The translations under genes were made by a program, and so were the position numbers. Below, one piece after another: positions 1-64,000 of a stretch of 64,000 bases of DNA (the first letter of the stretch is position 1; each line of letters starts with the position of its first letter). The stretch comes from Nitrospira sp. MA-1 (lineage in GTDB: Bacteria; Nitrospirota; Nitrospiria; Nitrospirales; UBA8639). The notes beneath the pieces are model-generated. The model was not told the DNA's origin. It was given only the letters and a program-made list of their open reading frames with translations, and ran no database searches. The stretch lies in the NCBI GenBank assembly GCA_032139905.1, contig JAQJDB010000006.1:310001-374000 (forward strand). Reading direction: 5' to 3'.

Positions 1-991
1 TTAATTCAAATGGCCCGCGTTGGAATGTCCAATCCAATGCTACAATGGCCAAATTATCACCCTTCCGGGTGCCATAGTTCCCGTAAAATCCGGAACCACC
101 GACTTCTACTCCTAAAACAGGACTGAAGGCTATACGCCCGGTTACGGATTTACCATTATTATTGTCAAACTCGGTACTGCTTGAGCGGGCGGAGCGGAGT
201 CCGTTTGTTTGGTTGATATTGGACGTGTTGTTGGGATTGTCCTCGCCTCCAAAGGCGTTGGTGAAACCATTGAGTACATAGAACTCGTAATCCAGCTTTG
301 AGAGAGCTGAGGGGTAGAATGTGCCGTAGGCTCCGACACCCGGTTGGTGAAGAGTTGATGGGAGGATCCGTTGGTCCACGATGGGGCGTTCGGTTAAGTC
401 ACGAAGGGGGGCATCATGCAGGAGGTTGAATTTACCCATCGGTACAAGGATGATTCCTGCGCGAAGGTTGATGGGTTCCTGAATGAGATAATCGATCGTG
501 GCGAATTCCACGGTCAGCTCGTTCCCATGCTCAAATTCAATTTCTGCTGCGATTTTGACCCGATCACTGACATCTGCATAAATAAAGGGTACTAAGTGGT
601 GTTGGTCGAATTTACTGTTTCCTTGATTTTTTCGATTGAAGTATTCAATGTCCATGTATCCACCCACGATGGCTTTTGGGCTGGACACGAAAGGCCGGGC
701 ATAGATCAATCCTCCTGATCCTTGCATGGCAGAATTGGGTTTTTGACTCTTACCAAAATAGGTTCCAAGGTCTCGAACGTTCCTGGCTGTAGGAGAGACC
801 GGTTCGCCGTCCATCTGTGTTGCGCTTCCGCCTCCCCTCATAAGCTCTTGTACCCTTTGATCAACGGCTTTGTTGATCGCCTCTTGTTCCGCTGTCGTGA
901 GTTCTTCGGCTCCGGCGATGTTTTGAAAACCATACTGTCCGAACATACATGTCAAGGCTACTAGAGCCCCCATGAGCAATCTTGACTTCAT
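1..991 (-). CDS. Outer-membrane porin-like protein, 3' end outside the window
   Basis: The reading frame is open from an ATG at 991 down to the window edge (330 codons, no stop), so the C-terminus is missing. It starts with a Sec signal peptide of about 28 residues ending near AGA|EE. A Gln/Glu-rich helical stretch follows, then alternating aromatic/polar strands such as YMDIEYFNRK and FIYADVSDRVKIAAEIEFEH that look like a beta-barrel. A GGAGG lies 8 bases upstream of the ATG. It should sit in the outer membrane as a porin; the substrate cannot be read from the sequence. It lies 115 bp downstream of the Com-like gene, behind a Fur-box-like site, so iron-responsive expression is plausible. Other porin-like or carbohydrate-selective families remain possible. 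Confidence 0.75.
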   Translation of the reverse strand, partial: MKSRLLMGALVALTCMFGQYGFQNIAGAEELTTAEQEAINKAVDQRVQELMRGGGSATQMDGEPVSPTARNVRDLGTYFGKSQKPNSAMQGSGGLIYARPFVSSPKAIVGGYMDIEYFNRKNQGNSKFDQHHLVPFIYADVSDRVKIAAEIEFEHGNELTVEFATIDYLIQEPINLRAGIILVPMGKFNLLHDAPLRDLTERPIVDQRILPSTLHQPGVGAYGTFYPSALSKLDYEFYVLNGFTNAFGGEDNPNNTSNINQTNGLRSARSSSTEFDNNNGKSVTGRIAFSPVLGVEVGGSGFYGNYGTRKGDNLAIVALDWTFQRGPFEL

Positions 992-1106
992 TGCATTTCC
1001 TCCAATCAAACGGATGGGGACTCAAAGGGTCCTCTGAGGTTATTGAGATAGTGTGGGACTCAAAGGCCCTCAGGTTAATAGAGAGGACAAGCGTCTCCCG
1101 GTTTCT

Positions 1107-1331
1107 TTATGAGGGAGTGCTGACAGGTGGTGAGGTCGCGCACAATTGGATGTCGATTTCGGAATCAGAGAGAGTAGAGAAAGGTATGAGAATAAGGCGT
1201 TTACAACGTTTGCATTTCAACTCAACCCCGGTAGATCCAATTTTTGCGACCAACTGACCACATTCACATCGAGCTTCAGAACATTCTTTTACGACCCCTT
1301 TGACCATGGTGTAATTTTGGCTCACCTCCAT
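1107..1331 (-). CDS. Com-like small zinc-ribbon regulator
   Basis: A 74-aa protein with a C-x-C...C-x2-C arrangement (Cys22, Cys24, Cys40, Cys43) and the segment VELKCKRCKRLILI. This closely resembles the zinc-binding core of phage Mu Com-type translational regulators (IEIRCPRCKR). In Mu, Com binds mom mRNA and frees its start site. Many chromosomal Com-like genes exist without a known target. The start could be the ATG at 1331 or the internal ATG at 1307; neither has a well-spaced Shine-Dalgarno. It is the first gene after a Fur-box-like sequence and lies just upstream of the porin gene on the same strand, so the two may form one transcription unit. Its role here is not known. Confidence 0.65.
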   Translation of the reverse strand: MEVSQNYTMVKGVVKECSEARCECGQLVAKIGSTGVELKCKRCKRLILIPFSTLSDSEIDIQLCATSPPVSTPS

Positions 1332-1345
1332 GAATTTGATTAAAG

Positions 1346-1359
1346 TTTAAACGTTTAAA
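1346..1359. promoter_or_regulatory. Perfect 14-bp palindrome beside the Fur box
   Basis: TTTAAACGTTTAAA is a perfect inverted repeat between the Fur-box-like site and the Com-like start codon. It could be a second operator or part of the promoter region. No regulator can be assigned. Confidence 0.35.
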
Positions 1360-1365
1360 TAATAT

Positions 1366-1380
1366 TGATAACTATTATTA
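1366..1380. promoter_or_regulatory. Fur-box-like operator
   Basis: The 15-mer TGATAACTATTATTA matches 12 of the 14 defined positions of the 7-1-7 Fur consensus (TGATAAT-N-ATTATCA). It lies about 35 bp upstream of the Com-like gene start in a very AT-rich stretch. A Fur-family gene lies 3.2 kb away. Iron regulation of the Com-porin unit is inferred. Confidence 0.55.
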
Positions 1381-1748
1381 ATATCTGTAAAGCGGGAGCA
1401 GTAATATCTCACTCGCCACAATTTGTCAAGCCCCGTTTATTCAGGGTTCAGTAACAAATATGGCCTATAATGCTAAATACGGCATTTGTCCTCTCACCTC
1501 ACCCCGATGACTAGCGCCGGGCGCGGTAGGTATGGCGAACGGATACTCACCAAGAGGGTGAGGTGTTTCCCACCCCGTTCGTGCTAAGCCCGAACCGTTT
1601 GATAGGCTATATAACAGGCTTGGCGAAGGTCGAAGCGTGGGCGGGATTTCATCACATGAATTGCCATTATGAGGAAGGGGTGATGCGGGGATTGGACCAA
1701 AATGGTCGACCAATCAGCGGGTTCTTAAACCTAAGGGGAGGTGAGTCA
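1381..1748. other. Intergenic region between the Com-like and lipoprotein genes
   Basis: No convincing gene is visible. There is an imperfect inverted repeat, CACCTCACCC near 1497 against GGGTGAGGTG near 1555, with a GC-rich centre; it could be a degenerate dispersed repeat. The open frame that runs through this stretch into the lipoprotein gene lacks a believable upstream start. Confidence 0.4.
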
Positions 1749-2369
1749 TTGTTTCCCTGTTGCAATACATCTCGTCATCTTGTTTGGGGGTCGTTGAGAG
1801 TTCTTTTTTTTATTGCGATTTTGAGCATGTTCCTTTCAGGTTGTGTCACATTGGGAGCTCAGAATGTGACCGGTGAGCCACGAGACCAATCGCTGGTATT
1901 TGGGGGGATTAACATCGAAACCATAGGGCCGAATCCCCGGCAGTTTCCTGCTCGGTTGCGTTTTTTTGATGTGATCCATGTCTCAACGCAGGAGCGAACT
2001 CGTGTCATGGTCGAAGCTGAGGCGCAAACATTCTCGGTATCCCTTTTTCCTGGGCACTATGAGGTTATTCGCTTGCAATTTAATGAAGGCCCATTTAGGG
2101 CGGAGGTCTCTGTCACGATGAGGTTTTATATTCCCGCCAATCAACTGACCTACTTAGGCACATGGCAGTTGAAGGTTGATACACCCCGGACTCAGCGGAT
2201 GGTCCGGATGGAGGTTCCCCAGAGAAATCCGAATTGGGAGGAAGCCTTTGAAGCTGATCCAATCCTGAAAGGCAAATCTGTTGTGAACTCGTTCCCGGAA
2301 CTTACCACTCACAAAGCCAGGATGTATGTCGTGGCTCCATTTCCAAAGGTCCCATACTTTTATCGCTGA
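1749..2369 (+). CDS. Hypothetical lipoprotein
   Basis: I chose the TTG at 1749 because a strong AAGGGGAGGTG lies just upstream and it places a short basic N-terminus before a hydrophobic stretch and the lipobox LSGC (residue ~34 is the lipidated Cys). The mature protein is about 170 aa and contains beta-rich segments (RFFDVIHVSTQER, FSVSLFPGHYEVIRLQF), suggesting an Ig/carboxypeptidase-regulatory-like fold. No family was recognised. It ends 43 bp before the ApbE gene on the same strand and is probably co-transcribed with it. The frame remains open upstream to 1563, but that extension would bury the signal peptide. Confidence 0.6.
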   Translation: MFPCCNTSRHLVWGSLRVLFFIAILSMFLSGCVTLGAQNVTGEPRDQSLVFGGINIETIGPNPRQFPARLRFFDVIHVSTQERTRVMVEAEAQTFSVSLFPGHYEVIRLQFNEGPFRAEVSVTMRFYIPANQLTYLGTWQLKVDTPRTQRMVRMEVPQRNPNWEEAFEADPILKGKSVVNSFPELTTHKARMYVVAPFPKVPYFYR

Positions 2370-2433
2370 TGATCCGGTTGTTCCCTTCTTTATCGTATGC
2401 TAGAGCAGTCGCATGGCGGCTATTAGGAATTTT

Positions 2434-3456
2434 ATGAATCAATCTTTATCCTGTCGTTTTGCCATTGTTTTTTTCTCTGTTGCACTTACGCTTGTAACTC
2501 TGGATGCCTGTCTGGCAGAAAGTGCCCTCATCAAGCGCAGTCAGATGTTGATGGGCACGGTGGTTTTTGTGACGGCGGTTGGAGAAGATGAGAGGAGTGC
2601 GAAGAGGGCGGTCAAGGCGGGGCTCGATGAGATCCGGCGATTGGAAGAGTTGCTGAGTACCTGGATTCCAACCAGTGAATTATCGAAGGTCAATGCCGCA
2701 GCGGGACGTGAATCAATTCAGGTGAGTCAGGAAACGTTTGAGGTCTTAACGCGATCGCTGGAAATGGCTCAACTCACGCAGGGCGGGTTCAATATCGCGG
2801 TTGGTCCGGCGGTCAAGGCATGGAATGCCAGCGGGGAAGGCCATGTTCCACCTCAGGAAGATCTGGTTGCGCTCCGCCCGCAGATTGATTTATCCCAAAT
2901 TCAACTGGATAAAAAGAAACGAACAGTTTGGTTAAAGCTGGCGGGTATGCAAGTTGATGTGGGGGGGATCGGAAAAGGGTATGCAGCTGACCTCGCTGCC
3001 AGGGTAATGCAGGCTGCAGGGGCGACGGCAGGCGTGGTTGCCCTGTCCGGAGATATTAAAACCTTCGGACGCATGCCGGATCAGCAGCGGTTTGTCTTTG
3101 GCATTCAACATCCTCGAAAAGAACAGGGGGAGGTCTTAGGACGGATCGAGTTGGAAGATGAAGCGGTCTCCACGGCGGGAGACTATCAGCGCTATTTCAT
3201 GAAGGATGGCGTTCGGTATCATCATATCTTGGATCCGGCCACTCTTCTGCCCGCTCGCGGATGTCAAAGCGTCACGGTCATAGCCAAAGATGGTGTGATG
3301 GCCGATGGGTTGGACACCGGCATATTTGTCATGGGTCCAAAAAAAGGCATGGCCCTCATTGAGTCATTGCCGGATGTGGAAGGGGTGATTGTTGATCAGG
3401 AAGGAACGGTTCTTGTCTCCTCCGGTCTGAAGGGGCGCTTGAGCCTTGACCCGTAA
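2434..3456 (+). CDS. apbE: FAD:protein FMN transferase, ApbE family
   Basis: ApbE enzymes use FAD to attach FMN covalently to Thr/Ser of flavoproteins such as NqrB/C and RnfD/G in the cell envelope. Family signatures seen: the VDVGGIGKGYAADLA motif, ALSGDIKTFG, YHHILDPATLLPARG and the Mg-binding MADGLDTGIFVMG near the C-terminus. The length (about 340 aa) is typical. The N-terminus is hydrophobic and ends in LDAC (Cys26 from this start), so it is likely a lipoprotein. The ATG at 2434 has TAGGA upstream; the ATG at 2413 in the same frame is an alternative. No recognisable flavoprotein target is encoded nearby. Confidence 0.88.
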   Translation: MNQSLSCRFAIVFFSVALTLVTLDACLAESALIKRSQMLMGTVVFVTAVGEDERSAKRAVKAGLDEIRRLEELLSTWIPTSELSKVNAAAGRESIQVSQETFEVLTRSLEMAQLTQGGFNIAVGPAVKAWNASGEGHVPPQEDLVALRPQIDLSQIQLDKKKRTVWLKLAGMQVDVGGIGKGYAADLAARVMQAAGATAGVVALSGDIKTFGRMPDQQRFVFGIQHPRKEQGEVLGRIELEDEAVSTAGDYQRYFMKDGVRYHHILDPATLLPARGCQSVTVIAKDGVMADGLDTGIFVMGPKKGMALIESLPDVEGVIVDQEGTVLVSSGLKGRLSLDP

Positions 3457-3480
3457 CAGTGGTCTCAACCTCAATCAATC

Positions 3481-3511
3481 AAAAAAAAGGAGGCATGAAG
3501 CCTCCTTTTTT
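3481..3511. terminator. Bidirectional rho-independent terminator
   Basis: An A-tract, an 8-bp stem (AAGGAGGC / GCCTCCTT) with loop ATGAA, then a T-tract. It lies between the convergent apbE and Spy-like genes and reads as a terminator on either strand. Confidence 0.9.
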
Positions 3512-3538
3512 ATTGAGCATGGTTGTCGAGAGGACTGC

Positions 3539-4198
3539 TTAGCTTGGTTTATCCTTGGAATGGTGGGAATACCCGCCTGGATGACCCTTCGTCATTCCGC
3601 CTTCTTTATACGAGTCGAGCCGGTCATGGACCGCTTGCATGCGAGAGCGTTGCTCATCCGTTAATACGGCCTTGGCGTCCCGCCCGGCTTTTACTGACGC
3701 CAGGTAAAGCCCGGCACGAATCTCATAAAGACTTTTGAGCTTTGATTCAACCGCGCCCAAATCACCTTGGTCATCCCGCAACAACTCGTGCAAATCCAAG
3801 CTGGTCAGTTGCATGTCGGCTTTCATTTTAATTTTTGATTTTTCAAAATCGGTTTTAATCGTTTGAAGTTTGGCGACCTGATCATCGGTAATGGCCATGC
3901 CTTCTTTGAATTTCAAAATGTGTTCAATAAATTCAGAGGCACTTTGATGAGGACCATGGCCTGATGCATGGGAGCTTCCTCCCGTGCCATGGACACCGGA
4001 CAGGCTTGTGCCATGCGGAGACTGGGCATGGCCATAGGTTCCGGTCCCGTGGGGGGAGGAGCTGTATCCGGATGAATGGTGCGCATCTCCTCCATACCCT
4101 GTGGCCAAACCCATCGCGGGGAATCCCAGAATGAGGGACAAAACACCGGACCAGAGAGGGATCATTCGTTTGTGGTTGGTTCTACCTTTCATTGTCAT
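3539..4198 (-). CDS. Spy/CpxP-like periplasmic protein, His-rich
   Basis: 219 aa with a signal peptide (ending near GLATG), a Gly/Ser/His-rich linker (residues ~35-85, with many GH, HH and PHG steps), then an all-helical domain carrying the LTDEQRSRM form of the LTxxQ motif. A second LTxxQ-like stretch is ITDDQVAKL. Spy/CpxP/CnrX-like proteins act as periplasmic chaperones or metal sensors. The His-rich tail SHHSKDK and the linker point to metal binding, which is inference. AGGAGG lies 8 bases before the ATG. It converges on apbE and shares its terminator. Confidence 0.75.
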   Translation of the reverse strand: MTMKGRTNHKRMIPLWSGVLSLILGFPAMGLATGYGGDAHHSSGYSSSPHGTGTYGHAQSPHGTSLSGVHGTGGSSHASGHGPHQSASEFIEHILKFKEGMAITDDQVAKLQTIKTDFEKSKIKMKADMQLTSLDLHELLRDDQGDLGAVESKLKSLYEIRAGLYLASVKAGRDAKAVLTDEQRSRMQAVHDRLDSYKEGGMTKGHPGGYSHHSKDKPS

Positions 4199-4524
4199 GT
4201 GAACAGCCTCCTTTCGCTATGAGGATAAAAGCTAGGGTTGAAGAAATAAGCTGACAGGTCATGATCTGTGAGTTCCCTGAACCAGCTCTTATTATACACG
4301 GGAATGGGGAAATGTGGTGCGTGAATCACTGACATATCTTAAAAAAAAGCCATGAAGCCAAGCAACGCTATTGGTATAAGGCTGTGCTCCGGCTGGAGGA
4401 AAGCAGTTGGGAGCGTGGGTGATTCAGCTTTTGCGCCGATAGATTTGAGTAACAATCTAGATGAGAAGTATTCGTTATCAATAGGAAAAGGCTGTGGACG
4501 AAGGGAGCGGGAAAGTCGGCTCAA
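4199..4524. other. Intergenic gap between the Spy-like and fur genes
   Basis: It contains the ribosome-binding site and presumed promoter of the Spy-like gene at the low end. The 61-codon frame at 4339-4524 has no ribosome-binding site and no recognisable content. I see nothing else. Confidence 0.4.
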
Positions 4525-4959
4525 TTAGGCGGATTGGCAGGTATGGCAGAGACCGTAAAGTTCGAGCTTGTGGGTTTGAATGGTAAAGCCGTTAATTCTT
4601 GCAACCTCCTCTTGTAAGCTTTCGATTTGGCAATTTTGAAATTCGACAATTTTTCCGCAGGAGGTACAAATGAGGTGATCATGATGACCCTTGTGGGACA
4701 CATTATCAAATTGTGTTTGTGAGCCGAAATGCCGTTCCTGCGCCAGGTCGGTTTCACAGAATAATTTGAGAGTGCGATAGATGGTGGCGAGGCCAATATG
4801 CGGGTCTTTTTTGGCGAGGATATGATATAACTGCTCGGCAGTGACATGCTCCATTTTGAGGAAAGTCGTCAGAATTAACTCGCGTTGACGAGTCAGTTTG
4901 AGACTGTTTTTTTGGAGATGATGCTTGAGTGTTTCGAGTTCTTTGACTGGTTTAGCCAT
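4525..4959 (-). CDS. fur: Fur family transcriptional regulator
   Basis: 144 aa with the standard Fur layout. The N-terminal winged helix (residues ~10-85) has the recognition segment IGLATIYRTLKLF. The C-terminal dimerisation/metal domain contains GHHDHLIC (His92-His95), CTSC (Cys98, Cys101) and CHTC (Cys138, Cys141). The HHDHLIC motif favours Fur sensu stricto over Zur, though PerR cannot be excluded from sequence alone. It would repress iron-uptake genes when Fe(II) is bound. A matching operator occurs at 1366-1380. It is divergent from the Panacea-like gene. Confidence 0.85.
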   Translation of the reverse strand: MAKPVKELETLKHHLQKNSLKLTRQRELILTTFLKMEHVTAEQLYHILAKKDPHIGLATIYRTLKLFCETDLAQERHFGSQTQFDNVSHKGHHDHLICTSCGKIVEFQNCQIESLQEEVARINGFTIQTHKLELYGLCHTCQSA

Positions 4960-5069
4960 AGTAAAAACTTTCTGAATGAAAGAAGAAAGATATTAAACCC
5001 CAATCGGGCTAAGGGGTCAAGAATTATTTTGTCTGTTTTGGCATTAATGAGGAAATTTAGGGAGAACGT

Positions 5070-5630
5070 ATGAGAAAACCCTCAGAAGTGACCGGTGACC
5101 GCGCTTTGCTCATTTATACGTTGCATTTGACCGAATCCATGGGGCTGATGAGTGACGTCAAGCTTCAACAATTATTATTCCTTTGTGAATTGCAAATGTT
5201 GGGGAAAGGATTGAAAGGGTTACATTTTGAATTCGTCCGGTTCCCTTATGGGGCCTTTAGCAAGGATGTGGATAATGACTTACTCTTCTTGCGTAGGAAG
5301 GAACGGATAGAGAATTTTGATGTGGCGGAACAGGCCCAGGGAGTCGTCACCTTGGTTGATCAGATAATGAAGGAACCCGAACCCAATCAACAGGTCATGG
5401 AAATTATTCACACGGTGGTTGAGAAATATGGCCCCATGGATACCAGCGCTATTATGAGTGCTGTGGAGGCAGTGGAATTAGGTCCAGCCGATAATCCTGA
5501 GCAAAAACTTGCCATCCGGGATATTTCCTTCCATACCATCATGCTGGTGCCTTCGCGGATAGAAGTGACCGAGGCCATCACGCTGTCACCCGCACAAGTC
5601 AAAACCTTGAATGCGGCGATGGGGTATTAA
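5070..5630 (+). CDS. Panacea/SocA-like domain protein
   Basis: 186 aa. The segment KLQQLLFLCELQMLGKG followed by FEFVRFPYGAF resembles the Panacea (SocA-like, DUF4065) core, in which KLQKLLYF and YGP are hallmarks. Such domains serve as antitoxins or chaperone adaptors (SocA delivers SocB to ClpXP; PanA neutralises diverse PanT toxins). Here no toxin-like partner lies on the same strand: upstream is fur (divergent) and downstream is a convergent HhH gene. AGGGAGAACGT precedes the ATG. The assignment is by motif only and divergent in places, so it could be a solitary regulator. Confidence 0.55.
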   Translation: MRKPSEVTGDRALLIYTLHLTESMGLMSDVKLQQLLFLCELQMLGKGLKGLHFEFVRFPYGAFSKDVDNDLLFLRRKERIENFDVAEQAQGVVTLVDQIMKEPEPNQQVMEIIHTVVEKYGPMDTSAIMSAVEAVELGPADNPEQKLAIRDISFHTIMLVPSRIEVTEAITLSPAQVKTLNAAMGY

Positions 5631-5704
5631 CGCCCAATCGGCTTTTGGATGACGGTGTATCCCTGCGGTATGGTTGTGATCGGTTAAGAGAGGCAACGAA
5701 ATTA

Positions 5705-5729
5705 CGAGGCCGAACCGGGTTCGGCCTCG
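5705..5729 (-). terminator. Strong hairpin, likely terminator for the HhH gene
   Basis: Perfect 12-bp inverted repeat (CGAGGCCGAACC / GGTTCGGCCTCG) around a single base. On the minus strand it is followed by TAATTTCG, a weak T-rich tail. It lies between the convergent Panacea-like and HhH genes. Confidence 0.5.
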
Positions 5730-5754
5730 GGCTTGTGCATCGAAAATTCTAAAA

Positions 5755-6081
5755 TCACTTGGTAGGTGATGTCTCGACAGGAGAGGCTGTTGAGCCAACG
5801 GTAAAGGTTTCCCGCAGCGCTTCCAGCCTGACTTTCCCCACGCCTTTGACTTTCCCCAGATCATCCAACGACTTAAAGTCTCCATGATCTTTTTTGTAGG
5901 TGAGAATGTTGTGGGCGATATCCTGTCCCACCCCTTTGACGGCCTCGAGTTGTTCCAGACTGGCAGCGTTAATGTCGATCTTGTTCACGTTGGCTTCTGC
6001 CCAGGGCAAGGGGAATAACAGGCCAACGGAAAGAACGAGAGAAAATAGGAAGGCCGAAACCTGTTGTGAATTTAGCATCAC
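5755..6081 (-). CDS. Secreted helix-hairpin-helix protein, ComEA-like
   Basis: About 108 aa. I favour the GTG at 6081, 8 bases after AAGGAG, over the adjacent ATG at 6078. An N-terminal signal peptide ends near WAEA, followed by two HhH motifs: INAASLEQLEAVKGVG and SLDDLGKVKGVGKVRLEAL. This is the ComEA C-terminal DNA-binding module without the long linker. ComEA binds incoming DNA in the periplasm during natural transformation; single-domain secreted forms occur in many bacteria and their exact role is unclear. No other competence genes are in view. Confidence 0.75.
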   Translation of the reverse strand: MMLNSQQVSAFLFSLVLSVGLLFPLPWAEANVNKIDINAASLEQLEAVKGVGQDIAHNILTYKKDHGDFKSLDDLGKVKGVGKVRLEALRETFTVGSTASPVETSPTK

Positions 6082-6246
6082 GGGACACGCTCCTTGGAAA
6101 AGGTTTGAAACGCGTCGTTGCACGTGGTACCCCCATGGGAACAGGCAACGAATGAATGAGTGCCAGGTTAGGGACGTGCACAAATTAGCGGCAACCTGTC
6201 GAAAAGGTTGCCTCGGAAATTCAAAACGCCGATAAAATCTGATGGA

Positions 6247-7809
6247 TTATTCAGCGTTGGAGGCAGGGGGTGTTGTCGGAAATTGATACAAGGTGCCGAA
6301 TTTCTGTCTGAGGTCTTGAATAAAGGGTTCAGGTGTCAGGGCTTGCCCTGTCACGCGTGTGATTAAGTCGGCTGCCGTATACTGTCGTCCCCAACGATGC
6401 ACCCGGTCATTCAGCCAGCTTTTCAAAGGAAGCAGGTTGCCTTGACTGATGCTCTGGTCGAGGTCTGGAAGATCCGTTTGTGCCTGCCGAAAGAGCATGG
6501 CCGCATACAGATTCCCAAGCGTGTACGTGGGAAAATAGCCAAACGCTCCAAAGGACCAGTGCACGTCTTGCAGCACGCCCTCCGCATCGGAGGACGGAAC
6601 GATTCCCAAATATTCCTGAATTTTGGCGTTCCAGATTTCCGGCAGGTCGTCAACGTGCAAGCGGCCTTCAATGATATCCAGCTCAATTTCAAATCGCACC
6701 ATAATGTGCAGATTGTACGTCAGTTCATCGGCTTCGACCCGGATAAACGACGGGGCCACTCGGTTAATCGCCAGGTAAAAATCTTCCGCACTGGCCTCTC
6801 CCAACTGTGCTAGAAAAACCTCTTGAAGTTTCGGGTAAAAATATTGCCAAAACGCGCGGGAGCGTCCCACGCAATTTTCCCACAAACGGGATTGGCTTTC
6901 ATGAATACCCAGGGAAACGGCTTCGCCTAATGGTGTGCCATAGTATTTGGGCGGTAACCCTTGTTCATATAGGCCATGCCCGCCTTCGTGAATACAACTA
7001 AAGAGACAGGAGGGGAGATCCGTTTCGAAAACGCGCGTGGTGACCCGCACATCGGTGGGATGGAAGGCCGTCGTAAAGGGATGCTCGGACAAATCCAGGC
7101 GTCCGCGTTGAAAATCGTAGCCCATGTGCTTGAGCACGAGCTTTCCAAAGTCCATCTGTGGTGTATGTCCATACGATTGTGTCAGGAGTTGGGTGTCGGG
7201 TTGAACCGGGGACTGTCGAATGAGGTCAAGCAGACGGATCAGCTCCGTCCGCAGTATGGCAAAAAGTGGTCGTAATTGCGCCACGGTCGAACCCGGTTCA
7301 TAGGTGTCCAGTAATGCATTGTAAGGAGAATCCGTGTATCCCAGGTATTCTGCCTCTTGTTGCTTGAGTTTCACGACCCGTTGCAAATTCGGGAGAAACC
7401 GTTGGAAGTCATTTGTCTTCCTGGCTTCCGCCCACACTTGTTGAGCTAATGAGCATTCCCGCTCAAGTTGGTTGACGAACGCCGACGGCAATTTTTTCGC
7501 ACGGGAAAAGTCCCGCCAGGTCTCGCGAAGGAGGGCGTGTGAGGGTTCATCCAAGGCGGATGCATACTGTGTGTGAACCGCGCCGGTTGAAAGATCCACA
7601 AAGGTTCCAAGCCGGGATTCCATCTCAGTCGAAACAAATTGGTCATGGGCTAGGGTTTGAAGGGTGGCCAGTTGTTCCGCTCGAACCGCTCCGCCACCAG
7701 AGGGCATATAAGTTTCCTGATCCCAGGAGAGCACGGCTGCGGCATCATGCAGGTGATGGATCTGTCGCAAGGTCTGTTTCAGGGGATCAAGAGCAGCGTC
7801 AGCGGACAT
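6247..7809 (-). CDS. Carboxypeptidase, M32 (Taq) family
   Basis: 520 aa from the ATG at 7809, which has GAGGAA upstream; a TTG five codons earlier is in frame but less likely. The zinc-binding HExxH appears as HEGGH (about residues 274-278) in CIHEGGHGLYEQG, and the N-terminal LSWDQETYMPSGG is the family hallmark. M32 enzymes are cytoplasmic metallocarboxypeptidases that remove C-terminal residues with broad specificity. Length and both motifs fit well. The gene appears monocistronic. Confidence 0.93.
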   Translation of the reverse strand: MSADAALDPLKQTLRQIHHLHDAAAVLSWDQETYMPSGGGAVRAEQLATLQTLAHDQFVSTEMESRLGTFVDLSTGAVHTQYASALDEPSHALLRETWRDFSRAKKLPSAFVNQLERECSLAQQVWAEARKTNDFQRFLPNLQRVVKLKQQEAEYLGYTDSPYNALLDTYEPGSTVAQLRPLFAILRTELIRLLDLIRQSPVQPDTQLLTQSYGHTPQMDFGKLVLKHMGYDFQRGRLDLSEHPFTTAFHPTDVRVTTRVFETDLPSCLFSCIHEGGHGLYEQGLPPKYYGTPLGEAVSLGIHESQSRLWENCVGRSRAFWQYFYPKLQEVFLAQLGEASAEDFYLAINRVAPSFIRVEADELTYNLHIMVRFEIELDIIEGRLHVDDLPEIWNAKIQEYLGIVPSSDAEGVLQDVHWSFGAFGYFPTYTLGNLYAAMLFRQAQTDLPDLDQSISQGNLLPLKSWLNDRVHRWGRQYTAADLITRVTGQALTPEPFIQDLRQKFGTLYQFPTTPPASNAE

Positions 7810-8090
7810 GAGCAGTTTCCTCAAAGAGTGGTAAAAAGTTCAGCGGATAACCGGACCACTGTAAGGCAGCTCTCAAGAAATTGGCAAGAAGCCTTCGCCG
7901 ATGAGTGAATAGAAATGCCGAATGGTGGGAGGCTGTGACCGTTTGCTCAGACACACAAAGACTACCGAACCAATGAGAGAAAAAATTAAGATGATAGTCG
8001 GGATGGGTTGCGGGAGGACAGCAGGGCAAAGGACAATGTGTGGGATGGAAGAACATAGTAAGGCGATGATTAACTGCAAGGGGGAACAAC

Positions 8091-8777
8091 ATGAAATCCT
8101 TGGTGCTGCCGCACATTGAAGCCTATGCCGAAGCACACTCCTTGCCGGAATCGGAGGTGTGTCGGCGACTTCGGGAGGAAACGTATCGGAATATGGACTG
8201 CCCTCAGATGGTGGTCGGGCCATTGGAAGGCGCGTTTTTAAAGGTCATGGCGTTGAGTGTGAGAGCCAGGCGGGTGTTGGAAATCGGCACCTTTACCGGG
8301 TACAGCGCCCTCTGTATGGCGGAATGTCTTCCGGATGATGGGATGGTCATCACGTGTGATATCGACCCTGAGTCCACGGCTATGGCCAAGCAGTATTGGG
8401 CTCAAAGCACTCATGGGACGAAGATTCATCTTCGCCTCGGTCCCGCCTTGGAAACGATGGCGACATTGACTGGAACATTTGACCTGATCTTCATCGATGC
8501 CGACAAAGCCAACTATGTGAATTATTTTCGTCAGGCATTAGAGTTAATATCGGATCATGGCGTCATTCTCATTGATAATGTTTTGTGGAATGGAGATGTG
8601 CTGACACATCCTGCTCCGGATACCAATACGGCGGCCATTCAAGAACTCAATAGAGTGGTGCATGCCGAGCCGCGGGTCTCAGCGGTCCTGTTGACCATTC
8701 GCGATGGGATATTCTTGATTAAACCACAATCCTTCCTAAGGGGAAACAACCAAGCGCAACAGCAAGTCCAACAATGA
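8091..8777 (+). CDS. SAM-dependent O-methyltransferase (class I, CCoAMT-like)
   Basis: 228 aa. Motif I is VLEIGTFTGYSAL, the acidic end of beta2 is TCDIDPES, and the metal/catalytic segment is FIDADKANYVNYF followed by LIDNVLWNGDV. This is the pattern of family-3 O-methyltransferases (caffeoyl-CoA and catechol type, divalent-metal dependent). Bacterial members act on varied hydroxylated aromatics, so the substrate is unknown. AAGGGGG precedes the ATG. It is followed by the SLOG-like gene on the same strand, 91 bp on, at the edge of the accessory island. Confidence 0.88.
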   Translation: MKSLVLPHIEAYAEAHSLPESEVCRRLREETYRNMDCPQMVVGPLEGAFLKVMALSVRARRVLEIGTFTGYSALCMAECLPDDGMVITCDIDPESTAMAKQYWAQSTHGTKIHLRLGPALETMATLTGTFDLIFIDADKANYVNYFRQALELISDHGVILIDNVLWNGDVLTHPAPDTNTAAIQELNRVVHAEPRVSAVLLTIRDGIFLIKPQSFLRGNNQAQQQVQQ

Positions 8778-8868
8778 CATATTTCCCTGAGGGGCTTCTC
8801 GCACTGACGGGTCTCTTAGCAAATCCGATCCAGAGGCAATCGCACAGGACAAGGTAGATCAGACAAAC

Positions 8869-9489
8869 ATGGGTAAAGCAAATCTTGACTCTGCAAGACA
8901 CCCGATTGTGGAGCCTGAAGATCAGTGGCAGCCTCGGCAGGTTTTGCTCTTTAGCGGGCACATGATCGATGCCCCGGGAGGACAGCCTCCGCGTTTCCCA
9001 AGAGAGAAAGAAGCCGTGGCGGCACAGAAAATCTGTGCTGTCCTAGACGAGCTGAGTGCAGGCCCTGATGATCTTGCGCTCACGCAAGGCGCCTGTGGCG
9101 GCGATCTCCTGTTCACCGAGGCCTGTCAGCACCGCAATGTGACGATGCAGTGGCTGCAGCCGTTCAATGAGCCGGAGTTCATCCAGAAATCCGTCATCTG
9201 TAGAGGCGAAACCTGGCGCGATCGGTATTTAGCGGCCAAGGCCAGGCTCACGACCGCAATCCGCTCCGCTCCCGAGCTCCTTGGCCCACTACCCGAAGGT
9301 GTCGATCCGTATGAACGGTGCAATCTATGGCTGCTTTACACCGCGCTGGCGTATGGCGTGGAAAAGGTGCACTTCATCTGTTTGTGGGATGGAGGCGGGG
9401 GAGATGGAAAGGGCGGTACGGCGCATATGCACGAAGAAGTGAAACGCAGATCAGGAAACGTCACATGGATCGACAGCCGGACTCTTTAA
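8869..9489 (+). CDS. SLOG/Rossmann-like ligand-binding domain protein
   Basis: 206 aa. Glycine-rich and acidic motifs are arranged as in SLOG-like (LOG/DprA superfamily) proteins seen in bacterial signalling and conflict systems: LLFSGHMIDAPGG (residues ~26-38), GACGGDLLF (74-82), an aromatic segment ERCNLWLLYTALA and CLWDGGGGDGKGG near the C-terminus. Such domains bind nucleotide-like ligands and often accompany TIR, TPR or cyclase modules. I cannot assign a ligand. It lies 2 kb upstream of the TIR/NTPase-TPR pair on the same strand but is separated from it by a repeat and an opposite-strand gene, so a functional link is uncertain. Confidence 0.5.
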   Translation: MGKANLDSARHPIVEPEDQWQPRQVLLFSGHMIDAPGGQPPRFPREKEAVAAQKICAVLDELSAGPDDLALTQGACGGDLLFTEACQHRNVTMQWLQPFNEPEFIQKSVICRGETWRDRYLAAKARLTTAIRSAPELLGPLPEGVDPYERCNLWLLYTALAYGVEKVHFICLWDGGGGDGKGGTAHMHEEVKRRSGNVTWIDSRTL

Positions 9490-9842
9490 CCGACGTCCCT
9501 CATGTGGTCGTAGCGGAAAACAGTGAGGCTAAAAAATCGCTGGTTTAATTGCACGAATACGACGGAAGGCACATGAATGGGAAGTGGCAAACACGAAGGA
9601 ATCTCCCGGTCTTAAGAATCTCCTGCCCTTTGCAGGAGTAGAATTCCCGGGATGATCACTCAAAACCTGCCGGTAATAAAACGAATCACAGAATCAACGA
9701 ACGACGGGATGTGTGGGCACGTTCAGAATGATGAAGAGGGCGTGCCTAAAAAAATCAATACATTTCCGCTTTACACGAAGCCAAACATTCAGGGTTGTAC
9801 TCACATTTCACTAACCCTGAATTTGTTGATTGTATGAGACAT
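9490..9842. other. Intergenic gap before the first structured repeat
   Basis: No believable gene is present. A 7-bp hairpin (CTCCTGC / GCAGGAG, 9620-9638) without a T-tract sits inside wider inverted CCCGG/CCGGG sequence. It may end the SLOG-like transcript. Confidence 0.4.
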
Positions 9843-10030
9843 GCCGGGTTTCGGCCCGGCAGCCGAGCCACTTTTCTTTCGGGAAAAGTGGCCAAAACCA
9901 TTGACGCCCCGTCTGGCCTTTGGAGAGCGAACGGACGCCAGTCTTAAGAGGGCGGTCCAACTCGCAGGGCTCAAACAAGGCCCGCCAACGAATGAGAGCG
10001 TCCCTCCCTTGGGCCATCCGGCAGGCGTCG
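9843..10030 (+). repeat. Structured dispersed repeat, copy 1
   Basis: First of four copies of a ~188-bp element. It opens with a GCCGGG/CCCGGC hairpin, then a stem CCACTTTTC / GAAAAGTGG around a TTTCGG loop, then AACCATTGACGCC. It ends in GGCAGGCGTCGG, whose GGCGTC can pair back with the GACGCC. The other copies are at 15779-15966 (minus), 18296-18486 and 19269-19455. Confidence 0.85.
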
Positions 10031-10247
10031 GTCAGCAACAAAAGCCCCGCCAAGTGTGTGATACCAATAGACCAAGGTCTGACAACATTGTCATCCTAAG
10101 TGGAACGAAGGATCTAGCATAGCAGTAAGATTTTCGACCTGGGCACCGATCCTCCGTTGTGGACTTTGCTTGAGGATGGGGTGTCCTTCCCATATCTTCC
10201 GCCAATGTCTGATTGGTAAAGTGTAGATCGTTCTCCCATAATGGATT

Positions 10248-11141
10248 TTAACGCCCCTGTCGGATTGTTTTATCTCCTGCCGCCGGCTTGGAAAACTCGA
10301 ACTTCAACTCATTGATGCGTGCCAGGTAGTTGCTCACGTCGTGATCGCCGCACCGTTGATTCCGGGTCAACTTGAGTCCGCGTGCGGCATAGGCGCGGCC
10401 GGCTCCCGCTCCACAGAGGTGAATCACGGCGGCCAGATCCTGCTTCCGCTGGAGCGTGACCTTGCCGATCCGCTTCGGTCCTAACGTCTGAGTGACTTGG
10501 CGATCGAGCAGCGCCGCCGTCAACTCGATGGCATGGCTCGGCAGGATGCGGGTATAGAGGCTGTTGAACCAGCACGATTTCCAATCGTGCCAAGGGCCGT
10601 CCTCGACCACCACGTTGTCGTGAATGCAATAGCGCTTAGCCTCGCTGAAGGTCCCGTCGGTAATCTGGTACATGCCAACCGCGCTGGAGGCCGGTTTGAA
10701 CAGCTCCAAAGGATTCCAGGTCAGTTGCCACCGCCAGTAGGTCCGTGCCACAGGATTCCCCCCGCCCTCGACCTGCGCCAGCGCGGCGAGAAACTCAGGT
10801 GTGATGACCGCGGTCGCATGCTCCCGAAAGAGGGATTCGTATTCTTTCCAGGTCTGGACCGGGCTCTTGTTGAGGGATTGGTCCAAGGGAAAGAAAATTT
10901 CGGTGGGTTTATGGAACGTATGAAACGCCCAGTTGAGGCCAAGCCACAGTAGAAAAAGGAGGGTCGGAATCACGACCACCCGAACGATCGGATGGGAGGC
11001 CAGAACCCCTCGCATGACCGCGCGGAGCACACGCCACCCCTGGCGCACGAAACCCCAGAGCAGAGTAAATGTGAGCCCCCGCTTGCGCCTCGTTCGTGGG
11101 TGAGGTTGTTTGGAAGTCGGTCGTTTGGGCTTCAACCCCAT
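10248..11141 (-). CDS. Membrane-anchored lytic-transglycosylase-like protein
   Basis: 297 aa from the ATG at 11141; the frame is open further upstream without a plausible start. The N-terminus is very basic, followed by a single hydrophobic segment (VVVIPTLLFLLWLGLNWAF), then a lysozyme-like domain. The probable catalytic Glu lies in LAQVEGGGNPVA, and SAVGMYQITDGTF matches the family GLMQI...T motif. A Cys-containing C-terminal part (HLCGAGAGRAYAARG) follows. It should cleave peptidoglycan in the periplasm while anchored in the inner membrane. It is divergent from the TIR gene. The family match is by motif and moderately divergent. Confidence 0.65.
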   Translation of the reverse strand: MGLKPKRPTSKQPHPRTRRKRGLTFTLLWGFVRQGWRVLRAVMRGVLASHPIVRVVVIPTLLFLLWLGLNWAFHTFHKPTEIFFPLDQSLNKSPVQTWKEYESLFREHATAVITPEFLAALAQVEGGGNPVARTYWRWQLTWNPLELFKPASSAVGMYQITDGTFSEAKRYCIHDNVVVEDGPWHDWKSCWFNSLYTRILPSHAIELTAALLDRQVTQTLGPKRIGKVTLQRKQDLAAVIHLCGAGAGRAYAARGLKLTRNQRCGDHDVSNYLARINELKFEFSKPAAGDKTIRQGR

Positions 11142-11428
11142 AAGTTTACTATAACCGATACAAAGGGGAGAGGGCCTGGTCGGTCCCTCTACTCGCGGTG
11201 CGGTAGGTAAGGGTCGAAGACACTTCCACAAAGTAACTTCTTTAGATTTAAATCTATTCTGAAATCGCGGTAGCCTTTTTTCGCATTTTATTCTAATCTT
11301 CCTGTCAAGAACCTCCTGACCCAATTGTTATTCATTTTATTATGATTTCAATGCCTGATCCTCATTCTGTATTTCGCATTAATTTTGGGATATTTATGCC
11401 GATTTAGAGACGCAGGAATCTACATATT
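11142..11428. promoter_or_regulatory. Divergent intergenic region with a 14-bp palindrome
   Basis: It separates the minus-strand transglycosylase-like gene from the TIR gene. TAGATTTAAATCTA at 11243-11256 is a perfect palindrome and a candidate operator. The stretch nearest the TIR gene is AT-rich. I see no clear -35/-10 pair. Confidence 0.4.
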
Positions 11429-12052
11429 ATGTCGATCGAACACGCGTGTTTCATCAGTTTCCCAAAAGGCAATGGTAAGGATAGCCAGTTCGCAAACCAC
11501 TTTTACAACGAGTTTACCGAACAGCTTGCAGCCATCGACAAAAATTTGTCGGTCTTCAAGTACGACCGCTGTGAACATCGTCGGAGAGGTGACGACTGGA
11601 CTCTCTGGATCCAACGCGAATTGTGCGATAGTGCGATGATGATTGCCGTTTGCGCTCCCAATTACTTTAATGGCAGTCAAGGCTGCATTAGCGAGTTTAA
11701 AGGTATGGAGGCACTGATCATCGAACGGACTAATGCCCTTGGTGAACTGGGATCCAACAACTGGCTTTTAGGATTGCGGCTGAAAGATAAAATACCGATG
11801 CCTGCATTAAATTCATATGATGTTCGAGATTTCCTCGATTGCTGTGCCTCACCGGAAAAGGTTAGACGCACGCATAAGTACCGAAAGATTGTGGAAGAGC
11901 TTGCCGATCGGGTCTACAACCACTGGTGTTGGCTGCATCGTGACGGTCGTAACATCAAACTTGTTGCTGCCAACATCTGCGCGAATTTTGTGATGCCAAG
12001 CACTCAACCTGCACCACCAGACCCGTTTCCTTATATGGGTGCCGTGCCATGA
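11429..12052 (+). CDS. TIR-domain protein, putative effector of a TIR/NTPase-TPR module
   Basis: 207 aa. It begins with CFISFPKGNGKDSQFANHF, a beta-A/alpha-A TIR-like start. A DDWTLWIQRELCDSAMMIAVCAPNYF stretch follows, split here only for reading, and then GCISEF, where Glu89 aligns with the catalytic Glu of NAD-cleaving TIR domains. The C-terminal third (residues ~130-207) is helical and not recognised. TIR effectors in bacteria hydrolyse NAD+ or make cyclic ADP-ribose-like signals when a sensor partner is triggered. The stop overlaps the start of the NTPase-TPR gene (ATGA), so the two are translationally coupled. NADase activity is inferred from one residue and fold; a scaffold-only TIR is possible. 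Confidence 0.75.
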   Translation: MSIEHACFISFPKGNGKDSQFANHFYNEFTEQLAAIDKNLSVFKYDRCEHRRRGDDWTLWIQRELCDSAMMIAVCAPNYFNGSQGCISEFKGMEALIIERTNALGELGSNNWLLGLRLKDKIPMPALNSYDVRDFLDCCASPEKVRRTHKYRKIVEELADRVYNHWCWLHRDGRNIKLVAANICANFVMPSTQPAPPDPFPYMGAVP

Positions 12053-15000
12053 ATATTTCTAGCCCGAATCCAAACTCGGGATTTGGTAGTCACTGGTTGG
12101 TGCGGACTGGCTTGGCCGACCGGGGCGATATCGTGACCTTCTATTCCTATAAAGGAGGGACTGGACGAACTATGGCTCTCGTGAATTGCGCAGGTCTAAT
12201 TGCTCAGAATTTACCTACAGACGCGAAGCCGTTACTACTTATCGACTTTGACCTTGAGGCACCGGGACTCCATCGCTATTTGGCGCCGTTTCTCCCTTCA
12301 CACGAAACCGGCACGCCCCAACAAGGCCTACTCGAACTCTTCGCTGCTTTGCTCTTGGAAATTGATCGAAATTTGTCAGATTTGCCGAAATCTGAGCTGA
12401 GCGAAATTCGTCGGCTTGATGATGAGACAACAGCTGAAATCATCGGTAATCTAGATTTGGCGCCATTTACCATCCAGACAACGGTCACCGGCTTGAACTT
12501 GATCATGGCAGGGCAATTCGACGACACATATGCCCAGCGGCTTTCGCACTTTAATTGGGAAGACTTGTTTGCAAAGGCACCAGGGGTGTTCCGCTGTTTG
12601 GCAGATCGGTTGGCACGTGAATACAGTTTTACATTCGTGGATTCGCGCACGGGCCTCAGCGATACCAGTGGCATTTGCACTATGCTGTTGCCGAACGTCC
12701 TGGTGGTGGTATTCACGCCGAACAATCAAAGTTTGACCGGCATTGAGCATCTTGTTCGAAAGGCCGTGGATTACCGTTCGAGCGCCTCGGACTCTCGCGA
12801 GTTGCGGGTCTATCCGCTTCCTTCTCGAGTAGATAATCAGGTAGAACACTTCAGGCATGTCTGGAGGATGGGAGATTCCCAAAATAAATTATTTGGAACA
12901 GTGAAAGGCTATCAACCCCTCTTCCAGGAAGTGCTTGAGTTCACTCTTGGGATGGACGGAAAAGAAGCCCCACACCGCCTAGCGGAATACTTCGATGTAA
13001 TACAAGTACCCCACAGCGCAGACTATTCGTATGGTGAACGCTTGTGTTTCCAAACCTCGGCACCAGGTGACAGCTTATCCCTCCGTGGAAGCTACGAGCA
13101 GTTTTTACCCTGGCTCGTGACTGGAGCACAGCCATGGGAGCGTCCGGGGGAACTACTCCTAGCCCAGCAGGCCTCCGAATGGCTTCATGATTTAGGGGTC
13201 GACACTATTCCGGAAAGCAACGAAGGATGGTTTGAATGGTTCAAGCGGCTTTCCGGAGTGATCGAAAATGCCGAGTACCCCGTGCTGATCCAGCAATCTC
13301 TGCTGTCACCTGACCTGCGTTTTGATACAAACTTAGTACAGGCGCTTGCTTATGCCTATAAGGGGGATTTTAGTTCTTCGAGTAACTGGCTAAAAAGAGC
13401 GATGTCTTCATACAGTGAAGATGTAGCCTCAACCATTCCCAACTCTGCACCAATGCAACTTCTGACTCTATGGATCGAAAATCTTTCCCCTGCTGATTTG
13501 AGAACATCCGAACGCAAGGCCTGGATCAAGGAGTTCGAGCAACTTGTATCTCGCTGGCAGGCAATTTGGAGCCAAAGACGGATCTGGCTTGTGACAATAA
13601 TTCAATTGGCAAATAAAGCTGGGTGGCAAGATATGGAGCAACTCGCCCTACAACAACTTGTCAGTTTAAATCAGGAAACGCTGGGGAACGAACACCCTGA
13701 TACCCTCTCGGCCATGGGAAATCTCGCAATTAGGCTGTCCCGCCAAGGACAATATGCCGAGGCTGGCGCGGTCCAACGGCAGGTCTTAGAGCTTAGTCAG
13801 CGCGTCCTTGGGGCGGAGGATCCCCGTACCCTTACCGCCATGAACAATCTCGCGCTGACACTGACCGACCGAGGCGAGTATGCCGAGGCAGTCGCGCTCC
13901 AACGACAGTCCTTGGAATTGAGCCAGGGCCTTCTCGGGCCGGAGCATTTCGACACCCTCACGGCCATGGGCAATCTCGCCATGATGCTGTCTCGCCAAGG
14001 CAAGTATGCCGAGGCAGTCGCGCTCCAACGGCAGGTTTTAGAGTCGAGCCAGGGCCTCCTTGGGGCGGAGGACCCCTTTGCTCTCACGGCCATGGGCAAT
14101 CTGGCGTTGACGCTGTCCGACCAAGGCGACTATGCCGAGGCTATCGCGCTTCAACGACAGGCCTTGGAGTTGAGCCAGAGCCTTCTCGGGCCGGAGCATT
14201 TCGACACCCTTACGGCCATAAACAATCTCGCCATGATGCTGTCTCGCCAAGGCGAGTATATCGAGGCTATCGCACTCCAACGGCAGGTCTTAGAGTCGAG
14301 CCAGGGCCTCCTCGGAGTGGAGCATCCCAATACCCTCACGGCCATGGGCAATCTGGCGTTGACGCTGTATCGCCAAGGCGAGTATATCGAGGCTATCACA
14401 CTCCAACGGCAGGTCTTTGAATTGTGCCAGCGCGTCCTCGGGCCTGAGCATCCCTTTACTCTCACAGCCATGGTTAACTTCGCGAAGACGCTGTCCGACC
14501 AAGGCGAGTATGCCGAGGCTATCACGCTCCAACGACAAGCCATAGAATTGAGCCAGCGTGTCCTCGGGCCTGAGCATCCCCGTACCCTCACAGCCATAAA
14601 CAATCTCGCGTTGACGCTGTCCGACCAAGGCGAGTATGCCGAGGCTATCGCGCTCCAACGACAGGTCTTGGAGCTGAGAAAGTCCGTCCTCGGGGACGGA
14701 CATCCCGACTCCCTCATCGCCATGAATAATCTCGCAATGACGCAGTTGGCGCAGAGTAAGTATGCTGAAGCTAGCGCGCTCCAACGGGAGGCCTTAGAAC
14801 TGAGTCAACGCGTCTTTGGGGCGGAGCATCCCAGTACCCTCACTGCCATGAGTAATCTCGCCAACATGCTTCAAGCACAAGGGGAGCTTTCTCCTGCACG
14901 AGAGCTTTATCAAAAGAGCTTGAATGGGTTTCGACGAGTTATGGGGGAAAACAACCGGATCACTTGGATTAATGGAATGGAACTAGCTGCCATCGACTTA

Positions 15001-15177
15001 GAAATGGACGATGCCTCCCATGCAGCTATCGTTCTTGATGGGTTTACCTCACCACAACTCACCATCGACAATGCACAATGGTTGGGATTGCGCCTGAAAA
15101 TCGCTGAAAAACTTGGTGCGAAAGAAGATATTGTTCGATTTCAACGCCGATCGCGCGAAATTCTCAGAAAAGCATAA
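12049..15177 (+). CDS. KGGTGRT-type ParA/MinD-like NTPase fused to a TPR array
   Basis: 1042 aa. Residues ~28-330 form a SIMIBI-class NTPase. The deviant P-loop is KGGTGRT (Lys35-Thr41), switch/Walker-B-like LLIDFDLEAPGLHRY follows, and DSRTGLSDTSG lies further on. This is the KGGVGR-variant MinD/ParA subgroup known from bacterial signalling and conflict loci. Residues ~340-570 are a helical linker. From residue ~532 to ~965 lie kinesin-light-chain-type TPRs of 42 aa (LQRQVLELSQ...LGPEHPDTLTAMNNLA...). Nine consecutive units are exactly 126 bp long and very alike. The N-terminal NTPase would act as a switch and the TPRs as a target-binding sensor for the overlapping TIR protein. No transmembrane segment is seen. 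Confidence 0.8.
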   Translation: MNISSPNPNSGFGSHWLVRTGLADRGDIVTFYSYKGGTGRTMALVNCAGLIAQNLPTDAKPLLLIDFDLEAPGLHRYLAPFLPSHETGTPQQGLLELFAALLLEIDRNLSDLPKSELSEIRRLDDETTAEIIGNLDLAPFTIQTTVTGLNLIMAGQFDDTYAQRLSHFNWEDLFAKAPGVFRCLADRLAREYSFTFVDSRTGLSDTSGICTMLLPNVLVVVFTPNNQSLTGIEHLVRKAVDYRSSASDSRELRVYPLPSRVDNQVEHFRHVWRMGDSQNKLFGTVKGYQPLFQEVLEFTLGMDGKEAPHRLAEYFDVIQVPHSADYSYGERLCFQTSAPGDSLSLRGSYEQFLPWLVTGAQPWERPGELLLAQQASEWLHDLGVDTIPESNEGWFEWFKRLSGVIENAEYPVLIQQSLLSPDLRFDTNLVQALAYAYKGDFSSSSNWLKRAMSSYSEDVASTIPNSAPMQLLTLWIENLSPADLRTSERKAWIKEFEQLVSRWQAIWSQRRIWLVTIIQLANKAGWQDMEQLALQQLVSLNQETLGNEHPDTLSAMGNLAIRLSRQGQYAEAGAVQRQVLELSQRVLGAEDPRTLTAMNNLALTLTDRGEYAEAVALQRQSLELSQGLLGPEHFDTLTAMGNLAMMLSRQGKYAEAVALQRQVLESSQGLLGAEDPFALTAMGNLALTLSDQGDYAEAIALQRQALELSQSLLGPEHFDTLTAINNLAMMLSRQGEYIEAIALQRQVLESSQGLLGVEHPNTLTAMGNLALTLYRQGEYIEAITLQRQVFELCQRVLGPEHPFTLTAMVNFAKTLSDQGEYAEAITLQRQAIELSQRVLGPEHPRTLTAINNLALTLSDQGEYAEAIALQRQVLELRKSVLGDGHPDSLIAMNNLAMTQLAQSKYAEASALQREALELSQRVFGAEHPSTLTAMSNLANMLQAQGELSPARELYQKSLNGFRRVMGENNRITWINGMELAAIDLEMDDASHAAIVLDGFTSPQLTIDNAQWLGLRLKIAEKLGAKEDIVRFQRRSREILRKA
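13765..14898 (+). repeat. Nine tandem 126-bp coding repeats (TPR units)
   Basis: The TPR region has exactly nine units of 126 bp (9 x 126 = 1134 bp) with no indels, flanked by more diverged half-conserved units. Units 2-3 resemble units 4-5 as a pair: LGPEHFDT...AMMLSRQG, then LESSQGLLG...NLALTL. This suggests duplication of a 252-bp block. Confidence 0.9.
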
Positions 15178-15216
15178 TTTCTTAGCTCATCGATTCACTA
15201 AGGCCGTTGGGGGGTC

Positions 15217-15398
15217 TTAACGAACAATAATCGGCAATTCAACATGGGAGGGCCGATTGGGTGTGAGCCAGACTTCCCATATGGGTGCCGGGCCATCCAG
15301 GTTTTGGAAATGATCGTAGCCGGCTCCCGCAGGGCGATGCGGATGAAATGACCCTGTTTGAATTGATCCGACAAGGTAAGGAACTCGAATAGAAGCTT
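15217..15398 (-). pseudogene. Decayed 3' end of a second CocE/NonD hydrolase gene
   Basis: The minus strand encodes YDHFQNLDGPAPIWEVW...RPSHVELPIIVR and stop. This closely matches the last ~30 residues of the intact hydrolase at 16174-18132 (NDHFQNLDGPAPTWEVW...RPSHIELPVVR). Upstream the match continues in another frame (SDQFKQGHFIRIAL), so one base has been lost near 15330. Only about 180 bp remain; homology stops near 15395. It appears to be the relic of a tandem paralogue broken by island rearrangement. Confidence 0.8.
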
Positions 15399-15476
15399 GA
15401 GGGCAGATTTCTCGAACCAATGTCTAGAAATTTTGTCGTGGAGCGTGGCGATCTTTGCGCGGTTAATGAGTCAAGC

Positions 15477-15770
15477 CTAGCGGTTTGCCGTGACGGCGAG
15501 GCGGAATCCCAATGCGTGGAGGAGTGCATCGAGGCTTTTAAGTTCAGGATTGCCCTGTTCGGAGAGGATCTTGTACAAGCTTTCGCGGTTGACCTTGGCC
15601 TTTTCGGCGAGTTGGGCCACACCGCCTTGACCTTCGGCCACATTCCTTAACCCCAGCAGGAACAATTCGGAATCGCCCTCCTCCAGCACCGCGTTCAAGT
15701 ATTCTTCGGCCTCACCGGCATCTTGCAGGCTTTCAATCAGGTCTGGTTGATCGGCATTGATCTTTTTCAC
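15477..15770 (-). CDS. HigA-like addiction-module antidote protein (orphan)
   Basis: 97 aa from the GTG at 15770, preceded by GGAGCAGAG. It matches the putative addiction-module antidote family: an N-terminal YLNAVLEEGDSELFLLGL segment, then a lambda-repressor-like HTH (AQLAEKAKVNRESLYKILSE) and NPELKSLDALLHALGFRLAV. The usual partner is a RelE-like killer protein encoded just upstream on the same strand. Here that position is occupied by a structured repeat, and no toxin is seen on either side. The frame stays open upstream through the repeat to 15971, so a longer product with a repeat-encoded N-terminus is conceivable, but the GTG start fits the family length. Confidence 0.75.
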   Translation of the reverse strand: MKKINADQPDLIESLQDAGEAEEYLNAVLEEGDSELFLLGLRNVAEGQGGVAQLAEKAKVNRESLYKILSEQGNPELKSLDALLHALGFRLAVTANR

Positions 15771-15778
15771 CTCTGCTC

Positions 15779-15966
15779 CGACGCCTGCCGTCTGGCCCAA
15801 GGAAGGGACGCTCTCCCCAGTGGGCGGGCCTTGTTTGAGCCCTGCGAGTTGGACCGCCCTCTTAAGACTGGCGTCCACTCGCTCTCCTAAGGCCAGACGG
15901 GGCGTCAATGGTTTTGGGCCCTTTTGCCGAAACAAAAGGGCCTCGCCTGCCGGGGCGAAACCCGGC
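15779..15966 (-). repeat. Structured dispersed repeat, copy 2
   Basis: Reverse-oriented copy. The second stem is GGCCCTTTTG / CAAAAGGGCC around TTTCGG, which differs from copy 1 by paired substitutions. It abuts the antitoxin start and supplies its upstream region. Confidence 0.85.
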
Positions 15967-16173
15967 AACACAGAACATCACGAGGACATGAGAGTGCGTA
16001 CACACCGTGAATGTGTGCACCCGCCAACACAATTTACGGGCAACACCCAAGAGGGATTCTCGACGATTTAAAACGCGAATGCGAGTTTGGCTGGGCTCAG
16101 ATCTTTCGTTTCACTCAAGATGACAACTTTTCTCGATTACACTTTTCCAACAGCCTGTTAGGGTTGGGAATTT

Positions 16174-18132
16174 TCAACGAACCACCGGCAGTTCAATGTG
16201 TGAGGGTCGATCGGGTGTGTGCCAGACTTCCCATGTGGGTGCCGGTCCATCCAGGTTTTGGAAATGATCGTTGTCGGCTCCTGCTAGGGCGATGCGAATG
16301 CGGTGCCCTTTGTTGAATTGATAGGACGTGGGAAGTAACTCGACCAGCAGTGGCGCTACTTCACCTGGAATGAGTGGAGCGGCATCGGCACGGCGAAATG
16401 TGTGAACGGGAAGTGGACCTGCGGAGGTGAAGATGGTGTCGCTTGGGTGCCATCGTCGATGGATGGCGCGCAACTCGCCTTCGGTGACGTAGTGCACGTC
16501 CCCTTCTGGTGTGACATCTTCCAGATAGACAAAGAGGTTTGTGTCTTGGGTGGTGGCAGAGAGGTAGACGGTAGCTACGGGATGCCCTGTGACTTCGAGG
16601 GCCTCTGAAAGGGGCTCAGACGTATAGAGCAACAAATCTTGATCTCGTTCCTTCCGATCGGGGTAGGGATTGTTCAGAGAAATACCCACCAGAGTGTTCC
16701 ACCGGGAATGCTTGCCGGTTCCCGTGGTGAGATCCACCTGGTATCGATCGGGATTGTTTGCTGCTGGTGGAGCATTCATCGAGAGTCCGCCTTCTTGTTG
16801 GAAATACATTGACGTCGGAGTGGACTCAGGCGGCCAGCGAGTCGATGTTTTCCATTGTTCTTCGCCCATGGTGTAGTAGCGGATCGGTGGATCATGCGGG
16901 TGGCCGGTGTCCACGTTTTTCAGATGGACATCGAAAAATTTCAGCAGTTCGGCCGCATGATCGAATGGCGCGGGTCCCAGCGCGTAGGGACTGATCCGGC
17001 GTTTGCCTCCGTGGTCCCATGGCCCGACTATGAGCCGGTGGGACGGTTGTTGGTGGTGGAGGTACCGTTTGATGGCGGCCAGTTGATATCCCCCGTCGAA
17101 CCATCCGCTGTAGCTGTAGATGGCTGCGCCTGATTTGGCAATGTCGTCGGCATAGGTTTGCGTGCTGAGCGCGTCGATGTTGGCGGCCTGTCCCGATGGT
17201 GGAGGGTCATCTCGAAAGACAATTTCCGAGGCTTCCCGGTATGGACTCCAATTGGTCTCGTGGTCCTGCAGGGCGAGTGATAGGAGGTCAAGGTTTTTAT
17301 CGCCATCCACCGGTCGTACTCCACGAACAAAGAGATTCGCGATGACGCCACCGTGGGGTAGGCGATTGTGGTCAAGACGATGAGTAATCGCACTCCAGGT
17401 TTTGGTAAACCAGTTGAGGTGGATGCCACCTGGAAAGATAATTTCGGAATAGAGATCGAAGCCTGAGTACATCGGGGCAATCGCTTTGACGGCCGGATGC
17501 TGATTGATGAGTAACATTTCAGCGGTCCCGCCACTGTAGGAAATACCCATGGCCCCGACCTTTCCGTTCGACCAGGGTTGGGCGATGATCCAGTCCACAA
17601 TTTCTGCGCCGTCTTTGATTTCCTCAGGGGAATAGGCGATCGGTCTATTCCCGAATGACGCCCCGGACCCACGAACATCTACATCGACCCACGCATAGCC
17701 CTGTTGAAGGAATCGTTTGGCATAAGACCCGATGAGCCCCCGTGGACCGTCATCTTTGAAGGCGGAGACCAGCCATCGATATTCGATTGCCCGCCAATAC
17801 CGGGTTTGGTGTAAGAGGGTAGGAATGGTGTGCCCTGACTTCAGGTCGGCGGGGAGATAGACATCCACCGCAAGCTTGACCCCGTCCCGCATCGTGAGAT
17901 ACTGCGAGGTACGGTGAAATGTCCCGCCAGGTTCCCCAACGTTTATAGGTGAAGATAGCGGGCTGGCTGCCGCCGGGTCAGAGTGCTCTACAGTATTTGG
18001 CGCACATCCTGAAAAGACAGGCAGTGCCAGCCCGAGAAGTATGAGAAAAGCCCATAAGCGGAAAAGTCCCGGGGTGGGGAGAGAGGAGAAACGGCTGGCA
18101 GATCGGAATCGGAGATGGGTTCTTCTGAACAT
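16174..18132 (-). CDS. CocE/NonD family hydrolase, lipoprotein
   Basis: 652 aa from the ATG at 18132; a TTG at 18192 is in frame. A basic N-terminus and hydrophobic stretch lead to a lipobox (VFSGC). The alpha/beta-hydrolase domain carries the nucleophile in GISYSGG, the acid in YSGWFDGG and the His in GPWDHGG. The C-terminal X-Pro dipeptidyl-peptidase jelly-roll domain ends with NLDGPAPTWEVW. Members include cocaine esterase, glutaryl-7-ACA acylases and X-prolyl aminopeptidases, so the substrate (ester or amide) cannot be fixed. The lipid anchor places it at the envelope. A 3' remnant of a paralogue lies 0.8 kb downstream. Confidence 0.88.
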   Translation of the reverse strand: MFRRTHLRFRSASRFSSLPTPGLFRLWAFLILLGLALPVFSGCAPNTVEHSDPAAASPLSSPINVGEPGGTFHRTSQYLTMRDGVKLAVDVYLPADLKSGHTIPTLLHQTRYWRAIEYRWLVSAFKDDGPRGLIGSYAKRFLQQGYAWVDVDVRGSGASFGNRPIAYSPEEIKDGAEIVDWIIAQPWSNGKVGAMGISYSGGTAEMLLINQHPAVKAIAPMYSGFDLYSEIIFPGGIHLNWFTKTWSAITHRLDHNRLPHGGVIANLFVRGVRPVDGDKNLDLLSLALQDHETNWSPYREASEIVFRDDPPPSGQAANIDALSTQTYADDIAKSGAAIYSYSGWFDGGYQLAAIKRYLHHQQPSHRLIVGPWDHGGKRRISPYALGPAPFDHAAELLKFFDVHLKNVDTGHPHDPPIRYYTMGEEQWKTSTRWPPESTPTSMYFQQEGGLSMNAPPAANNPDRYQVDLTTGTGKHSRWNTLVGISLNNPYPDRKERDQDLLLYTSEPLSEALEVTGHPVATVYLSATTQDTNLFVYLEDVTPEGDVHYVTEGELRAIHRRWHPSDTIFTSAGPLPVHTFRRADAAPLIPGEVAPLLVELLPTSYQFNKGHRIRIALAGADNDHFQNLDGPAPTWEVWHTPDRPSHIELPVVR

Positions 18133-18295
18133 ATGGAGTGGACGAGTATTGGTTCTGGTCTTAGAGCTTGACGGCTTGTATCTGAGATCCAACTTGGAGT
18201 TTACCAGTAAAAACGCGTCGTGAGGAGAAGGCCTCGTGTTAGTTTTTCCTCGTGTTAGTTTTTACAACTCAGGTGTGAATGTGATTTTCCGTGTT

Positions 18296-18486
18296 GCCGG
18301 GTTTCGCCCCGGCAGGCGAGGCCCTTTTGTTTCGGCAAAAGGACCCAAAACCATTGACGCCCCGTCTGGCTTAATTCATAGAGAAAGAACGCCGACTATG
18401 GGAAGGGCGGTCCAATTCGCAGGGCTCACACAAGGCCCGCCGGGAGATAAGGGCGTCCCTCTTTGAGGGCCAGTCGGCAGGCGTCG
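18296..18486 (+). repeat. Structured dispersed repeat, copy 3
   Basis: Same architecture as copies 1, 2 and 4. The stem uses CCTTTTG / CAAAAGG around TTTCGG. The middle part is the most diverged of the four. Confidence 0.85.
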
Positions 18487-18617
18487 ATACATTGCCGAAC
18501 ACTGGTGGCCACTGCCAATTGATTGGGTGAGACTTACACGAAAGAGCGACATGAATGTTCTATTCTAAATATCAATGGGCTTTATGATAGCAAGAGCGTG
18601 AAGAGAAGGAGAAGGTA

Positions 18618-19157
18618 ATGGCCTCAGCATTTGCACATGTCGCAGTAGCGTTTGCCATGGGCAAAAGTCTTTCCTCCCAATTCCACACCTCTCGGTTTTG
18701 GTGGTTCACCATGGCCTGTTGTCTCTTGCCGGATGCGGATGTGCTGGGATTGATGTTCGGGATTCCGTATGAGCATATGTTGGGGCATCGTGGCCTGACA
18801 CATTCCATTGCGTTTGCGATGCTGCTGGGATTGGTGGTGCCCAGGTTGGCTGCCCCCACCATCCGGTATGGAACCAGGCGGTATTGGCTGTTTGCCGTGT
18901 ATTTCTTTCTCGTCACCCTGTCCCATGGGTTCCTGGATGCCCTGACCGATGGTGGTTTTGGCATTGCCTTTTTTGCACCATTCGACTCGACCAGATATTT
19001 CTTTCCCTGGAGACCTATATCCGTCTCGCCAATTGGAATCTCGGCCTTTGTTTCCCATGAGGGAATGCGAGTGCTCCTCAGTGAATTGGTGTGGATTGGC
19101 ATACCCGTTGTTCTCTGGTTGATTGTGTTAAAAGTCACCGGGAGAATGGCAAGGTAG
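18618..19157 (+). CDS. YdjM-like inner-membrane metal-dependent hydrolase
   Basis: 179 aa with three to four hydrophobic segments. The pattern FAHVAVAFAMG at the N-terminus, LLPDADVLG, GHRGLTHS and LSHGFLDALTDGG is typical of the YdjM family (LexA-regulated, membrane-bound, predicted metal-dependent hydrolase). The conserved His/Asp residues would bind metal. The E. coli homologue belongs to the SOS regulon, but no LexA box is evident here. GAAGGAGAAGGTA precedes the ATG. It sits between repeat copies 3 and 4. Confidence 0.85.
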   Translation: MASAFAHVAVAFAMGKSLSSQFHTSRFWWFTMACCLLPDADVLGLMFGIPYEHMLGHRGLTHSIAFAMLLGLVVPRLAAPTIRYGTRRYWLFAVYFFLVTLSHGFLDALTDGGFGIAFFAPFDSTRYFFPWRPISVSPIGISAFVSHEGMRVLLSELVWIGIPVVLWLIVLKVTGRMAR

Positions 19158-19268
19158 AATGCGCAGGGATAGCCTTAGGAGCGGAAGGAAATAAGGAAAA
19201 GGGAGGAGAGCAGTCTATAGAGTTATTCCCATAAGCTTCCGCATTGTTAGATCAAAAAAAACGAAATT

Positions 19269-19455
19269 TCCGGGTTTCGGCCCGGCAGCCGAAGTCCTTT
19301 TCTTTCGGGAAAAGGACTCAAAACCAGTGACGCCCGGCCCGGTCACATCAGATTGATCGGACGCAAGGCATAGGAGGGCGGACCAACTCGCAGGGCTCAA
19401 ACAAGGCCCGCCAGAGATGAGAGCGTCCGACCATAGGGCCGGGCAGCAGGCGTCG
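19269..19455 (+). repeat. Structured dispersed repeat, copy 4
   Basis: Same architecture. The stem is AGTCCTTTTC / GAAAAGGACT around TTTCGG, again changed pairwise relative to other copies. It lies between the YdjM-like and hipBA genes. Confidence 0.85.
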
Positions 19456-19630
19456 GATCATGGGAGAAATAGAAACGACAAAAAAAATCATATGACAATG
19501 CCACCTCTACTGGCTTAACCCCAAGACAGGAATGCTTGGAAATTATTTGCATTCACGATAGGCCTCTGGTTTTAAAAACAGCGTTTTCCCACTTTCCCGA
19601 TTCCAAGGCAGGATGAGCTTTATGTGTCGA

Positions 19631-19720
19631 TTCCGATAATTTGTTTTTATCGGCTTTGTCACATAAAATTTGAATATACGCCAATTCCGATATTGTAAGT
19701 TTATCGGTTTTGTCGCATAA
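19631..19720 (+). promoter_or_regulatory. Two operator-like repeats upstream of hipB
   Basis: Two 35-36-bp direct repeats begin at 19631 and 19685, 54 bp apart. Each holds an inverted repeat (CCGATAA-7-TTATCGG in the first, CCGATA-9-TATCGG in the second) and the trailing TTTGTCRCATAA. This matches the way HipB binds several spaced palindromes upstream of its own operon, though the sequence differs from the E. coli operator. Confidence 0.7.
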
Positions 19721-19737
19721 TCATGGTTAAGGAAGTG

Positions 19738-19992
19738 ATGATGACCGACCTCGCACGCAATCCAAAACAGATCGGCAACCTGATTCGCCGGACCCGCAAG
19801 AATCTCGGACTAAGCCAGAGTCAACTTGGCGAGAAGACCGGCCTGCGGCAGGAGACGATTTCCCTGATCGAGACGGGCAATCCGGCTGCGAAGCTGGAGA
19901 CGATTCTTGCGGTCCTGGCCGCCCTCGATCTGGAGTTCCGGATCGTGCCACGGTCGAAAGGAGGCTCCGCCGAGATCGAGGATATTTTCTGA
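19738..19992 (+). CDS. hipB: HipB-like antitoxin, XRE family
   Basis: 84 aa from the ATG at 19738, chosen because AAGGA lies 4 bases upstream; the earlier ATG at 19723 falls directly after the second operator-like repeat. Helix-turn-helix is RRTRKNLGLSQSQLGEKTGLRQETISLIE. The short tail (LDLEFRIVPR) contributes a beta strand to the dimer as in HipB. It represses its own operon and neutralises HipA. It overlaps hipA by one base (TGATG). Confidence 0.85.
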   Translation: MMTDLARNPKQIGNLIRRTRKNLGLSQSQLGEKTGLRQETISLIETGNPAAKLETILAVLAALDLEFRIVPRSKGGSAEIEDIF

Positions 19993-21317
19993 TGCCCCGT
20001 CCGCGCCGACCGCCGCTTCATGTGCTTCTGAATAACCGTCTTGTCGGTCAACTTCATAAGGCTGTGAGCGGTGCCATCGGTTTTCAGTATGATCACAGCT
20101 GGTTGGAATGGGAACATGCGCTCCCGATCTCTCTGTCCCTCCCTTTGCGGGAGGACGCATTTAGAGGAGAGCCCGTGGTTGCCGTGTTTGAAAACCTGTT
20201 GCCCGACTCGGACATGCTTCGCCGACGTGTGGCGGAAAAAGTGGGAGCTGCCGGGACGGATGCCTATAGCCTGCTTGCGGCCATTGGCCGCGACTGTGTC
20301 GGGGCTTTGCAGTTTGTGAGCGCCGATGATGTTGGCCACGAAAGTGGCGATGCCGCCGTCATGAGGGGTAATGCACTGAATGATGCCGCCATTGAAACAC
20401 TGCTCAACGGACTGGCTCAGGCTCCATTAGGTTTAACCCATGATGATGCATTCCGGATATCGATTGCCGGGGCACAGGAAAAGACGGCGCTGCTCCGTCA
20501 TAAAGGTCAATGGCACAAACCGCAGGGGACGACACCGACCACTCATATCTTTAAAAAGCCGATTGGCCGGTTACCGAACGGCCTCGATCTTTCGAACAGC
20601 GTCGAAAATGAATTTTACTGCCTTCAACTGGCTGCCGCCTTCGGGTTGCCGGTCGCACGGGCCGACATGTCCATGTTCGGGAGCACGCGCGCCCTGGTCA
20701 TTGAGCGGTTCGACCGGCTCTGGACGAAAGACAACCGTCTGCTGCGACTGCCGCAGGAGGATTGTTGCCAGGCCCTGTCGGTACCGCCCACCCGGAAATA
20801 TCAAAGTCACGGGGGGCCGGGAATGGTGCAGATTCTCAATCTGCTGAAGGGGAGTGATACCCCGGCCGGTGATCAGAAAATTGTGCTGAAGGCCCAAATC
20901 CTGTTCTGGATGATTGGCGCGACGGACGGGCATGCCAAGAATTTCAGTATCTTTCTCAGTCCCGGTGGCAGTTTTCACCTGACCCCGCTATATGACGTGC
21001 TGACCGCTCAGCCGAGTCTTGATGCGCACCAGATCGAACGCAAGCAGATGAAGCTGGCCATGTCGGTCGGTACGAGCTGTCATTATCGAATTGACGAAAT
21101 ACTCTGGCGGCATTTTATTCAAACCGGAGAAGCGGCAGGGCTCCCGAAAAACCTTGTACGCGAGGCGATCGAGGAAATGGCTGATACGGCTCCAAAGGCG
21201 ATTGAAACAATTGAAAGCGAATTGCCGGTGGAATTTCCCGCGGCCATTCACACATCAGTCAAAAATGCGATCACCGATCGTCTGAGCAAGCTGCCGGTGG
21301 GTAAGGCAAAGGGATAA
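19992..21317 (+). CDS. hipA: HipA family serine/threonine kinase toxin
   Basis: 441 aa, full length for HipA. HipA_N (residues ~10-110) is followed by the kinase part. The Gly-rich loop is SIAGAQEKTALL (residues 157-168), the catalytic motif is TDGHAKNF (Asp312, Asn317), and the metal-binding Asp335 lies in LTPLYDVLTA. All key residues are present, so the kinase should be active. Characterised HipA proteins phosphorylate glutamyl- or other tRNA synthetases and cause growth arrest or persistence. It is translationally coupled to hipB and forms the right-hand end of the accessory region. Confidence 0.92.
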   Translation: MPRPRRPPLHVLLNNRLVGQLHKAVSGAIGFQYDHSWLEWEHALPISLSLPLREDAFRGEPVVAVFENLLPDSDMLRRRVAEKVGAAGTDAYSLLAAIGRDCVGALQFVSADDVGHESGDAAVMRGNALNDAAIETLLNGLAQAPLGLTHDDAFRISIAGAQEKTALLRHKGQWHKPQGTTPTTHIFKKPIGRLPNGLDLSNSVENEFYCLQLAAAFGLPVARADMSMFGSTRALVIERFDRLWTKDNRLLRLPQEDCCQALSVPPTRKYQSHGGPGMVQILNLLKGSDTPAGDQKIVLKAQILFWMIGATDGHAKNFSIFLSPGGSFHLTPLYDVLTAQPSLDAHQIERKQMKLAMSVGTSCHYRIDEILWRHFIQTGEAAGLPKNLVREAIEEMADTAPKAIETIESELPVEFPAAIHTSVKNAITDRLSKLPVGKAKG

Positions 21318-21504
21318 GCATGCGTGAAGAACGATGGATGCTCCCGGGCATTCCCAGATGTACAGACCTTTTGTCGGGAAATTGAAAATACGTCCATGTC
21401 ATGTTCATCCGTCGACTTGACCAAAGACCGGATTTTTATTTGGCATATCGGGTACAGTTCCCAATTCTCACGTTGAAGATTTTCACCAATAGCTTGCATG
21501 TCTG

Positions 21505-22428
21505 ATGGCCTCATCCAATAAAAAAGTTATCTATGCGGCGTTGATCGGCAATAGCCTTATTGCGATCACCAAATTTGCGGCCTCGGCGATGACGGGCAGT
21601 TCGGTGATGTTGGCCGAGGGCATCCATTCCCTGGTGGATACGGGCAATCAGGGTCTTTTGCTCTATGGTCTCCATCGTGCGAAACGTCCGGCTGATGAGC
21701 GCTACCCGTTCGGGTATGGGAAGGAAATCTATTTTTGGAGTTTTGCGGTAGCCATTATGGTCTTTGCGCTAGGCGCGGGGATCTCTTTGTATGAGGGTGT
21801 GTTGCACATTCTGTATCCCGAACCGATTATCAACCCCATGGTCAACTATATCGTGTTGAGTCTCTCCCTCCTGTTTGAGGGTGCCGCCTGGTACATGGCA
21901 TTCCGTGAATTTTCCCGTGCCAAGGGAAAGTGGTCGTATTTGGAAGCGGTTCAACGGGGAAAAGATCCGACGATCTTTATGGTCCTCTTTGAGGATTCGG
22001 CGGCGGTGCTGGGTCTGGCTGTGGCCTTTGTCGGTATCTGGTTGGGACAGGTCACCGGTATTGTCTATATTGACGGCATCGCGACCTGTATCATCGGGTT
22101 GATTTTGGCCGGGATCGCCATGTGGCTTGCGTATGAAACGAAAGGATTGTTGATTGGCGAAAGCGCCAATAAGGAAGTGGTTCAGAGTATTCGTGACATG
22201 GCGAAACAACTCCCAGGCGTTGAGCATGTGAATGAAGTCTTGACCATGCACATGGGGCCGAATTTTATTTTGGTGAATCTGAGTGTGGACTTTCGAGACG
22301 GGGTCACGTCCGAAGAGGTGGAGCGCGGCGTGGCCACATTGGATAAGGATATTAAAGTGAAGCACCCTCTTGTGAAACGGGTGTTTGTCGAGGCCGAGGC
22401 CCGGCGGATTCTGAAAGTTTTGGAGTAA
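21505..22428 (+). CDS. Cation diffusion facilitator family transporter
   Basis: 307 aa with six predicted membrane segments and a cytoplasmic C-terminal domain. Metal-site motifs are AEGIHSLVDTGNQ in TM2 and FEDSAAVLG in TM5. The latter has Asp where many zinc CDFs have a His-containing motif, a feature of the ZnT9-like CDF branch. CDFs export Zn, Mn, Fe or Co using the proton gradient. The metal is uncertain given the altered second site. The gene stands alone after hipBA. Confidence 0.85.
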   Translation: MASSNKKVIYAALIGNSLIAITKFAASAMTGSSVMLAEGIHSLVDTGNQGLLLYGLHRAKRPADERYPFGYGKEIYFWSFAVAIMVFALGAGISLYEGVLHILYPEPIINPMVNYIVLSLSLLFEGAAWYMAFREFSRAKGKWSYLEAVQRGKDPTIFMVLFEDSAAVLGLAVAFVGIWLGQVTGIVYIDGIATCIIGLILAGIAMWLAYETKGLLIGESANKEVVQSIRDMAKQLPGVEHVNEVLTMHMGPNFILVNLSVDFRDGVTSEEVERGVATLDKDIKVKHPLVKRVFVEAEARRILKVLE

Positions 22429-22513
22429 TCCATGACGCCTTGTTGTGCGTGAGGTTGCGCAAGTATGGGGCATGTGCTCCGTGGATGCCGATTTGCCCCT
22501 TCACTCCCACCGC

Positions 22514-23827
22514 TTAATCTTTATCTGTATTCTCGATTTCCAACACCACAGGGCAATGATCCGAGAGATGACGGTAGGCAAGCGGATAGTTTCCTCGAAT
22601 TCGTTCACAGCCTGCCACGGCGCAATAGCCGGTGACCTGGACTGTGGTGACGGTGACTTCTTGCATCTCTTGTGGAACCAGCACATGATCCAGCCAGCCT
22701 CCGCGTCCGCGAAAATAGTGGGAACATTGCGGATGTAAAGTCAGGTCAGTAAAACCGGGTTTTTCCTTGGCAACTTTCCGGCGCAAGTTTTTCAGTTCGG
22801 AGTCCCTTGATTGCCAATCTCCTGCACCCATCGTATTGAAGTCCCCGAGTATGACCACATCCCGATCGCGAGCGAGGAGGGGACCTATCGCTTCATCAAT
22901 CCCGTTCAACGCGTTATGCCGATCTTCCACGGCAAATACGGTGGGACCTGATTTTAAGTGGAGCCCGATCAGATGAAAATCGACTCCCTCGGGTTCTCTG
23001 GCTTTCACCCATGCATATTGCCCTGGGCGTAATCCGAAGGTGCAGGCTTGGGTGGCCGATCGAGCTTTCGCATTGAATTGCCATAAGCTTTCAAATTGCG
23101 ACAAGGATACGCGGGTGTCGTTCCACAAGAGACCGACATGATGGTCCTCGGGCCGGCCGCACGGTTGGCGATACCACCGCCATGTGTCCCCGGTCTGTTG
23201 ATTCAGCGAAGTGATGATCGTGTTCCAGGCCTTGTTAGCTTCCGGGGTGGCTAAGCTTTCCTGGACTGCGAGAATATCGATTTGCATCCAACGGATCGCA
23301 CAGATCAGCCATTCGAGATCAGTCGGCTCGGCATGATCCTCACTTTGATCAGTGGGCTGGCCGATGGGAAACCATCGTATATTCCATGTGGCAAGCCGGA
23401 TCTTGGAAGAAGATTCCGCAGCCATACGATTGCCTTGCTTGACGACCGCCTCGCACTGATCCCGGCTGGCCCAGACGGCATGCTCGCCGCCCTCCGCAGT
23501 CCGGGGAATTTTGGGATTGGCTGGTGGTCTCGACTGTGGTGAACCGGCTTTGAGATATTTTTTATGGATCCAGGCCTTGTCATCGTTAGGGAACCGCAGG
23601 TAGAGCCATTGGCCGTTCTGTGCGGTCTGTTCAATGGTGGCCGAAGTCCCCGACGGAACATGCTTCAAATAGCTCGGTGACGGGTTGCGATGGAGAGGGA
23701 CTCCAATAGGCTTCATGGCTTCAAGCATCACCGATTGTCCTACCTGAAAATCCTGGGCGAAGGTGATGGACCAGCCACACAGGGTGAACCACGTGAAAAG
23801 AAAGACTGTAATGAAAAGTTTACGCAT
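22514..23827 (-). CDS. Secreted endonuclease/exonuclease/phosphatase with N-terminal SH3 domain
   Basis: 437 aa. The signal peptide ends near SITFAQ, followed by a bacterial SH3-like domain (residues ~30-95, with GQWLYLRF and AWIHKKYL). The C-terminal EEP (DNase I-like) domain is marked by LATWNIRWF, DILAVQES, ILGDFNTMGAG and LSDHCPVVLE, which contain the conserved metal and catalytic Asn, Glu, Asp and His residues. It should be a periplasmic or extracellular nuclease or phosphoesterase. The SH3 domain may bind cell wall. It is monocistronic. Confidence 0.85.
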   Translation of the reverse strand: MRKLFITVFLFTWFTLCGWSITFAQDFQVGQSVMLEAMKPIGVPLHRNPSPSYLKHVPSGTSATIEQTAQNGQWLYLRFPNDDKAWIHKKYLKAGSPQSRPPANPKIPRTAEGGEHAVWASRDQCEAVVKQGNRMAAESSSKIRLATWNIRWFPIGQPTDQSEDHAEPTDLEWLICAIRWMQIDILAVQESLATPEANKAWNTIITSLNQQTGDTWRWYRQPCGRPEDHHVGLLWNDTRVSLSQFESLWQFNAKARSATQACTFGLRPGQYAWVKAREPEGVDFHLIGLHLKSGPTVFAVEDRHNALNGIDEAIGPLLARDRDVVILGDFNTMGAGDWQSRDSELKNLRRKVAKEKPGFTDLTLHPQCSHYFRGRGGWLDHVLVPQEMQEVTVTTVQVTGYCAVAGCERIRGNYPLAYRHLSDHCPVVLEIENTDKD

Positions 23828-24151
23828 GCCTTCTACTTAACAAAACTTGAGGGAGAATACCAAGCGAGACCTGGAGTCTCCGTCATAGTCCTTGAGCTGA
23901 TATCCCTTCTTCTTTCCTCTGTGCGAGATCCCATCGCAGTTACCGGGAATTGATCGGTTGTATTTCCTGTGTTGTCCGGGAATTCCAGAGCCAATCCACC
24001 GGGCTGGCACCACAGCATGTCGATACGAGGTCATGGTTTCATGCAAGAAGGCGCCAGGGCAGGAGAAGGTCGGATGTCCGCTTCGAGTATGCCATAATGC
24101 ATGAAATATTGAGACCGTATTCCCATCACGTTTATTTGAGGAGTCAGCCTG
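23828..24151. other. Intergenic region upstream of fhs
   Basis: It is divergent between the EEP gene and fhs. CCGGGAATT occurs twice (near 23940 and 23977). GAGGAG sits 8 bases before the fhs start. I looked for a ZTP/pfl or THF riboswitch and could not support one. Confidence 0.4.
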
Positions 24152-25834
24152 ATGAGTCATTCTTCCATTAATCTCGACGTCGCCAACCGCATACCATTGC
24201 AATCCATCGCCGAAGTCGCCTGGGAAAAACTTCAACTGGATGCGAGTCAAATCGAATTGTTCGGGCGGTATAAGGCTAAAATTCCTTTAGCGTCACTCCC
24301 ACCATTTCCGAGCAAGCCGGAGAGCAAGCTCATTCTGGTCACCGCCATGAGTCCAACGACGGCGGGAGAAGGCAAAACCACCACGCTCATCGGTCTGGTG
24401 GATGGATTGAATAAGATCGGCGAACGGGCGGTTGCGGCAATTCGGGAGCCAAGTCTGGGTCCCTGCTTCGGGATGAAGGGCGGTGGATGTGGGGGAGGGT
24501 ATGCCCAAGTGGTTCCCATGACTGAGATCAATTTGCATTTCACGGGGGATTTCCATGCGATCACGTCTGCCCACAATATGTTGGCGGCTCTGGTAGACAA
24601 TCATGTGCATTGGGGGCACAAACCCCAGATTGATCCCCGTCGGGTCACGTGGGGGCGGGTGCTGGATGTGAATGATCGGTCACTGCGATCCGTGGTCACA
24701 GGGCTTGGCGGAAAATCCAATGGATTTACGAGGGAAGGACGGTTTGACATCACTGCGGCCTCAGAGGTCATGGCCATTCTCTGTTTGGCGACGGACCTCC
24801 AGGATCTTCAACAGCGCTTGGGCAATATCAAAGTGGGGCGGACGGTGAACAACGAGATGATCTTTGCGAAAGATATCCAGGCGGAGGGTGCCATGACGGT
24901 TTTACTCAAGGAGGCGCTCAATCCCAACCTTGTCCAGACCTTGGAACATAATCCGGCTCTGGTGCATGGCGGACCGTTCGGGAACATTGCCCATGGGTGT
25001 AGTTCCGTCGTGGCGACCAAGGCGGCTCTCACCCTCGCGGACTATGTGGTGACCGAAGGAGGGTTTGGCGCCGATCTCGGAGCCGAGAAGTTTTTTAATA
25101 TTAAATGTCGACGATCCGGCCTCAAGCCGGCATGTGCCGTGGTGGTCGGGACGATCAAGGCTTTAAAACTTCATGGCGGGGCGAAAGAAAAAGAACTCGA
25201 ACAGGAAGATCTGGATGCCCTCCGGCAGGGGTTGCCGAATTTATTGCGCCATTTGGAAAATGTGAAAAAATTCGGTGTCCCGGCGGTCGTGGCCATCAAC
25301 CAATTCACGAGTGATACCAAGCGGGAGTTGGAACTGGTGGAACAGGCTTGTGCGGATCTTGGGGTCAAAATGGCCCTGGCGAATCATTGGGCTGAGGGTG
25401 GAGCCGGTGCGCTGTGCCTAGCCGAAACGGTTCGTGAGGTGATCGAACAAGAACCCGCCGACTTTCGCGTTCTCTATCCTGATACGATTCCGTTGGCAGA
25501 AAAAGTGCGCATCATTGCCAGAGAGATTTATCGGGCTGAGGATGTCGAGATTCCGCCGGCTGTCCACGCCCGTTTTGCCGAACTCGAAAAACACGGATTT
25601 GGTCATTTCCCCATCTGTATGGCGAAGACGCAGTACAGCTTTTCCACAGATCCCACCAAAAAAGGAGCCCCAACCGGATTTACGCTTCCCGTTCGCGAGG
25701 TTCGCCTCGCCATGGGCGCAGGATTTGTGGTGGTCCTTACCGGGGATATGATGACGATGCCCGGCTTGCCGCGTGTTCCGGCGGGTCAATCGATCGGGAT
25801 TGACGCAAAGGGAGACATTGTCGGGTTGTTTTGA
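24152..25834 (+). CDS. fhs: Formate--tetrahydrofolate ligase
   Basis: 560 aa, the usual length. The ATP-binding loop is PTTAGEGKT (residues 68-76), and FGMKGGGCGGGYAQV and FTGDFHAITSAHN are diagnostic of the family. The enzyme makes 10-formyl-THF from formate, THF and ATP, feeding purine and one-carbon metabolism and the methyl branch of acetyl-CoA pathways. It is encoded alone, without folD adjacent. In autotrophic Nitrospirota it presumably serves C1 metabolism. Confidence 0.95.
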   Translation: MSHSSINLDVANRIPLQSIAEVAWEKLQLDASQIELFGRYKAKIPLASLPPFPSKPESKLILVTAMSPTTAGEGKTTTLIGLVDGLNKIGERAVAAIREPSLGPCFGMKGGGCGGGYAQVVPMTEINLHFTGDFHAITSAHNMLAALVDNHVHWGHKPQIDPRRVTWGRVLDVNDRSLRSVVTGLGGKSNGFTREGRFDITAASEVMAILCLATDLQDLQQRLGNIKVGRTVNNEMIFAKDIQAEGAMTVLLKEALNPNLVQTLEHNPALVHGGPFGNIAHGCSSVVATKAALTLADYVVTEGGFGADLGAEKFFNIKCRRSGLKPACAVVVGTIKALKLHGGAKEKELEQEDLDALRQGLPNLLRHLENVKKFGVPAVVAINQFTSDTKRELELVEQACADLGVKMALANHWAEGGAGALCLAETVREVIEQEPADFRVLYPDTIPLAEKVRIIAREIYRAEDVEIPPAVHARFAELEKHGFGHFPICMAKTQYSFSTDPTKKGAPTGFTLPVREVRLAMGAGFVVVLTGDMMTMPGLPRVPAGQSIGIDAKGDIVGLF

Positions 25835-25882
25835 AAAGGAGCACGTGAACGTGGGTGGCAGAAGGGGAACCGGCCGCGGGAA

Positions 25883-26323
25883 TCAATTTCCCATCCGGGC
25901 GAGCAGGGAAGCCCGCTCTTCGTCGCTGACACAATTGTCAATCCAGGGATAAAGGATTTTTTCCTCTTTCACATTGTGGGCGGTGAGAACCTGGAGCAAG
26001 CCTTCTTCCCCCTCCTCGGTGCGAAGATCTCCTTCTGCGACTTTTGTCTGAATCTGTTCCAGAAAGTACTTGATCTGCCGATGTTCATTTCGCATGACTT
26101 CCGTCGGCCCATGTTCTCTGACCATGTCCGCTTGAGCCTCAAAGACCGGAAAAAGAATCTCCTCCTCCCACGTGATATGGCGGTGCAGTCCGTTGAACAA
26201 TTCTTGAAACAGTGCCAGGGCTTTTTGAGCATCCTGCTTTTTGATTCTGTGAAACTCGTTAAATATCTCATCCAGACGGTCATGGTCATGTCCCATAAAC
26301 TTCGCGATAGTGGTTGTGGCCAT
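25883..26323 (-). CDS. Hemerythrin HHE domain protein
   Basis: 146 aa from the ATG at 26323, which has GAGGAGAACCT upstream. A four-helix HHE-type pattern is present: HDHDRLDEIFNEF, LHRHITWEEEILFPVF, RNEHRQIKYFLEQ and LTAHNVKEEKILYPW, giving the His and Glu ligands for a di-iron centre. Hemerythrin-like proteins bind O2 or NO or take part in iron-sulfur repair and oxygen sensing. No fused signalling domain is present. Confidence 0.88.
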   Translation of the reverse strand: MATTTIAKFMGHDHDRLDEIFNEFHRIKKQDAQKALALFQELFNGLHRHITWEEEILFPVFEAQADMVREHGPTEVMRNEHRQIKYFLEQIQTKVAEGDLRTEEGEEGLLQVLTAHNVKEEKILYPWIDNCVSDEERASLLARMGN

Positions 26324-26630
26324 AGGTTCTCCTCTCATATAAGCTGGGGGCACCCGGTGGTCTCGAATTATCCTGGACTGATCAGCATAAAAGCGTCAAG
26401 AGAATCCACGGCATTACTCCTCGGTCGCCGCGCAAACCTTCTTTACTTCTACCCTGTTCGCTTTCCATTTGAAGAGAGCGGTGCTTCCCGATCAGGCGGA
26501 ATGGACGGTTGATGAATGATCGACCGGGAAATTTTGAAGTTTCAGCGAAGTGAACAGAGGGGAGTATTCGAAAAAGGGAAGGATTCAACCTTCCGAAGAG
26601 CTGTCCCCATTGTTCGATTGTCTTCGGATT
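26324..26630. other. Intergenic gap between the hemerythrin and phd-type genes
   Basis: A minus-strand open frame (26382-26717) covers part of it but overlaps the promoter of the toxin-antitoxin pair and has no recognisable content. I see no gene. Confidence 0.4.
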
Positions 26631-26633
26631 GTC

Positions 26634-26680
26634 TTGTCTGGTTTTAGGATGACCAGTATAATGGTTAGATATCGAACCAT
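26634..26680 (+). promoter_or_regulatory. Promoter and overlapping operator of the Phd/RelE operon
   Basis: TTGTCT (26634-26639), a 17-bp spacer and a perfect TATAAT (26657-26662) form a sigma-70-type promoter. A 20-bp near-perfect palindrome with arms ATGGTT/AACCAT and centre GATATC (26661-26680) overlaps the -10 and start region. This is the position expected for antitoxin-mediated autorepression. Confidence 0.8.
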
Positions 26681-26699
26681 TTGAAGGGGAGGATTTCTC

Positions 26700-26978
26700 A
26701 TGCCGCATGTGGATCAATATGTGTCAGTGACGCAAGCCAAGGCCCAGCTCCTTGATCTCATCCGTCAACTTCAGAAGCGCCAGGATACGGTGGGCATTAC
26801 GCGGGATGGGGTGCCCACGGCCGTGCTTCTCAGCATGGAGCATTTCGAAGGATTGATGGAAACCCTTGATATTTTAAGTGATCAGAAGACCATGCGTCCC
26901 CTACGGAAGTCACTTAAGCAAGCCCAATCCGGTCGTTGGGAGACACATGAATCCGTCTTTGCCGGCGAGAGTGAATGA
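26700..26978 (+). CDS. Phd/YefM family antitoxin
   Basis: 92 aa. It begins VSVTQAKAQLLDLIRQL with TRDGVPTAVLLSMEHFEGL following, the Phd/YefM DNA-binding fold. The C-terminal tail (RPLRKSLKQAQSGRW) would wrap the toxin. AGGGGAGG precedes the ATG. It overlaps the toxin gene by ATGA and is autoregulated, by inference, through the palindrome on its promoter. Confidence 0.88.
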   Translation: MPHVDQYVSVTQAKAQLLDLIRQLQKRQDTVGITRDGVPTAVLLSMEHFEGLMETLDILSDQKTMRPLRKSLKQAQSGRWETHESVFAGESE

Positions 26979-27271
26979 CGCCCTATCGTGTTCGGTATAC
27001 CCCAGAGGCTGCCGGTCGCATTCGCAAACTGCATCCTGATGTGAAACAAGAAATCCGGGGTGCCATTCGAACACTTCAGGATGCACCATTAACAGGACAT
27101 TCTCTTCAGCAAGAACTCTTTGGCTATCGGTCCTACCGTATGCGGTCCTACCGAATAATTTATCGACTCAATGACGACGAACGGACTATTGACGTGATCT
27201 TTATAGGGCAGCGTCGGAATGTCTATGAAGAACTTCTCTCGCTGGTTCGCAGTCCTTCCTTTGGGAATTGA
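26975..27271 (+). CDS. RelE/ParE family toxin
   Basis: 98 aa: YRVRYTPEAAGRIRKLHPDVKQ, LTGHSLQQELFGYRSYRMRSYRIIYRL and VIFIGQRRNVYEEL follow the RelE/ParE order of helices and strands. The basic residues in the RSYRMRSYRIIYRL segment and the C-terminal Arg/Tyr (GQRRNVYE) are those used by RelE to cut ribosomal mRNA. Whether it acts as an mRNA interferase or as a ParE-type gyrase inhibitor is not decided by sequence. It is translationally coupled to its antitoxin. Confidence 0.88.
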   Translation: MTPYRVRYTPEAAGRIRKLHPDVKQEIRGAIRTLQDAPLTGHSLQQELFGYRSYRMRSYRIIYRLNDDERTIDVIFIGQRRNVYEELLSLVRSPSFGN

Positions 27272-27382
27272 GTTCATTTAAATTTACTTGCCCCGTAAAA
27301 CTGCGGGAGTCGAGAGATTGGTGAATCACCTCGTGTGAATCCCTCCCTGCCCCTCCTGTTTGCCTTGTGATACATTGCCACG

Positions 27383-29389
27383 ATGCAAGCAATCAATACC
27401 TTTTCTCTCAAGTCCGACTACACACCCAAAGGTGATCAAGGGAATGCGATTGCCGCGTTGACTGCTGGGTTAGAGCAAGGGCTTAAGCATCAAGTGTTGT
27501 TGGGGGTCACGGGTTCGGGGAAGACCTTCACCATGGCCAATGTGATCGTCAACGTGCAAAAACCCACATTGGTCGTTGTCCACAATAAGACGTTGGCTGC
27601 CCAGCTCTATCAAGAGTTTAAATCCTATTTCCCCGACAATGCGGTCGAATATTTTGTGAGCTATTACGACTATTATCAGCCGGAAGCCTATATTCCGACC
27701 ACGGATACCTATATCGCCAAAGATTCCGCTATTAACGACACTATCGACCAGATGCGCCATTCGGCCACGACGGCGCTCCTGCAACGCAATGACATTATTA
27801 TTGTGGCGTCCGTATCGTGTATTTATGGCCTCGGATCGCCTGAGGTCTATCACGATATGTTGTTGTATCTGGAACCCGGCATGGAGATTCGCCGTGAGCG
27901 CATTCTGGCCAAGCTGGTGGACATTCAATATTCCCGGAATGACCTGGAGTTGCAGCGTGGAATGTTTCGGGCGCGGGGGGATGTCATTGAGATTTATCCG
28001 GCTTCGTCCGATTCGAATACGGTCCGGGTGGAGTTGTTCGGCGACGAAGTGGAAGCCCTGTATGAAATCGATCCGTTGACCGGCAACGCCTTGCGGAAGC
28101 TTCCGAAAATCGCGATCTATCCCAAGAGCCACTATGTGATTGCGCCCGATCGCTACGAACAGGCCATTGCCGGCATTGAATCAGAGCTGGAGGAACGTCT
28201 TGCTTATTTTCGCCGGACGAATCAATTGCTTGAAGCCCAACGGATTGAACAACGGACAAGATTTGACCTGGAAATGATTAGAACCATGGGGTATTGCCAC
28301 GGGATTGAGAACTATTCCCGTCACCTGAGCGGACGGGCGCCGGGTGAGCCGCCACCGACACTGTTGGATTATTTCCCCAAAGACTTTTTGCTGATAGCGG
28401 ATGAATCGCATGCCACCATTCCACAGTTCGGGGGCATGTACGAAGGAGACCGTTCACGCAAAAACACCTTGGTCGAATACGGGTTTCGCTTGCCCTCGGC
28501 GATGGATAACCGGCCCTTGAAATTTCCGGAGTTTGAGGGATGCATGAATCAGGTAGTGTATGTCTCCGCGACTCCGGGACCGTATGAACTGAAGCACGCA
28601 GGAAAGGCGCTGGTTGAGCAAATCATTCGACCCACCGGTCTGATTGATCCGGTGATGGAGGTAAAGCCTGCAAAGGGCCAGGTCGAACAGTTGCTCGGGG
28701 AAATCCGGCTGCGAGTGGCCAAGGGACATCGGGTCCTGGTGACGACTCTGACCAAGCGCATGGCGGAGGATCTTACCGAGTATTATCACGATCAGGGATT
28801 AAAGGTGCGCTATCTGCATTCGGATATCAAAACGCTTGAGCGGGCGGACATCATCCGGGATCTGCGCCGTGGTGTCTTTGATGTCCTGGTCGGTATTAAT
28901 CTCTTGCGGGAAGGGTTGGATTTGCCCGAGGTCAGTTTAGTGGCGGTGTTGGATGCGGATAAGGAAGGGTTCCTGCGGGGGTATCGTGCCCTGGTGCAGA
29001 CGGCCGGCCGCGCTGCCCGTCATCGCGATGGCACCGTGATTCTCTATGGAGATGTGATCACCGATTCGATGCGTAGAACGTTAGACGAAACCGGACGTAG
29101 ACGAACGATTCAATTGGCATACAATGCTGAGCATGGAATTACCCCTGAGACGATCATTAAACGTATCCATGATTTGGAGTACCAATTGGCAGAGGCGGAT
29201 TATGTGGATGTGTCTGTGGCGGCAGAAGCTATCGCGGCTTATGGAGGGGAGAAAGATTTGGAACAGAGCATCACGGCATTGGAGAAAGATATGAAGGCGG
29301 CAGCCAAGGCCTTGGAATTTGAACGAGCCGCTCAGTTACGGGATACCATTCGGGTTCTCCGACAAAAGCAGATCCAGGTCGGTATCTAA
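27383..29389 (+). CDS. uvrB: UvrABC system protein B
   Basis: 668 aa, full length. Walker A is GVTGSGKT (residues 41-48), the beta-hairpin region is [18 protein letters not shown] (insertion behind the lesion), the DEAD-like box is [10 protein letters not shown], helicase motif VI is QTAGRAARH, and a C-terminal UVR motif ([21 protein letters not shown]) binds UvrC. It loads on damaged DNA with UvrA for nucleotide excision repair. It is encoded alone. Confidence 0.97.
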
Positions 29390-29413
29390 TTCGAAAATTC
29401 TACACCTGCCCTT

Positions 29414-29520
29414 GGGTCTTTCGACGGGAAGGCCGCAGGCACTTTGGTGGGTGGAGCGTGGAAATGAGTACGTGAGTCCCACAAAGAGCCTGCCTGGACC
29501 CTTGCGCGGCGAAGCGCTAG
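29414..29520. other. Structured non-coding element downstream of uvrB
   Basis: It can fold into a long imperfect hairpin: GCAGGC(a)CTTTG(g)TGGG near 29435-29451 pairs with CCCACAAAG(a)GCCTGC near 29478-29493, inside an outer GGGTC (29414-29418) / GACCC (29497-29501) stem. A short GCGC/GCGC hairpin follows. It may be a second dispersed repeat type or a small RNA. No coding content is evident. Confidence 0.4.
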
Positions 29521-29612
29521 ACATGAAGCCGCTTTCAGCCTGCGTAGCTACTTCGGCGAAGGAGGACCAACGAAGGCCGGGAACGCTGCTGGCGGACTTT
29601 CTTAACTCCCTG

Positions 29613-29876
29613 CTAGATGTGTTTATACACGTAGGCGCCGAGGAACATACCCAGGACGGTGAGGAGGTTCATTTTCAGGAGGAACCCGAGGGTGAATTTT
29701 ATCAAGACCAAATTGACGGTTACCGGTGGATCTAACCCCAAGTTCAACGCCTGAACAAAAACATTTTGTACGGTTCCCTGAGGAGCCACGACCTGAAGAA
29801 TTTCCCCTAAAATACTGCCTAACAGTCCGCCAATAAAAATAAATAAGAGTAAATAGCTCCCACTCTTTTTTAACAC
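29613..29876 (-). CDS. DUF4321 small membrane protein
   Basis: 87 aa with three hydrophobic segments and the DUF4321 pattern: FIFIGGLLGSILGEIL at the start, ALNLGLDPP in the middle, LIKFTLGFLLKMNLLTVLG at the end. The GTG at 29876 has GGAGG 6 bases upstream. The function of the family is unknown; members often sit near cell-shape or translation genes in deep-branching bacteria. Here it is alone. Confidence 0.8.
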   Translation of the reverse strand: MLKKSGSYLLLFIFIGGLLGSILGEILQVVAPQGTVQNVFVQALNLGLDPPVTVNLVLIKFTLGFLLKMNLLTVLGMFLGAYVYKHI

Positions 29877-30085
29877 CCATTGCCTCCTGGCGGATTGTTA
29901 GAGATCAGGGAATTGCCTGTGCATGAACGCTTGGAATGTTCATTGTTCAAGGTATGGTCGGACAACGCGATGGTTGGAATTGACCAAAAATATGCTTAGG
30001 GTAAACTCCTGAATACATTACAAGAAGGCTGAAGTTGAGTCAAGAAATAGCCTGATGCGAAAGGCCTGTGGCTACACGGGTGCGT

Positions 30086-30757
30086 TTAGGGTGAGGGGGG
30101 TGCCAAAGGGGGAGGAGTAATTGTAAATCGCATGGTGCCCATTTTGCTGACGTCATTGGCAATGAACCCCACGAAGATTTCGACGCGATACCGGCCTGGT
30201 TGCCAGATTCCGTCTGGTGGAAAAAACTTTAAAAATCCGCTCTCGTCTTCCGTGGCAAGATCGACGATGTCTTCGTCGAGCCATTGAGGAGAGTCCATCA
30301 CGGTTTCCGATTCAGAGAACAGGCGGCCAATGATTTGATAGGACGACAAATGTTCATGGACAGAAAACACCAGGTACACGGAGGGAACGTGTGGCAAGAA
30401 CCTCTCGGTAGGGTTGACGGGGATGTGTGTATAGCCGCCACGCGTGGTGGGTTTGACCTCGAAGCTTTCTGCGAAATCTAAACTGAGAAACACGCCGGCG
30501 GGTTTTTGATCCAATGAAGGAAGGAGCGGCGATTGCGAGTAACTATCATAAGGGGCCGGACCATCTGAGAAATGATCGGGAGGAGTATCGTATTGGAAAA
30601 ACCCGTGTTGTGTGTTTTTTGGCTGCAACATGGATGGGGAGTTGGCCGGGAGGGGAGGATCATCGCAAAAAGCGGTGCCGGGCATTGAAACGTGAACGAT
30701 CGCGATCACGGTGCCCAAGAGGAAGGTCCACCGCATGAGGGGCAAAGGATGGATCAT
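30086..30757 (-). CDS. Hypothetical exported protein
   Basis: About 223 aa from the ATG at 30757 (ACCAGGACCAAC upstream). A signal peptide ends near GTAFC|DD, then a Pro-rich low-complexity region (residues ~35-70), then a beta-rich domain (VPSVYLVFSVHEHL, GIWQPGRYRVEIFVGF, MRFTITPPP). The last part resembles the Ig-like or GWT-type fold of periplasmic adhesion/chaperone proteins. No family was recognised. It is flanked by unrelated genes. Confidence 0.55.
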   Translation of the reverse strand: MIHPLPLMRWTFLLGTVIAIVHVSMPGTAFCDDPPLPANSPSMLQPKNTQHGFFQYDTPPDHFSDGPAPYDSYSQSPLLPSLDQKPAGVFLSLDFAESFEVKPTTRGGYTHIPVNPTERFLPHVPSVYLVFSVHEHLSSYQIIGRLFSESETVMDSPQWLDEDIVDLATEDESGFLKFFPPDGIWQPGRYRVEIFVGFIANDVSKMGTMRFTITPPPLAPPSP

Positions 30758-30999
30758 GTTGGTCCTGGTGTAGAGGTTGTCTGACTCCACATTCGTAATT
30801 TCCAACATTCTTTTTATGCTGTCCCTGATGAGTCCACGTTCTCTACCTTTGATGGCGACATCGAGTCAAGGACTTTCGTTCTTGCCTTGCGGCACCAGGA
30901 GGTGTTTGCTAAGATTCCGAGCGATTCTACGCATTTTCATCTACTTCGTTGCCACAGGCATTATCATTCATTCTGTCTAAGGAATAATAGGTTAGAACT

Positions 31000-32436
31000 A
31001 TGGGTGCTTCATCAAGTATTGATCCCGATGCATTGCCGCAACTCGTAGGAGATTTTCAACCAGTAGATATGTGGCAAGCCCACATTAATCGAATATTTTA
31101 CGGGTTGAGGGGAAGTCGTGTTCGAGAGTATTACCAAACGGTGGCCTCGGCAGATTTCCGGTTGGGGTTTGCCTTGGCCGAAGACTATTGGCGTCGGTGT
31201 GGACAACGAGCGAAGACGCAAGTAGCCGATCAAGCGTCCGCACCATTGATCGTGATGGAATGGGGCGCCGGAAATGGAAATCTGGCAGCCTGTTTCCTGG
31301 ATCGTCTTCAGGAACTCGATCAAGAACAACGGATATTTCCAAGAATCAGCTATCGATGCATTGAGCGCGAGCCGGTCTTGTTGGAACAGGCCAAAGCCAA
31401 TCCGGATTTGGCCAAGCATCGTGACCGGGTCACGTTTGAACCTGTTTCTATTGAGGACCTGTCTGCCTATCCGGATGGAAGTATTGATCGGATCATTTGC
31501 AATGAATTGTGGAGCGAGTTGCCAACGAAGCTCATTTTGCGAAAAGGTGGTGAAATTCATGAAGAGCAGCTTCGCCCCAATCTGAACGAAAAGCGGTTAG
31601 CGGATTTCCCTGATTGGACGCAGTTTGTTGAGGCATTTGATCAGCAGGACATCGAATCGCTTCACGCCTTACCCTCGTTTCTCGAAGATCTTGTCTGGGA
31701 GCGGGAATATCGCCCCATTGAGACCAAAGCCTTTCCGTTTCGCCGAACGGTCGCGGATTTTCTCAAGCACATCGATGAAGAAGTCCTCGTGCCTTACAAC
31801 GTGGGGGCATGTCAGAGTATCAAGGAAGCCAAGCGATTGTTGGCCCCGAATGCAATCGGATTTAGCAGTTTTGATGCAGGGACGGTCGATCCTCGTGTGC
31901 TGAATGACCCGGAAAAGCCCTGTTATACGGTACAGGGTGGCCAATTCAGCTTTATGGTGAACTTTCAGTTGCTGCTAGACGTGGCCAGACATGTGGATAT
32001 TCGCACCGGCATGATCGAATCGCAACGCGACTTTATGGGACGGAGCTTGTCGACCAATGTGCTCACGGTCATGGATCTGCTGGCCTCACATCCTTCGCCG
32101 CCGGAAGGCCAGGACTGGAAAGTGGAGGCGTTAATTCTTCGTACCCTGGAGGCACTGAACCGCACCTACGTGAGCCCATACCAACGCCATATCGATTTTC
32201 CTCTTTCTGAAAGTACCCCGGCCCAGGAACGCGCGGCATTAGAGAATCTGGTGCGCTCATTACCGCCACATGGTGTGCCGGATACCATCGCGTATCTCAC
32301 GGAATCAGAAATTTGGAAGGCCATGCCCGATTTGCAAAAATTAGGATACGATTCAGAAGGGATCAAAGACATGTTGCAACTTCCACCACAACCGGTGGAT
32401 TACACCCACATGTTTTTCTCCTCTAACGGTTCCTAA
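31000..32436 (+). CDS. MidA/NDUFAF7-like SAM-dependent methyltransferase
   Basis: 478 aa. Motif I is VMEWGAGNGNLAACFLD, and the post-motif NELWSELPTKLI matches the NELFDALP signature of the PF02636 (MidA) family. Mitochondrial NDUFAF7 methylates an Arg of complex I subunit NDUFS2; bacterial targets are not known. The C-terminal 150 residues are unusually long and less conserved. GGTTAG-rich sequence precedes the ATG. It is moderately diverged; another Rossmann methyltransferase class is possible. Confidence 0.65.
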   Translation: MGASSSIDPDALPQLVGDFQPVDMWQAHINRIFYGLRGSRVREYYQTVASADFRLGFALAEDYWRRCGQRAKTQVADQASAPLIVMEWGAGNGNLAACFLDRLQELDQEQRIFPRISYRCIEREPVLLEQAKANPDLAKHRDRVTFEPVSIEDLSAYPDGSIDRIICNELWSELPTKLILRKGGEIHEEQLRPNLNEKRLADFPDWTQFVEAFDQQDIESLHALPSFLEDLVWEREYRPIETKAFPFRRTVADFLKHIDEEVLVPYNVGACQSIKEAKRLLAPNAIGFSSFDAGTVDPRVLNDPEKPCYTVQGGQFSFMVNFQLLLDVARHVDIRTGMIESQRDFMGRSLSTNVLTVMDLLASHPSPPEGQDWKVEALILRTLEALNRTYVSPYQRHIDFPLSESTPAQERAALENLVRSLPPHGVPDTIAYLTESEIWKAMPDLQKLGYDSEGIKDMLQLPPQPVDYTHMFFSSNGS

Positions 32437-32686
32437 TCATTTTTCACTGCCGCCAGAAACTTCTTGTCGAGTTGGAATGATGAAGGCAGAACGCGGTTAA
32501 TGATGGTGGGGTTGAAAAGACTGTCCGCGCGGGAGTGGATACTGTGAAGGCATATCCCCAATCGGAAAAAAATAATGGCGGATGCAGGAAATTTGCAATC
32601 AGGTAGATTTTTTTAAATGTGTTGTGTATACTGCGGCGGATTTTTCTAATAACGTAGACACTCATTTACCATAAGACGAGGTTGCT

Positions 32687-32992
32687 GTGTTTGGATCGTT
32701 TGGATGGATGGAGCTTATGCTCATCCTCATCATTGTGCTCATTATTTTCGGTGCAGGAAAAATACCGCAGCTTGGTGAGGGCTTGGGCAAAGCGATCAAG
32801 GGCTTTAAAAAGTCTGTGGCCGAAGCGGATGCCATGGACGTGACGCCTAATGAGCAAGGCGAAGGTGGACAGGTCCCACCACCCCAACCTGAACAACTGC
32901 CGAGCCAACACCAGACAGCAGAGGTTCCCCCTCCGCCACAGGCGCAAGGGGTGCCGCAGCCAACGGAATCTACGCAATCCAAACAGAGTTAA
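32687..32992 (+). CDS. tatA: TatA/E family twin-arginine translocase component
   Basis: 101 aa. The N-terminal membrane helix is MELMLILIIVLIIFG, followed by the hinge GAGKIPQLGEGLGKAIKGFKK, which is the TatA signature; the tail is Pro/Gln-rich. It starts at GTG 32687 with GAGG upstream. TatA oligomers form the protein-conducting path for folded proteins with twin-Arg signals. A second TatA-like gene follows at once; tatC is not in the window. Confidence 0.9.
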   Translation: MFGSFGWMELMLILIIVLIIFGAGKIPQLGEGLGKAIKGFKKSVAEADAMDVTPNEQGEGGQVPPPQPEQLPSQHQTAEVPPPPQAQGVPQPTESTQSKQS

Positions 32993-33110
32993 TTCTCGGG
33001 TGAGACTGATACGGTGAAGACCGCCCACCGACGGGACAGACAACAGGAACCAAATCCTGATCAACGCTCAAGGTATACATTTAGCGGGCAGACCATAGAG
33101 GAGTGGGAAG

Positions 33111-33398
33111 ATGTTTGGCTTAGGAGCGATGGAGGTTTTGATCATCCTGGTCATCGCGTTCATGCTATTTGGTCCCAAGGAATTACCCGAAATTGGCAAG
33201 CAGATCGGGAAAGCGGTCAAAGGGTTTAAAGAAACCACTGAAGATCTTCGGCAATCTGTTGAGCCGGAGATCAATATGATTACGCAGGAATTCAAATCGG
33301 TCGAACAAGATTTAGAATCGTCAATCAAAGAAGCCGAAGAAGAGATCAAAGGGGCGACAGAACAAGCCACAGAGCCCGGTGGGTCTAAAATGGGATAG
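33111..33398 (+). CDS. Second TatA/B-like protein
   Basis: 95 aa: EVLIILVIAFMLFGPKELPEIGKQIGKAVKGFKE, read as a membrane helix, the FGPKELPEIGK hinge and an amphipathic helix. The FGP form and the acidic, coiled C-terminal tail (EPEINMITQEFKSVEQDL) resemble both TatA and TatB, so the exact type is open. GAGGAGTGGGAAG precedes the ATG. It lies 118 bp after the first tatA on the same strand, likely in one operon. Confidence 0.88.
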   Translation: MFGLGAMEVLIILVIAFMLFGPKELPEIGKQIGKAVKGFKETTEDLRQSVEPEINMITQEFKSVEQDLESSIKEAEEEIKGATEQATEPGGSKMG

Positions 33399-33890
33399 CC
33401 CGGTTAGGTGCGGCTCCATGAAGGAGTTGATTGCTAAGTCGTTGGTTGGTACTCAGGCATTATTGCAGCTATTAGAATTTCTCTCGTGTCATCACGAATT
33501 CCTTCCGGACGGTCATCAGACTGTTCATCGTACGTACTGCGGGCGGGTCTACAGCTATCTTCTGTCGTGTTGTGCTTTTGCAACTATCGTAGCATTCAAG
33601 CGATAGGGCAAAGAAATAAAATCATGAAGAAAGTTATGTAAAAGACATTGCTTTTTAATGATTTACAACAAATAAGGAGACTTGGCATCTAAATGGCAAA
33701 CAGGAACAAAATCGAGGAGTCCTAGAATAGGGAACTGTTTGATTGCAGAAGGCATCCTAGTGCTTGAGACGGCAAATATTACGCAGTCAAGAAGGAAGCG
33801 GATGAGAGAGTCCAACAGTTCTGAAAAAAATCTGGGGTACAGAATGTTGGCGCTTGAGTCCAGGGGTTTTTCACCAACAGGAGGAGTGCA
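33399..33890. other. Intergenic region upstream of the alginate-export porin
   Basis: 492 bp without a recognisable gene. Short open frames here lack ribosome-binding sites. AGGAG (33880-33886) serves the porin start at 33891. I see no convincing promoter or riboswitch. Confidence 0.4.
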
Positions 33891-35393
33891 ATGAGGACTT
33901 TTTACCAAACCTTTACCAGGTTGACAGCAGCGGCGTTGATTGTGGCAATGTCTGCAGCGCCAGGGTTGGCCGCCAAGACGACTCCGGCGACCGACAAAAG
34001 CACCGATGTCGCGGCCATCCCGCGGGCCATTCCCGATTTAGTGCCCTACACCGCATTTGATCCACCTAAGGGCGTATTCGATGCCAGCAAGTTAACACTT
34101 TCCGGTGACATGCGTGTGAGACCAGAGTTCAGAACAAACGGAAATTTTAGTAACAATGGGGATAGCAACGCATTTTTCTCCAGTCAATTAATCCGCTTAG
34201 GATTCAACTATGATGTCTCTCCCGATGTCGTATTCTTCCTGCAGCCCCAGGTTTCAAATAATTGGGGGAGTGATAGCCCATCTGGCAACAATCCCGCCGG
34301 AAATATAACCGGTGCAGGTAATCCAGGTAGTACCGCAACCGATCTGTTTCTCCGTCAAGGATATATGATGGTCAGAAACTTCGTGCTTCCGAATTTAACA
34401 TTGAAGGCCGGTCGACAGTTACTGGCCTGGGGCGATCATCGGATCTTCGGTACATTCGATTGGAACAACGTCGGGTTTGCATTTGACGGGGTGACCATGC
34501 GGTATAACCATGCGCAATTCCCTGTGGAATTGGGTTGGTTGCGCGTGGCGGAAGGCAACTGCGTTCCGAATGCCGGTGGATGCACGAATGGCAAGGCCTC
34601 GAAGGGTGATGGGGATATCTTATTTGTGAGAATGCCGATGAAATTTGGTTCGGTAGCCATAGAGCCTGCCTATATTTATGAAGATGGTGGTTCGACCACT
34701 GGTGGGCCGGGGACATCTGTTGGAGGAACGGCCACGGGCCCAGTGGGTGGTCAGCAATCCAATCAACAACGAAGCACGGTCGGTGGTCGTGTCGCGTTCA
34801 AGCAGGGAATGTTTGATGCCACCGGTGAAGGGTATTGGCAGTTCGGAGAGTTAGGAGTCCCGGGACAGCCCAGTAACACGCGAATTAATGCGTTGGCGGG
34901 GCATTTGGATGGTGGTATCACCTTACCGGTTCCCATGCAACCCCGTATCGGAGCGGAAATCAACTATGCGACCGGTAGCGATCCTAAGAATGGTGGACAT
35001 ACGTTCAGCCAATTGTTCCCGACGAACCACATTCACTTCGGGTACATGGACTTGATGTCCTGGCAGAATATGTTGACCTATGGCGGAAATTTGCAATTGC
35101 GTCCGACTGCAGAAAGCCATTTCGAAATTGCCGGGCATATCATGCGATTGGCGAACGAGAAGGACAACTGGTACACGGCTTCTCAGGCCACCTTCTTTAA
35201 CACTCCTGCCAACAATAAAGAGAAGTCTCTCGGTGGTGAAATTGACGTGGTGTACACCTTGTTCTTCCAAAACAATAAAGTGGGATGGCAAGTGGGCTAC
35301 GGCCACTTCTTTACTGGCGATTACTTGAAGAAGAATGGATTTGGCACCGCCGATCAGAACTGGGGCTACACCCAGCTCTGGATCAACTTCTAA
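33891..35393 (+). CDS. Alginate export (AlgE-like) outer-membrane porin
   Basis: 500 aa. A signal peptide ends near GLAAK. The mature part has the alginate_exp family pattern: KLTLSGDMRVRPEFR near the start, LFLRQGYMMVRNF, LKAGRQLLAWGDHRIFG (the family GRQ...YGDQR motif) and FDWNNVGFAFDGV. Repeated amphipathic strands follow, ending WGYTQLWINF with the terminal Phe required for barrel assembly. The family includes AlgE and several porins of unrelated substrate. GGAGG lies upstream, and a strong terminator follows. Confidence 0.85.
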   Translation: MRTFYQTFTRLTAAALIVAMSAAPGLAAKTTPATDKSTDVAAIPRAIPDLVPYTAFDPPKGVFDASKLTLSGDMRVRPEFRTNGNFSNNGDSNAFFSSQLIRLGFNYDVSPDVVFFLQPQVSNNWGSDSPSGNNPAGNITGAGNPGSTATDLFLRQGYMMVRNFVLPNLTLKAGRQLLAWGDHRIFGTFDWNNVGFAFDGVTMRYNHAQFPVELGWLRVAEGNCVPNAGGCTNGKASKGDGDILFVRMPMKFGSVAIEPAYIYEDGGSTTGGPGTSVGGTATGPVGGQQSNQQRSTVGGRVAFKQGMFDATGEGYWQFGELGVPGQPSNTRINALAGHLDGGITLPVPMQPRIGAEINYATGSDPKNGGHTFSQLFPTNHIHFGYMDLMSWQNMLTYGGNLQLRPTAESHFEIAGHIMRLANEKDNWYTASQATFFNTPANNKEKSLGGEIDVVYTLFFQNNKVGWQVGYGHFFTGDYLKKNGFGTADQNWGYTQLWINF

Positions 35394-35435
35394 TCATCCA
35401 TATCTTAGGGGGACTTAACCCTCCCCGTTATCCTG

Positions 35436-35471
35436 AAAAGCCCGGCTGGATTAATCCAGCCGGGCTTTTTT
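35436..35471 (+). terminator. Rho-independent terminator after the porin gene
   Basis: A long perfect inverted repeat (AAAGCCCGGCTGGATT / AATCCAGCCGGGCTTT) followed by a T-run, 43 bp after the porin stop. Confidence 0.95.
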
Positions 35472-35625
35472 CTGGCGGGGTTATTTGCTTCGGATGGCCT
35501 TTTTTCTGCTTTTCCCATGAATCTCAGGCCTGAATTCATCATCCCTGATTCGGTTTATACTTGGGTTAATCTTTCTTAAATATATGTCTGGGGGGAGTAG
35601 GAAAAAACTTGGTTGCATTTTCTAC

Positions 35626-35838
35626 GGGAATAGATTCGCCAATACGGGCAAGGAATTGGATGAAAGCATGAGACTCTACTTTTATGAAGCTCGCAACTAC
35701 GACGCACCCTCGGTCGGTTTTTCTCAGCGGATGTGTTCATACCAAATCCAGGCAACCACCAGGACTTCAATCGATACACCTATGCTAACAATAATTCGAT
35801 TTTCTTCAATGATCCCTCCGTTCATTTCGGAGTTAAAT
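35626..35838 (+). pseudogene. RHS-repeat core fragment with frameshift
   Basis: Frame 1 encodes ANTGKELDESMRLYFYEARNYDAPS (split by family motif TGKELDE and YFYEARNYD). After a frameshift in the T-run near 35718, frame 3 continues FSADVFIPNPGNHQDFNRY and TYANNNSIFFNDPS. Together these are the RHS-associated core (TGKE-D...ARYYD...F-S-D...NRY-Y--NNP--Y-DPSG). Only about 70 codons survive, with no N-terminal YD repeats and no toxin tail. It is a relic of an RHS polymorphic toxin. Confidence 0.85.
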
Positions 35839-35975
35839 CGGCGGATTCAAGTTCCAAGTGCAGCGACTGTTTGGTGGCGCAGTTGTATAAACACCTCCAA
35901 GGGCCTCCCCCAGTCCAGACATGTTCTCCTCGAGTGTTCAAGCGATGCGCAATAGCATTGAGCTTAGGCCGGGTA

Positions 35976-36197
35976 TTAGCCAGACCAATTCATCCCCTTC
36001 GACAGATCCCGCCAGCGTAAGCCAGGGATATTTTCGTTCCGGCTGAGTTGCCAAATGGTATGCCGGGCGGCGAACAACATTTGGGTTGCCAGTTGTCTCG
36101 CCAGTTGCTGGGATTCAGCCATCTCCCTGGCTATCTTTAGGGACGAATGCCGTTGATCCAGACCCTGGGGTGAAGTCTCTGGTTTTTCGATACTCAT
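35976..36197 (-). CDS. Possible small hypothetical protein
   Basis: 73 codons rich in Gln, Arg and Ala with a helical pattern (LKIAREMAESQQLARQLATQ). There is no ribosome-binding site at the ATG and no recognised family. It lies beside the RHS remnant. It may be a spurious frame. Confidence 0.25.
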   Translation of the reverse strand: MSIEKPETSPQGLDQRHSSLKIAREMAESQQLARQLATQMLFAARHTIWQLSRNENIPGLRWRDLSKGMNWSG

Positions 36198-36301
36198 GTG
36201 TGTGTAGGATTTTTATGCAAAAGAATTCCCTCATCTCTGCACCACCTTTCCCAATAAGCTTCTGCGTTATAGTGGAATTCTATTTATAGGCGGGAGGGAT
36301 C

Positions 36302-37417
36302 TTACCGGGTAGGCCTTTTTAATGAAGACCTTGGTTGAATCTCAGTCAGAATGGTATGGGTTCCGGGTGGCAGGCCTTCGGATAGGATAATCCCGATGAT
36401 CAGCTCTCCTTTTAGGGATTCCTTGACTTCCCCGATGCGCCCTCGAATTTCAGCCGTTCGTTTCTCGCCGGCTTTCAATTCCCCGATCGGCATAGGAATA
36501 GGAGCCACACGTTTGAAGGCTTCGACTAGTATGGGTGTGCCGCGCAGCTCCACGTAGGCAGAAGGAATCGTTGATCCGCTGACATTAGTGGTTTCGATTA
36601 ACAGGATCACCGCCTCGCCTCCTTCCAAAATGAGATTTCGGTTGGCATCGACCAGTTTGGTTCGGAATTGGACGGAAGGGCTTATGGCAGGTTTGGGAGG
36701 CGTGGCTGTTTGGGCAGGATTCTGCATAGGAAGGGGAGAAGATGGTGTGGTACCTGACGGTCCGGCATTGGGGAATGGATTGGTGGAAACCGGGGACAAT
36801 ACCTGCCCCAAGCGAGGCATCACGCTTACCATTTCCTTGGCTAGGGCTTCGGTGGCATCTTCCACTGTTCCATCAATTTGCTGTGTGGCGCATGAGCTGG
36901 CTGAGCTGGAGAGGGCGGGAACCCACATGCTGACCTTCTCGTGGTAGGACAAGGGAGTTTGAGCCAGGGCGGTGCCTTTCGGATCTTCATAGACAACAAG
37001 AAGTTTCAGATCCACATCGGCTTCGTACCGGGGTTCTGTCGCCATTAAGGTTACTGGATCAAAAAGAAATTGATTGAGATCTACGATTACGCGATAGCCA
37101 TCGGGAGGAGCGCCTTGGGCATCACCAACCGGAGGTTCCGCCCTGACTCCATTGAAGCGATCTTGGCCGACTTTGAGAAAGGTTTTGGTGATGATCTCAC
37201 CTACCGGAATCGTATAGGGCAACCCGCACGCATCCACCGTCTGAGTATGGTTCACGAGGTTGGGCGAAAACGCATAGGTAATCGGGAAAGGAATTCTTGG
37301 TTCTGAATGATCGTCGAAAGTCAAACGGGGAATGGAAACTTTGTCGCAGGCGAAAAGGAGGGACAATAAAACAGCTAATAGGCTGTAATGAAAGATTTTA
37401 TTTATGATTGGGCACAC
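36302..37417 (-). CDS. Hypothetical lipoprotein with Pro/Thr-rich linker
   Basis: 371 aa from GTG 37417. The signal peptide and lipobox (LLFAC, Cys24) are clear. An N-terminal domain (residues ~25-215) is followed by a Pro/Ser/Thr-rich linker (residues ~215-245). A C-terminal Ig-like domain (residues ~250-360) has EGGEAVILLIETTNVSGS and IGELKAGEKRTAEIRGR. It is divergent from the two lipoproteins that follow on the plus strand, and all three may serve the same envelope process. No family was recognised. Confidence 0.65.
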   Translation of the reverse strand: MCPIINKIFHYSLLAVLLSLLFACDKVSIPRLTFDDHSEPRIPFPITYAFSPNLVNHTQTVDACGLPYTIPVGEIITKTFLKVGQDRFNGVRAEPPVGDAQGAPPDGYRVIVDLNQFLFDPVTLMATEPRYEADVDLKLLVVYEDPKGTALAQTPLSYHEKVSMWVPALSSSASSCATQQIDGTVEDATEALAKEMVSVMPRLGQVLSPVSTNPFPNAGPSGTTPSSPLPMQNPAQTATPPKPAISPSVQFRTKLVDANRNLILEGGEAVILLIETTNVSGSTIPSAYVELRGTPILVEAFKRVAPIPMPIGELKAGEKRTAEIRGRIGEVKESLKGELIIGIILSEGLPPGTHTILTEIQPRSSLKRPTR

Positions 37418-37793
37418 AGATCTACCCTACCCCAAGATCTTGAAAGATGGCAACAAGATCCTGCATTTTGCTCGTAGGCGGTCTTTCCCGTTGATTGAAA
37501 TCCGAGACGGGTTTTAATTGAAAAGAAACACCGAACATAATTTCCGGATAACAGGCTTTGGGAAAGACGGAGAGATAATGAGACAGTGGGCAAGGGACTT
37601 CTCTCCGCATAACAGAAATGATCCAGAGAGGGAACGATGAATTCTGGAATCCGCCTTGCGTCTCGCTCTCTTTGTTGTTCTTCGAAACAACACCTATTGG
37701 GTTTCTCACTTTCTTGTTCTTGACGATTCCTGATCCGGGAGAAGACAATTAATCGTTATTACAAATGTTACCTTAACCGTTGGAGGCTTCACC
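37418..37793. other. Divergent intergenic region between lipoprotein genes
   Basis: 376 bp, rich in A and T near 37745-37780. GGAGG with 8-bp spacing serves the plus-strand gene. No gene or clear operator is seen. Confidence 0.4.
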
Positions 37794-38561
37794 ATGTGGC
37801 GTCACATCTGGTTGATTGTCGGGTTGCTGTGTTCGGTTTCTTCTTTTGGCTGTTCGTTAGACAATACACCAAAGCGTCTGGGGGCTTATCTCCCTCAATC
37901 CTCCGCTCAGGAAGGAGTCGTGACAAAAACGGCGATTCCAGCCGAAGGCGTGACTAGTATCTTGGTGGTTCTGAACGATTCGGGATTTGAAAAATCGGCT
38001 CCCGTGCTTCGCCGTGGGACGCTGGAAAATCTCGGGGAACATCTGAAAACGGAAATTCAGAAACAAGTGCCGATTCAAATCACTTCCGTCGTATATCCTG
38101 AGGATTCAAAGCCCAATGGCTCTGTTGACCAATTCATTCAATTGGCAAAGGAGCAGAACGCTCCTTACCTTCTCTTGGCGGTGTTGTCCAGTTCAGAGTG
38201 GGAAGTATTTGCCCATCTTCCGTTGCAGGGCAACCAAGGTGGGGGGCTGCGAAGTATGGGGCTCCCAGGCTATCGTGCCGAAAATTACGCCCGGGTGGAA
38301 TTAGCCTTGCTTGATGGCCAAACCGGCCGATCGTTGGTCTCTACGGACGGTCAAGCTTGGGCCTCCCTTGAACGATTAAATGTTCCGCTTGAATCTAATG
38401 TCTATCCCGTTGTCCGTAGGTATCAGAATCAACCACCTATTTACCCCAATTCAGAGAGTGAGGAGTATGAGACTCTTCGCTGGGTTTCCGGGCAGGATGC
38501 CATTGCCCAGGCCGTGATGCACTTAGAAATCTTATGGAAAAAGAACCAGGCGAATTCCTGA
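37794..38561 (+). CDS. Hypothetical lipoprotein A of a tandem pair
   Basis: 255 aa with lipobox SFGC (Cys20). The mature part has an alternating alpha/beta pattern: SILVVLNDSGFEKSAP, NLGEHLKTEIQKQVPIQITSVV, APYLLLAVLSSSEWEVF and RVELALLDGQTGRSLVSTDGQAWASL. This resembles the GNA1162/LPP20/CsgG-type Rossmann-like lipoproteins that sense or act at the outer membrane. It overlaps or abuts the next lipoprotein gene on the same strand. Confidence 0.65.
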   Translation: MWRHIWLIVGLLCSVSSFGCSLDNTPKRLGAYLPQSSAQEGVVTKTAIPAEGVTSILVVLNDSGFEKSAPVLRRGTLENLGEHLKTEIQKQVPIQITSVVYPEDSKPNGSVDQFIQLAKEQNAPYLLLAVLSSSEWEVFAHLPLQGNQGGGLRSMGLPGYRAENYARVELALLDGQTGRSLVSTDGQAWASLERLNVPLESNVYPVVRRYQNQPPIYPNSESEEYETLRWVSGQDAIAQAVMHLEILWKKNQANS

Positions 38562-38566
38562 TCACG

Positions 38567-39331
38567 ATGATCCTTCTCAGAATAGGGTTCATTTGTCTGG
38601 TGACTTCTATTCTGGTGGGATGTGGGGCAGGTCCCACACCCCGGATGATTGACCTTGTCGGAGAAGATGCCTTTGCGGACGGGGGGCATCCATTTCAGAA
38701 TAATGAGTGGAGACAGCAGTCAAGAATCGGGTTGGTGGTGTCTTCCGATGCCACGGGACAGAATGCCGCTCCGGCGATCATTTCTGAGTATCTTGAAATT
38801 CTCACCAGACGCACGGAAAAATTTCTCAAGCAGCATTGTGCTTTTCATGAGATCGTGGTCGTTCCACCGTTATCCAATCCGGTTAACCTTGCTGAAGAAC
38901 TGAAAGTCCAAGGACAACGCTTACACGTTCCCTATGAAATCGTGGTCGTGTTTTCAAGTCGGGAGCAGGCCGGCCCTGAAAAAATTGGGCAAGCCACGAT
39001 GATGACACTAATGAGCGGAACTGTCTTAGAAAATTTATCGCTGGCTGAGGTAGGAGTTCTTCAGGTATCGGATTTCCACATGGTCTTCTGGACAGTCGGG
39101 CGGGGAACCGACAGCTTGGAACAATTGGATGTGCCAATTGGGTCAAATCGTCCTTCCCCAATAGACGCCCGTGACATTTTGAGGGCACAAGCGGGTCAAC
39201 ATGCTCTGGACCGGGCACTTGATCTCTTGGGGTCGGCTTGTCAGATCGAGAAGAAAGCGCGGACAGGTTTTACCGATAGTTTTCGAATTCCAAATCGAGT
39301 CCGAAGTCCTGCTCTTTCAGATGCTTCATAA
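38567..39331 (+). CDS. Hypothetical lipoprotein B of a tandem pair
   Basis: 254 aa from ATG 38567, which places a clean signal peptide and lipobox (LVGC) at the N-terminus; ATG 38534 is in frame but overlaps the previous gene. The layout resembles lipoprotein A: IGLVVSSDATGQNAAP, RRTEKFLKQHCAFHEIVVVP, VPYEIVVVFSSREQAG, VGVLQVSDFHMVFWTVGRG. They may be distant paralogues. Its 3' end overlaps the convergent yajQ by 62 bp. Confidence 0.6.
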   Translation: MILLRIGFICLVTSILVGCGAGPTPRMIDLVGEDAFADGGHPFQNNEWRQQSRIGLVVSSDATGQNAAPAIISEYLEILTRRTEKFLKQHCAFHEIVVVPPLSNPVNLAEELKVQGQRLHVPYEIVVVFSSREQAGPEKIGQATMMTLMSGTVLENLSLAEVGVLQVSDFHMVFWTVGRGTDSLEQLDVPIGSNRPSPIDARDILRAQAGQHALDRALDLLGSACQIEKKARTGFTDSFRIPNRVRSPALSDAS

Positions 39332-39767
39332 CCGCTTGCAGTTCGTCTTTGCTTTTGCTTTGCACCCTGACTTGTTCCCCTTGAATTTGTCCCTGAGCCT
39401 TGAATTTGGCTTCTTTGATCGATTTGGTGATGGCTTTGGCTTTTTCTTCGGGAAGCCCGCTTTGAATGGTAATGGTTTGGCGGACGGTTCCCCCTAGCGC
39501 TTCTTCCACTTTCCCATACGTCAGGCCTTTCAACGAGACATTGCGTTTGACGCATTTGCCTTTGAGGATATCCAAGACCGCGTTGAGTTTGTAGTCATCA
39601 TCGGAGATCACTACCAATTGTTTATCTTTCTCTTTTAACGTGAGCTCGGTTTTTGATCCTTTGAAATCAAAGCGTTGCCCGACTTCTTTTTCGGTTTGAT
39701 CTACCACATTTTTCATTTCCTGCATGTCGATTCGGGAAATGACGTCGAAGGAATAGTTGTCTGCCAT
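39270..39767 (-). CDS. yajQ: YajQ family cyclic-di-GMP-binding protein
   Basis: 165 aa, the usual size. It begins YSFDVISRIDMQEMKNVVDQ and includes QRFDFKGSKTELTL and ISDDDYKLNAVLDIL, then a long helix (GLPEEKAKAITKSIKEAKFKAQ) and VRVQSKSKDELQAVM. YajQ proteins have two RRM-like domains and bind nucleotides, including c-di-GMP, in species studied. The 3' end overlaps the convergent lipoprotein gene by 62 bp. Confidence 0.95.
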   Translation of the reverse strand: MADNYSFDVISRIDMQEMKNVVDQTEKEVGQRFDFKGSKTELTLKEKDKQLVVISDDDYKLNAVLDILKGKCVKRNVSLKGLTYGKVEEALGGTVRQTITIQSGLPEEKAKAITKSIKEAKFKAQGQIQGEQVRVQSKSKDELQAVMKHLKEQDFGLDLEFENYR

Positions 39768-39803
39768 AAGCCTCCTTACACGTTGTTGTTGCAGGTCCCT
39801 GGT

Positions 39804-41762
39804 TCAGCAGCACCGTCCTGCGGGAAGTTGAATGCCTTCGCCTTCAATGACTTCAGTGCTGTTCAATGGCTGTTTGTGCACAAGATAGCCATACCATTTT
39901 CTGGCGCTGTCCGTGAGGACAATGAGTGCGAGTATGGCCACCAGGCCCACGAGTGAGGCATTGATGGCCATGGTCAGGCTTTGCGACCCATCGGCTGAGA
40001 GTGCCCGACCGATAAAGATCACCAGGAGTTCATAGCATCCGGCCAGCGTGATAACCCCAACAAACACCATCGGGATCACCGTCACCCACAGATAGGATGT
40101 TTTGTTCATCTTGATGAGGACGGTTGTGGCAATACAAAGCGCAAGCATGCCGAGTAATTGATTGGCCGCCCCGAACATGGGCCAGATGGTCGCAATGGAT
40201 CCGGTGCCGATGAGATATCCCCACGCTCCAACGACGAACAGACTGGCGCCCAATACCCCGGGCCACCAATTGATCTGTTTGAGGGGAGCATAGACCCGTC
40301 CCCCTAATTCCTGTACCAGGTATCGGGCGACTCGGGTGCCAGCATCAATCGTGGTCAAAATGAACAGAGCTTCGAATAAGAGGGCGAATTGATACCAGTA
40401 AGCCATGAGCCCGGACATTCCCGGCAAGCTGGAAAAAATCGAGGCCATGCCAACAGCTAAGGACACGGCACCTCCGGGACGGCCAGACACATCGACTTCA
40501 ACAAGCGCGGAGAGTTCCTTAATGTGGGCGGTCGGAAATCCCATGGTTTCCAGGGTTTCAGCGGACAGGTTGGTGTTGATGGCGAGATAGTCGCCGGGAA
40601 TGAGGAGACAGGCGGCAATGAGTGCAATCACGCCGACAAAGCTTTCCAGGAGCATGGCGCCATACCCGACAATTGCCTGAGATTCCAGACTAATCAGCTT
40701 GGGCGTGGTCCCTGAAGAGACCAGGGAATGAAATCCTGAAATAGCCCCACAGGCAATGGTGATAAAGAGAAAAGGAAATAAGGTTCCAGGAATGATTGGT
40801 CCATTGCCGGCCACAAAAATGGTGGTGCGAGGCATCTCAATGGTGGGGGCGAGCACAATGACGCCGACGGCCAAAAGGGCGATCACACCTAATTTCATAA
40901 ATGTTGAGAGATAATCTCGCGGGACTAATAAAATCCAGACGGGGAGGACTGATGCAAGAAACCCATAAGCCGCGAGACTCCAGGTGAGCGTCGTGCGATC
41001 CCAGAGGAACCATTCTGCCCAATCTGATTGGGCCACGGTTCGGCCGACGATAATGGCCAGCACTAACAGCCCTAATCCGATGAGGGTCATTTCCCCCACC
41101 TGCCCCTGGCGAAACTTTTGAAGGTACAGTCCCATGAACACGGCAATGGGAATGGTCATGATGATGGTAAAGGTGCCCCAGGCATTGTGGTAAAGCGCGT
41201 TCACCACAGCCAGTCCTAACCCGGCCAGGGCGACGACCACGATGAAAAGCACGGCAATGGCTGTGGCCAGGCCGGTAATGGGACCCAATTCAGCATGGGC
41301 GATTTCCGGAAGTGAACGACCATTTCGCCGCATGGAGGCCACGAGAATAATAAAATCCTGGACCGCGCCTGCCAGAACCGCACCGATGACAATCCATAAA
41401 AACCCCGGGAGAAAGCCAAATTGTGCTGCCAAGACCGGACCGAGTAACGGGCCCGCTCCGGCGATGGCCGCAAAATGATGGCCGAAGAGAATGTATTTGT
41501 TGGCAGGATAAAAGTTGGTGCCGTCTTCCAGTCTGTGCGCAGGTGTCCGGCGACGGTCATCCAGGTTCATGACTCGCTGCGCTAAAAACCGGCCATAGAA
41601 CCGATAGGCCAACACATAAAAACATGAGGCAGCGACCACGAGCCACAACCCGTTAACTTTTTCGTGAGGATTGATAATGCCCACCACATGGCCGAATCCC
41701 ACGGCACAAAGTCCGGCGATTCCTAGCCATCCGATCTTATTCCACAATGACATGCGGGGCAT
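39804..41762 (-). CDS. CstA family carbon-starvation transporter
   Basis: 652 aa with about sixteen to eighteen membrane segments. It begins with a CstA N-terminal domain (YVLAYRFYGRFLA, TPAHRLEDGTNFYPANKYILFGHHFAAIAGAGP split here: GHHFAAIAGAGPLLGP is the hallmark). Later LVSSGTTPKLI and TTIDAGTRVARYLVQE are conserved. Characterised members (CstA, BtsT/YjiY) import peptides or pyruvate by proton symport. The substrate is not determinable. It is preceded by the PGPGW gene and followed by yajQ on the same strand. Confidence 0.93.
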   Translation of the reverse strand: MPRMSLWNKIGWLGIAGLCAVGFGHVVGIINPHEKVNGLWLVVAASCFYVLAYRFYGRFLAQRVMNLDDRRRTPAHRLEDGTNFYPANKYILFGHHFAAIAGAGPLLGPVLAAQFGFLPGFLWIVIGAVLAGAVQDFIILVASMRRNGRSLPEIAHAELGPITGLATAIAVLFIVVVALAGLGLAVVNALYHNAWGTFTIIMTIPIAVFMGLYLQKFRQGQVGEMTLIGLGLLVLAIIVGRTVAQSDWAEWFLWDRTTLTWSLAAYGFLASVLPVWILLVPRDYLSTFMKLGVIALLAVGVIVLAPTIEMPRTTIFVAGNGPIIPGTLFPFLFITIACGAISGFHSLVSSGTTPKLISLESQAIVGYGAMLLESFVGVIALIAACLLIPGDYLAINTNLSAETLETMGFPTAHIKELSALVEVDVSGRPGGAVSLAVGMASIFSSLPGMSGLMAYWYQFALLFEALFILTTIDAGTRVARYLVQELGGRVYAPLKQINWWPGVLGASLFVVGAWGYLIGTGSIATIWPMFGAANQLLGMLALCIATTVLIKMNKTSYLWVTVIPMVFVGVITLAGCYELLVIFIGRALSADGSQSLTMAINASLVGLVAILALIVLTDSARKWYGYLVHKQPLNSTEVIEGEGIQLPAGRCC

Positions 41763-41826
41763 CCTAGCAATGGGAGAAAAGGGTGTAAACGGGTGGCGAC
41801 GGAGAGGTGTTCAGGTCGACATGTGA

Positions 41827-42279
41827 TTAGGTCGGTGATTTTTCATGAAACACAAACGGGAGTTTGCCTGCTTTTTTTCGCAGGGAGTTGATGGCGTTGA
41901 GAATCTGTGGTTGCCGAATGAGTTTTTGTTCGACCCGGTGTTTTCCTGGAAAATCCAGAAACAAGATTCCCAGGACCATTGTGAGGATTCCTTGTCCTGG
42001 TAAAACCAGCATGGCGATTCCAGCTACCAGAAAAATGAGTCCCAGGCCGTTTTTCACCATCAACCCAAGGGTGCGAATTATGGGATGATGATTGGCAAAC
42101 CACTTGCGATGGCCATGATTATCGAAGTAATCCGGTGGAAGGCGAATTAATATGGCAGGGATTGCAATGAGGGTTCCTACAAAGGCAATGAAAGAAAAGG
42201 TGATCATGCCGATCCAGATTTCACGGGGAACCCAAGTTTCGGCATACTGAATTATTTGATCAATCATTGTTGGAACCAT
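41827..42279 (-). CDS. PGPGW-type transmembrane protein
   Basis: 150 aa with two to three hydrophobic helices (WIGMITFSFIAFVGTLIAIP and GLGLIFLVAGIAMLVLPGQGILTMVLG in parts). LPGQGILTMVLGILFLDFPGK fits the PGPGW family motif. The function is unknown. It ends 64 bp before the cstA-like start and may be co-transcribed with it. Confidence 0.7.
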   Translation of the reverse strand: MVPTMIDQIIQYAETWVPREIWIGMITFSFIAFVGTLIAIPAILIRLPPDYFDNHGHRKWFANHHPIIRTLGLMVKNGLGLIFLVAGIAMLVLPGQGILTMVLGILFLDFPGKHRVEQKLIRQPQILNAINSLRKKAGKLPFVFHEKSPT

Positions 42280-42423
42280 TTTTCATACATATTAAGCAAT
42301 CCTACGGTAGATGCATCAGATAAGAGTCGGTTGTACTCGGAAAAATATACACTTTATAATTGCTCAATGGTATTTGTATTAATTCAATTGGGTGTTTGTG
42401 GTTTTCAAAACCATGAGTGAGAC

Positions 42424-42912
42424 ATGATGTCACAGTATTGGTTGTTCAAATCAGAGCCGACAACATTTTCCATTGATGATCTTGTTAAATCTCCACGGCA
42501 GACCACATGTTGGGAAGGCGTACGTAATTACCAGGCTAGAAATTTCCTGAAATCCATGAATGTTGGAGATTTAGGATTTTTTTACCATAGCAATACGGAC
42601 CCACCAGCCATAGTCGGAATCATTGAAGTGGTTAAGGCCGCTTATCCAGATTCATTTGCATTCGATTCAAGGAGCCGATATTTCGATCCGCGCAGTACCC
42701 TGGAATCACCCCGTTGGTTTCTTGTGGATGTGCGGTTCGTGAAAAAGTTTCCTCAGGCCTTGCCTTTGGATCAGTTGCGAGCCATTAAAGGACTAGGGAA
42801 CATGGAACTTCTTCGTAAAGGTTCCAGGCTCTCGGTTCAACCAGTGCGTCCGGATGAATGGCAACGAGTATTGGATTTTGTTTCGAAAAAGACCGAGCCT
42901 GCCAAAAGGTAG
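42424..42912 (+). CDS. EVE domain protein
   Basis: 162 aa spanning one EVE domain: YWLFKSEPTTFSIDDL at the start, WEGVRNYQARNFL, GDLGFFYHSNTDPPAIVGI and the C-terminal LPLDQLRAIKGLGNMELLRKGSRLSV. EVE is a PUA-like fold that binds modified bases in RNA or DNA; bacterial members are linked to restriction or RNA metabolism. Here it stands alone with no nuclease next to it. Confidence 0.93.
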   Translation: MMSQYWLFKSEPTTFSIDDLVKSPRQTTCWEGVRNYQARNFLKSMNVGDLGFFYHSNTDPPAIVGIIEVVKAAYPDSFAFDSRSRYFDPRSTLESPRWFLVDVRFVKKFPQALPLDQLRAIKGLGNMELLRKGSRLSVQPVRPDEWQRVLDFVSKKTEPAKR

Positions 42913-42952
42913 CTACTCAGGGTTTTTACAAGGTTTTTTCTGAATTCTTCCT

Positions 42953-43252
42953 CTATTTTCCTGGTTTTGGTGAATGATTCGCTGTGGGAAATACCTGTAA
43001 AAAAGGGTGAACGGTGACTTCCTGAAAAACACCAAAAAGGGTATAGGGGTCATTCTTAGCAAACTCTTGGACTTCTTCGAGTGATTCTGACTCAACGACG
43101 ATTAGGCTTCCCATTTTATCGGTCAGAGGACCAGCCAAAATAATTTTGCCTTGTTGTGCCCATGCTTCAAGCCGTTTGAGGTGGGCGTCTCGATAAAGTG
43201 GGCGTTTTTGGGACCCCTCGGGACCATCTTTTCCTAGAATCACGAATTTCAT
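42953..43252 (-). CDS. YciI-like (YCII-related) protein
   Basis: 99 aa from ATG 43252 with GAGGAAAAAG upstream; longer readings lack a ribosome-binding site. KFVILGKDGP at the start, RDAHLKRLEAWAQQGKIILAGPL and GSLIVVESESLEEVQEFAKNDPYTLFGVF follow the YciI ferredoxin-like dimer fold with the conserved H-x-x...GP-L and ND-P motifs. Catalytic or binding function is unknown. Confidence 0.85.
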   Translation of the reverse strand: MKFVILGKDGPEGSQKRPLYRDAHLKRLEAWAQQGKIILAGPLTDKMGSLIVVESESLEEVQEFAKNDPYTLFGVFQEVTVHPFLQVFPTANHSPKPGK

Positions 43253-43424
43253 TCTTTTTCCTCGTTTCTTTACCGAAGCCGCATGAATTGCCTCCCCTTT
43301 ACAAGGCAAGGGCCATGAGGGTTTCATCATTTTCAGAAGGCAATCGTATGGTTATTTTTCGTCGGAAGAAGATCTGGTGGTCTGGATAATGGACTTGAAA
43401 CGAATAGGCGAATGCGGGGCAGGT

Positions 43425-43841
43425 CTATGGATTCTGGTCTTCAATGGGTTGTCTGTTTCCATATCCGCTGTCGATGTCGTGCCACCAGCGAACCTGTTCT
43501 TCTCCGGATTTCCAACATAAAAATACCAGGCGGTCATTAAGGAGAAACGGGAAATCACATAATCCAATTTCGACGTCTTTGATCACTACCCCGAGTTCTT
43601 GAATGGCATGCAGGCTGCCATTGATGTCTTGTAACCCTTTGATATATTGGACACCCACGACGGTTCCTCCGCCCAATGACGCTTTTGCGCTTGCTTTTTT
43701 GACTTCTTCCCTCGTGTCCACAAGTATTTGTCGCCCCGCTTTAATGTTGCCCCAAAATTGTTCCAGCTCGGGGATCAATCCATTGGCTTCAGAGAGGGTG
43801 AAAATCCGTTCACTGGAAAAGGGAAAACCTGAATCAGACAT
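43425..43841 (-). CDS. DUF2203 protein
   Basis: 138 aa from ATG 43841 with AAGGAAGG somewhat far upstream. FTLSEANGLIPELEQFW, IQELGVVIKDVEIGLCDFPFL, VFLCWKSGEEQVRWWHDIDSGYGNRQPI are the diagnostic DUF2203 motifs. Mostly helical; no known function. It is placed just before the rho leader region on the opposite strand. Confidence 0.85.
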   Translation of the reverse strand: MSDSGFPFSSERIFTLSEANGLIPELEQFWGNIKAGRQILVDTREEVKKASAKASLGGGTVVGVQYIKGLQDINGSLHAIQELGVVIKDVEIGLCDFPFLLNDRLVFLCWKSGEEQVRWWHDIDSGYGNRQPIEDQNP

Positions 43842-43871
43842 GGGAGAGGACCCTTCCTTGTTGACTTTCAA

Positions 43872-44348
43872 TTACCATCATGATGGTTTACCATAATAAG
43901 AAGAAGGGTGCCAACCATGAGAGAAGATGGTGAATTTTCCATAAGTGGTCCGGGTAAAAATTTGAGTTTCTTGTCGTAACTTCCGAAAGGAACCTATTGA
44001 CAAGACATTCAAGAGTGAGATAAATAATTACTTAAGACCTGCCCAATTGATAGCAACATCCATTTCCGCCAATTAACTTCTCGGACTTCACGTAATATTT
44101 CAAATCGTAGATAGGACAACACGGGTGGTTTTGACAAGTGTGGTTCTTCAGTTTCTCTAAACATTCTTCCTAAACACACAACAGCGGTCTAAATCTTTTA
44201 TTTTAATTAAGTCAGGAGTGGTTCCCTTTTCGGGGATCGCCAAAATTTGCAGCGCACAACCATTATGAGAATGTTCGTATTCTTTCCACCCCTCGTAACA
44301 GGCTAAGCCCACGAGAAAACCCTTCCGGCCAATGAATGGAGTAACCTA
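43872..44348 (+). promoter_or_regulatory. Long 5' region of rho with a candidate promoter
   Basis: TTGACA (43997-44002), a 16-bp spacer and GATAAA (44019-44024) make a plausible sigma-70 promoter, giving a rho leader of roughly 320 nt. Long leaders are known to allow Rho autoregulation in E. coli. No coding content is seen; short frames lack ribosome-binding sites. Confidence 0.5.
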
Positions 44349-45599
44349 ATGTATCTTGCCGAATTGAAGCAAAAGTCCATTGGAGAATTAAATGAAATCG
44401 CGCGCGACTTAAAAATAGATGGTGCGCCAAATTTGCGTAAGCAAGAGCTGATTTTCTCTATTCTTCAGGGGCAAAGCGACAAGAACGGAGTCATATTCGG
44501 GGAGGGAGTCCTAGAGACTCTATCCGATGGATTTGGATTTCTCAGAGCACCGGATTCCAACTACCTGCCAGGACCCGATGATATTTATATTTCCCCTTCT
44601 CAAATTCGACGATTTAATTTGCGAACGGGTGATATTGTCTCAGGCCAGATTCGTCCGCCGAAGGACGGAGAACGGTATTTTGCGCTCTTGAAAGTCGAAA
44701 AAATTAATTATGACGAGCCTGAGGTGCAGCGGGATAAAATTTTGTTTGATAATCTCACGCCGCTCTATCCTGAAGAACGGATTAACCTGGAATTTGATCC
44801 TGAAGAATATTGCACCAGAGTGATGGAGCTCACGACGCCAATTGGCAAAGGACAACGAGGATTAATCGTGGCGGCTCCTCGGACGGGAAAGACCATGCTC
44901 TTACAGGCTGTGGCGCGTTCCATTATTGCGAATCATCCGGAAATTGTTTTAATTGTTCTCCTGATCGATGAACGACCTGAAGAAGTCACTGACTGGCAGC
45001 GCCAGGTCAAGGCCGCCGAAGTGATTAGCTCCACGTTTGATGAGCCGCCCCAGCGCCATGCCCAAGTGGCAGAAATTGTCATGGAAAAAGCCAAGAGGTT
45101 GGTTGAACATAAACGGGATGTGGTCATTCTATTAGATAGTGTGACTCGATTGGCACGTGCTTACAATACGATTTCTCCTCCCAGTGGAAAGGTGTTATCA
45201 GGTGGTTTGGATTCCAATGCCCTTCAACGGCCTAAACGGTTTTTTGGTGCCGCCAGAAATATCGAATTTGGTGGAAGTTTGACGATTCTGGCCACAGCAT
45301 TGGTTGATACCGGAAGTCGAATGGACGATGTCATTTTTGAAGAGTTTAAGGGCACGGGCAATATGGAAGTGCATTTGGATCGTCGTTTGGCGGATAAACG
45401 GCTCTTCCCTGCCATCGATATCAGTCAATCCGGCACGAGGAAAGAAGAGTTACTGGTTGATCGCGACCGCCTGAACAAAATGTGGATTCTTAGAAAGGTA
45501 TTAAGTCCTCTCGGGACCATGGAGGCGATGGAGTTTCTCATGGACAAAATCGGGGGAACCAAGAGCAATAATGAGTTCTTGCAATCTATGAATCGATAA
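44349..45599 (+). CDS. rho: Transcription termination factor Rho
   Basis: 416 aa, compact form without extra N-terminal insertion. Rho N-domain (residues ~1-42), cold-shock-like RNA-binding domain (~48-118, [20 protein letters not shown]), Walker A APRTGKT (176-182), Walker [17 protein letters not shown], and the Q/R-loop region [10 protein letters not shown]. It forms a hexameric RNA helicase that ends transcription of untranslated RNA. It heads the rho-rpmE-prfA run. Confidence 0.97.
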
Positions 45600-45675
45600 T
45601 TCACAATAGGGGCCTCGTGTTGAGGCTTTTGAAGATTGAGATTTTGAATCGAGGGATGGCGTTGAAGGAGGTAGT

Positions 45676-45897
45676 ATGAAAAAGGGCATTCATCCGGCTT
45701 ATGAATTTGCAAATGTGAGTTGTGCATGTGGTATGACCTATCAAACTCGGACGACCGTGGGAGACTTGAAGGTCGATATCTGTTCCAGTTGTCATCCGTT
45801 TTTCACGGGCACCCAAAAAATTGTGGATGCTGAAGGACGGGTAGAACGTTTCAATAAAAAATACGCCAAATTGACGAAGCCCAAAGCCAAAGCATAA
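45676..45897 (+). CDS. rpmE: 50S ribosomal protein L31 (zinc-binding form)
   Basis: 73 aa: [49 protein letters not shown] in family order. Cys residues in C-A-C and C-S-S-C (plus His) keep the zinc-binding C+ type, so it is not the zinc-free paralogue. GGAGGTAGT precedes the ATG. It lies between rho and prfA as in many bacteria. Confidence 0.97.
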
Positions 45898-46165
45898 AGC
45901 CTTTTTCCTCTTCTCCATTGTCCTGCCTTTACAATCCTGGAGGGGATAACGTCCGTGCAGGGTATTGAAGGAGCCCTGTCTGCCCTTATTTCTCCATCTG
46001 CGGTCGACAAGACGGGGTTTTTCAGCATGGGTGCACCAAAATGCTGACAAGGGTTCCTCGATATAATCCCACCATTGACAGGAAAATGTTCGCATGAGGA
46101 TGGCGGTCACGGTTGTTCAGGAAAGAGACCTGTTGGGTAATCTGATTTCCTGTTAAGCTACGTAT

Positions 46166-47245
46166 ATGTCAGCAGTTACTAAAGCAGAGCTGAAAGAGGG
46201 CGGATTATTTAGCAAATGGGAGGCCATTGCGAATAAGTATGACACCCTCAACGATCAGTTATCGGATCCGGCTATCCTGTCTCAATCGACCCTTCTGGTT
46301 GCGCTCAATAAAGAGCGGGCGGAGCTTGAGCCCATTGCGCAGTTATTCGGTGGATACAGACGGGTTGTCGAGGAGATTGCTCAGGCTCGGCTGATGACGG
46401 AAGATCTGCAATTGGATCCCGACATGCGTCGCTTGGCGGGCGAAGAATTGCAGAGTCTGGAAAGTCAACGCGAAGCCATGGAGGCTCAGGTCATTGAGTT
46501 ACTTTGCCCGGCGGATGAAGGGGATAATAAAAATTCGTTCATTGAAATTCGCGCTGGAACTGGGGGGAGTGAGGCGGCACTTTTTGCTGGCGATCTTCTT
46601 CGTATGTACACGAAGTTTGCCGAAGCAAAGGGGTTACGAGTTGAATTGATGGAATTTCAGGAAACGGGTCTTGGAGGGGTCAAAGAGGCGGTATTGCTGG
46701 TTGAAGGCAAGGGAGCCTTTGGGAATTTCAAGTATGAAAGTGGGGTGCATCGAGTGCAGCGGGTTCCCACGACAGAGGCGAATGGACGAATTCATACGTC
46801 CACGGCCACGGTAGCGGTGATGCCAGAGGTTGAAGAAGTGGAAGTGCACATTGATCCGAAGGATTTACGGATTGACACCTACTGTTCATCAGGGGCTGGT
46901 GGACAGAGTGTCAATACGACCTATTCCGCGATCCGGATCACTCATATCCCGACGGGGGTCGTGGTAACTTGTCAGGACGAGCGATCACAGCTAAAAAATC
47001 GTACAAAGGCCATGAGAACCCTTCGGACGCGAATTGGCGATGCCGAGCGAGAAAAACAAGAAGCCTCCATTGCGGAACAACGCCGTTCCCAAGTCGGGAC
47101 AGGGGAGCGGAGTGAGAAAATCCGCACGTATAATTTTCCACAAAATCGCGTGACCGACCATCGAATTGGGCTGACGTTGCACAAATTGGATCGGGTAATG
47201 GAAGGCGATCTTGATGGGTTAATCGCGGGCCTCAAAGCCCAATGA
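46166..47245 (+). CDS. prfA: Peptide chain release factor 1
   Basis: 359 aa. The GGQ motif (residues 245-247, in SSGAGGQSVNTTYS) triggers peptide release, and the decoding tripeptide region is VPTTEANGR (PTT, of the RF1 PxT type), so UAA/UAG recognition is expected. Gln246 is the target of PrmC, encoded next. Continues on to prmC in the same direction. Confidence 0.96.
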   Translation: MSAVTKAELKEGGLFSKWEAIANKYDTLNDQLSDPAILSQSTLLVALNKERAELEPIAQLFGGYRRVVEEIAQARLMTEDLQLDPDMRRLAGEELQSLESQREAMEAQVIELLCPADEGDNKNSFIEIRAGTGGSEAALFAGDLLRMYTKFAEAKGLRVELMEFQETGLGGVKEAVLLVEGKGAFGNFKYESGVHRVQRVPTTEANGRIHTSTATVAVMPEVEEVEVHIDPKDLRIDTYCSSGAGGQSVNTTYSAIRITHIPTGVVVTCQDERSQLKNRTKAMRTLRTRIGDAEREKQEASIAEQRRSQVGTGERSEKIRTYNFPQNRVTDHRIGLTLHKLDRVMEGDLDGLIAGLKAQ

Positions 47246-47314
47246 TGCCTTTCGTGTAACCACCCGATCCCTCTCCTTCACCTGTTCAACGCATGTGCGC
47301 TTTTTGAGGCTCAG

Positions 47315-48193
47315 ATGCCCACCTTCACTTCCTACTCCCAGTTATATCGTGGTGCGGTTGAGACGCTGACTCAAGCGGGGATTGCCAATGCCCGCCATGA
47401 AGCCCTGTGGATTCTTGAGGATGCCCTTGGCATTACGCGACTGCAACTGCATGCGAATCCAGATACTCCCGTAGAGGCGGATGTTTGTCAGCGGGCTGTG
47501 GCCTTATTTCAGCGCCGTGCGTTACATGAGCCACTTCAATATGTATTGGGAACCCAAGATTTTTGTGGGTTGGATTTTCTCGTACAACCAGGGGTGCTCA
47601 TTCCAAGACCGGAGACAGAATTGCTGGTGGAGGAGGCTCTTGGGCTTCTGGGTGGTGACGCGCGGCCGGTGATTCTTGATGTCGGGACGGGTTCCGGATG
47701 TTTGGCGATCAGTCTGGCGATCCACCTTCCTGGCGCAATGATTATTGCATCAGACAGGTCAGTCACGGCGCTGCATCTTGCGCAGATAAATGCCGCTCGC
47801 CATGGGGTTTCGCAACGAATCCTGTGGGTGGCCGGTGACCTCCTTTCCCACTTGTTATCCAGAAATTTAGCAGGTAAAGTGACCGCCATTATTGCTAACC
47901 TGCCGTATATCTCCCATGCGGAATGGGAACACCTTTCTCCGGATGTCAAAGATTTTGAACCACGGCTGGCGTTGGATGGAGGGCCGGATGGGCTCGATGT
48001 GTACCGGCGGTTATTGGATGAATCGCCGGGACTTGTCTCCTCAAAGGGGTTTATCCTCATGGAAGTGGGAGTCGGCCAGGCTGACCTTCTGTGCCGGGAT
48101 CCTTCACTCACGAATGCGTTTAAGACGGTAAAGGTCCGGCCGGATTCCCAAGGCATTCCACGAGTGGTGTGCGTGCAACAGCGTCTTGTGTAG
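47315..48193 (+). CDS. prmC: Release factor glutamine methyltransferase
   Basis: 292 aa with the N-terminal helical domain (residues ~1-85) and the Rossmann methyltransferase part. Motif I is ILDVGTGSGCLAISLA. The substrate-Gln motif, usually NPPY, reads NLPY here (ANLPYISHAEW). LALDGGPDGLDVYRRLL is the family-specific C-terminal signature. It methylates the Gln of the GGQ motif in RF1/RF2, in keeping with its place right after prfA. Confidence 0.93.
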   Translation: MPTFTSYSQLYRGAVETLTQAGIANARHEALWILEDALGITRLQLHANPDTPVEADVCQRAVALFQRRALHEPLQYVLGTQDFCGLDFLVQPGVLIPRPETELLVEEALGLLGGDARPVILDVGTGSGCLAISLAIHLPGAMIIASDRSVTALHLAQINAARHGVSQRILWVAGDLLSHLLSRNLAGKVTAIIANLPYISHAEWEHLSPDVKDFEPRLALDGGPDGLDVYRRLLDESPGLVSSKGFILMEVGVGQADLLCRDPSLTNAFKTVKVRPDSQGIPRVVCVQQRLV

Positions 48194-48209
48194 ACACGGA
48201 ATATTGTAA

Positions 48210-49469
48210 ATGGATCAAATTCGAATCACGGGAGGATTGCCATTAAAGGGGGCCGTCGAAATCGGCGGAGCCAAGAATGCCGCCTTGCCCATTTTAGCAG
48301 CGACGTTGTTAGGGGGTGGGGAATGCGTGATCGACCATGTTCCACGCGTTCGTGATGTGATGACGATGGGGAAATTACTGGCCTTGTTGGGAGTGAGGGT
48401 TCAAGAGGAAGGCGACAGAATCAGACTGGATGCGGCTCAGGTGCAATCGATTGAAGCGCCGTATGATTTGGTCAAAACGATGCGAGCCTCGATTTTAGCC
48501 CTAGGCCCTTTACTCGCGCGGCTGGGAGAAGCCAAGGTTTCTCTGCCTGGCGGATGTGCGATCGGCACCAGACCGGTCAATCTTCACCTTAAAGGATTAG
48601 AGATGATGGGGGCTGAAATTCAGGTGGAGCATGGATATATCCATGCGAAAGCCTGTCGTCTCAAAGGGGCAAGAATTGACCTGGATTTCCCGACTGTCAC
48701 GGGAACGGAAAACCTGATCATGGCGGCTTGTCTGGCGGAAGGGACCACGAGTTTGCATAATGTTGCGCGGGAACCGGAAATCACGGATCTCTGCGCATTC
48801 CTTACCAAGCGGGGCGCCAAAATTCATGGGATGGGCACGGACACCATTACGATTGAAGGGGTAAAAGAACTTCATGGGGCAGGGCATTGGGTGATCCCCG
48901 ATCGAGTTGAAGCCGGCACCTATTTGATGGCCGGAGCCATTACCGGAGGTGATGTCATGGTGAAGGGGTGTATGACGGATCACTTAGGCAGCGTCCTGAA
49001 AAAAATACAGGAAATGGGTGCTGAATTAACCGAATGCCATGACGGCGTACGAATCTGCCGTTCCGGTCCGCTCAAAGCGGTGGAGATGAAAACTCTCCCC
49101 TATCCCGGCTTCCCGACCGATCTCCAGGCCCAAATGATGGCGTTGATGTCGGTGGCAGAGGGAGTGAGCGTGATTTCTGAAACCATTTTTGAAGGGCGAT
49201 TTCTGCATGTCCCGGAACTTCACCGGATGGGCGCGTCGATTGAGATTGATGGGCCACATGCCGTGGTTAAAGGTGTGCCGTTGCTCACCGGTGCACCCGT
49301 CATGGCCTCGGATTTGCGCGCCAGCGCAGGATTGGTATTGGCTGGATTGGCCGCTGATGGCGAAACGACTGTGTCTCGAGTCTATCATTTAGACCGTGGC
49401 TATGAGCGGCTGGAAGAAAAATTTCAGGCCCTGGGTGCGAAGATTGAGCGGGTTCGCGAGGTGGCATGA
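48210..49469 (+). CDS. murA: UDP-N-acetylglucosamine 1-carboxyvinyltransferase
   Basis: 419 aa. KGAVEIGGAKNAALPILAA at the start, the catalytic Cys116 in PGGCAIGTRPVNLH (so fosfomycin-sensitive type by residue), and GYIHAKACRLKGARI. It performs the first committed step of peptidoglycan precursor synthesis using PEP. It overlaps hisG by ATGA, linking cell-wall and histidine genes in one transcript. Confidence 0.97.
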   Translation: MDQIRITGGLPLKGAVEIGGAKNAALPILAATLLGGGECVIDHVPRVRDVMTMGKLLALLGVRVQEEGDRIRLDAAQVQSIEAPYDLVKTMRASILALGPLLARLGEAKVSLPGGCAIGTRPVNLHLKGLEMMGAEIQVEHGYIHAKACRLKGARIDLDFPTVTGTENLIMAACLAEGTTSLHNVAREPEITDLCAFLTKRGAKIHGMGTDTITIEGVKELHGAGHWVIPDRVEAGTYLMAGAITGGDVMVKGCMTDHLGSVLKKIQEMGAELTECHDGVRICRSGPLKAVEMKTLPYPGFPTDLQAQMMALMSVAEGVSVISETIFEGRFLHVPELHRMGASIEIDGPHAVVKGVPLLTGAPVMASDLRASAGLVLAGLAADGETTVSRVYHLDRGYERLEEKFQALGAKIERVREVA

Positions 49470-50128
49470 GTGACGTGATTACCATTGCCCTTTCCAAGGG
49501 TAAACTTCTTGATCCGACTCTTGAATTGTTCCGGCAGGCAGGCTATACGGGATATCATGTGCGAGCGGATGACCGTCGATTAATTTTGGAATTCTCTGAG
49601 CACGGGCACCGGGTCTTAATTGTTCGCCCCAGCGATGTGCCGACTTATGTTGAATATGGCGCCGCCGATTTAGGAGTGGTTGGAAAAGATGTCTTGTTGG
49701 AGCAGAGCCCGGATGTCTATGAACCGGTTGACTTGAACTTGGGTGTCTGTCGGCTGGTGGTCGCCAGGCCGAACGGGCCACAGCTTGGACAACGGATGTC
49801 TTCCAAGCTTCGGGTAGCCACAAAATATCCCACGATCACCGAACGTTATTTTAACCAACAAGGGTTGCCTGTGGAATTGATTAAGCTCTATGGGTCGATC
49901 GAGTTGGCCCCATTGGTCGGGTTGGCTGATCGGATTGTGGACCTTGTGGAGACCGGAAGCACCTTGAAAGCCAATAATCTGGTAGAGGAAGAGGTCATCG
50001 CCTGGTCATCCGCCCGATTGATTGTGAACCGGGCGAGCTTGAAAATGAAACATGCCGTGATTACAGAACTGATTGCTCGGGTGAAGAAAATTCTTTCCCG
50101 TTCTCGCTCCAAAAAGGTCCACGTATGA
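49466..50128 (+). CDS. hisG: ATP phosphoribosyltransferase, catalytic subunit (short form)
   Basis: 220 aa, the short form, which lacks the C-terminal regulatory domain and normally works with HisZ. ITIALSKGKLLDPTLELF at the start and VDLVETGSTLKANNL (PRPP-binding) are typical. It performs the first step of histidine synthesis. hisZ is not in the window, so it must lie elsewhere. ATGA overlaps join it to murA and hisD. Confidence 0.95.
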   Translation: MSDVITIALSKGKLLDPTLELFRQAGYTGYHVRADDRRLILEFSEHGHRVLIVRPSDVPTYVEYGAADLGVVGKDVLLEQSPDVYEPVDLNLGVCRLVVARPNGPQLGQRMSSKLRVATKYPTITERYFNQQGLPVELIKLYGSIELAPLVGLADRIVDLVETGSTLKANNLVEEEVIAWSSARLIVNRASLKMKHAVITELIARVKKILSRSRSKKVHV

Positions 50129-51408
50129 AAATTGTTTCCCACAAGGACCAAGGGTTTTCGCAGGCGGTGGATCGCGTATGTCAGCGGGGAGCTCAACAAA
50201 ATACCAAAGTTGAAAAAGTCGTCAGGACAATTTTGGAGGCTGTTCGGCAAGAGGGCGACCAGGCCCTCCAGCGATTGACCTACAAATTCGATCACGTCCG
50301 AATTAGTCCTGACGGTCTTCGTGTGACGCCGAAAGACGTCGAACGTGCGTATGCCGAACTTCCGTCTTCAGATACTAAAGCCTTGAAATATGCTGCGAAT
50401 CGTATTCGGACCTTTCATCGTCGACAACGAAGGGCATCCTGGGTCTATCGTAAAGAGGGAATTCAACTAGGGCAACGGATCACGTCGTTAGATGCCGTCG
50501 GTGTGTATGTTCCAGGCGGAAAAGCACTGTATCCATCATCGGTGCTGATGAATGCCATTCCCGCGAAGGTGGCTGGTGTGAAGCGAGTCGTCATGTGTAC
50601 GCCGACCCCGACCGGCATTATCCATCCCGCCTTATTGGTGGCGGCGGATGTGGCAGGAGTGGATGAAATCTATCGGGTCGGTGGAGCCCAAGCCATTGGG
50701 GCCTTGGCCTTTGGTACCTCGACAATCCGGCCCGTGGATAAAATTGTGGGTCCAGGGAATTTGTATGTGGCCACGGCAAAACGTCTAGTCTATGGCCAAG
50801 TCGACATTGATATGATTGCGGGGCCGAGTGAGTTGCTGGTCATTGCCGATTCCGCCAGTAATCCGCTTCATGTTGCGGCCGATCTTCTTTGTGAGGCTGA
50901 GCATGATGAGGAAGCCTGTGTCTATCTGGTGACGACTTCTCTGACTCTGGCCAGACGGGTTGTGACGGAAGTGACCAGCCAACTCGCACAGTTGGGACGC
51001 CAGGCGATTGCGACCCGATCAATTCAAAACCATGCCCTGGCTTTTGTTGTGCGAACATTTGATGATGCCTTTGAATTAGCTAACCGGATTGCGCCTGAGC
51101 ATTTATCATTAAATGTGGATCGGGCGGGAGACTATGTGTCCCGTATTCGTCATGCGGGTGCCATTTTTGTTGGGCGCTATACCCCTCCTGCAGTGGCGGA
51201 TTATGTGGCAGGGCCAAATCATGTCCTTCCAACCGGGGGCAGTGCCAGATTTTTTTCGTGTTTGGGTGTGGATGAGTACATGAAAACCAGTAACGTGGTG
51301 ACCTATTCGCAAGCCGCGTTGCGCAAAGCCAATGCTTCAGTGATGCGGCTGTCTAAGCTGGAAGGCCTGGATGCACATGGGCGATCAATGGAGAGTCGAT
51401 GGACATGA
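50125..51408 (+). CDS. hisD: Histidinol dehydrogenase
   Basis: 427 aa. [45 protein letters not shown] and [15 protein letters not shown], together with [11 protein letters not shown] and the zinc/catalytic EHLSLN region, mark the family. It oxidises histidinol to histidine with two NAD+. ATGA overlap with hisG; hisB starts inside its 3' end. Confidence 0.97.
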
Positions 51409-52007
51409 ACCAACATCTTGTTCCCAGAACGGCTTCTCAGGAACGAAAAACCGCAGAAACGGCTATTCGAGTCCAATGGGGCCTCGACGGGAGTGGCAAT
51501 AATCAGATTAAGACCTCAATTCCCTTTTTAGATCACATGTTGAATTTATTCGGTAAACATGGATTTTTTGATCTGATGGTGGAAGCGAAAGGGGATATCG
51601 AGATTGATGACCATCACACGATTGAAGATGTGGGCATTGTCATGGGGCAAGTCCTCACCAAGGCTCTTGGCACGAAAGAGAGTATTGCAAGGTTCGGGTG
51701 GGCAGCGGTGCCGTTGGATGAAACGTTGGCTCAGGTGACGGTCGATCTGAGTGGCCGGCCGTACCTTGTGTACAATGTGGCGCTTCCTGCGAGGTATATT
51801 AAGACGTTTGATTTGGGGCTGTTTGAAGATTTTTTTCAGGCTTTTGTGAGTCAGGGAGGGTTAAATCTTCATGTGAATGTCCCTTACGGAAGAAATCCTC
51901 ATCACATAATGGAGGCAATTTTTAAAGCCTTTGCCAAAGCCTTGGACCAGGCCGTAAAACGAGAAGAAAGGCTCCAGGGAGTCCTCTCCACTAAAGGATC
52001 GTTATAA
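51399..52007 (+). CDS. hisB: Imidazoleglycerol-phosphate dehydratase
   Basis: 202 aa, stand-alone dehydratase without the histidinol-phosphatase domain. [31 protein letters not shown] and the later LPHHI-like [16 protein letters not shown] contain the His/Glu residues that bind two Mn. The start may be ATG 51399 or ATG 51405; the second gives the ATGA overlap found in neighbours. Confidence 0.96.
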
Positions 52008-52051
52008 ATGGCGACAATGAGTGGATCGGCAGAGAAGGAAGCGACCGAAAG

Positions 52052-52675
52052 ATGATTGCCATTATTGATTATGGGATGGGAAACCTCCGGAGCGTGCAGA
52101 AAGGGTTTGAATGTGTGGGGCATGAAGCGGTCGTAACTCGAGACCCTCGCGTAATTGATCAGGCCAGTCATGTGGTGTTACCGGGTGTGGGCGCGTTTGG
52201 GGATTGCATGGACAACCTGGTTCGCTTTGAACTGACGGACGTCATTCATCGTTCTATTTCCTCGGGAAAACCATTTCTCGGCATTTGTTTAGGCTATCAA
52301 TTATTGTTTTCGGAAAGTGAAGAATTTGGGTGTCATAAAGGACTTGGGATCCTTGCAGGAAAGGTGAAAGCGATTCCCCGTCCGTCCGATGGTGAGGAAG
52401 TGTCGTTCAAGATTCCTCATATGGGCTGGAATACGGTTCAGGTCAACAGGGCCGCTCCGCCCTTACGTGGCATTCCCTCGGACTCCTATGTGTACTTTGT
52501 GCATTCCTACTATGTTGAACCGGCTGATGGTGCCCTCGTCAGTACCGAAACCGAATATGGAATTCCCTTTGCAAGTAGTGTCTGGAAAGACAATATCTTT
52601 GCGACCCAATGGCATCCCGAAAAAAGTCAGGCCGTTGGACTGCAGGTTCTGAAGAATTTCGGGGATTGGCAATGA
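52052..52675 (+). CDS. hisH: Imidazole glycerol phosphate synthase, glutamine amidotransferase subunit
   Basis: 207 aa. IIDYGMGNLRSVQKGFE at the start, nucleophile Cys79 in GICLGYQLLF (Met of the usual GICLGMQ is Tyr here) and the WHPEKSQ catalytic His/Glu. It supplies ammonia to HisF, encoded 1.5 kb on. GAAAG lies just upstream. Confidence 0.95.
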   Translation: MIAIIDYGMGNLRSVQKGFECVGHEAVVTRDPRVIDQASHVVLPGVGAFGDCMDNLVRFELTDVIHRSISSGKPFLGICLGYQLLFSESEEFGCHKGLGILAGKVKAIPRPSDGEEVSFKIPHMGWNTVQVNRAAPPLRGIPSDSYVYFVHSYYVEPADGALVSTETEYGIPFASSVWKDNIFATQWHPEKSQAVGLQVLKNFGDWQ

Positions 52676-53478
52676 GGGGATTGTGTCTTGCGATCAATGG
52701 ACGGTCAACACCGTTGCCTGCCAGGTTTCTAGTCATCAGCCTGATCGGGTGGTGGTGTTTCGGTGTGGGCTGTGTTCCCTCAAAAGTTCAGGTTCAGGCT
52801 TCTCCTGAATTTGATCCCTCCCGTATAACCAGTCTCGCCATCCTTCCTTTTCAGACGATCAAAACGCCTCAATTGGGGAGTAGCTCGATACGTGGAGGCG
52901 TGAGGGATCCGGAAGAAATCCGTACACAATTTCGGTTGCCGGGAACTGATCAAGGGAATGGAGCAGATTCCAGAAAAGTTCGTTTTGTGGTGCCTGCCAC
53001 GGCTGCACATCGAATTACGACACAGGTAGTTTCTGTGTTGGCCAACCGGCCTTCTTTACGGGTGATTGGCCCAGAGGAGTCCTCCGCCGTGTTAGGCAGG
53101 GGAAGCCAGGAAGGTGAGCGGTCATTTTCGGTCATGGCCCAGGAGGTTGGGACGCAATTAAAGGTTGATGGAGTCCTGACGGGGCTCGTTAGCACATACC
53201 GGGAACGCGAAGGGAGTAGCCTTGGGGCTAACCCTGCGGCGGTGGGCTTTGAAGTGTATCTCGTGAGGCCTTCGGATGGAACCATCTTGTGGACAGGGGA
53301 ATATTTTGAAGAACAAAAACCTCTTAACCAGGATGTGGTAGGGTTTTTTGAAAAAGGTGGAGGGTTTGTGACTGCCGAGAAACTTTCCGAATTGGGGGTA
53401 CAAAAAGTGATGAAGGCCTTTCCGGTCGGTTTGGCCGATCCTGGCCCTGCTCGGTCTTTGAGAGAGGGCTCTGACTAA
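52672..53478 (+). CDS. Lipoprotein encoded inside the his operon
   Basis: 268 aa from ATG 52672, which overlaps the hisH stop (ATGA). The N-terminus is hydrophobic and leads to GVGC (Cys35), a lipobox-like site. A domain opening SRITSLAILPFQTI follows, and VDGVLTGLVSTYREREG, GFEVYLVRPSDGTILWTGEYFEEQ resemble CsgG/FlgO/TolB-N type lipoproteins that compute a trait from summed parameters. It has no known role in histidine synthesis. It overlaps hisA by one base, so it is translated within the operon. Confidence 0.7.
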   Translation: MRGLCLAINGRSTPLPARFLVISLIGWWCFGVGCVPSKVQVQASPEFDPSRITSLAILPFQTIKTPQLGSSSIRGGVRDPEEIRTQFRLPGTDQGNGADSRKVRFVVPATAAHRITTQVVSVLANRPSLRVIGPEESSAVLGRGSQEGERSFSVMAQEVGTQLKVDGVLTGLVSTYREREGSSLGANPAAVGFEVYLVRPSDGTILWTGEYFEEQKPLNQDVVGFFEKGGGFVTAEKLSELGVQKVMKAFPVGLADPGPARSLREGSD

Positions 53479-54224
53479 TGCTACTGATTCCTGCAATTGA
53501 TCTGAAGGACGGGAAATGTGTCCGGTTGCGACAGGGCGAGATGGATCAGGTGACCAGGTATTCCGATGACCCCGTGGCGATGGCGGAACATTGGCAGGGT
53601 CTTGGTGCCCGCTACCTTCATGTGGTGGATTTAGACGGGGCGGTGACCGGAACACCTCAGCATCTGTCTCACATCGAAGCCATCACCAAACGGTTGGCGA
53701 TCCCCCTGCAGGTCGGTGGGGGCATCAGAAACACGTCAACAATTCGTGCCTACTTGTCCTGTGGGGTTGACCGGGTGGTGATTGGAACAGCGGCCTTACA
53801 GGATGCTGAGTTCTTGGCGGCAGCCGCGAAAGAGTTTCCTTCTAAAGTGTTGATCGGGATTGACGTCAAGCAGGGTTTAGTTGCGGTGCATGGATGGAAA
53901 ACCGTGTCCAGTCTGACCCCACAACAGGTCTTTGAGTCGGTAAAGGATTTACCTTTGGGAGGCATGGTCTTTACGGATATTTCTCGGGACGGCATGTTGG
54001 CAGGGCCAAATATTTCAGCTCTACGGGATGCAGTGGCTATCTCGCCGTTTCCCGTTATTGCCTCTGGTGGAGTGACGGTACTGAAGGATGTACAGACCAT
54101 TCAGAACCTTGGAAGCAAGATTTCCGGAATCATTATTGGAAAGGCCTTGTATGAAGGGACCTTGGATTTGAAAGCGGCTCTTGAAATGGTGGCCTCTGCA
54201 GAAGCGTCTCGAACATCATGCTGA
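53478..54224 (+). CDS. hisA: Phosphoribosylformimino-5-aminoimidazole carboxamide ribotide isomerase
   Basis: 248 aa (beta/alpha)8 barrel. [20 protein letters not shown] with the catalytic Asp8, [16 protein letters not shown] and [11 protein letters not shown] with the second catalytic Asp are present. It isomerises ProFAR to PRFAR. TAATG joins it to the preceding lipoprotein gene, and it overlaps hisF by 7 bases. Confidence 0.97.
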
Positions 54225-55015
54225 CGAAGAGAATTATTCCCTGCCTGGATGTCAAAGACGGGCGAGTCGTGAAAGGGGTCTCGTTTGTGAATTTGCGTGA
54301 TGCGGGAGATCCGGTTCACGTGGCGCAGGTGTATGATCGTGAAGGTGCGGACGAGCTGTGTTTTTTGGATATTACCGCTTCACATGAAAAGCGGGATACG
54401 ATTTTAGATGTGGTGATTCGGACGGCGGAGCAGGTGTTTATGCCTCTCACGGTTGGGGGAGGGATCCGGACAATTGAGGATATTCGCCGATTATTAGAGG
54501 CGGGTGCGGACAAAGTCAGCATTAATACGGCTGCTGTGGAGCACCCGGAATTCGTGAAAGCTGCTGCCAATCGTTTTGGATCGCAATGTATCGTCGTGGC
54601 GATTGATGCGAAACGGGCGACCACGTGTGAAGGAGGTGAACCCGGTTGGGAAGTCTTTACCCACGGAGGGCGGAACTCGACCGGCCTGGATGTCATTGAG
54701 TGGGGGAAGCGGATGAGGGACTATGGAGCCGGGGAAATTCTTCTGACCAGCATGGATCGGGATGGACAACAGGACGGCTATGATTTAGCTTTAACTGAGG
54801 CTATTTCCGAGTCCGTCTCCATTCCCGTCATTGCTTCCGGAGGGGCTGGCACCCTTCAGCACCTGTATGAGGCGTTCCATGTGGGGAAGGCCGATGCGGT
54901 GCTGGCGGCATCGATTTTTCATTATCAAACGTATTCAATCGGGCAAGCCAAATCCTATTTGGCTCAACAGGGTATCCCTGTTCGCCTGGGAACCGTCCCG
55001 GTTTCAATTTCATAA
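54218..55015 (+). CDS. hisF: Imidazole glycerol phosphate synthase, cyclase subunit
   Basis: 265 aa barrel: [20 protein letters not shown] with the catalytic Asp11, [22 protein letters not shown] and [15 protein letters not shown] with the second Asp. It closes the imidazole ring with ammonia from HisH, giving IGP and AICAR. Slightly longer than the 250-258 aa norm, with an insertion near EGGEPGWEV. Confidence 0.97.
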
Positions 55016-55021
55016 CCACCC

Positions 55022-55717
55022 ATGAGCGAAGTCTCTTCGATGAGCCCATTGCAGTTTGATGAACAAGGATTGCTCCCCTGTGTGGTGCAGGACTGGTTGG
55101 ATGGGACGGTGTTGATGGTGGGGTTTATGAACCAACAAGCATGGGAAGCGACGTGTGAATCCCAACGGGTTCATTTCTGGAGTCGATCCCGAAAACGGTT
55201 ATGGAAAAAAGGCGAGACGTCCGGCCATGAGTTACTCGTGAAGGAAATGTTTGTGGATTGTGATCGGGATACGATCTTGGTGAAAGCCCAACCCCTTGGA
55301 CCGACGTGTCATACCGGAAACCGTTCATGTTTTTTTTCTCCCATGCCTTCTTCGACTTCTGAAGAGAAAGCCGCCATCTTGTCCGGTACGGCTTGGGGTG
55401 GAATTACTCGACGCCTGTATGAAATGGTCGACGATCGGAAAACCAACCCGAGTCCTGATTCCTATGTGTCGAAATTAATGGGAGGAGGCCTCGATCGTAT
55501 TTTGAAAAAGGTGGTGGAAGAAGCCGGCGAAGTCCTGCTCGCCGGAAAAAATGGCGATCGGGAAGAAATTATTTATGAAATGGCTGATTTGTGGTTTCAT
55601 ACCCTCATCATGCTCGGGCATTTTTCCATTCCTCCTGAAGAGATTTATCAAGAGCTTGGCAAGCGATTTGGCAAATCAGGAATTCGACAGCCGGAAGGAG
55701 ACCCTACTCATGGGTGA
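55022..55717 (+). CDS. hisIE: Bifunctional HisIE
   Basis: 231 aa fusion. The N-terminal PRA-CH cyclohydrolase half (residues ~10-115) has WLDGTVLMVGFMNQQAW, HFWSRSRKRLWKKGETSG and the Zn-binding CDRDTILV...CHTGNRSCF. The C-terminal PRA-PH half (~135-220) has GGGLDRILKKVVEEAGEVLLA and EIIYEMADLWFHTLI. It performs steps 2 and 3 of histidine synthesis. The hit gene starts inside its last codons. Confidence 0.96.
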   Translation: MSEVSSMSPLQFDEQGLLPCVVQDWLDGTVLMVGFMNQQAWEATCESQRVHFWSRSRKRLWKKGETSGHELLVKEMFVDCDRDTILVKAQPLGPTCHTGNRSCFFSPMPSSTSEEKAAILSGTAWGGITRRLYEMVDDRKTNPSPDSYVSKLMGGGLDRILKKVVEEAGEVLLAGKNGDREEIIYEMADLWFHTLIMLGHFSIPPEEIYQELGKRFGKSGIRQPEGDPTHG

Positions 55718-56054
55718 TTGTCTTTTTTGTCAAATCGTGAAGGGGGCCATTCCCGCTGACACGCTGTATGAGGATGAGCACACGTTCGTGTTTAACGATA
55801 TCAATCCTCAAGCGCAGGTGCATATGTTGGTGATTCCCAAGCGGCATGTGGTGTCTTTGGATGATACGAAAGAGACGGATGCTGCCTTATTGGGCCACTT
55901 GATGGTCGTCTGTGCCAAGATGGCCAGACAGCGGGAAATTTCCGGTAGCGGATATCGGGTCGTTGCGAATACCGGACCTGGAGCCGGGCAGAGTGTCTTT
56001 CATTTGCACTTTCACGTCATGGGTGGGCGGACATTTTCGTGGCCTCCGGGTTAA
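55710..56054 (+). CDS. HIT family protein (HinT-like)
   Basis: 114 aa from ATG 55710, with GGAG 9 bases upstream. It starts CLFCQIVKGAIPADTLYEDEHTF; the C-terminal HLHFHVMGG is the histidine triad. HinT proteins hydrolyse AMP-lysine and other nucleoside phosphoramidates. Cys4 and Cys7 may bind zinc. It overlaps hisIE by 8 bases, so it belongs to the operon. Confidence 0.95.
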   Translation: MGDCLFCQIVKGAIPADTLYEDEHTFVFNDINPQAQVHMLVIPKRHVVSLDDTKETDAALLGHLMVVCAKMARQREISGSGYRVVANTGPGAGQSVFHLHFHVMGGRTFSWPPG

Positions 56055-56153
56055 TGCCGGCTTGCCGGGGAAAAAGCGCTCCGATAATATTTGGTATCCC
56101 AAGGGAATGAAATTCGTGATGTGTCCCTAACACAGTTTGTGGTGAGAAGTGAG

Positions 56154-57980
56154 ATGACTGGCGAAAAACGAGGGGTCCCTCCAGAGATTCTTCAGCAAAT
56201 TCGAGATCGCATTGATATTATTGATCTCATTTCCACCTACGTAAGTCTTTCCAAGGCGGGGCAAAACTTTAAAGGGCTGTGCCCCTTTCATTCAGAAAAA
56301 ACCCCCTCATTTTCGGTCAACCCCGTTCGACAAATGTTTTATTGTTTTGGCTGCAGTGTCGGAGGAGATGCCTTTACCTTTTTGATGAAACAAGAGGGCA
56401 TGGATTTCATGGAGGCTCTGCGTGAGTTAAGCCAACGGACAGGAGTGGCTCTGCCTGAGCGTCGGGAATCAGGGGCGAAGCCCTCTTCAGGCTTATCTCG
56501 TGAGCGGTATTTTCATGTGTATCAATTGGCAGCATCCTGGTATCACCGCAATCTTCTGGAAACTCCTGAAGGGAAGGTGGCTCGAGATTATTTGGATCGA
56601 CGGGGGATTGCCAGGGAAACCTGGAGCACATTCCAGTTGGGATTCGTTCCGGAAGGATGGAATGGCCTTTCCAAATGGCTGGAACAGCAATCCGTTAAGC
56701 CTGAAGAACTGGTTCAGGCTGGATTGCTGGCGCGGAAAGAGTCTGAGGACGGCACCAGGGTATCCACGTATGATCGATTTCGTGGCCGGGTGATGTTTCC
56801 CATTACTGATCCGCGTGGACAAGTATTGGGATTTGGTGGGCGGATCCTGGAAGATGGGGCCTCTCCCAAGTATCTGAATTCACCCGAAACCGACTTGTTC
56901 TTTAAGGGGCGATCCCTCTATGGAATGGACAAGGCCAGACAATCAGCCACCGCTTCCGGAAGGTTTTATTTGGTAGAAGGGTATTTTGATGTCATCGTTC
57001 TTCACCAAAACGGGATTGAAAATGCCGTGGCACCATTAGGGACGGCGTTAACCGCTGATCATGTCCAGATTTTACGCCGCTTGGCCCCGTCGGTCATGCT
57101 TGTTTTTGATGGAGATGCCGCAGGCATCGGCGCGGCGTTACGGACGCTTGATTTGTTCATGAATTCCGGCATTGAAGTCCGGGTGCTGCTGCTTCCGGCT
57201 GGCGAAGACCCTGACACATTTATTCGGAAAAACGGGGTGTCGGCGTTTCGTGAGTTGGAGGGGAAGGCCGCAACGTTGTTGGATTTTGCCATCATGTCGG
57301 TCTTGAACAAAGCCAAAATGCATTCCATTCAAGATCGAGTCAAGCGGGCGGATGAAATACTTGCGATTCTTCAAAAGACCAAAAATCCCATAGAAAAAGA
57401 AGAATATCTGAAAGTGGTCTCGGAACGATTGGGTATTCGACCGGACTTACTCAGTAAACGCCTTCCGACGCTTTCCCGGCCGATGAATGCCGCCCCGTCT
57501 GTTAAGCGACAGGAACAAGCTGTCACGAATCTGGCCATTCCTCAAGGCAAGCCGGAGGAACGGGATCTTATTGTGTTATTACTTCAAGGACGACTGGAAT
57601 CGAATCAGATTCGTCAACTCGATGAGGATGCGTTTACTGTCCCACTGTATCGCCATATTCTTCGCAAGGCTTTTCAGCATACGGATGAAGAAGGGAATGT
57701 GAACCTTGATGCCCTGCATGCGGAATTCAGTGGGGATCCGGCTTATGAGCCGGTCATTTCCCGGTTGAGTGTGGCGGAATATTATTGTGAGGAAGTGTTT
57801 GTTCATGTCGTCGGATGTCTCCGTGTTTTAAAGGAAAAACAGATCCAACGTCTTATGGATGAGGTGATTAGTCAACTCAAGGTTGCGCAACGGGAAGGAC
57901 GCCAGGACTTGGTCGATGCTTTGGTCGCGGAGTCCAATGTGCTACGCCAGAAAAAGTCCCTATTAACAGCTTCTCCATGA
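56154..57980 (+). CDS. dnaG: DNA primase
   Basis: 608 aa from ATG 56154 (GAGAAGTGAG upstream); the frame is open to 56091. Zn-finger CPFHSEKTPSF...CFGC (Cys43, His46, Cys64, Cys67), DnaG-N region RYFHVYQLAASWYH, TOPRIM core VEGYFDVIVLHQNG and LVFDGDAAG. The C-terminal DnaB-binding domain (~460-608) is present. It makes RNA primers at the fork. rpoD, often next to dnaG, is not seen; tRNA-CAU follows instead. Confidence 0.95.
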   Translation: MTGEKRGVPPEILQQIRDRIDIIDLISTYVSLSKAGQNFKGLCPFHSEKTPSFSVNPVRQMFYCFGCSVGGDAFTFLMKQEGMDFMEALRELSQRTGVALPERRESGAKPSSGLSRERYFHVYQLAASWYHRNLLETPEGKVARDYLDRRGIARETWSTFQLGFVPEGWNGLSKWLEQQSVKPEELVQAGLLARKESEDGTRVSTYDRFRGRVMFPITDPRGQVLGFGGRILEDGASPKYLNSPETDLFFKGRSLYGMDKARQSATASGRFYLVEGYFDVIVLHQNGIENAVAPLGTALTADHVQILRRLAPSVMLVFDGDAAGIGAALRTLDLFMNSGIEVRVLLLPAGEDPDTFIRKNGVSAFRELEGKAATLLDFAIMSVLNKAKMHSIQDRVKRADEILAILQKTKNPIEKEEYLKVVSERLGIRPDLLSKRLPTLSRPMNAAPSVKRQEQAVTNLAIPQGKPEERDLIVLLLQGRLESNQIRQLDEDAFTVPLYRHILRKAFQHTDEEGNVNLDALHAEFSGDPAYEPVISRLSVAEYYCEEVFVHVVGCLRVLKEKQIQRLMDEVISQLKVAQREGRQDLVDALVAESNVLRQKKSLLTASP

Positions 57981-58070
57981 GTTTGGACCCTCTGATGGAA
58001 TAAAATTCGTAGGGGTAGTTTTTCCTGAGCACCATTTATGGTAAAAGAGTGTGTGCGGCTTTATGATCTC

Positions 58071-58147
58071 GGGCCCATAGCTCAGTTGGTTAGAGCGGCT
58101 GACTCATAATCAGTTGGTCCCAGGTTCAAGTCCTGGTGGGCCCACCA
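58071..58147 (+). tRNA. tRNA with CAU anticodon, probably tRNA-Ile2
   Basis: 77 nt with encoded CCA. Acceptor GGGCCCA/TGGGCCC, D-stem GCTC/GAGC, anticodon stem GCTGA/TCAGT with loop CTCATAA (anticodon CAT), and T-arm CCAGG-TTCAAGT-CCTGG pair well. The body resembles the E. coli Ile2 tRNA (lysidine-modified) more than elongator Met, e.g. GACTCATAATC and TTGGTC. Identity needs a model scan; Met is the alternative. Confidence 0.9.
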
Positions 58148-58209
58148 TGAGCGAGGGCCGGACTTGAATGACCGGGTGGGTAAACGTGATTTAGGATATT
58201 GAGGACTCT

Positions 58210-58938
58210 GTGAATTTGCAGTTGCAATACCTGATTAATCTTCAAAAATTTGATCTTCGAATTTTTCAGATTCAAGACCAATTGCGGAAGGCACCAGAGC
58301 TTCTCAAGTTCGCTGAATCTCCGCTTCAAGATATTCTCACCCGACTGCAAGTCCTTAAAAATACCGGTGAATCTCTCGTCAAACAACGACGAAGTTCGGA
58401 ACGGGAACTCGCTACTCAAGAAGAGCAACTTCAGAAAATCAGAAATCGGCTTTCTGAATTAAAAACGAACAAAGAATACCAGGCGCATCTCTTCGAAATA
58501 GAGTTAGCTCGAAAGAAAAAAGATTCGATTGAGGAGAATGTGCTGGAAATGATGGAGCGGGTGGAACAGAACGAGCAGGCCATCAAGGAGCTTGAAGAGC
58601 AAAGCACCGAAGCCCAGAAAGTTTTTGATACCGAAAAGGCCAGACTGGAAACGCATTTTGCCAATTTGGAGAATGAGTTAACCGATTTAAACCGTCAGCA
58701 AACAACACTCTCCGTACTGGTGGACAAGCCACTGCTGGTTCGATACAACCGATTAAAAACATTGAGGAAAGGGTATGCTGTTGCCCAGCTTCGTGAAGGA
58801 GCGTGTGGGGGGTGTCAGCTTCAGCTTCCTCCTCAACTGGTCGCGGAGGTGAAGCGTGGTGATGAACTCATGGATTGTTCCTATTGCCACCGCATTCTCT
58901 ATCTGGCTCGGCATCTTGATGAAGAAACGACTGAATAG
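58210..58938 (+). CDS. C4-type zinc-ribbon coiled-coil protein
   Basis: 242 aa from GTG 58210 with GAGGA upstream. Residues ~1-180 are almost wholly coiled coil (LQKIRNRLSELKTNKEYQAH, EQNEQAIKELEEQSTEAQ). The C-terminus has a zinc ribbon CGGC...CSYCHRILY. This is the DUF164/CT398-like family, named in chlamydiae as an interactor of sigma-54 and type III proteins. In most bacteria its function is unknown. It lies between a tRNA and rnpB, as is common. Confidence 0.88.
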   Translation: MNLQLQYLINLQKFDLRIFQIQDQLRKAPELLKFAESPLQDILTRLQVLKNTGESLVKQRRSSERELATQEEQLQKIRNRLSELKTNKEYQAHLFEIELARKKKDSIEENVLEMMERVEQNEQAIKELEEQSTEAQKVFDTEKARLETHFANLENELTDLNRQQTTLSVLVDKPLLVRYNRLKTLRKGYAVAQLREGACGGCQLQLPPQLVAEVKRGDELMDCSYCHRILYLARHLDEETTE

Positions 58939-59010
58939 CTATTTCTATATGCGCCACGTCTCTTGCTTTCATCCTTTTCTCAACCTACGATAACTAGCTA
59001 TAGATGGTGC

Positions 59011-59429
59011 GAGTGGGCCGGGTGGCCGCTCACGGAATTTTCCGTGAGAGGAAAGTCCGGACTCCAAAGGGCAAGGTGCTGGGTAACGCCCAGGCGGAGC
59101 GATCCGACACCAGCGCCACAGAAAATATACCGCCAATGGCAAATTCTTCGGTTTTTGCCAGGTAAGGGTGAAATGGTGGGGTAAGAGCCCACCGCGCCTG
59201 TGGTGACACAGGTGGCAGGGTAAGCGTCACCTGGAGCAAAACCAAATAGGGGGACGATTCCCGGTTTGCCGAAGGAAGCGATTCCTTCCCGGATCGGGAG
59301 AGAGACCGGCCCGGTCGAGGTTCTCGGGTAGGTTGCTTGAAGCCTAGGGTAACCTAGGTTCCAGAGAAATGGTCACCATTGGATGAAACTCGTTTCATCC
59401 AGTACAGAATCCGGCTTACAGGCCCACTC
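59011..59429 (+). ncRNA. rnpB: RNase P RNA, bacterial type A
   Basis: The conserved core is clear: GAGGAAAGTCCGGACTCC, the ACAGAAA-ATATACCGCC segment, GGTAAGGGTGAAATGGTG and the terminal GAAATGGTCACC and ACAGAATCCGGCTTACAG. The ends GAGTGGGCC (59011) and GGCCCACTC (59429) form a perfect P1 helix and define the boundaries. It is the catalytic RNA that matures tRNA 5' ends. Confidence 0.96.
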
Positions 59430-59691
59430 CCTCACCATCTTTACGGTTTAAGTGGTTGTCAAATATTGTGGTGGTTTTTTTTACCGATTGATGAGCCATG
59501 GTCTGAAAGGTTTCACGAATGCGAGGAGACAATAGTACCGACTAAGCCACGTATTGTTCTGTTAGCTGATGGCATCTAAATGGTTGAGAATAACTTCTTG
59601 GTTTGACTCGTGTTTTCCTCATTGATAGAATGTCGGGTCCATCGCTTCAGTATTGTTCATAAAAGGCCAAATACCTATCCTGAAATATTGC

Positions 59692-59769
59692 GTCCCCATC
59701 GTCTAGCCTGGCCTAGGACGCCGGCCTTTCAAGCCGGCAACACGGGTTCGAATCCCGTTGGGGACGCCA
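59692..59769 (+). tRNA. tRNA-Glu (UUC)
   Basis: 78 nt with CCA encoded: GTCCCCA/TGGGGAC acceptor, anticodon stem GCCGG/CCGGC around CTTTCAA (anticodon TTC), T-arm CGGG-TTCGAAT-CCCG. GTCCCC start is typical for tRNA-Glu. A T-rich stretch follows at 59778-59786. Confidence 0.95.
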
Positions 59770-60106
59770 CTTCCTATTTTTTTCCGTAATTAGTCCCACG
59801 AGGATGTTGGCAGGATTCAGAAAATGAATTTTTGCTGAATCGTCTGGTTTCTTTTGTATTTCAAGCATATTAAGCTCATGCTTGCGTTTAAGCCTTCGCC
59901 CTTAAGGCTATTAAAGACCCTGAGGACGTGGCACAGTAACGTAGCAAGTCCCCTCATGTAGTTTCCGCTCTTTGCCCTGACCTTTCAGGAACGCGCCACC
60001 CGTTTTCAGAAATTAATGTGGTATCTTCCCAATTCGTTCATAGGACGCTTCTCCTATGGATAATCATTTATAGGCTCTTAGGAATCTGAAATTCTAAGTA
60101 TGGGGT
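59770..60106. other. Intergenic region after tRNA-Glu
   Basis: 337 bp without a recognisable gene. The short T-run after the tRNA may terminate its transcript. I see nothing else. Confidence 0.4.
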
Positions 60107-60932
60107 ATGTCGTGTGTGCCTGAAGAATGTTGTTCTGAGTCGAATCGTCACAGATATTCTGTTCTACACAATACCTCACCAATATCCGTTTCGCCCTATT
60201 CACCTGTAATTTTGAGGAATCCATCAAGAAATGCCAGATCATTCCGGTGCTCACTCCGATTAGGCCGGAGACAATTTCTTCACAGGGTTATTTCAGGTGC
60301 TGTCGTTGGGGTTGCGGCGCAAGCTGGAATCAATTTTGTTTCTCTTCAAGATCTTCGCGCCCAGACCAATCTTAGTCCCGATGGAGACTTGCAGGAATTA
60401 TTCGCAGGCAATCGGCGGTTCGCGGCAGATCAACTCACATCGATTGAGCCCGATCTGGCCATCTTGAAAGTGCATAACGTTGATAAACAAGAGCCATTTG
60501 CGGCCATACTTGCCTGTGCCGATTCTCGCATACCTGTGGAACTCGTCTTCGACCAGACGATCGGTCACATCTTCGTCACACGTGTTGCGGGGAATGTGGT
60601 GACACCGCAGATTATCGCCAGCCTGGAATTTGGAGTGGCTGTCCTAGGGTTCAAAGTTCTTCTTGTGGTTGGTCATAGTGGCTGCGGGGCAGTAAGAGCT
60701 GCGATGAAACCCGACACGGTACCAGAACAAATCAGCGTGTTGTATCAATATCTTCTGCCAAATGGGACAGTCTGGCGATAATCTCAATAAAGCCATCGAG
60801 GCCAATGCAAGGTTTCAGGCCGAATTGCTACGCACGTCCTCTACAGTCATACGGGATGCTGCTAAGGCCGGCAAACTAAAGGTTGAAGCTGGAGTTTATG
60901 ATCTTGCCACAGGCATAGTCGGTTTGAGCTAA
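60107..60932 (+). pseudogene. Tat-type beta-carbonic anhydrase with a frameshift
   Basis: The first frame (60107-60781) has a twin-Arg signal (GRRQFLHRVISGAVVGVAA) and the beta-carbonic anhydrase zinc and catalytic motifs CADSRIP (Cys, Asp, Arg) and HSGCGAV (His, Cys). It then stops in place of the last ~55 residues. Those residues are found in another frame to a stop at 60932: QMGQSGDNLNKAIEANARFQ, then KAGKLKVEAGVYDLATG. One base (C near 60758) appears inserted. All catalytic residues precede the break, yet the C-terminal helix that completes the fold is lost unless recoded. The true start is unclear. Confidence 0.85.
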
Positions 60933-61530
60933 CCGCCTCAACCCTGATATTTTCAACTGAACCGGATTTTTGCAGATTGGGGTGATGGGAATCCGTGTGG
61001 TCACGAAACTTGAACTCGCTATTTTTTTGGGGAGGCACTTTAAAAGCATAGTTTTTTGGTCTCTCTTGTCTGGCTCTCCTCCGATCACCGATACTTCAGT
61101 AGGGAATTGTAATGGTGAGTACTCGGAATGTCATGATTCTGTGCCAAGTCATGTATGGAATATTGATTCTTGAGCCTAACACTCCCAATTTTTCCACATT
61201 CTGAACAGGCCGCTTTATGCCTAGCATAAGTAATCGTCAAGATATTCGGAAAATGCCGCCCCTCATTGAATCCCATTGGGTACGCCAAGGCTCAAACTGT
61301 TGAAGATTTGTTGAGAGGTATGGGTTTGTTATGCGGTATATTAGGTTTCATAAGAATGTGGCTTTGCCCCCTTCACTCAGCCACTCAAGTTCGATATGGT
61401 AAAACACAAGACCAGAGCTTAATTCTTAAGTGAGTATGCCACTAATGGTGCGAAACTTTTTCTGTCCTGGCGGATGGTCCCTGACAGATTCTCGTACTCT
61501 TAATCATTCCTAATCTTTGGCGAGGATTGT
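60933..61530. other. Intergenic region after the carbonic anhydrase
   Basis: About 600 bp with only short, unconvincing frames on both strands. No repeat, RNA or clear promoter is seen. It may hold decayed sequence linked to the broken gene upstream. Confidence 0.35.
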
Positions 61531-62385
61531 ATGACGCGTACATGGTTTTGGGGAATTGTTGGAATCCTTTTCATCATAAATGGTCTGAGCCAGCCTGCCT
61601 GGTCTCAAGAGTCCAAACCAGGAGAGGCTCCAGAGCAGGATGATGGCCCGCCGGGTTCAATGGTGCCCATTCCTGAAGGGGATTTTCTCATGGGAGATAA
61701 TGACGGCTCTCGAAACGAGCGACCGGAACATACGGTTTGGCTGGATGCCTATTTTATCGATCGGTACGAAGTGAGCATGGCGGAATACCAGAAATTATTG
61801 GATACCGATTATAGTATTGAACCTCCGCCGCTGTGGGATGATGGTATTGCCACGGGAGAATTTGGGATCAGACCGGCTGTGGGAATTTCCTGGAACGATG
61901 CCAAACGGTATTGTGAATGGGTGGAAAAACGTTTGCCGACAGAAGCCGAATGGGAAAAAGCCGCCCGTGGCACGGATGGGCGAAGGTATCCATGGGGTCA
62001 CATGCAGCCCTTTGTGGATATTGCTAACTATAACCAGGGGACGACGGGGTGGGTGAGTTATAAACTGACCCTTTCGCCGGTCACGAGTGGGACCAAGGGC
62101 ATGAGTATTCGTCATGGCTTAAAACAGGGCGGAAAAAGCGCCTATGGCTTGTATAATATGGCAGGGAATGCTGCCGAATGGGTCAATGATTGGTATGACC
62201 GTTTTTATTATGAAGAGAGTCCCAAGAAGAATCCTCAAGGGCCGGAGGAAGGCGATTATAAAGTATTACGCGGGGGCTCGTGGGAGGACCAGCCTGTAAA
62301 CTTACGGGTAACCGCCCGCTCAAAAGGGGAAGTTGATTTTCAGGACCTAACAACCGGATTTCGTTGTGCCAAGGATACGAAGTGA
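61531..62385 (+). CDS. SUMF1/formylglycine-generating-enzyme-like domain protein, exported
   Basis: 284 aa. The signal peptide ends near PAWSQ. An acidic linker then leads to the FGE-sulfatase fold: MVPIPEGDFLMGDNDG, ERPEHTVWLDAYFIDRYEVSMAEYQ, RLPTEAEWEKAARG, YGLYNMAGNAAEWVNDWY, VLRGGSWEDQ and TGFRCAKD. The two Cys residues used by true formylglycine-generating enzymes are not both visible, so it is more likely a PvdO/EgtB-type or structural member. The substrate is unknown. It likely works in the periplasm. Confidence 0.85.
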   Translation: MTRTWFWGIVGILFIINGLSQPAWSQESKPGEAPEQDDGPPGSMVPIPEGDFLMGDNDGSRNERPEHTVWLDAYFIDRYEVSMAEYQKLLDTDYSIEPPPLWDDGIATGEFGIRPAVGISWNDAKRYCEWVEKRLPTEAEWEKAARGTDGRRYPWGHMQPFVDIANYNQGTTGWVSYKLTLSPVTSGTKGMSIRHGLKQGGKSAYGLYNMAGNAAEWVNDWYDRFYYEESPKKNPQGPEEGDYKVLRGGSWEDQPVNLRVTARSKGEVDFQDLTTGFRCAKDTK

Positions 62386-62426
62386 TGGTGCGACTACTCG
62401 TAACAGTGGCCGCACCCGGTAAACTT

Positions 62427-62774
62427 TTACCGTGGGGTTTGGATGAGATCGCGAAGTGACTCAACCGATTGAATTGGAGTGGAAGGGACTCGTTTTTGCC
62501 CATAGAGCCAACGAGCGGTTGTTCCTCCAATATTCCGAATGGTATAGGGTGCACCGCCTGGAATATGAATTTCTTCTCCCACGGATGGGTGAACCCGCTC
62601 TCCCGCTATCTCCAATTCCAATTCTCCTGACATTGCCATAAAAATTTCTTCCATATCCTGCGTGACGGCTCTCCATTCTCGTCCGGAATGATCAATCCAC
62701 ACCCCACAGGAAAATCCACGAGCATGCCAATTCTTCGAAACGGTTGAGCGATCAATGATGGGGTGGCTTTTCAT
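62427..62774 (-). CDS. Cupin domain protein
   Basis: 115 aa from ATG 62774 with GAGG 7 bases upstream; the frame is open further up without support. The beta-barrel contains EIFMAMSGELELEIAGE and VHPSVGEEIHIPGGAPYTIRNIGG, the cupin-2 motifs, though the first motif lacks the usual H-x-H (it has EE). The missing His makes metal binding doubtful. It is convergent with the SUMF1-like gene. Confidence 0.8.
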   Translation of the reverse strand: MKSHPIIDRSTVSKNWHARGFSCGVWIDHSGREWRAVTQDMEEIFMAMSGELELEIAGERVHPSVGEEIHIPGGAPYTIRNIGGTTARWLYGQKRVPSTPIQSVESLRDLIQTPR

Positions 62775-63394
62775 GATAGGCCTCTTAGAGGATAAAAGAC
62801 TTATAAAAAATTCCGATGAATAAGCTGGCGATCGCCGCAATGGAGCCATTGATTCCTGCCGAAGAAGAAGTGCGGAGATGGATGCAAGTGACAAGGACAT
62901 GCGCCAGTCACTCGTATTGAAGGAAATCCATGGAAAAGCACCGGCAGTGCATTCATGGGGGTAGAAAGAAGAGAATGAAAGAGAGTGAAATTTCCTCCGA
63001 ATGCGTCCACTTATATAGAGGGGACATACCCCTGTCAATGTCACAAATTGTGGAAAAGGTGTGAACGATGGTGGATAAATTCACCGTGAAATCACGAATT
63101 CCTTTGTGAAAAGGGAATTCACTATGTGGATTATGGGGATAAATATTTTTTTGACGGCTTTGTTCAATAAAAGAGTGCGAAGCCAAATAAAATCCATCAT
63201 TGATGTATAAGGTTTGTGGTGTCACGGTCCATGGGGCAACACTATTGCGGCATCTAAAGTAATTGGGGAAAATGGCTGATTTCCTATTCAGGGCACTGTC
63301 ATCTCTGGTGTGGGGCCCTGTCCTTCGCGTATATTTTTACACGAATATGGTCTGTGGTCCGCATCGAACTTTAATCTACTCTTAGAACAAGATC
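62775..63394. other. Intergenic gap before the J-domain-like gene
   Basis: About 620 bp. A short minus-strand segment near 62789-62900 could encode a hydrophobic tail (GINGSIAAIASLFIGIFY) but has no start codon or ribosome-binding site. A GGGG/CCCC hairpin lies near 63020. No gene is supported. Confidence 0.35.
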
Positions 63395-64000
63395 ATGATT
63401 GACGGATTGAACTATTACCAAATTCTGGGGATTCCTGAAGATGCACTCCTGAAGGAAGTGCAGAGCGCATGGCGGAAATTTGTCAAAGAAAATCATGAGG
63501 ATGTCGTCCCACAAGCGGAACGACAGGCCGCCAAGGAAAGGATGTTCAGGATCAACGAAGCCTATGCCGTGCTCAGTCACGAAGAAAAGCGGGCTGATTA
63601 CGATAATGGGTATATGCTGAATGGCGGGTCAAAAAATGAACTCGTGAGAAGTCGGGTCAGAAGAGCCAAAGAGATCCTTCTCAGGGATAGATCGCTCATT
63701 ACCAGAGAAGAGATGAAACTCATCGAATCTATCATTGATTATCTTGATAAAAACACCCAGGAAGCGTGTTTTGTCTGGATGACCGATATCTTATGTGAAC
63801 GTCCTGAAATGGCTAGACATGTAGTAACGTCCGCGTTTGATGAGCAACTGTTAGGAGCCAACAGCCAATTACTCAATACGCTTCTAGAAAAAGCGCCGTA
63901 CGCAATGACCTGGGAAAAGATCTATCTCTATGGGGAAGAAATCCTTGGGGTTGCCGGGAAGGAGAACAAAGAAAGAAATTACAACCAACTCGCGCGCATC
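63395..64000 (+). CDS. DnaJ-like protein, 3' end outside the window
   Basis: Open from ATG 63395 to the window edge (202 codons). The N-terminus (YYQILGIPEDALLKEVQSAWRKF, then FRINEAYAVLSHEEKRADYD) is a J domain. The central HPD that triggers DnaK ATPase reads HED, so co-chaperone activity may be lost or altered. The rest (residues ~75-202) is helical and unrecognised. Confidence 0.7.
   Translation, partial: MIDGLNYYQILGIPEDALLKEVQSAWRKFVKENHEDVVPQAERQAAKERMFRINEAYAVLSHEEKRADYDNGYMLNGGSKNELVRSRVRRAKEILLRDRSLITREEMKLIESIIDYLDKNTQEACFVWMTDILCERPEMARHVVTSAFDEQLLGANSQLLNTLLEKAPYAMTWEKIYLYGEEILGVAGKENKERNYNQLARI

Follow-up and report, generated by a model that had tools for sequence, protein, structure and literature searches.

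The locus and its genome

The window analysed here is a stretch of 64,000 nucleotides from Nitrospira sp. MA-1, whose genome of 4.76 Mb lies in 7 contigs and is 99.98% complete. On the minus strand, the window carries an orphan antitoxin gene of 97 codons (15477-15770), reading from a GTG at 15770 to a stop codon at 15477-15479. This gene forms the last part of a longer open frame of 164 codons (15477-15971, minus strand, also with a GTG start), and residues 77-160 of the longer frame matched TIGR02684 (dnstrm_HI1420) at 65.8 bits in a profile search. The score is above the family cut-off of 53.7, which places the predicted product in the HI1420-type antitoxin family. The 97-residue form passed the same cut-off with 67.8 bits, and the antitoxin scored 20.6 bits against the generic HTH_3 family, just below its cut-off of 23. 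All 97 residues are homologous to the antitoxins of relatives, which start with ATG, and the nearest relatives belong to Nitrospira and Nitrospirales. A search of solved structures with the antitoxin returned zero matches.

Directly upstream lies not a TIGR02683 toxin gene but a 200-bp copy of an interspersed structured repeat (15771-15970, minus strand), which takes the place of the toxin gene and of a palindrome seen in relatives and adjoins the antitoxin gene on that strand without any gap. The same profile search of the whole genome found TIGR02684 twice, in the window gene and in a paralogue on contig C7, and TIGR02683 not at all. No toxin fragment was found beside the antitoxin within the window. 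An earlier note on this DNA had described an antidote gene without a toxin partner, and these searches bear it out. A terminator-like hairpin lies at 15963-15938 (minus strand); chance can account for it, as 2 were found and 1.3 expected.

Upstream of the repeat, on the same strand, is a gene for a CocE/NonD-family hydrolase (16174-18192, minus strand; TIGR00976, 431.7 bits), and downstream of the antitoxin blastn revealed a diverged second copy of the 3' end of this gene (15233-15388, minus strand), a direct repeat with 88% identity over 99 bp. This second copy resembles what we take to be a gene-end copy left by an integrating element, or else a relic of a tandem gene copy. Three further copies of the structured repeat lie on the plus strand: one at 9842-10031 (90% identical to the copy beside the antitoxin), one upstream of the CocE gene and in opposite orientation at 18281-18482 (first matched as 18281-18370 with 18404-18460), and one at 19261-19451 (first matched as 19267-19412).

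Within 11429-15177, a weak TIR-domain gene (24.3 bits, cut-off 28) is followed by a KGGVGR-type ATPase gene with tetratricopeptide repeats (FxSxx_TPR, 338 bits), in which 126-bp units are repeated in tandem; together the two look like a conflict or defence pair. A pair of HipB-like and HipA-like genes (19723-21317) adjoins repeat copies. The paralogous orphan antitoxin on contig C7 (L088:3617-4347) is adjoined by a small gene pair, presumably of the DUF433/DUF5615 kind, and has a reverse-transcriptase-like gene nearby, recognised by eye. Similar small-gene neighbours occur at two other loci, L061 and L050, from both of which the toxin is gone.

The intact module in relatives

Nineteen distinct close antitoxin loci were counted across the collections, the window and its paralogue among them, with sequences identical in two collections counted once (L024/L064, L026/L052, L027/L057, L028/L060 and L049/L061), and were sorted by eye into states. 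A toxin frame is present at eight of them. It is open and directly upstream of the antitoxin at six (L053, L056, L058, L059, L062 and L063) and carries a stop at two, near the end in L054 and in the middle in L057; the remaining 11 loci have no full toxin. All three toxins that were scanned pass TIGR02683, with 128-131 bits. The comparison with close relatives that the earlier note proposed thus uncovered uninterrupted toxin-antitoxin pairs, and its placement of the repeat agrees with them, since the toxin of relatives occupies the position held by the repeat in the window. At L057 (3672-4001) and L054 (3657-4001), a toxin frame interrupted by one in-frame stop sits beside an open antitoxin, and these loci are early stages of the same toxin decay.

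In the pairs, the end of the toxin gene overlaps the start of the antitoxin gene (ATGA), and an AGGAGG-like sequence lies within the last toxin codons, where we assume it acts as the ribosome-binding site of the antitoxin. The palindrome GTAGCTTATAAGCTAC (at most 2 mismatches) was found 354-357 bp before the antitoxin at all eight toxin-bearing loci and at one of the 11 toxin-less loci (L065, at 37 bp upstream). It is absent from the MA-1 genome, window included, at up to 2 mismatches, and is presumably the operator of the module. The locus corresponds to the HI1419/HI1420 type II module (TIGR02683/TIGR02684) in its antitoxin, which exceeds the family cut-off, and in the toxin that its relatives carry directly upstream with an ATGA overlap; it differs in having neither toxin, palindrome nor native ribosome-binding site.

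Orphan antitoxins of Klebsiella have been defined as proteins of 50-150 amino acids with at least 75% identity over 50 amino acids to a paired antitoxin, the toxin being absent (PMC7192599). By this definition the window gene is an orphan: its product has 97 amino acids, its identity to the antitoxins of L053, L058 and L059, all with open toxins, is 79-84% (75-84% to the toxin-paired antitoxins of sister species in general), and a toxin is absent. Among 20 genomes of the genus, there were 10 TIGR02683 matches in eight genomes and 21 TIGR02684 matches in 12. By coordinates, 8 of these 21 antitoxins adjoin a toxin match; the other 13, which include fragments, have none beside them. One candidate for a solitary toxin, in genome G046 (L093), was rejected by eye, as a small gene after the toxin could be its antitoxin.

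A genus-wide structured repeat

The repeat is a structured, genus-wide family with covariation in five helices, in agreement with the word "structured" in the earlier note. The five-helix structure fits 49 aligned copies, with 91.6% of cells pairing; the alignment took in 49 of 51 copies, those of L011 and L019, which have an insertion of about 20 nt, being left out. Changes on both sides were found in 16 of the 34 pairs of this hand-set structure, a level reached by none of 500 shuffles and by no slid version. The MA-1 genome gave 104 matches to the 164-codon frame, nearly all within its repeat half and far above chance, and copies are dense on contig C3. The repeat was found in all 20 genus genomes, with at least 7-51 matches each, and in 40 of 48 family genomes, representing 6 of 10 genera. 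It had no match in Rfam, at the gathering threshold or at E up to 1, and in a literature search, by title and abstract, no paper dealt with this repeat or with TIGR02683/84 in Nitrospira. A reading of the repeat as part of an integron was rejected: between the C3 copies (L087) lie ordinary island genes, by eye restriction-modification, VapC-like and HicB-like, and no cassette array. The repeat family is a matter separate from the toxin-antitoxin question and is worth a study of its own.

The junction within the start codon

The junction between repeat and antitoxin was placed by eye, comparing printed repeat copies (L025, L014 and L006) with modules that retain a toxin frame (L057 and L058). 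In the window the repeat ends in ...GGAGCAGAGG and is followed by TGAAAAAG of the antitoxin. Elsewhere the repeat runs on as GGAGCGGAGGAGACG (L025) or GGAACAGAGGAGGAG (L014), and intact modules read GGAGGCCATGAAAAAG at the antitoxin start. The change-over therefore falls inside the start codon (15768-15770, minus strand): the first base, the G at 15770, matches the repeat, and the following TG matches the antitoxin's ATG, which became GTG. The same junction, ...GGCAGGCG(T/C)CGGAGCAGAG|GTGAAAAAGATCAA, is present in a second species (L052). A Shine-Dalgarno-like GGAG at 15776-15779, itself derived from the repeat, lies five bases ahead of the GTG. The GTG at 15770 may well be the start in use, and the protein likely begins there, with 97 amino acids, rather than at 15971.

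Selection on the antitoxin

Codon models were applied to 16 of the 19 loci over 96 codons, with the shortened or shifted L029, L050 and L065 excluded, stop codons treated as missing data and the start codon omitted. A single dN/dS for the whole tree was 0.078, and tips with an open toxin had values from 0 to 0.24; the value for L063 is uninformative because this locus served as root. The window tip, on the basis of few substitutions in 96 codons, had a dN/dS of 1.71 (p = 9.1e-6 against the background, p = 0.55 against 1). Its paralogue in the same genome (L002) had 0.74 (p = 9.3e-9 and 0.48, respectively), and the visibly broken L060 had 0.57 (p = 6.8e-4 and 0.39). Values below 1 were obtained for L052, which shares the window's junction (0.12, p = 0.012 against 1), for L064 (0.12, p = 0.0073), for L061 (0.06, p = 1.7e-4) and for L054 (0.00, p = 0.0021). 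L025 had 0.28 (p = 0.094), and the branches of the orphan L055 (0.54, p = 0.66) and the stop-bearing L057 (0.55, p = 0.75) are too short to tell. The window antitoxin thus appears to be drifting, at a dN/dS far above the background. From these values the orphans do not all seem dead: the antitoxins of L052 and L064 look constrained, while the window copy looks dead.

These values bear directly on the proposal that the orphan is a maintained anti-addiction gene, which would neutralise HI1419-type toxins arriving from mobile elements or sister species. Possible targets exist, as toxins are present in sister species, paired with antitoxins 75-84% identical to that of the window, and toxin relatives were found in 791 of 72,556 plasmid records and 13 of 50,697 phage records, and the constraint suggested for L052 and L064 would fit such a role. 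However, 777 of the 791 plasmid relatives have less than 60% identity and all of them stay below 80%, no promoter-like site was found near the antitoxin (0.2 expected), and two of the six loci with a repeat have visibly broken antitoxins. Selection on the gene in the absence of its toxin, which this proposal requires, is indicated in L052 and L064 but not in the window, and neither the window branch nor that of its paralogue was shown to be below 1. We consider the proposal unlikely for MA-1, and the persistent anti-addiction factor suggested in the earlier note is unsupported in this organism because the antitoxin evolves like unconstrained sequence.

Toxin loss and its break points

The repeat was found no more than about 500 bp upstream of the antitoxin at six of the 19 loci (window, L052, L060, L029, L025 and L064), each of them without a full toxin, whereas none of the eight toxin-bearing loci has a repeat in the fetched flank. 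The association (6/11 versus 0/8) has a Fisher p of 0.018, although the six loci are not independent because they represent one common neighbourhood. The order of CocE gene, spacer and repeat is common to the window, L052, L060, L029 and L025; the arrangement at L064 is different, with a CocE tail and a second repeat downstream. The second copy of the CocE 3' end also occurs in L025, L060, L029 and L064 but not in L052. A CocE match was present in 13 of the genus genomes. In five, the whole antitoxin or a portion of it adjoins the gene, and in six the fetched flank downstream lacks antitoxin and repeat alike. One more (G034) has the repeat in opposite orientation and no antitoxin, and in the last (G047) the sequence ends inside the CocE gene.

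On the toxin side, the loci with a repeat differ in where the break lies. In the window and L052 it falls at the antitoxin start codon and no toxin is kept. L060 retains the last ~19 toxin codons, and its antitoxin has lost the start codon and has a TAG at codon 8. In L025 and L064 the repeat has a longer tail, followed by ~190 bp of other DNA and then by the final ~10 toxin codons, and in L029 the loss reaches antitoxin codon ~46-49, so that the N-terminal half is missing. Break points that differ by species in this way look like deletions beside a pre-existing repeat. Since L060 has the longest toxin remnant of them, the simplest account would be that the repeat was already present when several distinct deletions took place. 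At five of the 11 toxin-less loci (L061, L055, L002, L050 and L065), the toxin was lost with no repeat at the site; the repeat is therefore one setting of a recurrent toxin loss and not its general cause.

It could instead be supposed that the toxin was displaced in a single transposition-like event by insertion of the repeat itself, in line with the insertion suggested in the earlier note. The repeat does exist in dozens of copies, and at six loci it stands at the expected place of the toxin with the statistical association given above. Nevertheless, those six loci are a single neighbourhood, their repeat side is constant and their toxin side variable, and in L025 and L064 the longer tail and the additional DNA separate the repeat from the toxin remnant. 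Toxin-less loci without the repeat, the outcome that had been named beforehand as speaking against insertion, were found five times. An insertion in one step is accordingly improbable.

Possible exchange between lineages

Between the window and L052, the CocE genes differ with a dS of 0.59-1.17 and the spacer is 81% identical, while the repeat is 92.5% and the antitoxin 92.1% identical (dS 0.18); downstream of the antitoxin the two are unrelated. Because this block is more alike than the CocE genes, recombination may have moved repeat and antitoxin together, and the L052 antitoxin was possibly exchanged between lineages. The repeat is better conserved than the spacer in other comparisons with the window as well (94 versus 80% in L025, 84.5 versus 75% in L060 and 84 versus 78.5% in L029), and it may therefore be under constraint or be converted. 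Trees were built from the flanks and from the antitoxin plus the DNA downstream of it; with support of 42-74 at key nodes, they did not single out a sister locus for the window. It would be a considerable step further to suppose that the repeat, by contributing a ribosome-binding site and the initial base of the GTG, has made the orphan a portable, operator-free antidote cassette, a block exchanged between species with the repeat as its crossover point, and we hold this to be quite improbable.

The fused frame

The 164-codon frame noted earlier does exist and is open through the repeat, with its first 67 codons within the repeat copy and its last 97 in the antitoxin, and it is open in L052 as well. 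It is probably not translated whole. Differences between the window and L052 at codon positions 1, 2 and 3 number 2, 10 and 3 in the repeat half and 7, 5 and 11 in the antitoxin half (p = 0.02 for the difference in pattern). Third positions are thus not favoured in the repeat half, where their share of 3/15 is lower than a third, but not significantly so (p = 0.41), and a coding role for this half finds no support in these comparisons. That the fused product of the earlier note exists as a protein whose N-terminus is extended by repeat sequence is very improbable, as the frame is likewise open in many unrelated repeat copies and the antitoxins of relatives start at the equivalent of codon 68.

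Probable decay of a module beside a resident repeat

The most probable reading is that the locus is a decaying HI1419/HI1420-type module, whose toxin was deleted beside a resident repeat and whose antitoxin is drifting. The sequences show the homology, the missing toxin and palindrome, the junction and the dN/dS values; the order of events, a deletion rather than a precise insertion, the use of the GTG at 15770 and an absence of function are inferred. The common structured repeat would have been there first, with the CocE gene on one side and the module on the other, and a deletion would then have run from the repeat tail to the first base of the antitoxin start codon, taking with it the toxin, the presumed operator palindrome and the old ribosome-binding site. 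Because it would have left an accidental but usable start, a GGAG from the repeat followed by a GTG of mixed origin, the antitoxin frame could have stayed readable; with no toxin to restrain, the antitoxin would drift in the window species. Against this reading stand the frame, which has remained open for 97 codons behind a passable start, the constraint that orphans of other species seem to be under (L052, despite its identical junction, and L064), the small number of substitutions behind the dN/dS, and the weak support of the trees together with the possible recombination of the block.

Similar situations have been described in other bacteria. For the orphan antitoxins of Klebsiella, which share with the window gene their size, their identity of over 75% to a paired antitoxin and the absent toxin, the published account gives remnant and anti-addiction as possible fates (PMC7192599); here, relatives that keep the partner, the site of the break and the lost constraint could be added, and the repeat supplies the new start region. 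The decay of ccdO157 in E. coli has been linked to REP sequences (Mine et al. 2009, via PMC4666352), and there too a module on the chromosome is in decay next to a structured repeat; the likeness is drawn from the title and a citing sentence, and module, repeat and bacterium are all different. The chromosomal CcdA of Erwinia chrysanthemi is reported as an anti-addiction gene whose neutralising activity was shown by experiment (PMC7354431). In both cases a chromosomally encoded antitoxin has been put forward as a defence against toxins entering the cell, whereas the window species has no sign of maintenance.

In conclusion, the locus is a genuine and well-resolved example, of a kind already known, of a toxin-antitoxin module that decays next to a repeat. 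Two features of it are neat: that the break lies within the start codon, and that the two species with this break differ in constraint. Within one toxin-antitoxin family, the stages of decay can be seen side by side in related species: the whole pair, the toxin with a stop, the toxin remnant, the toxin gone, the antitoxin drifting and the antitoxin broken. The stage at which the toxin is gone includes a constrained antitoxin, and whether orphan antitoxins are kept or left over becomes a question that can be tested from sequence alone.
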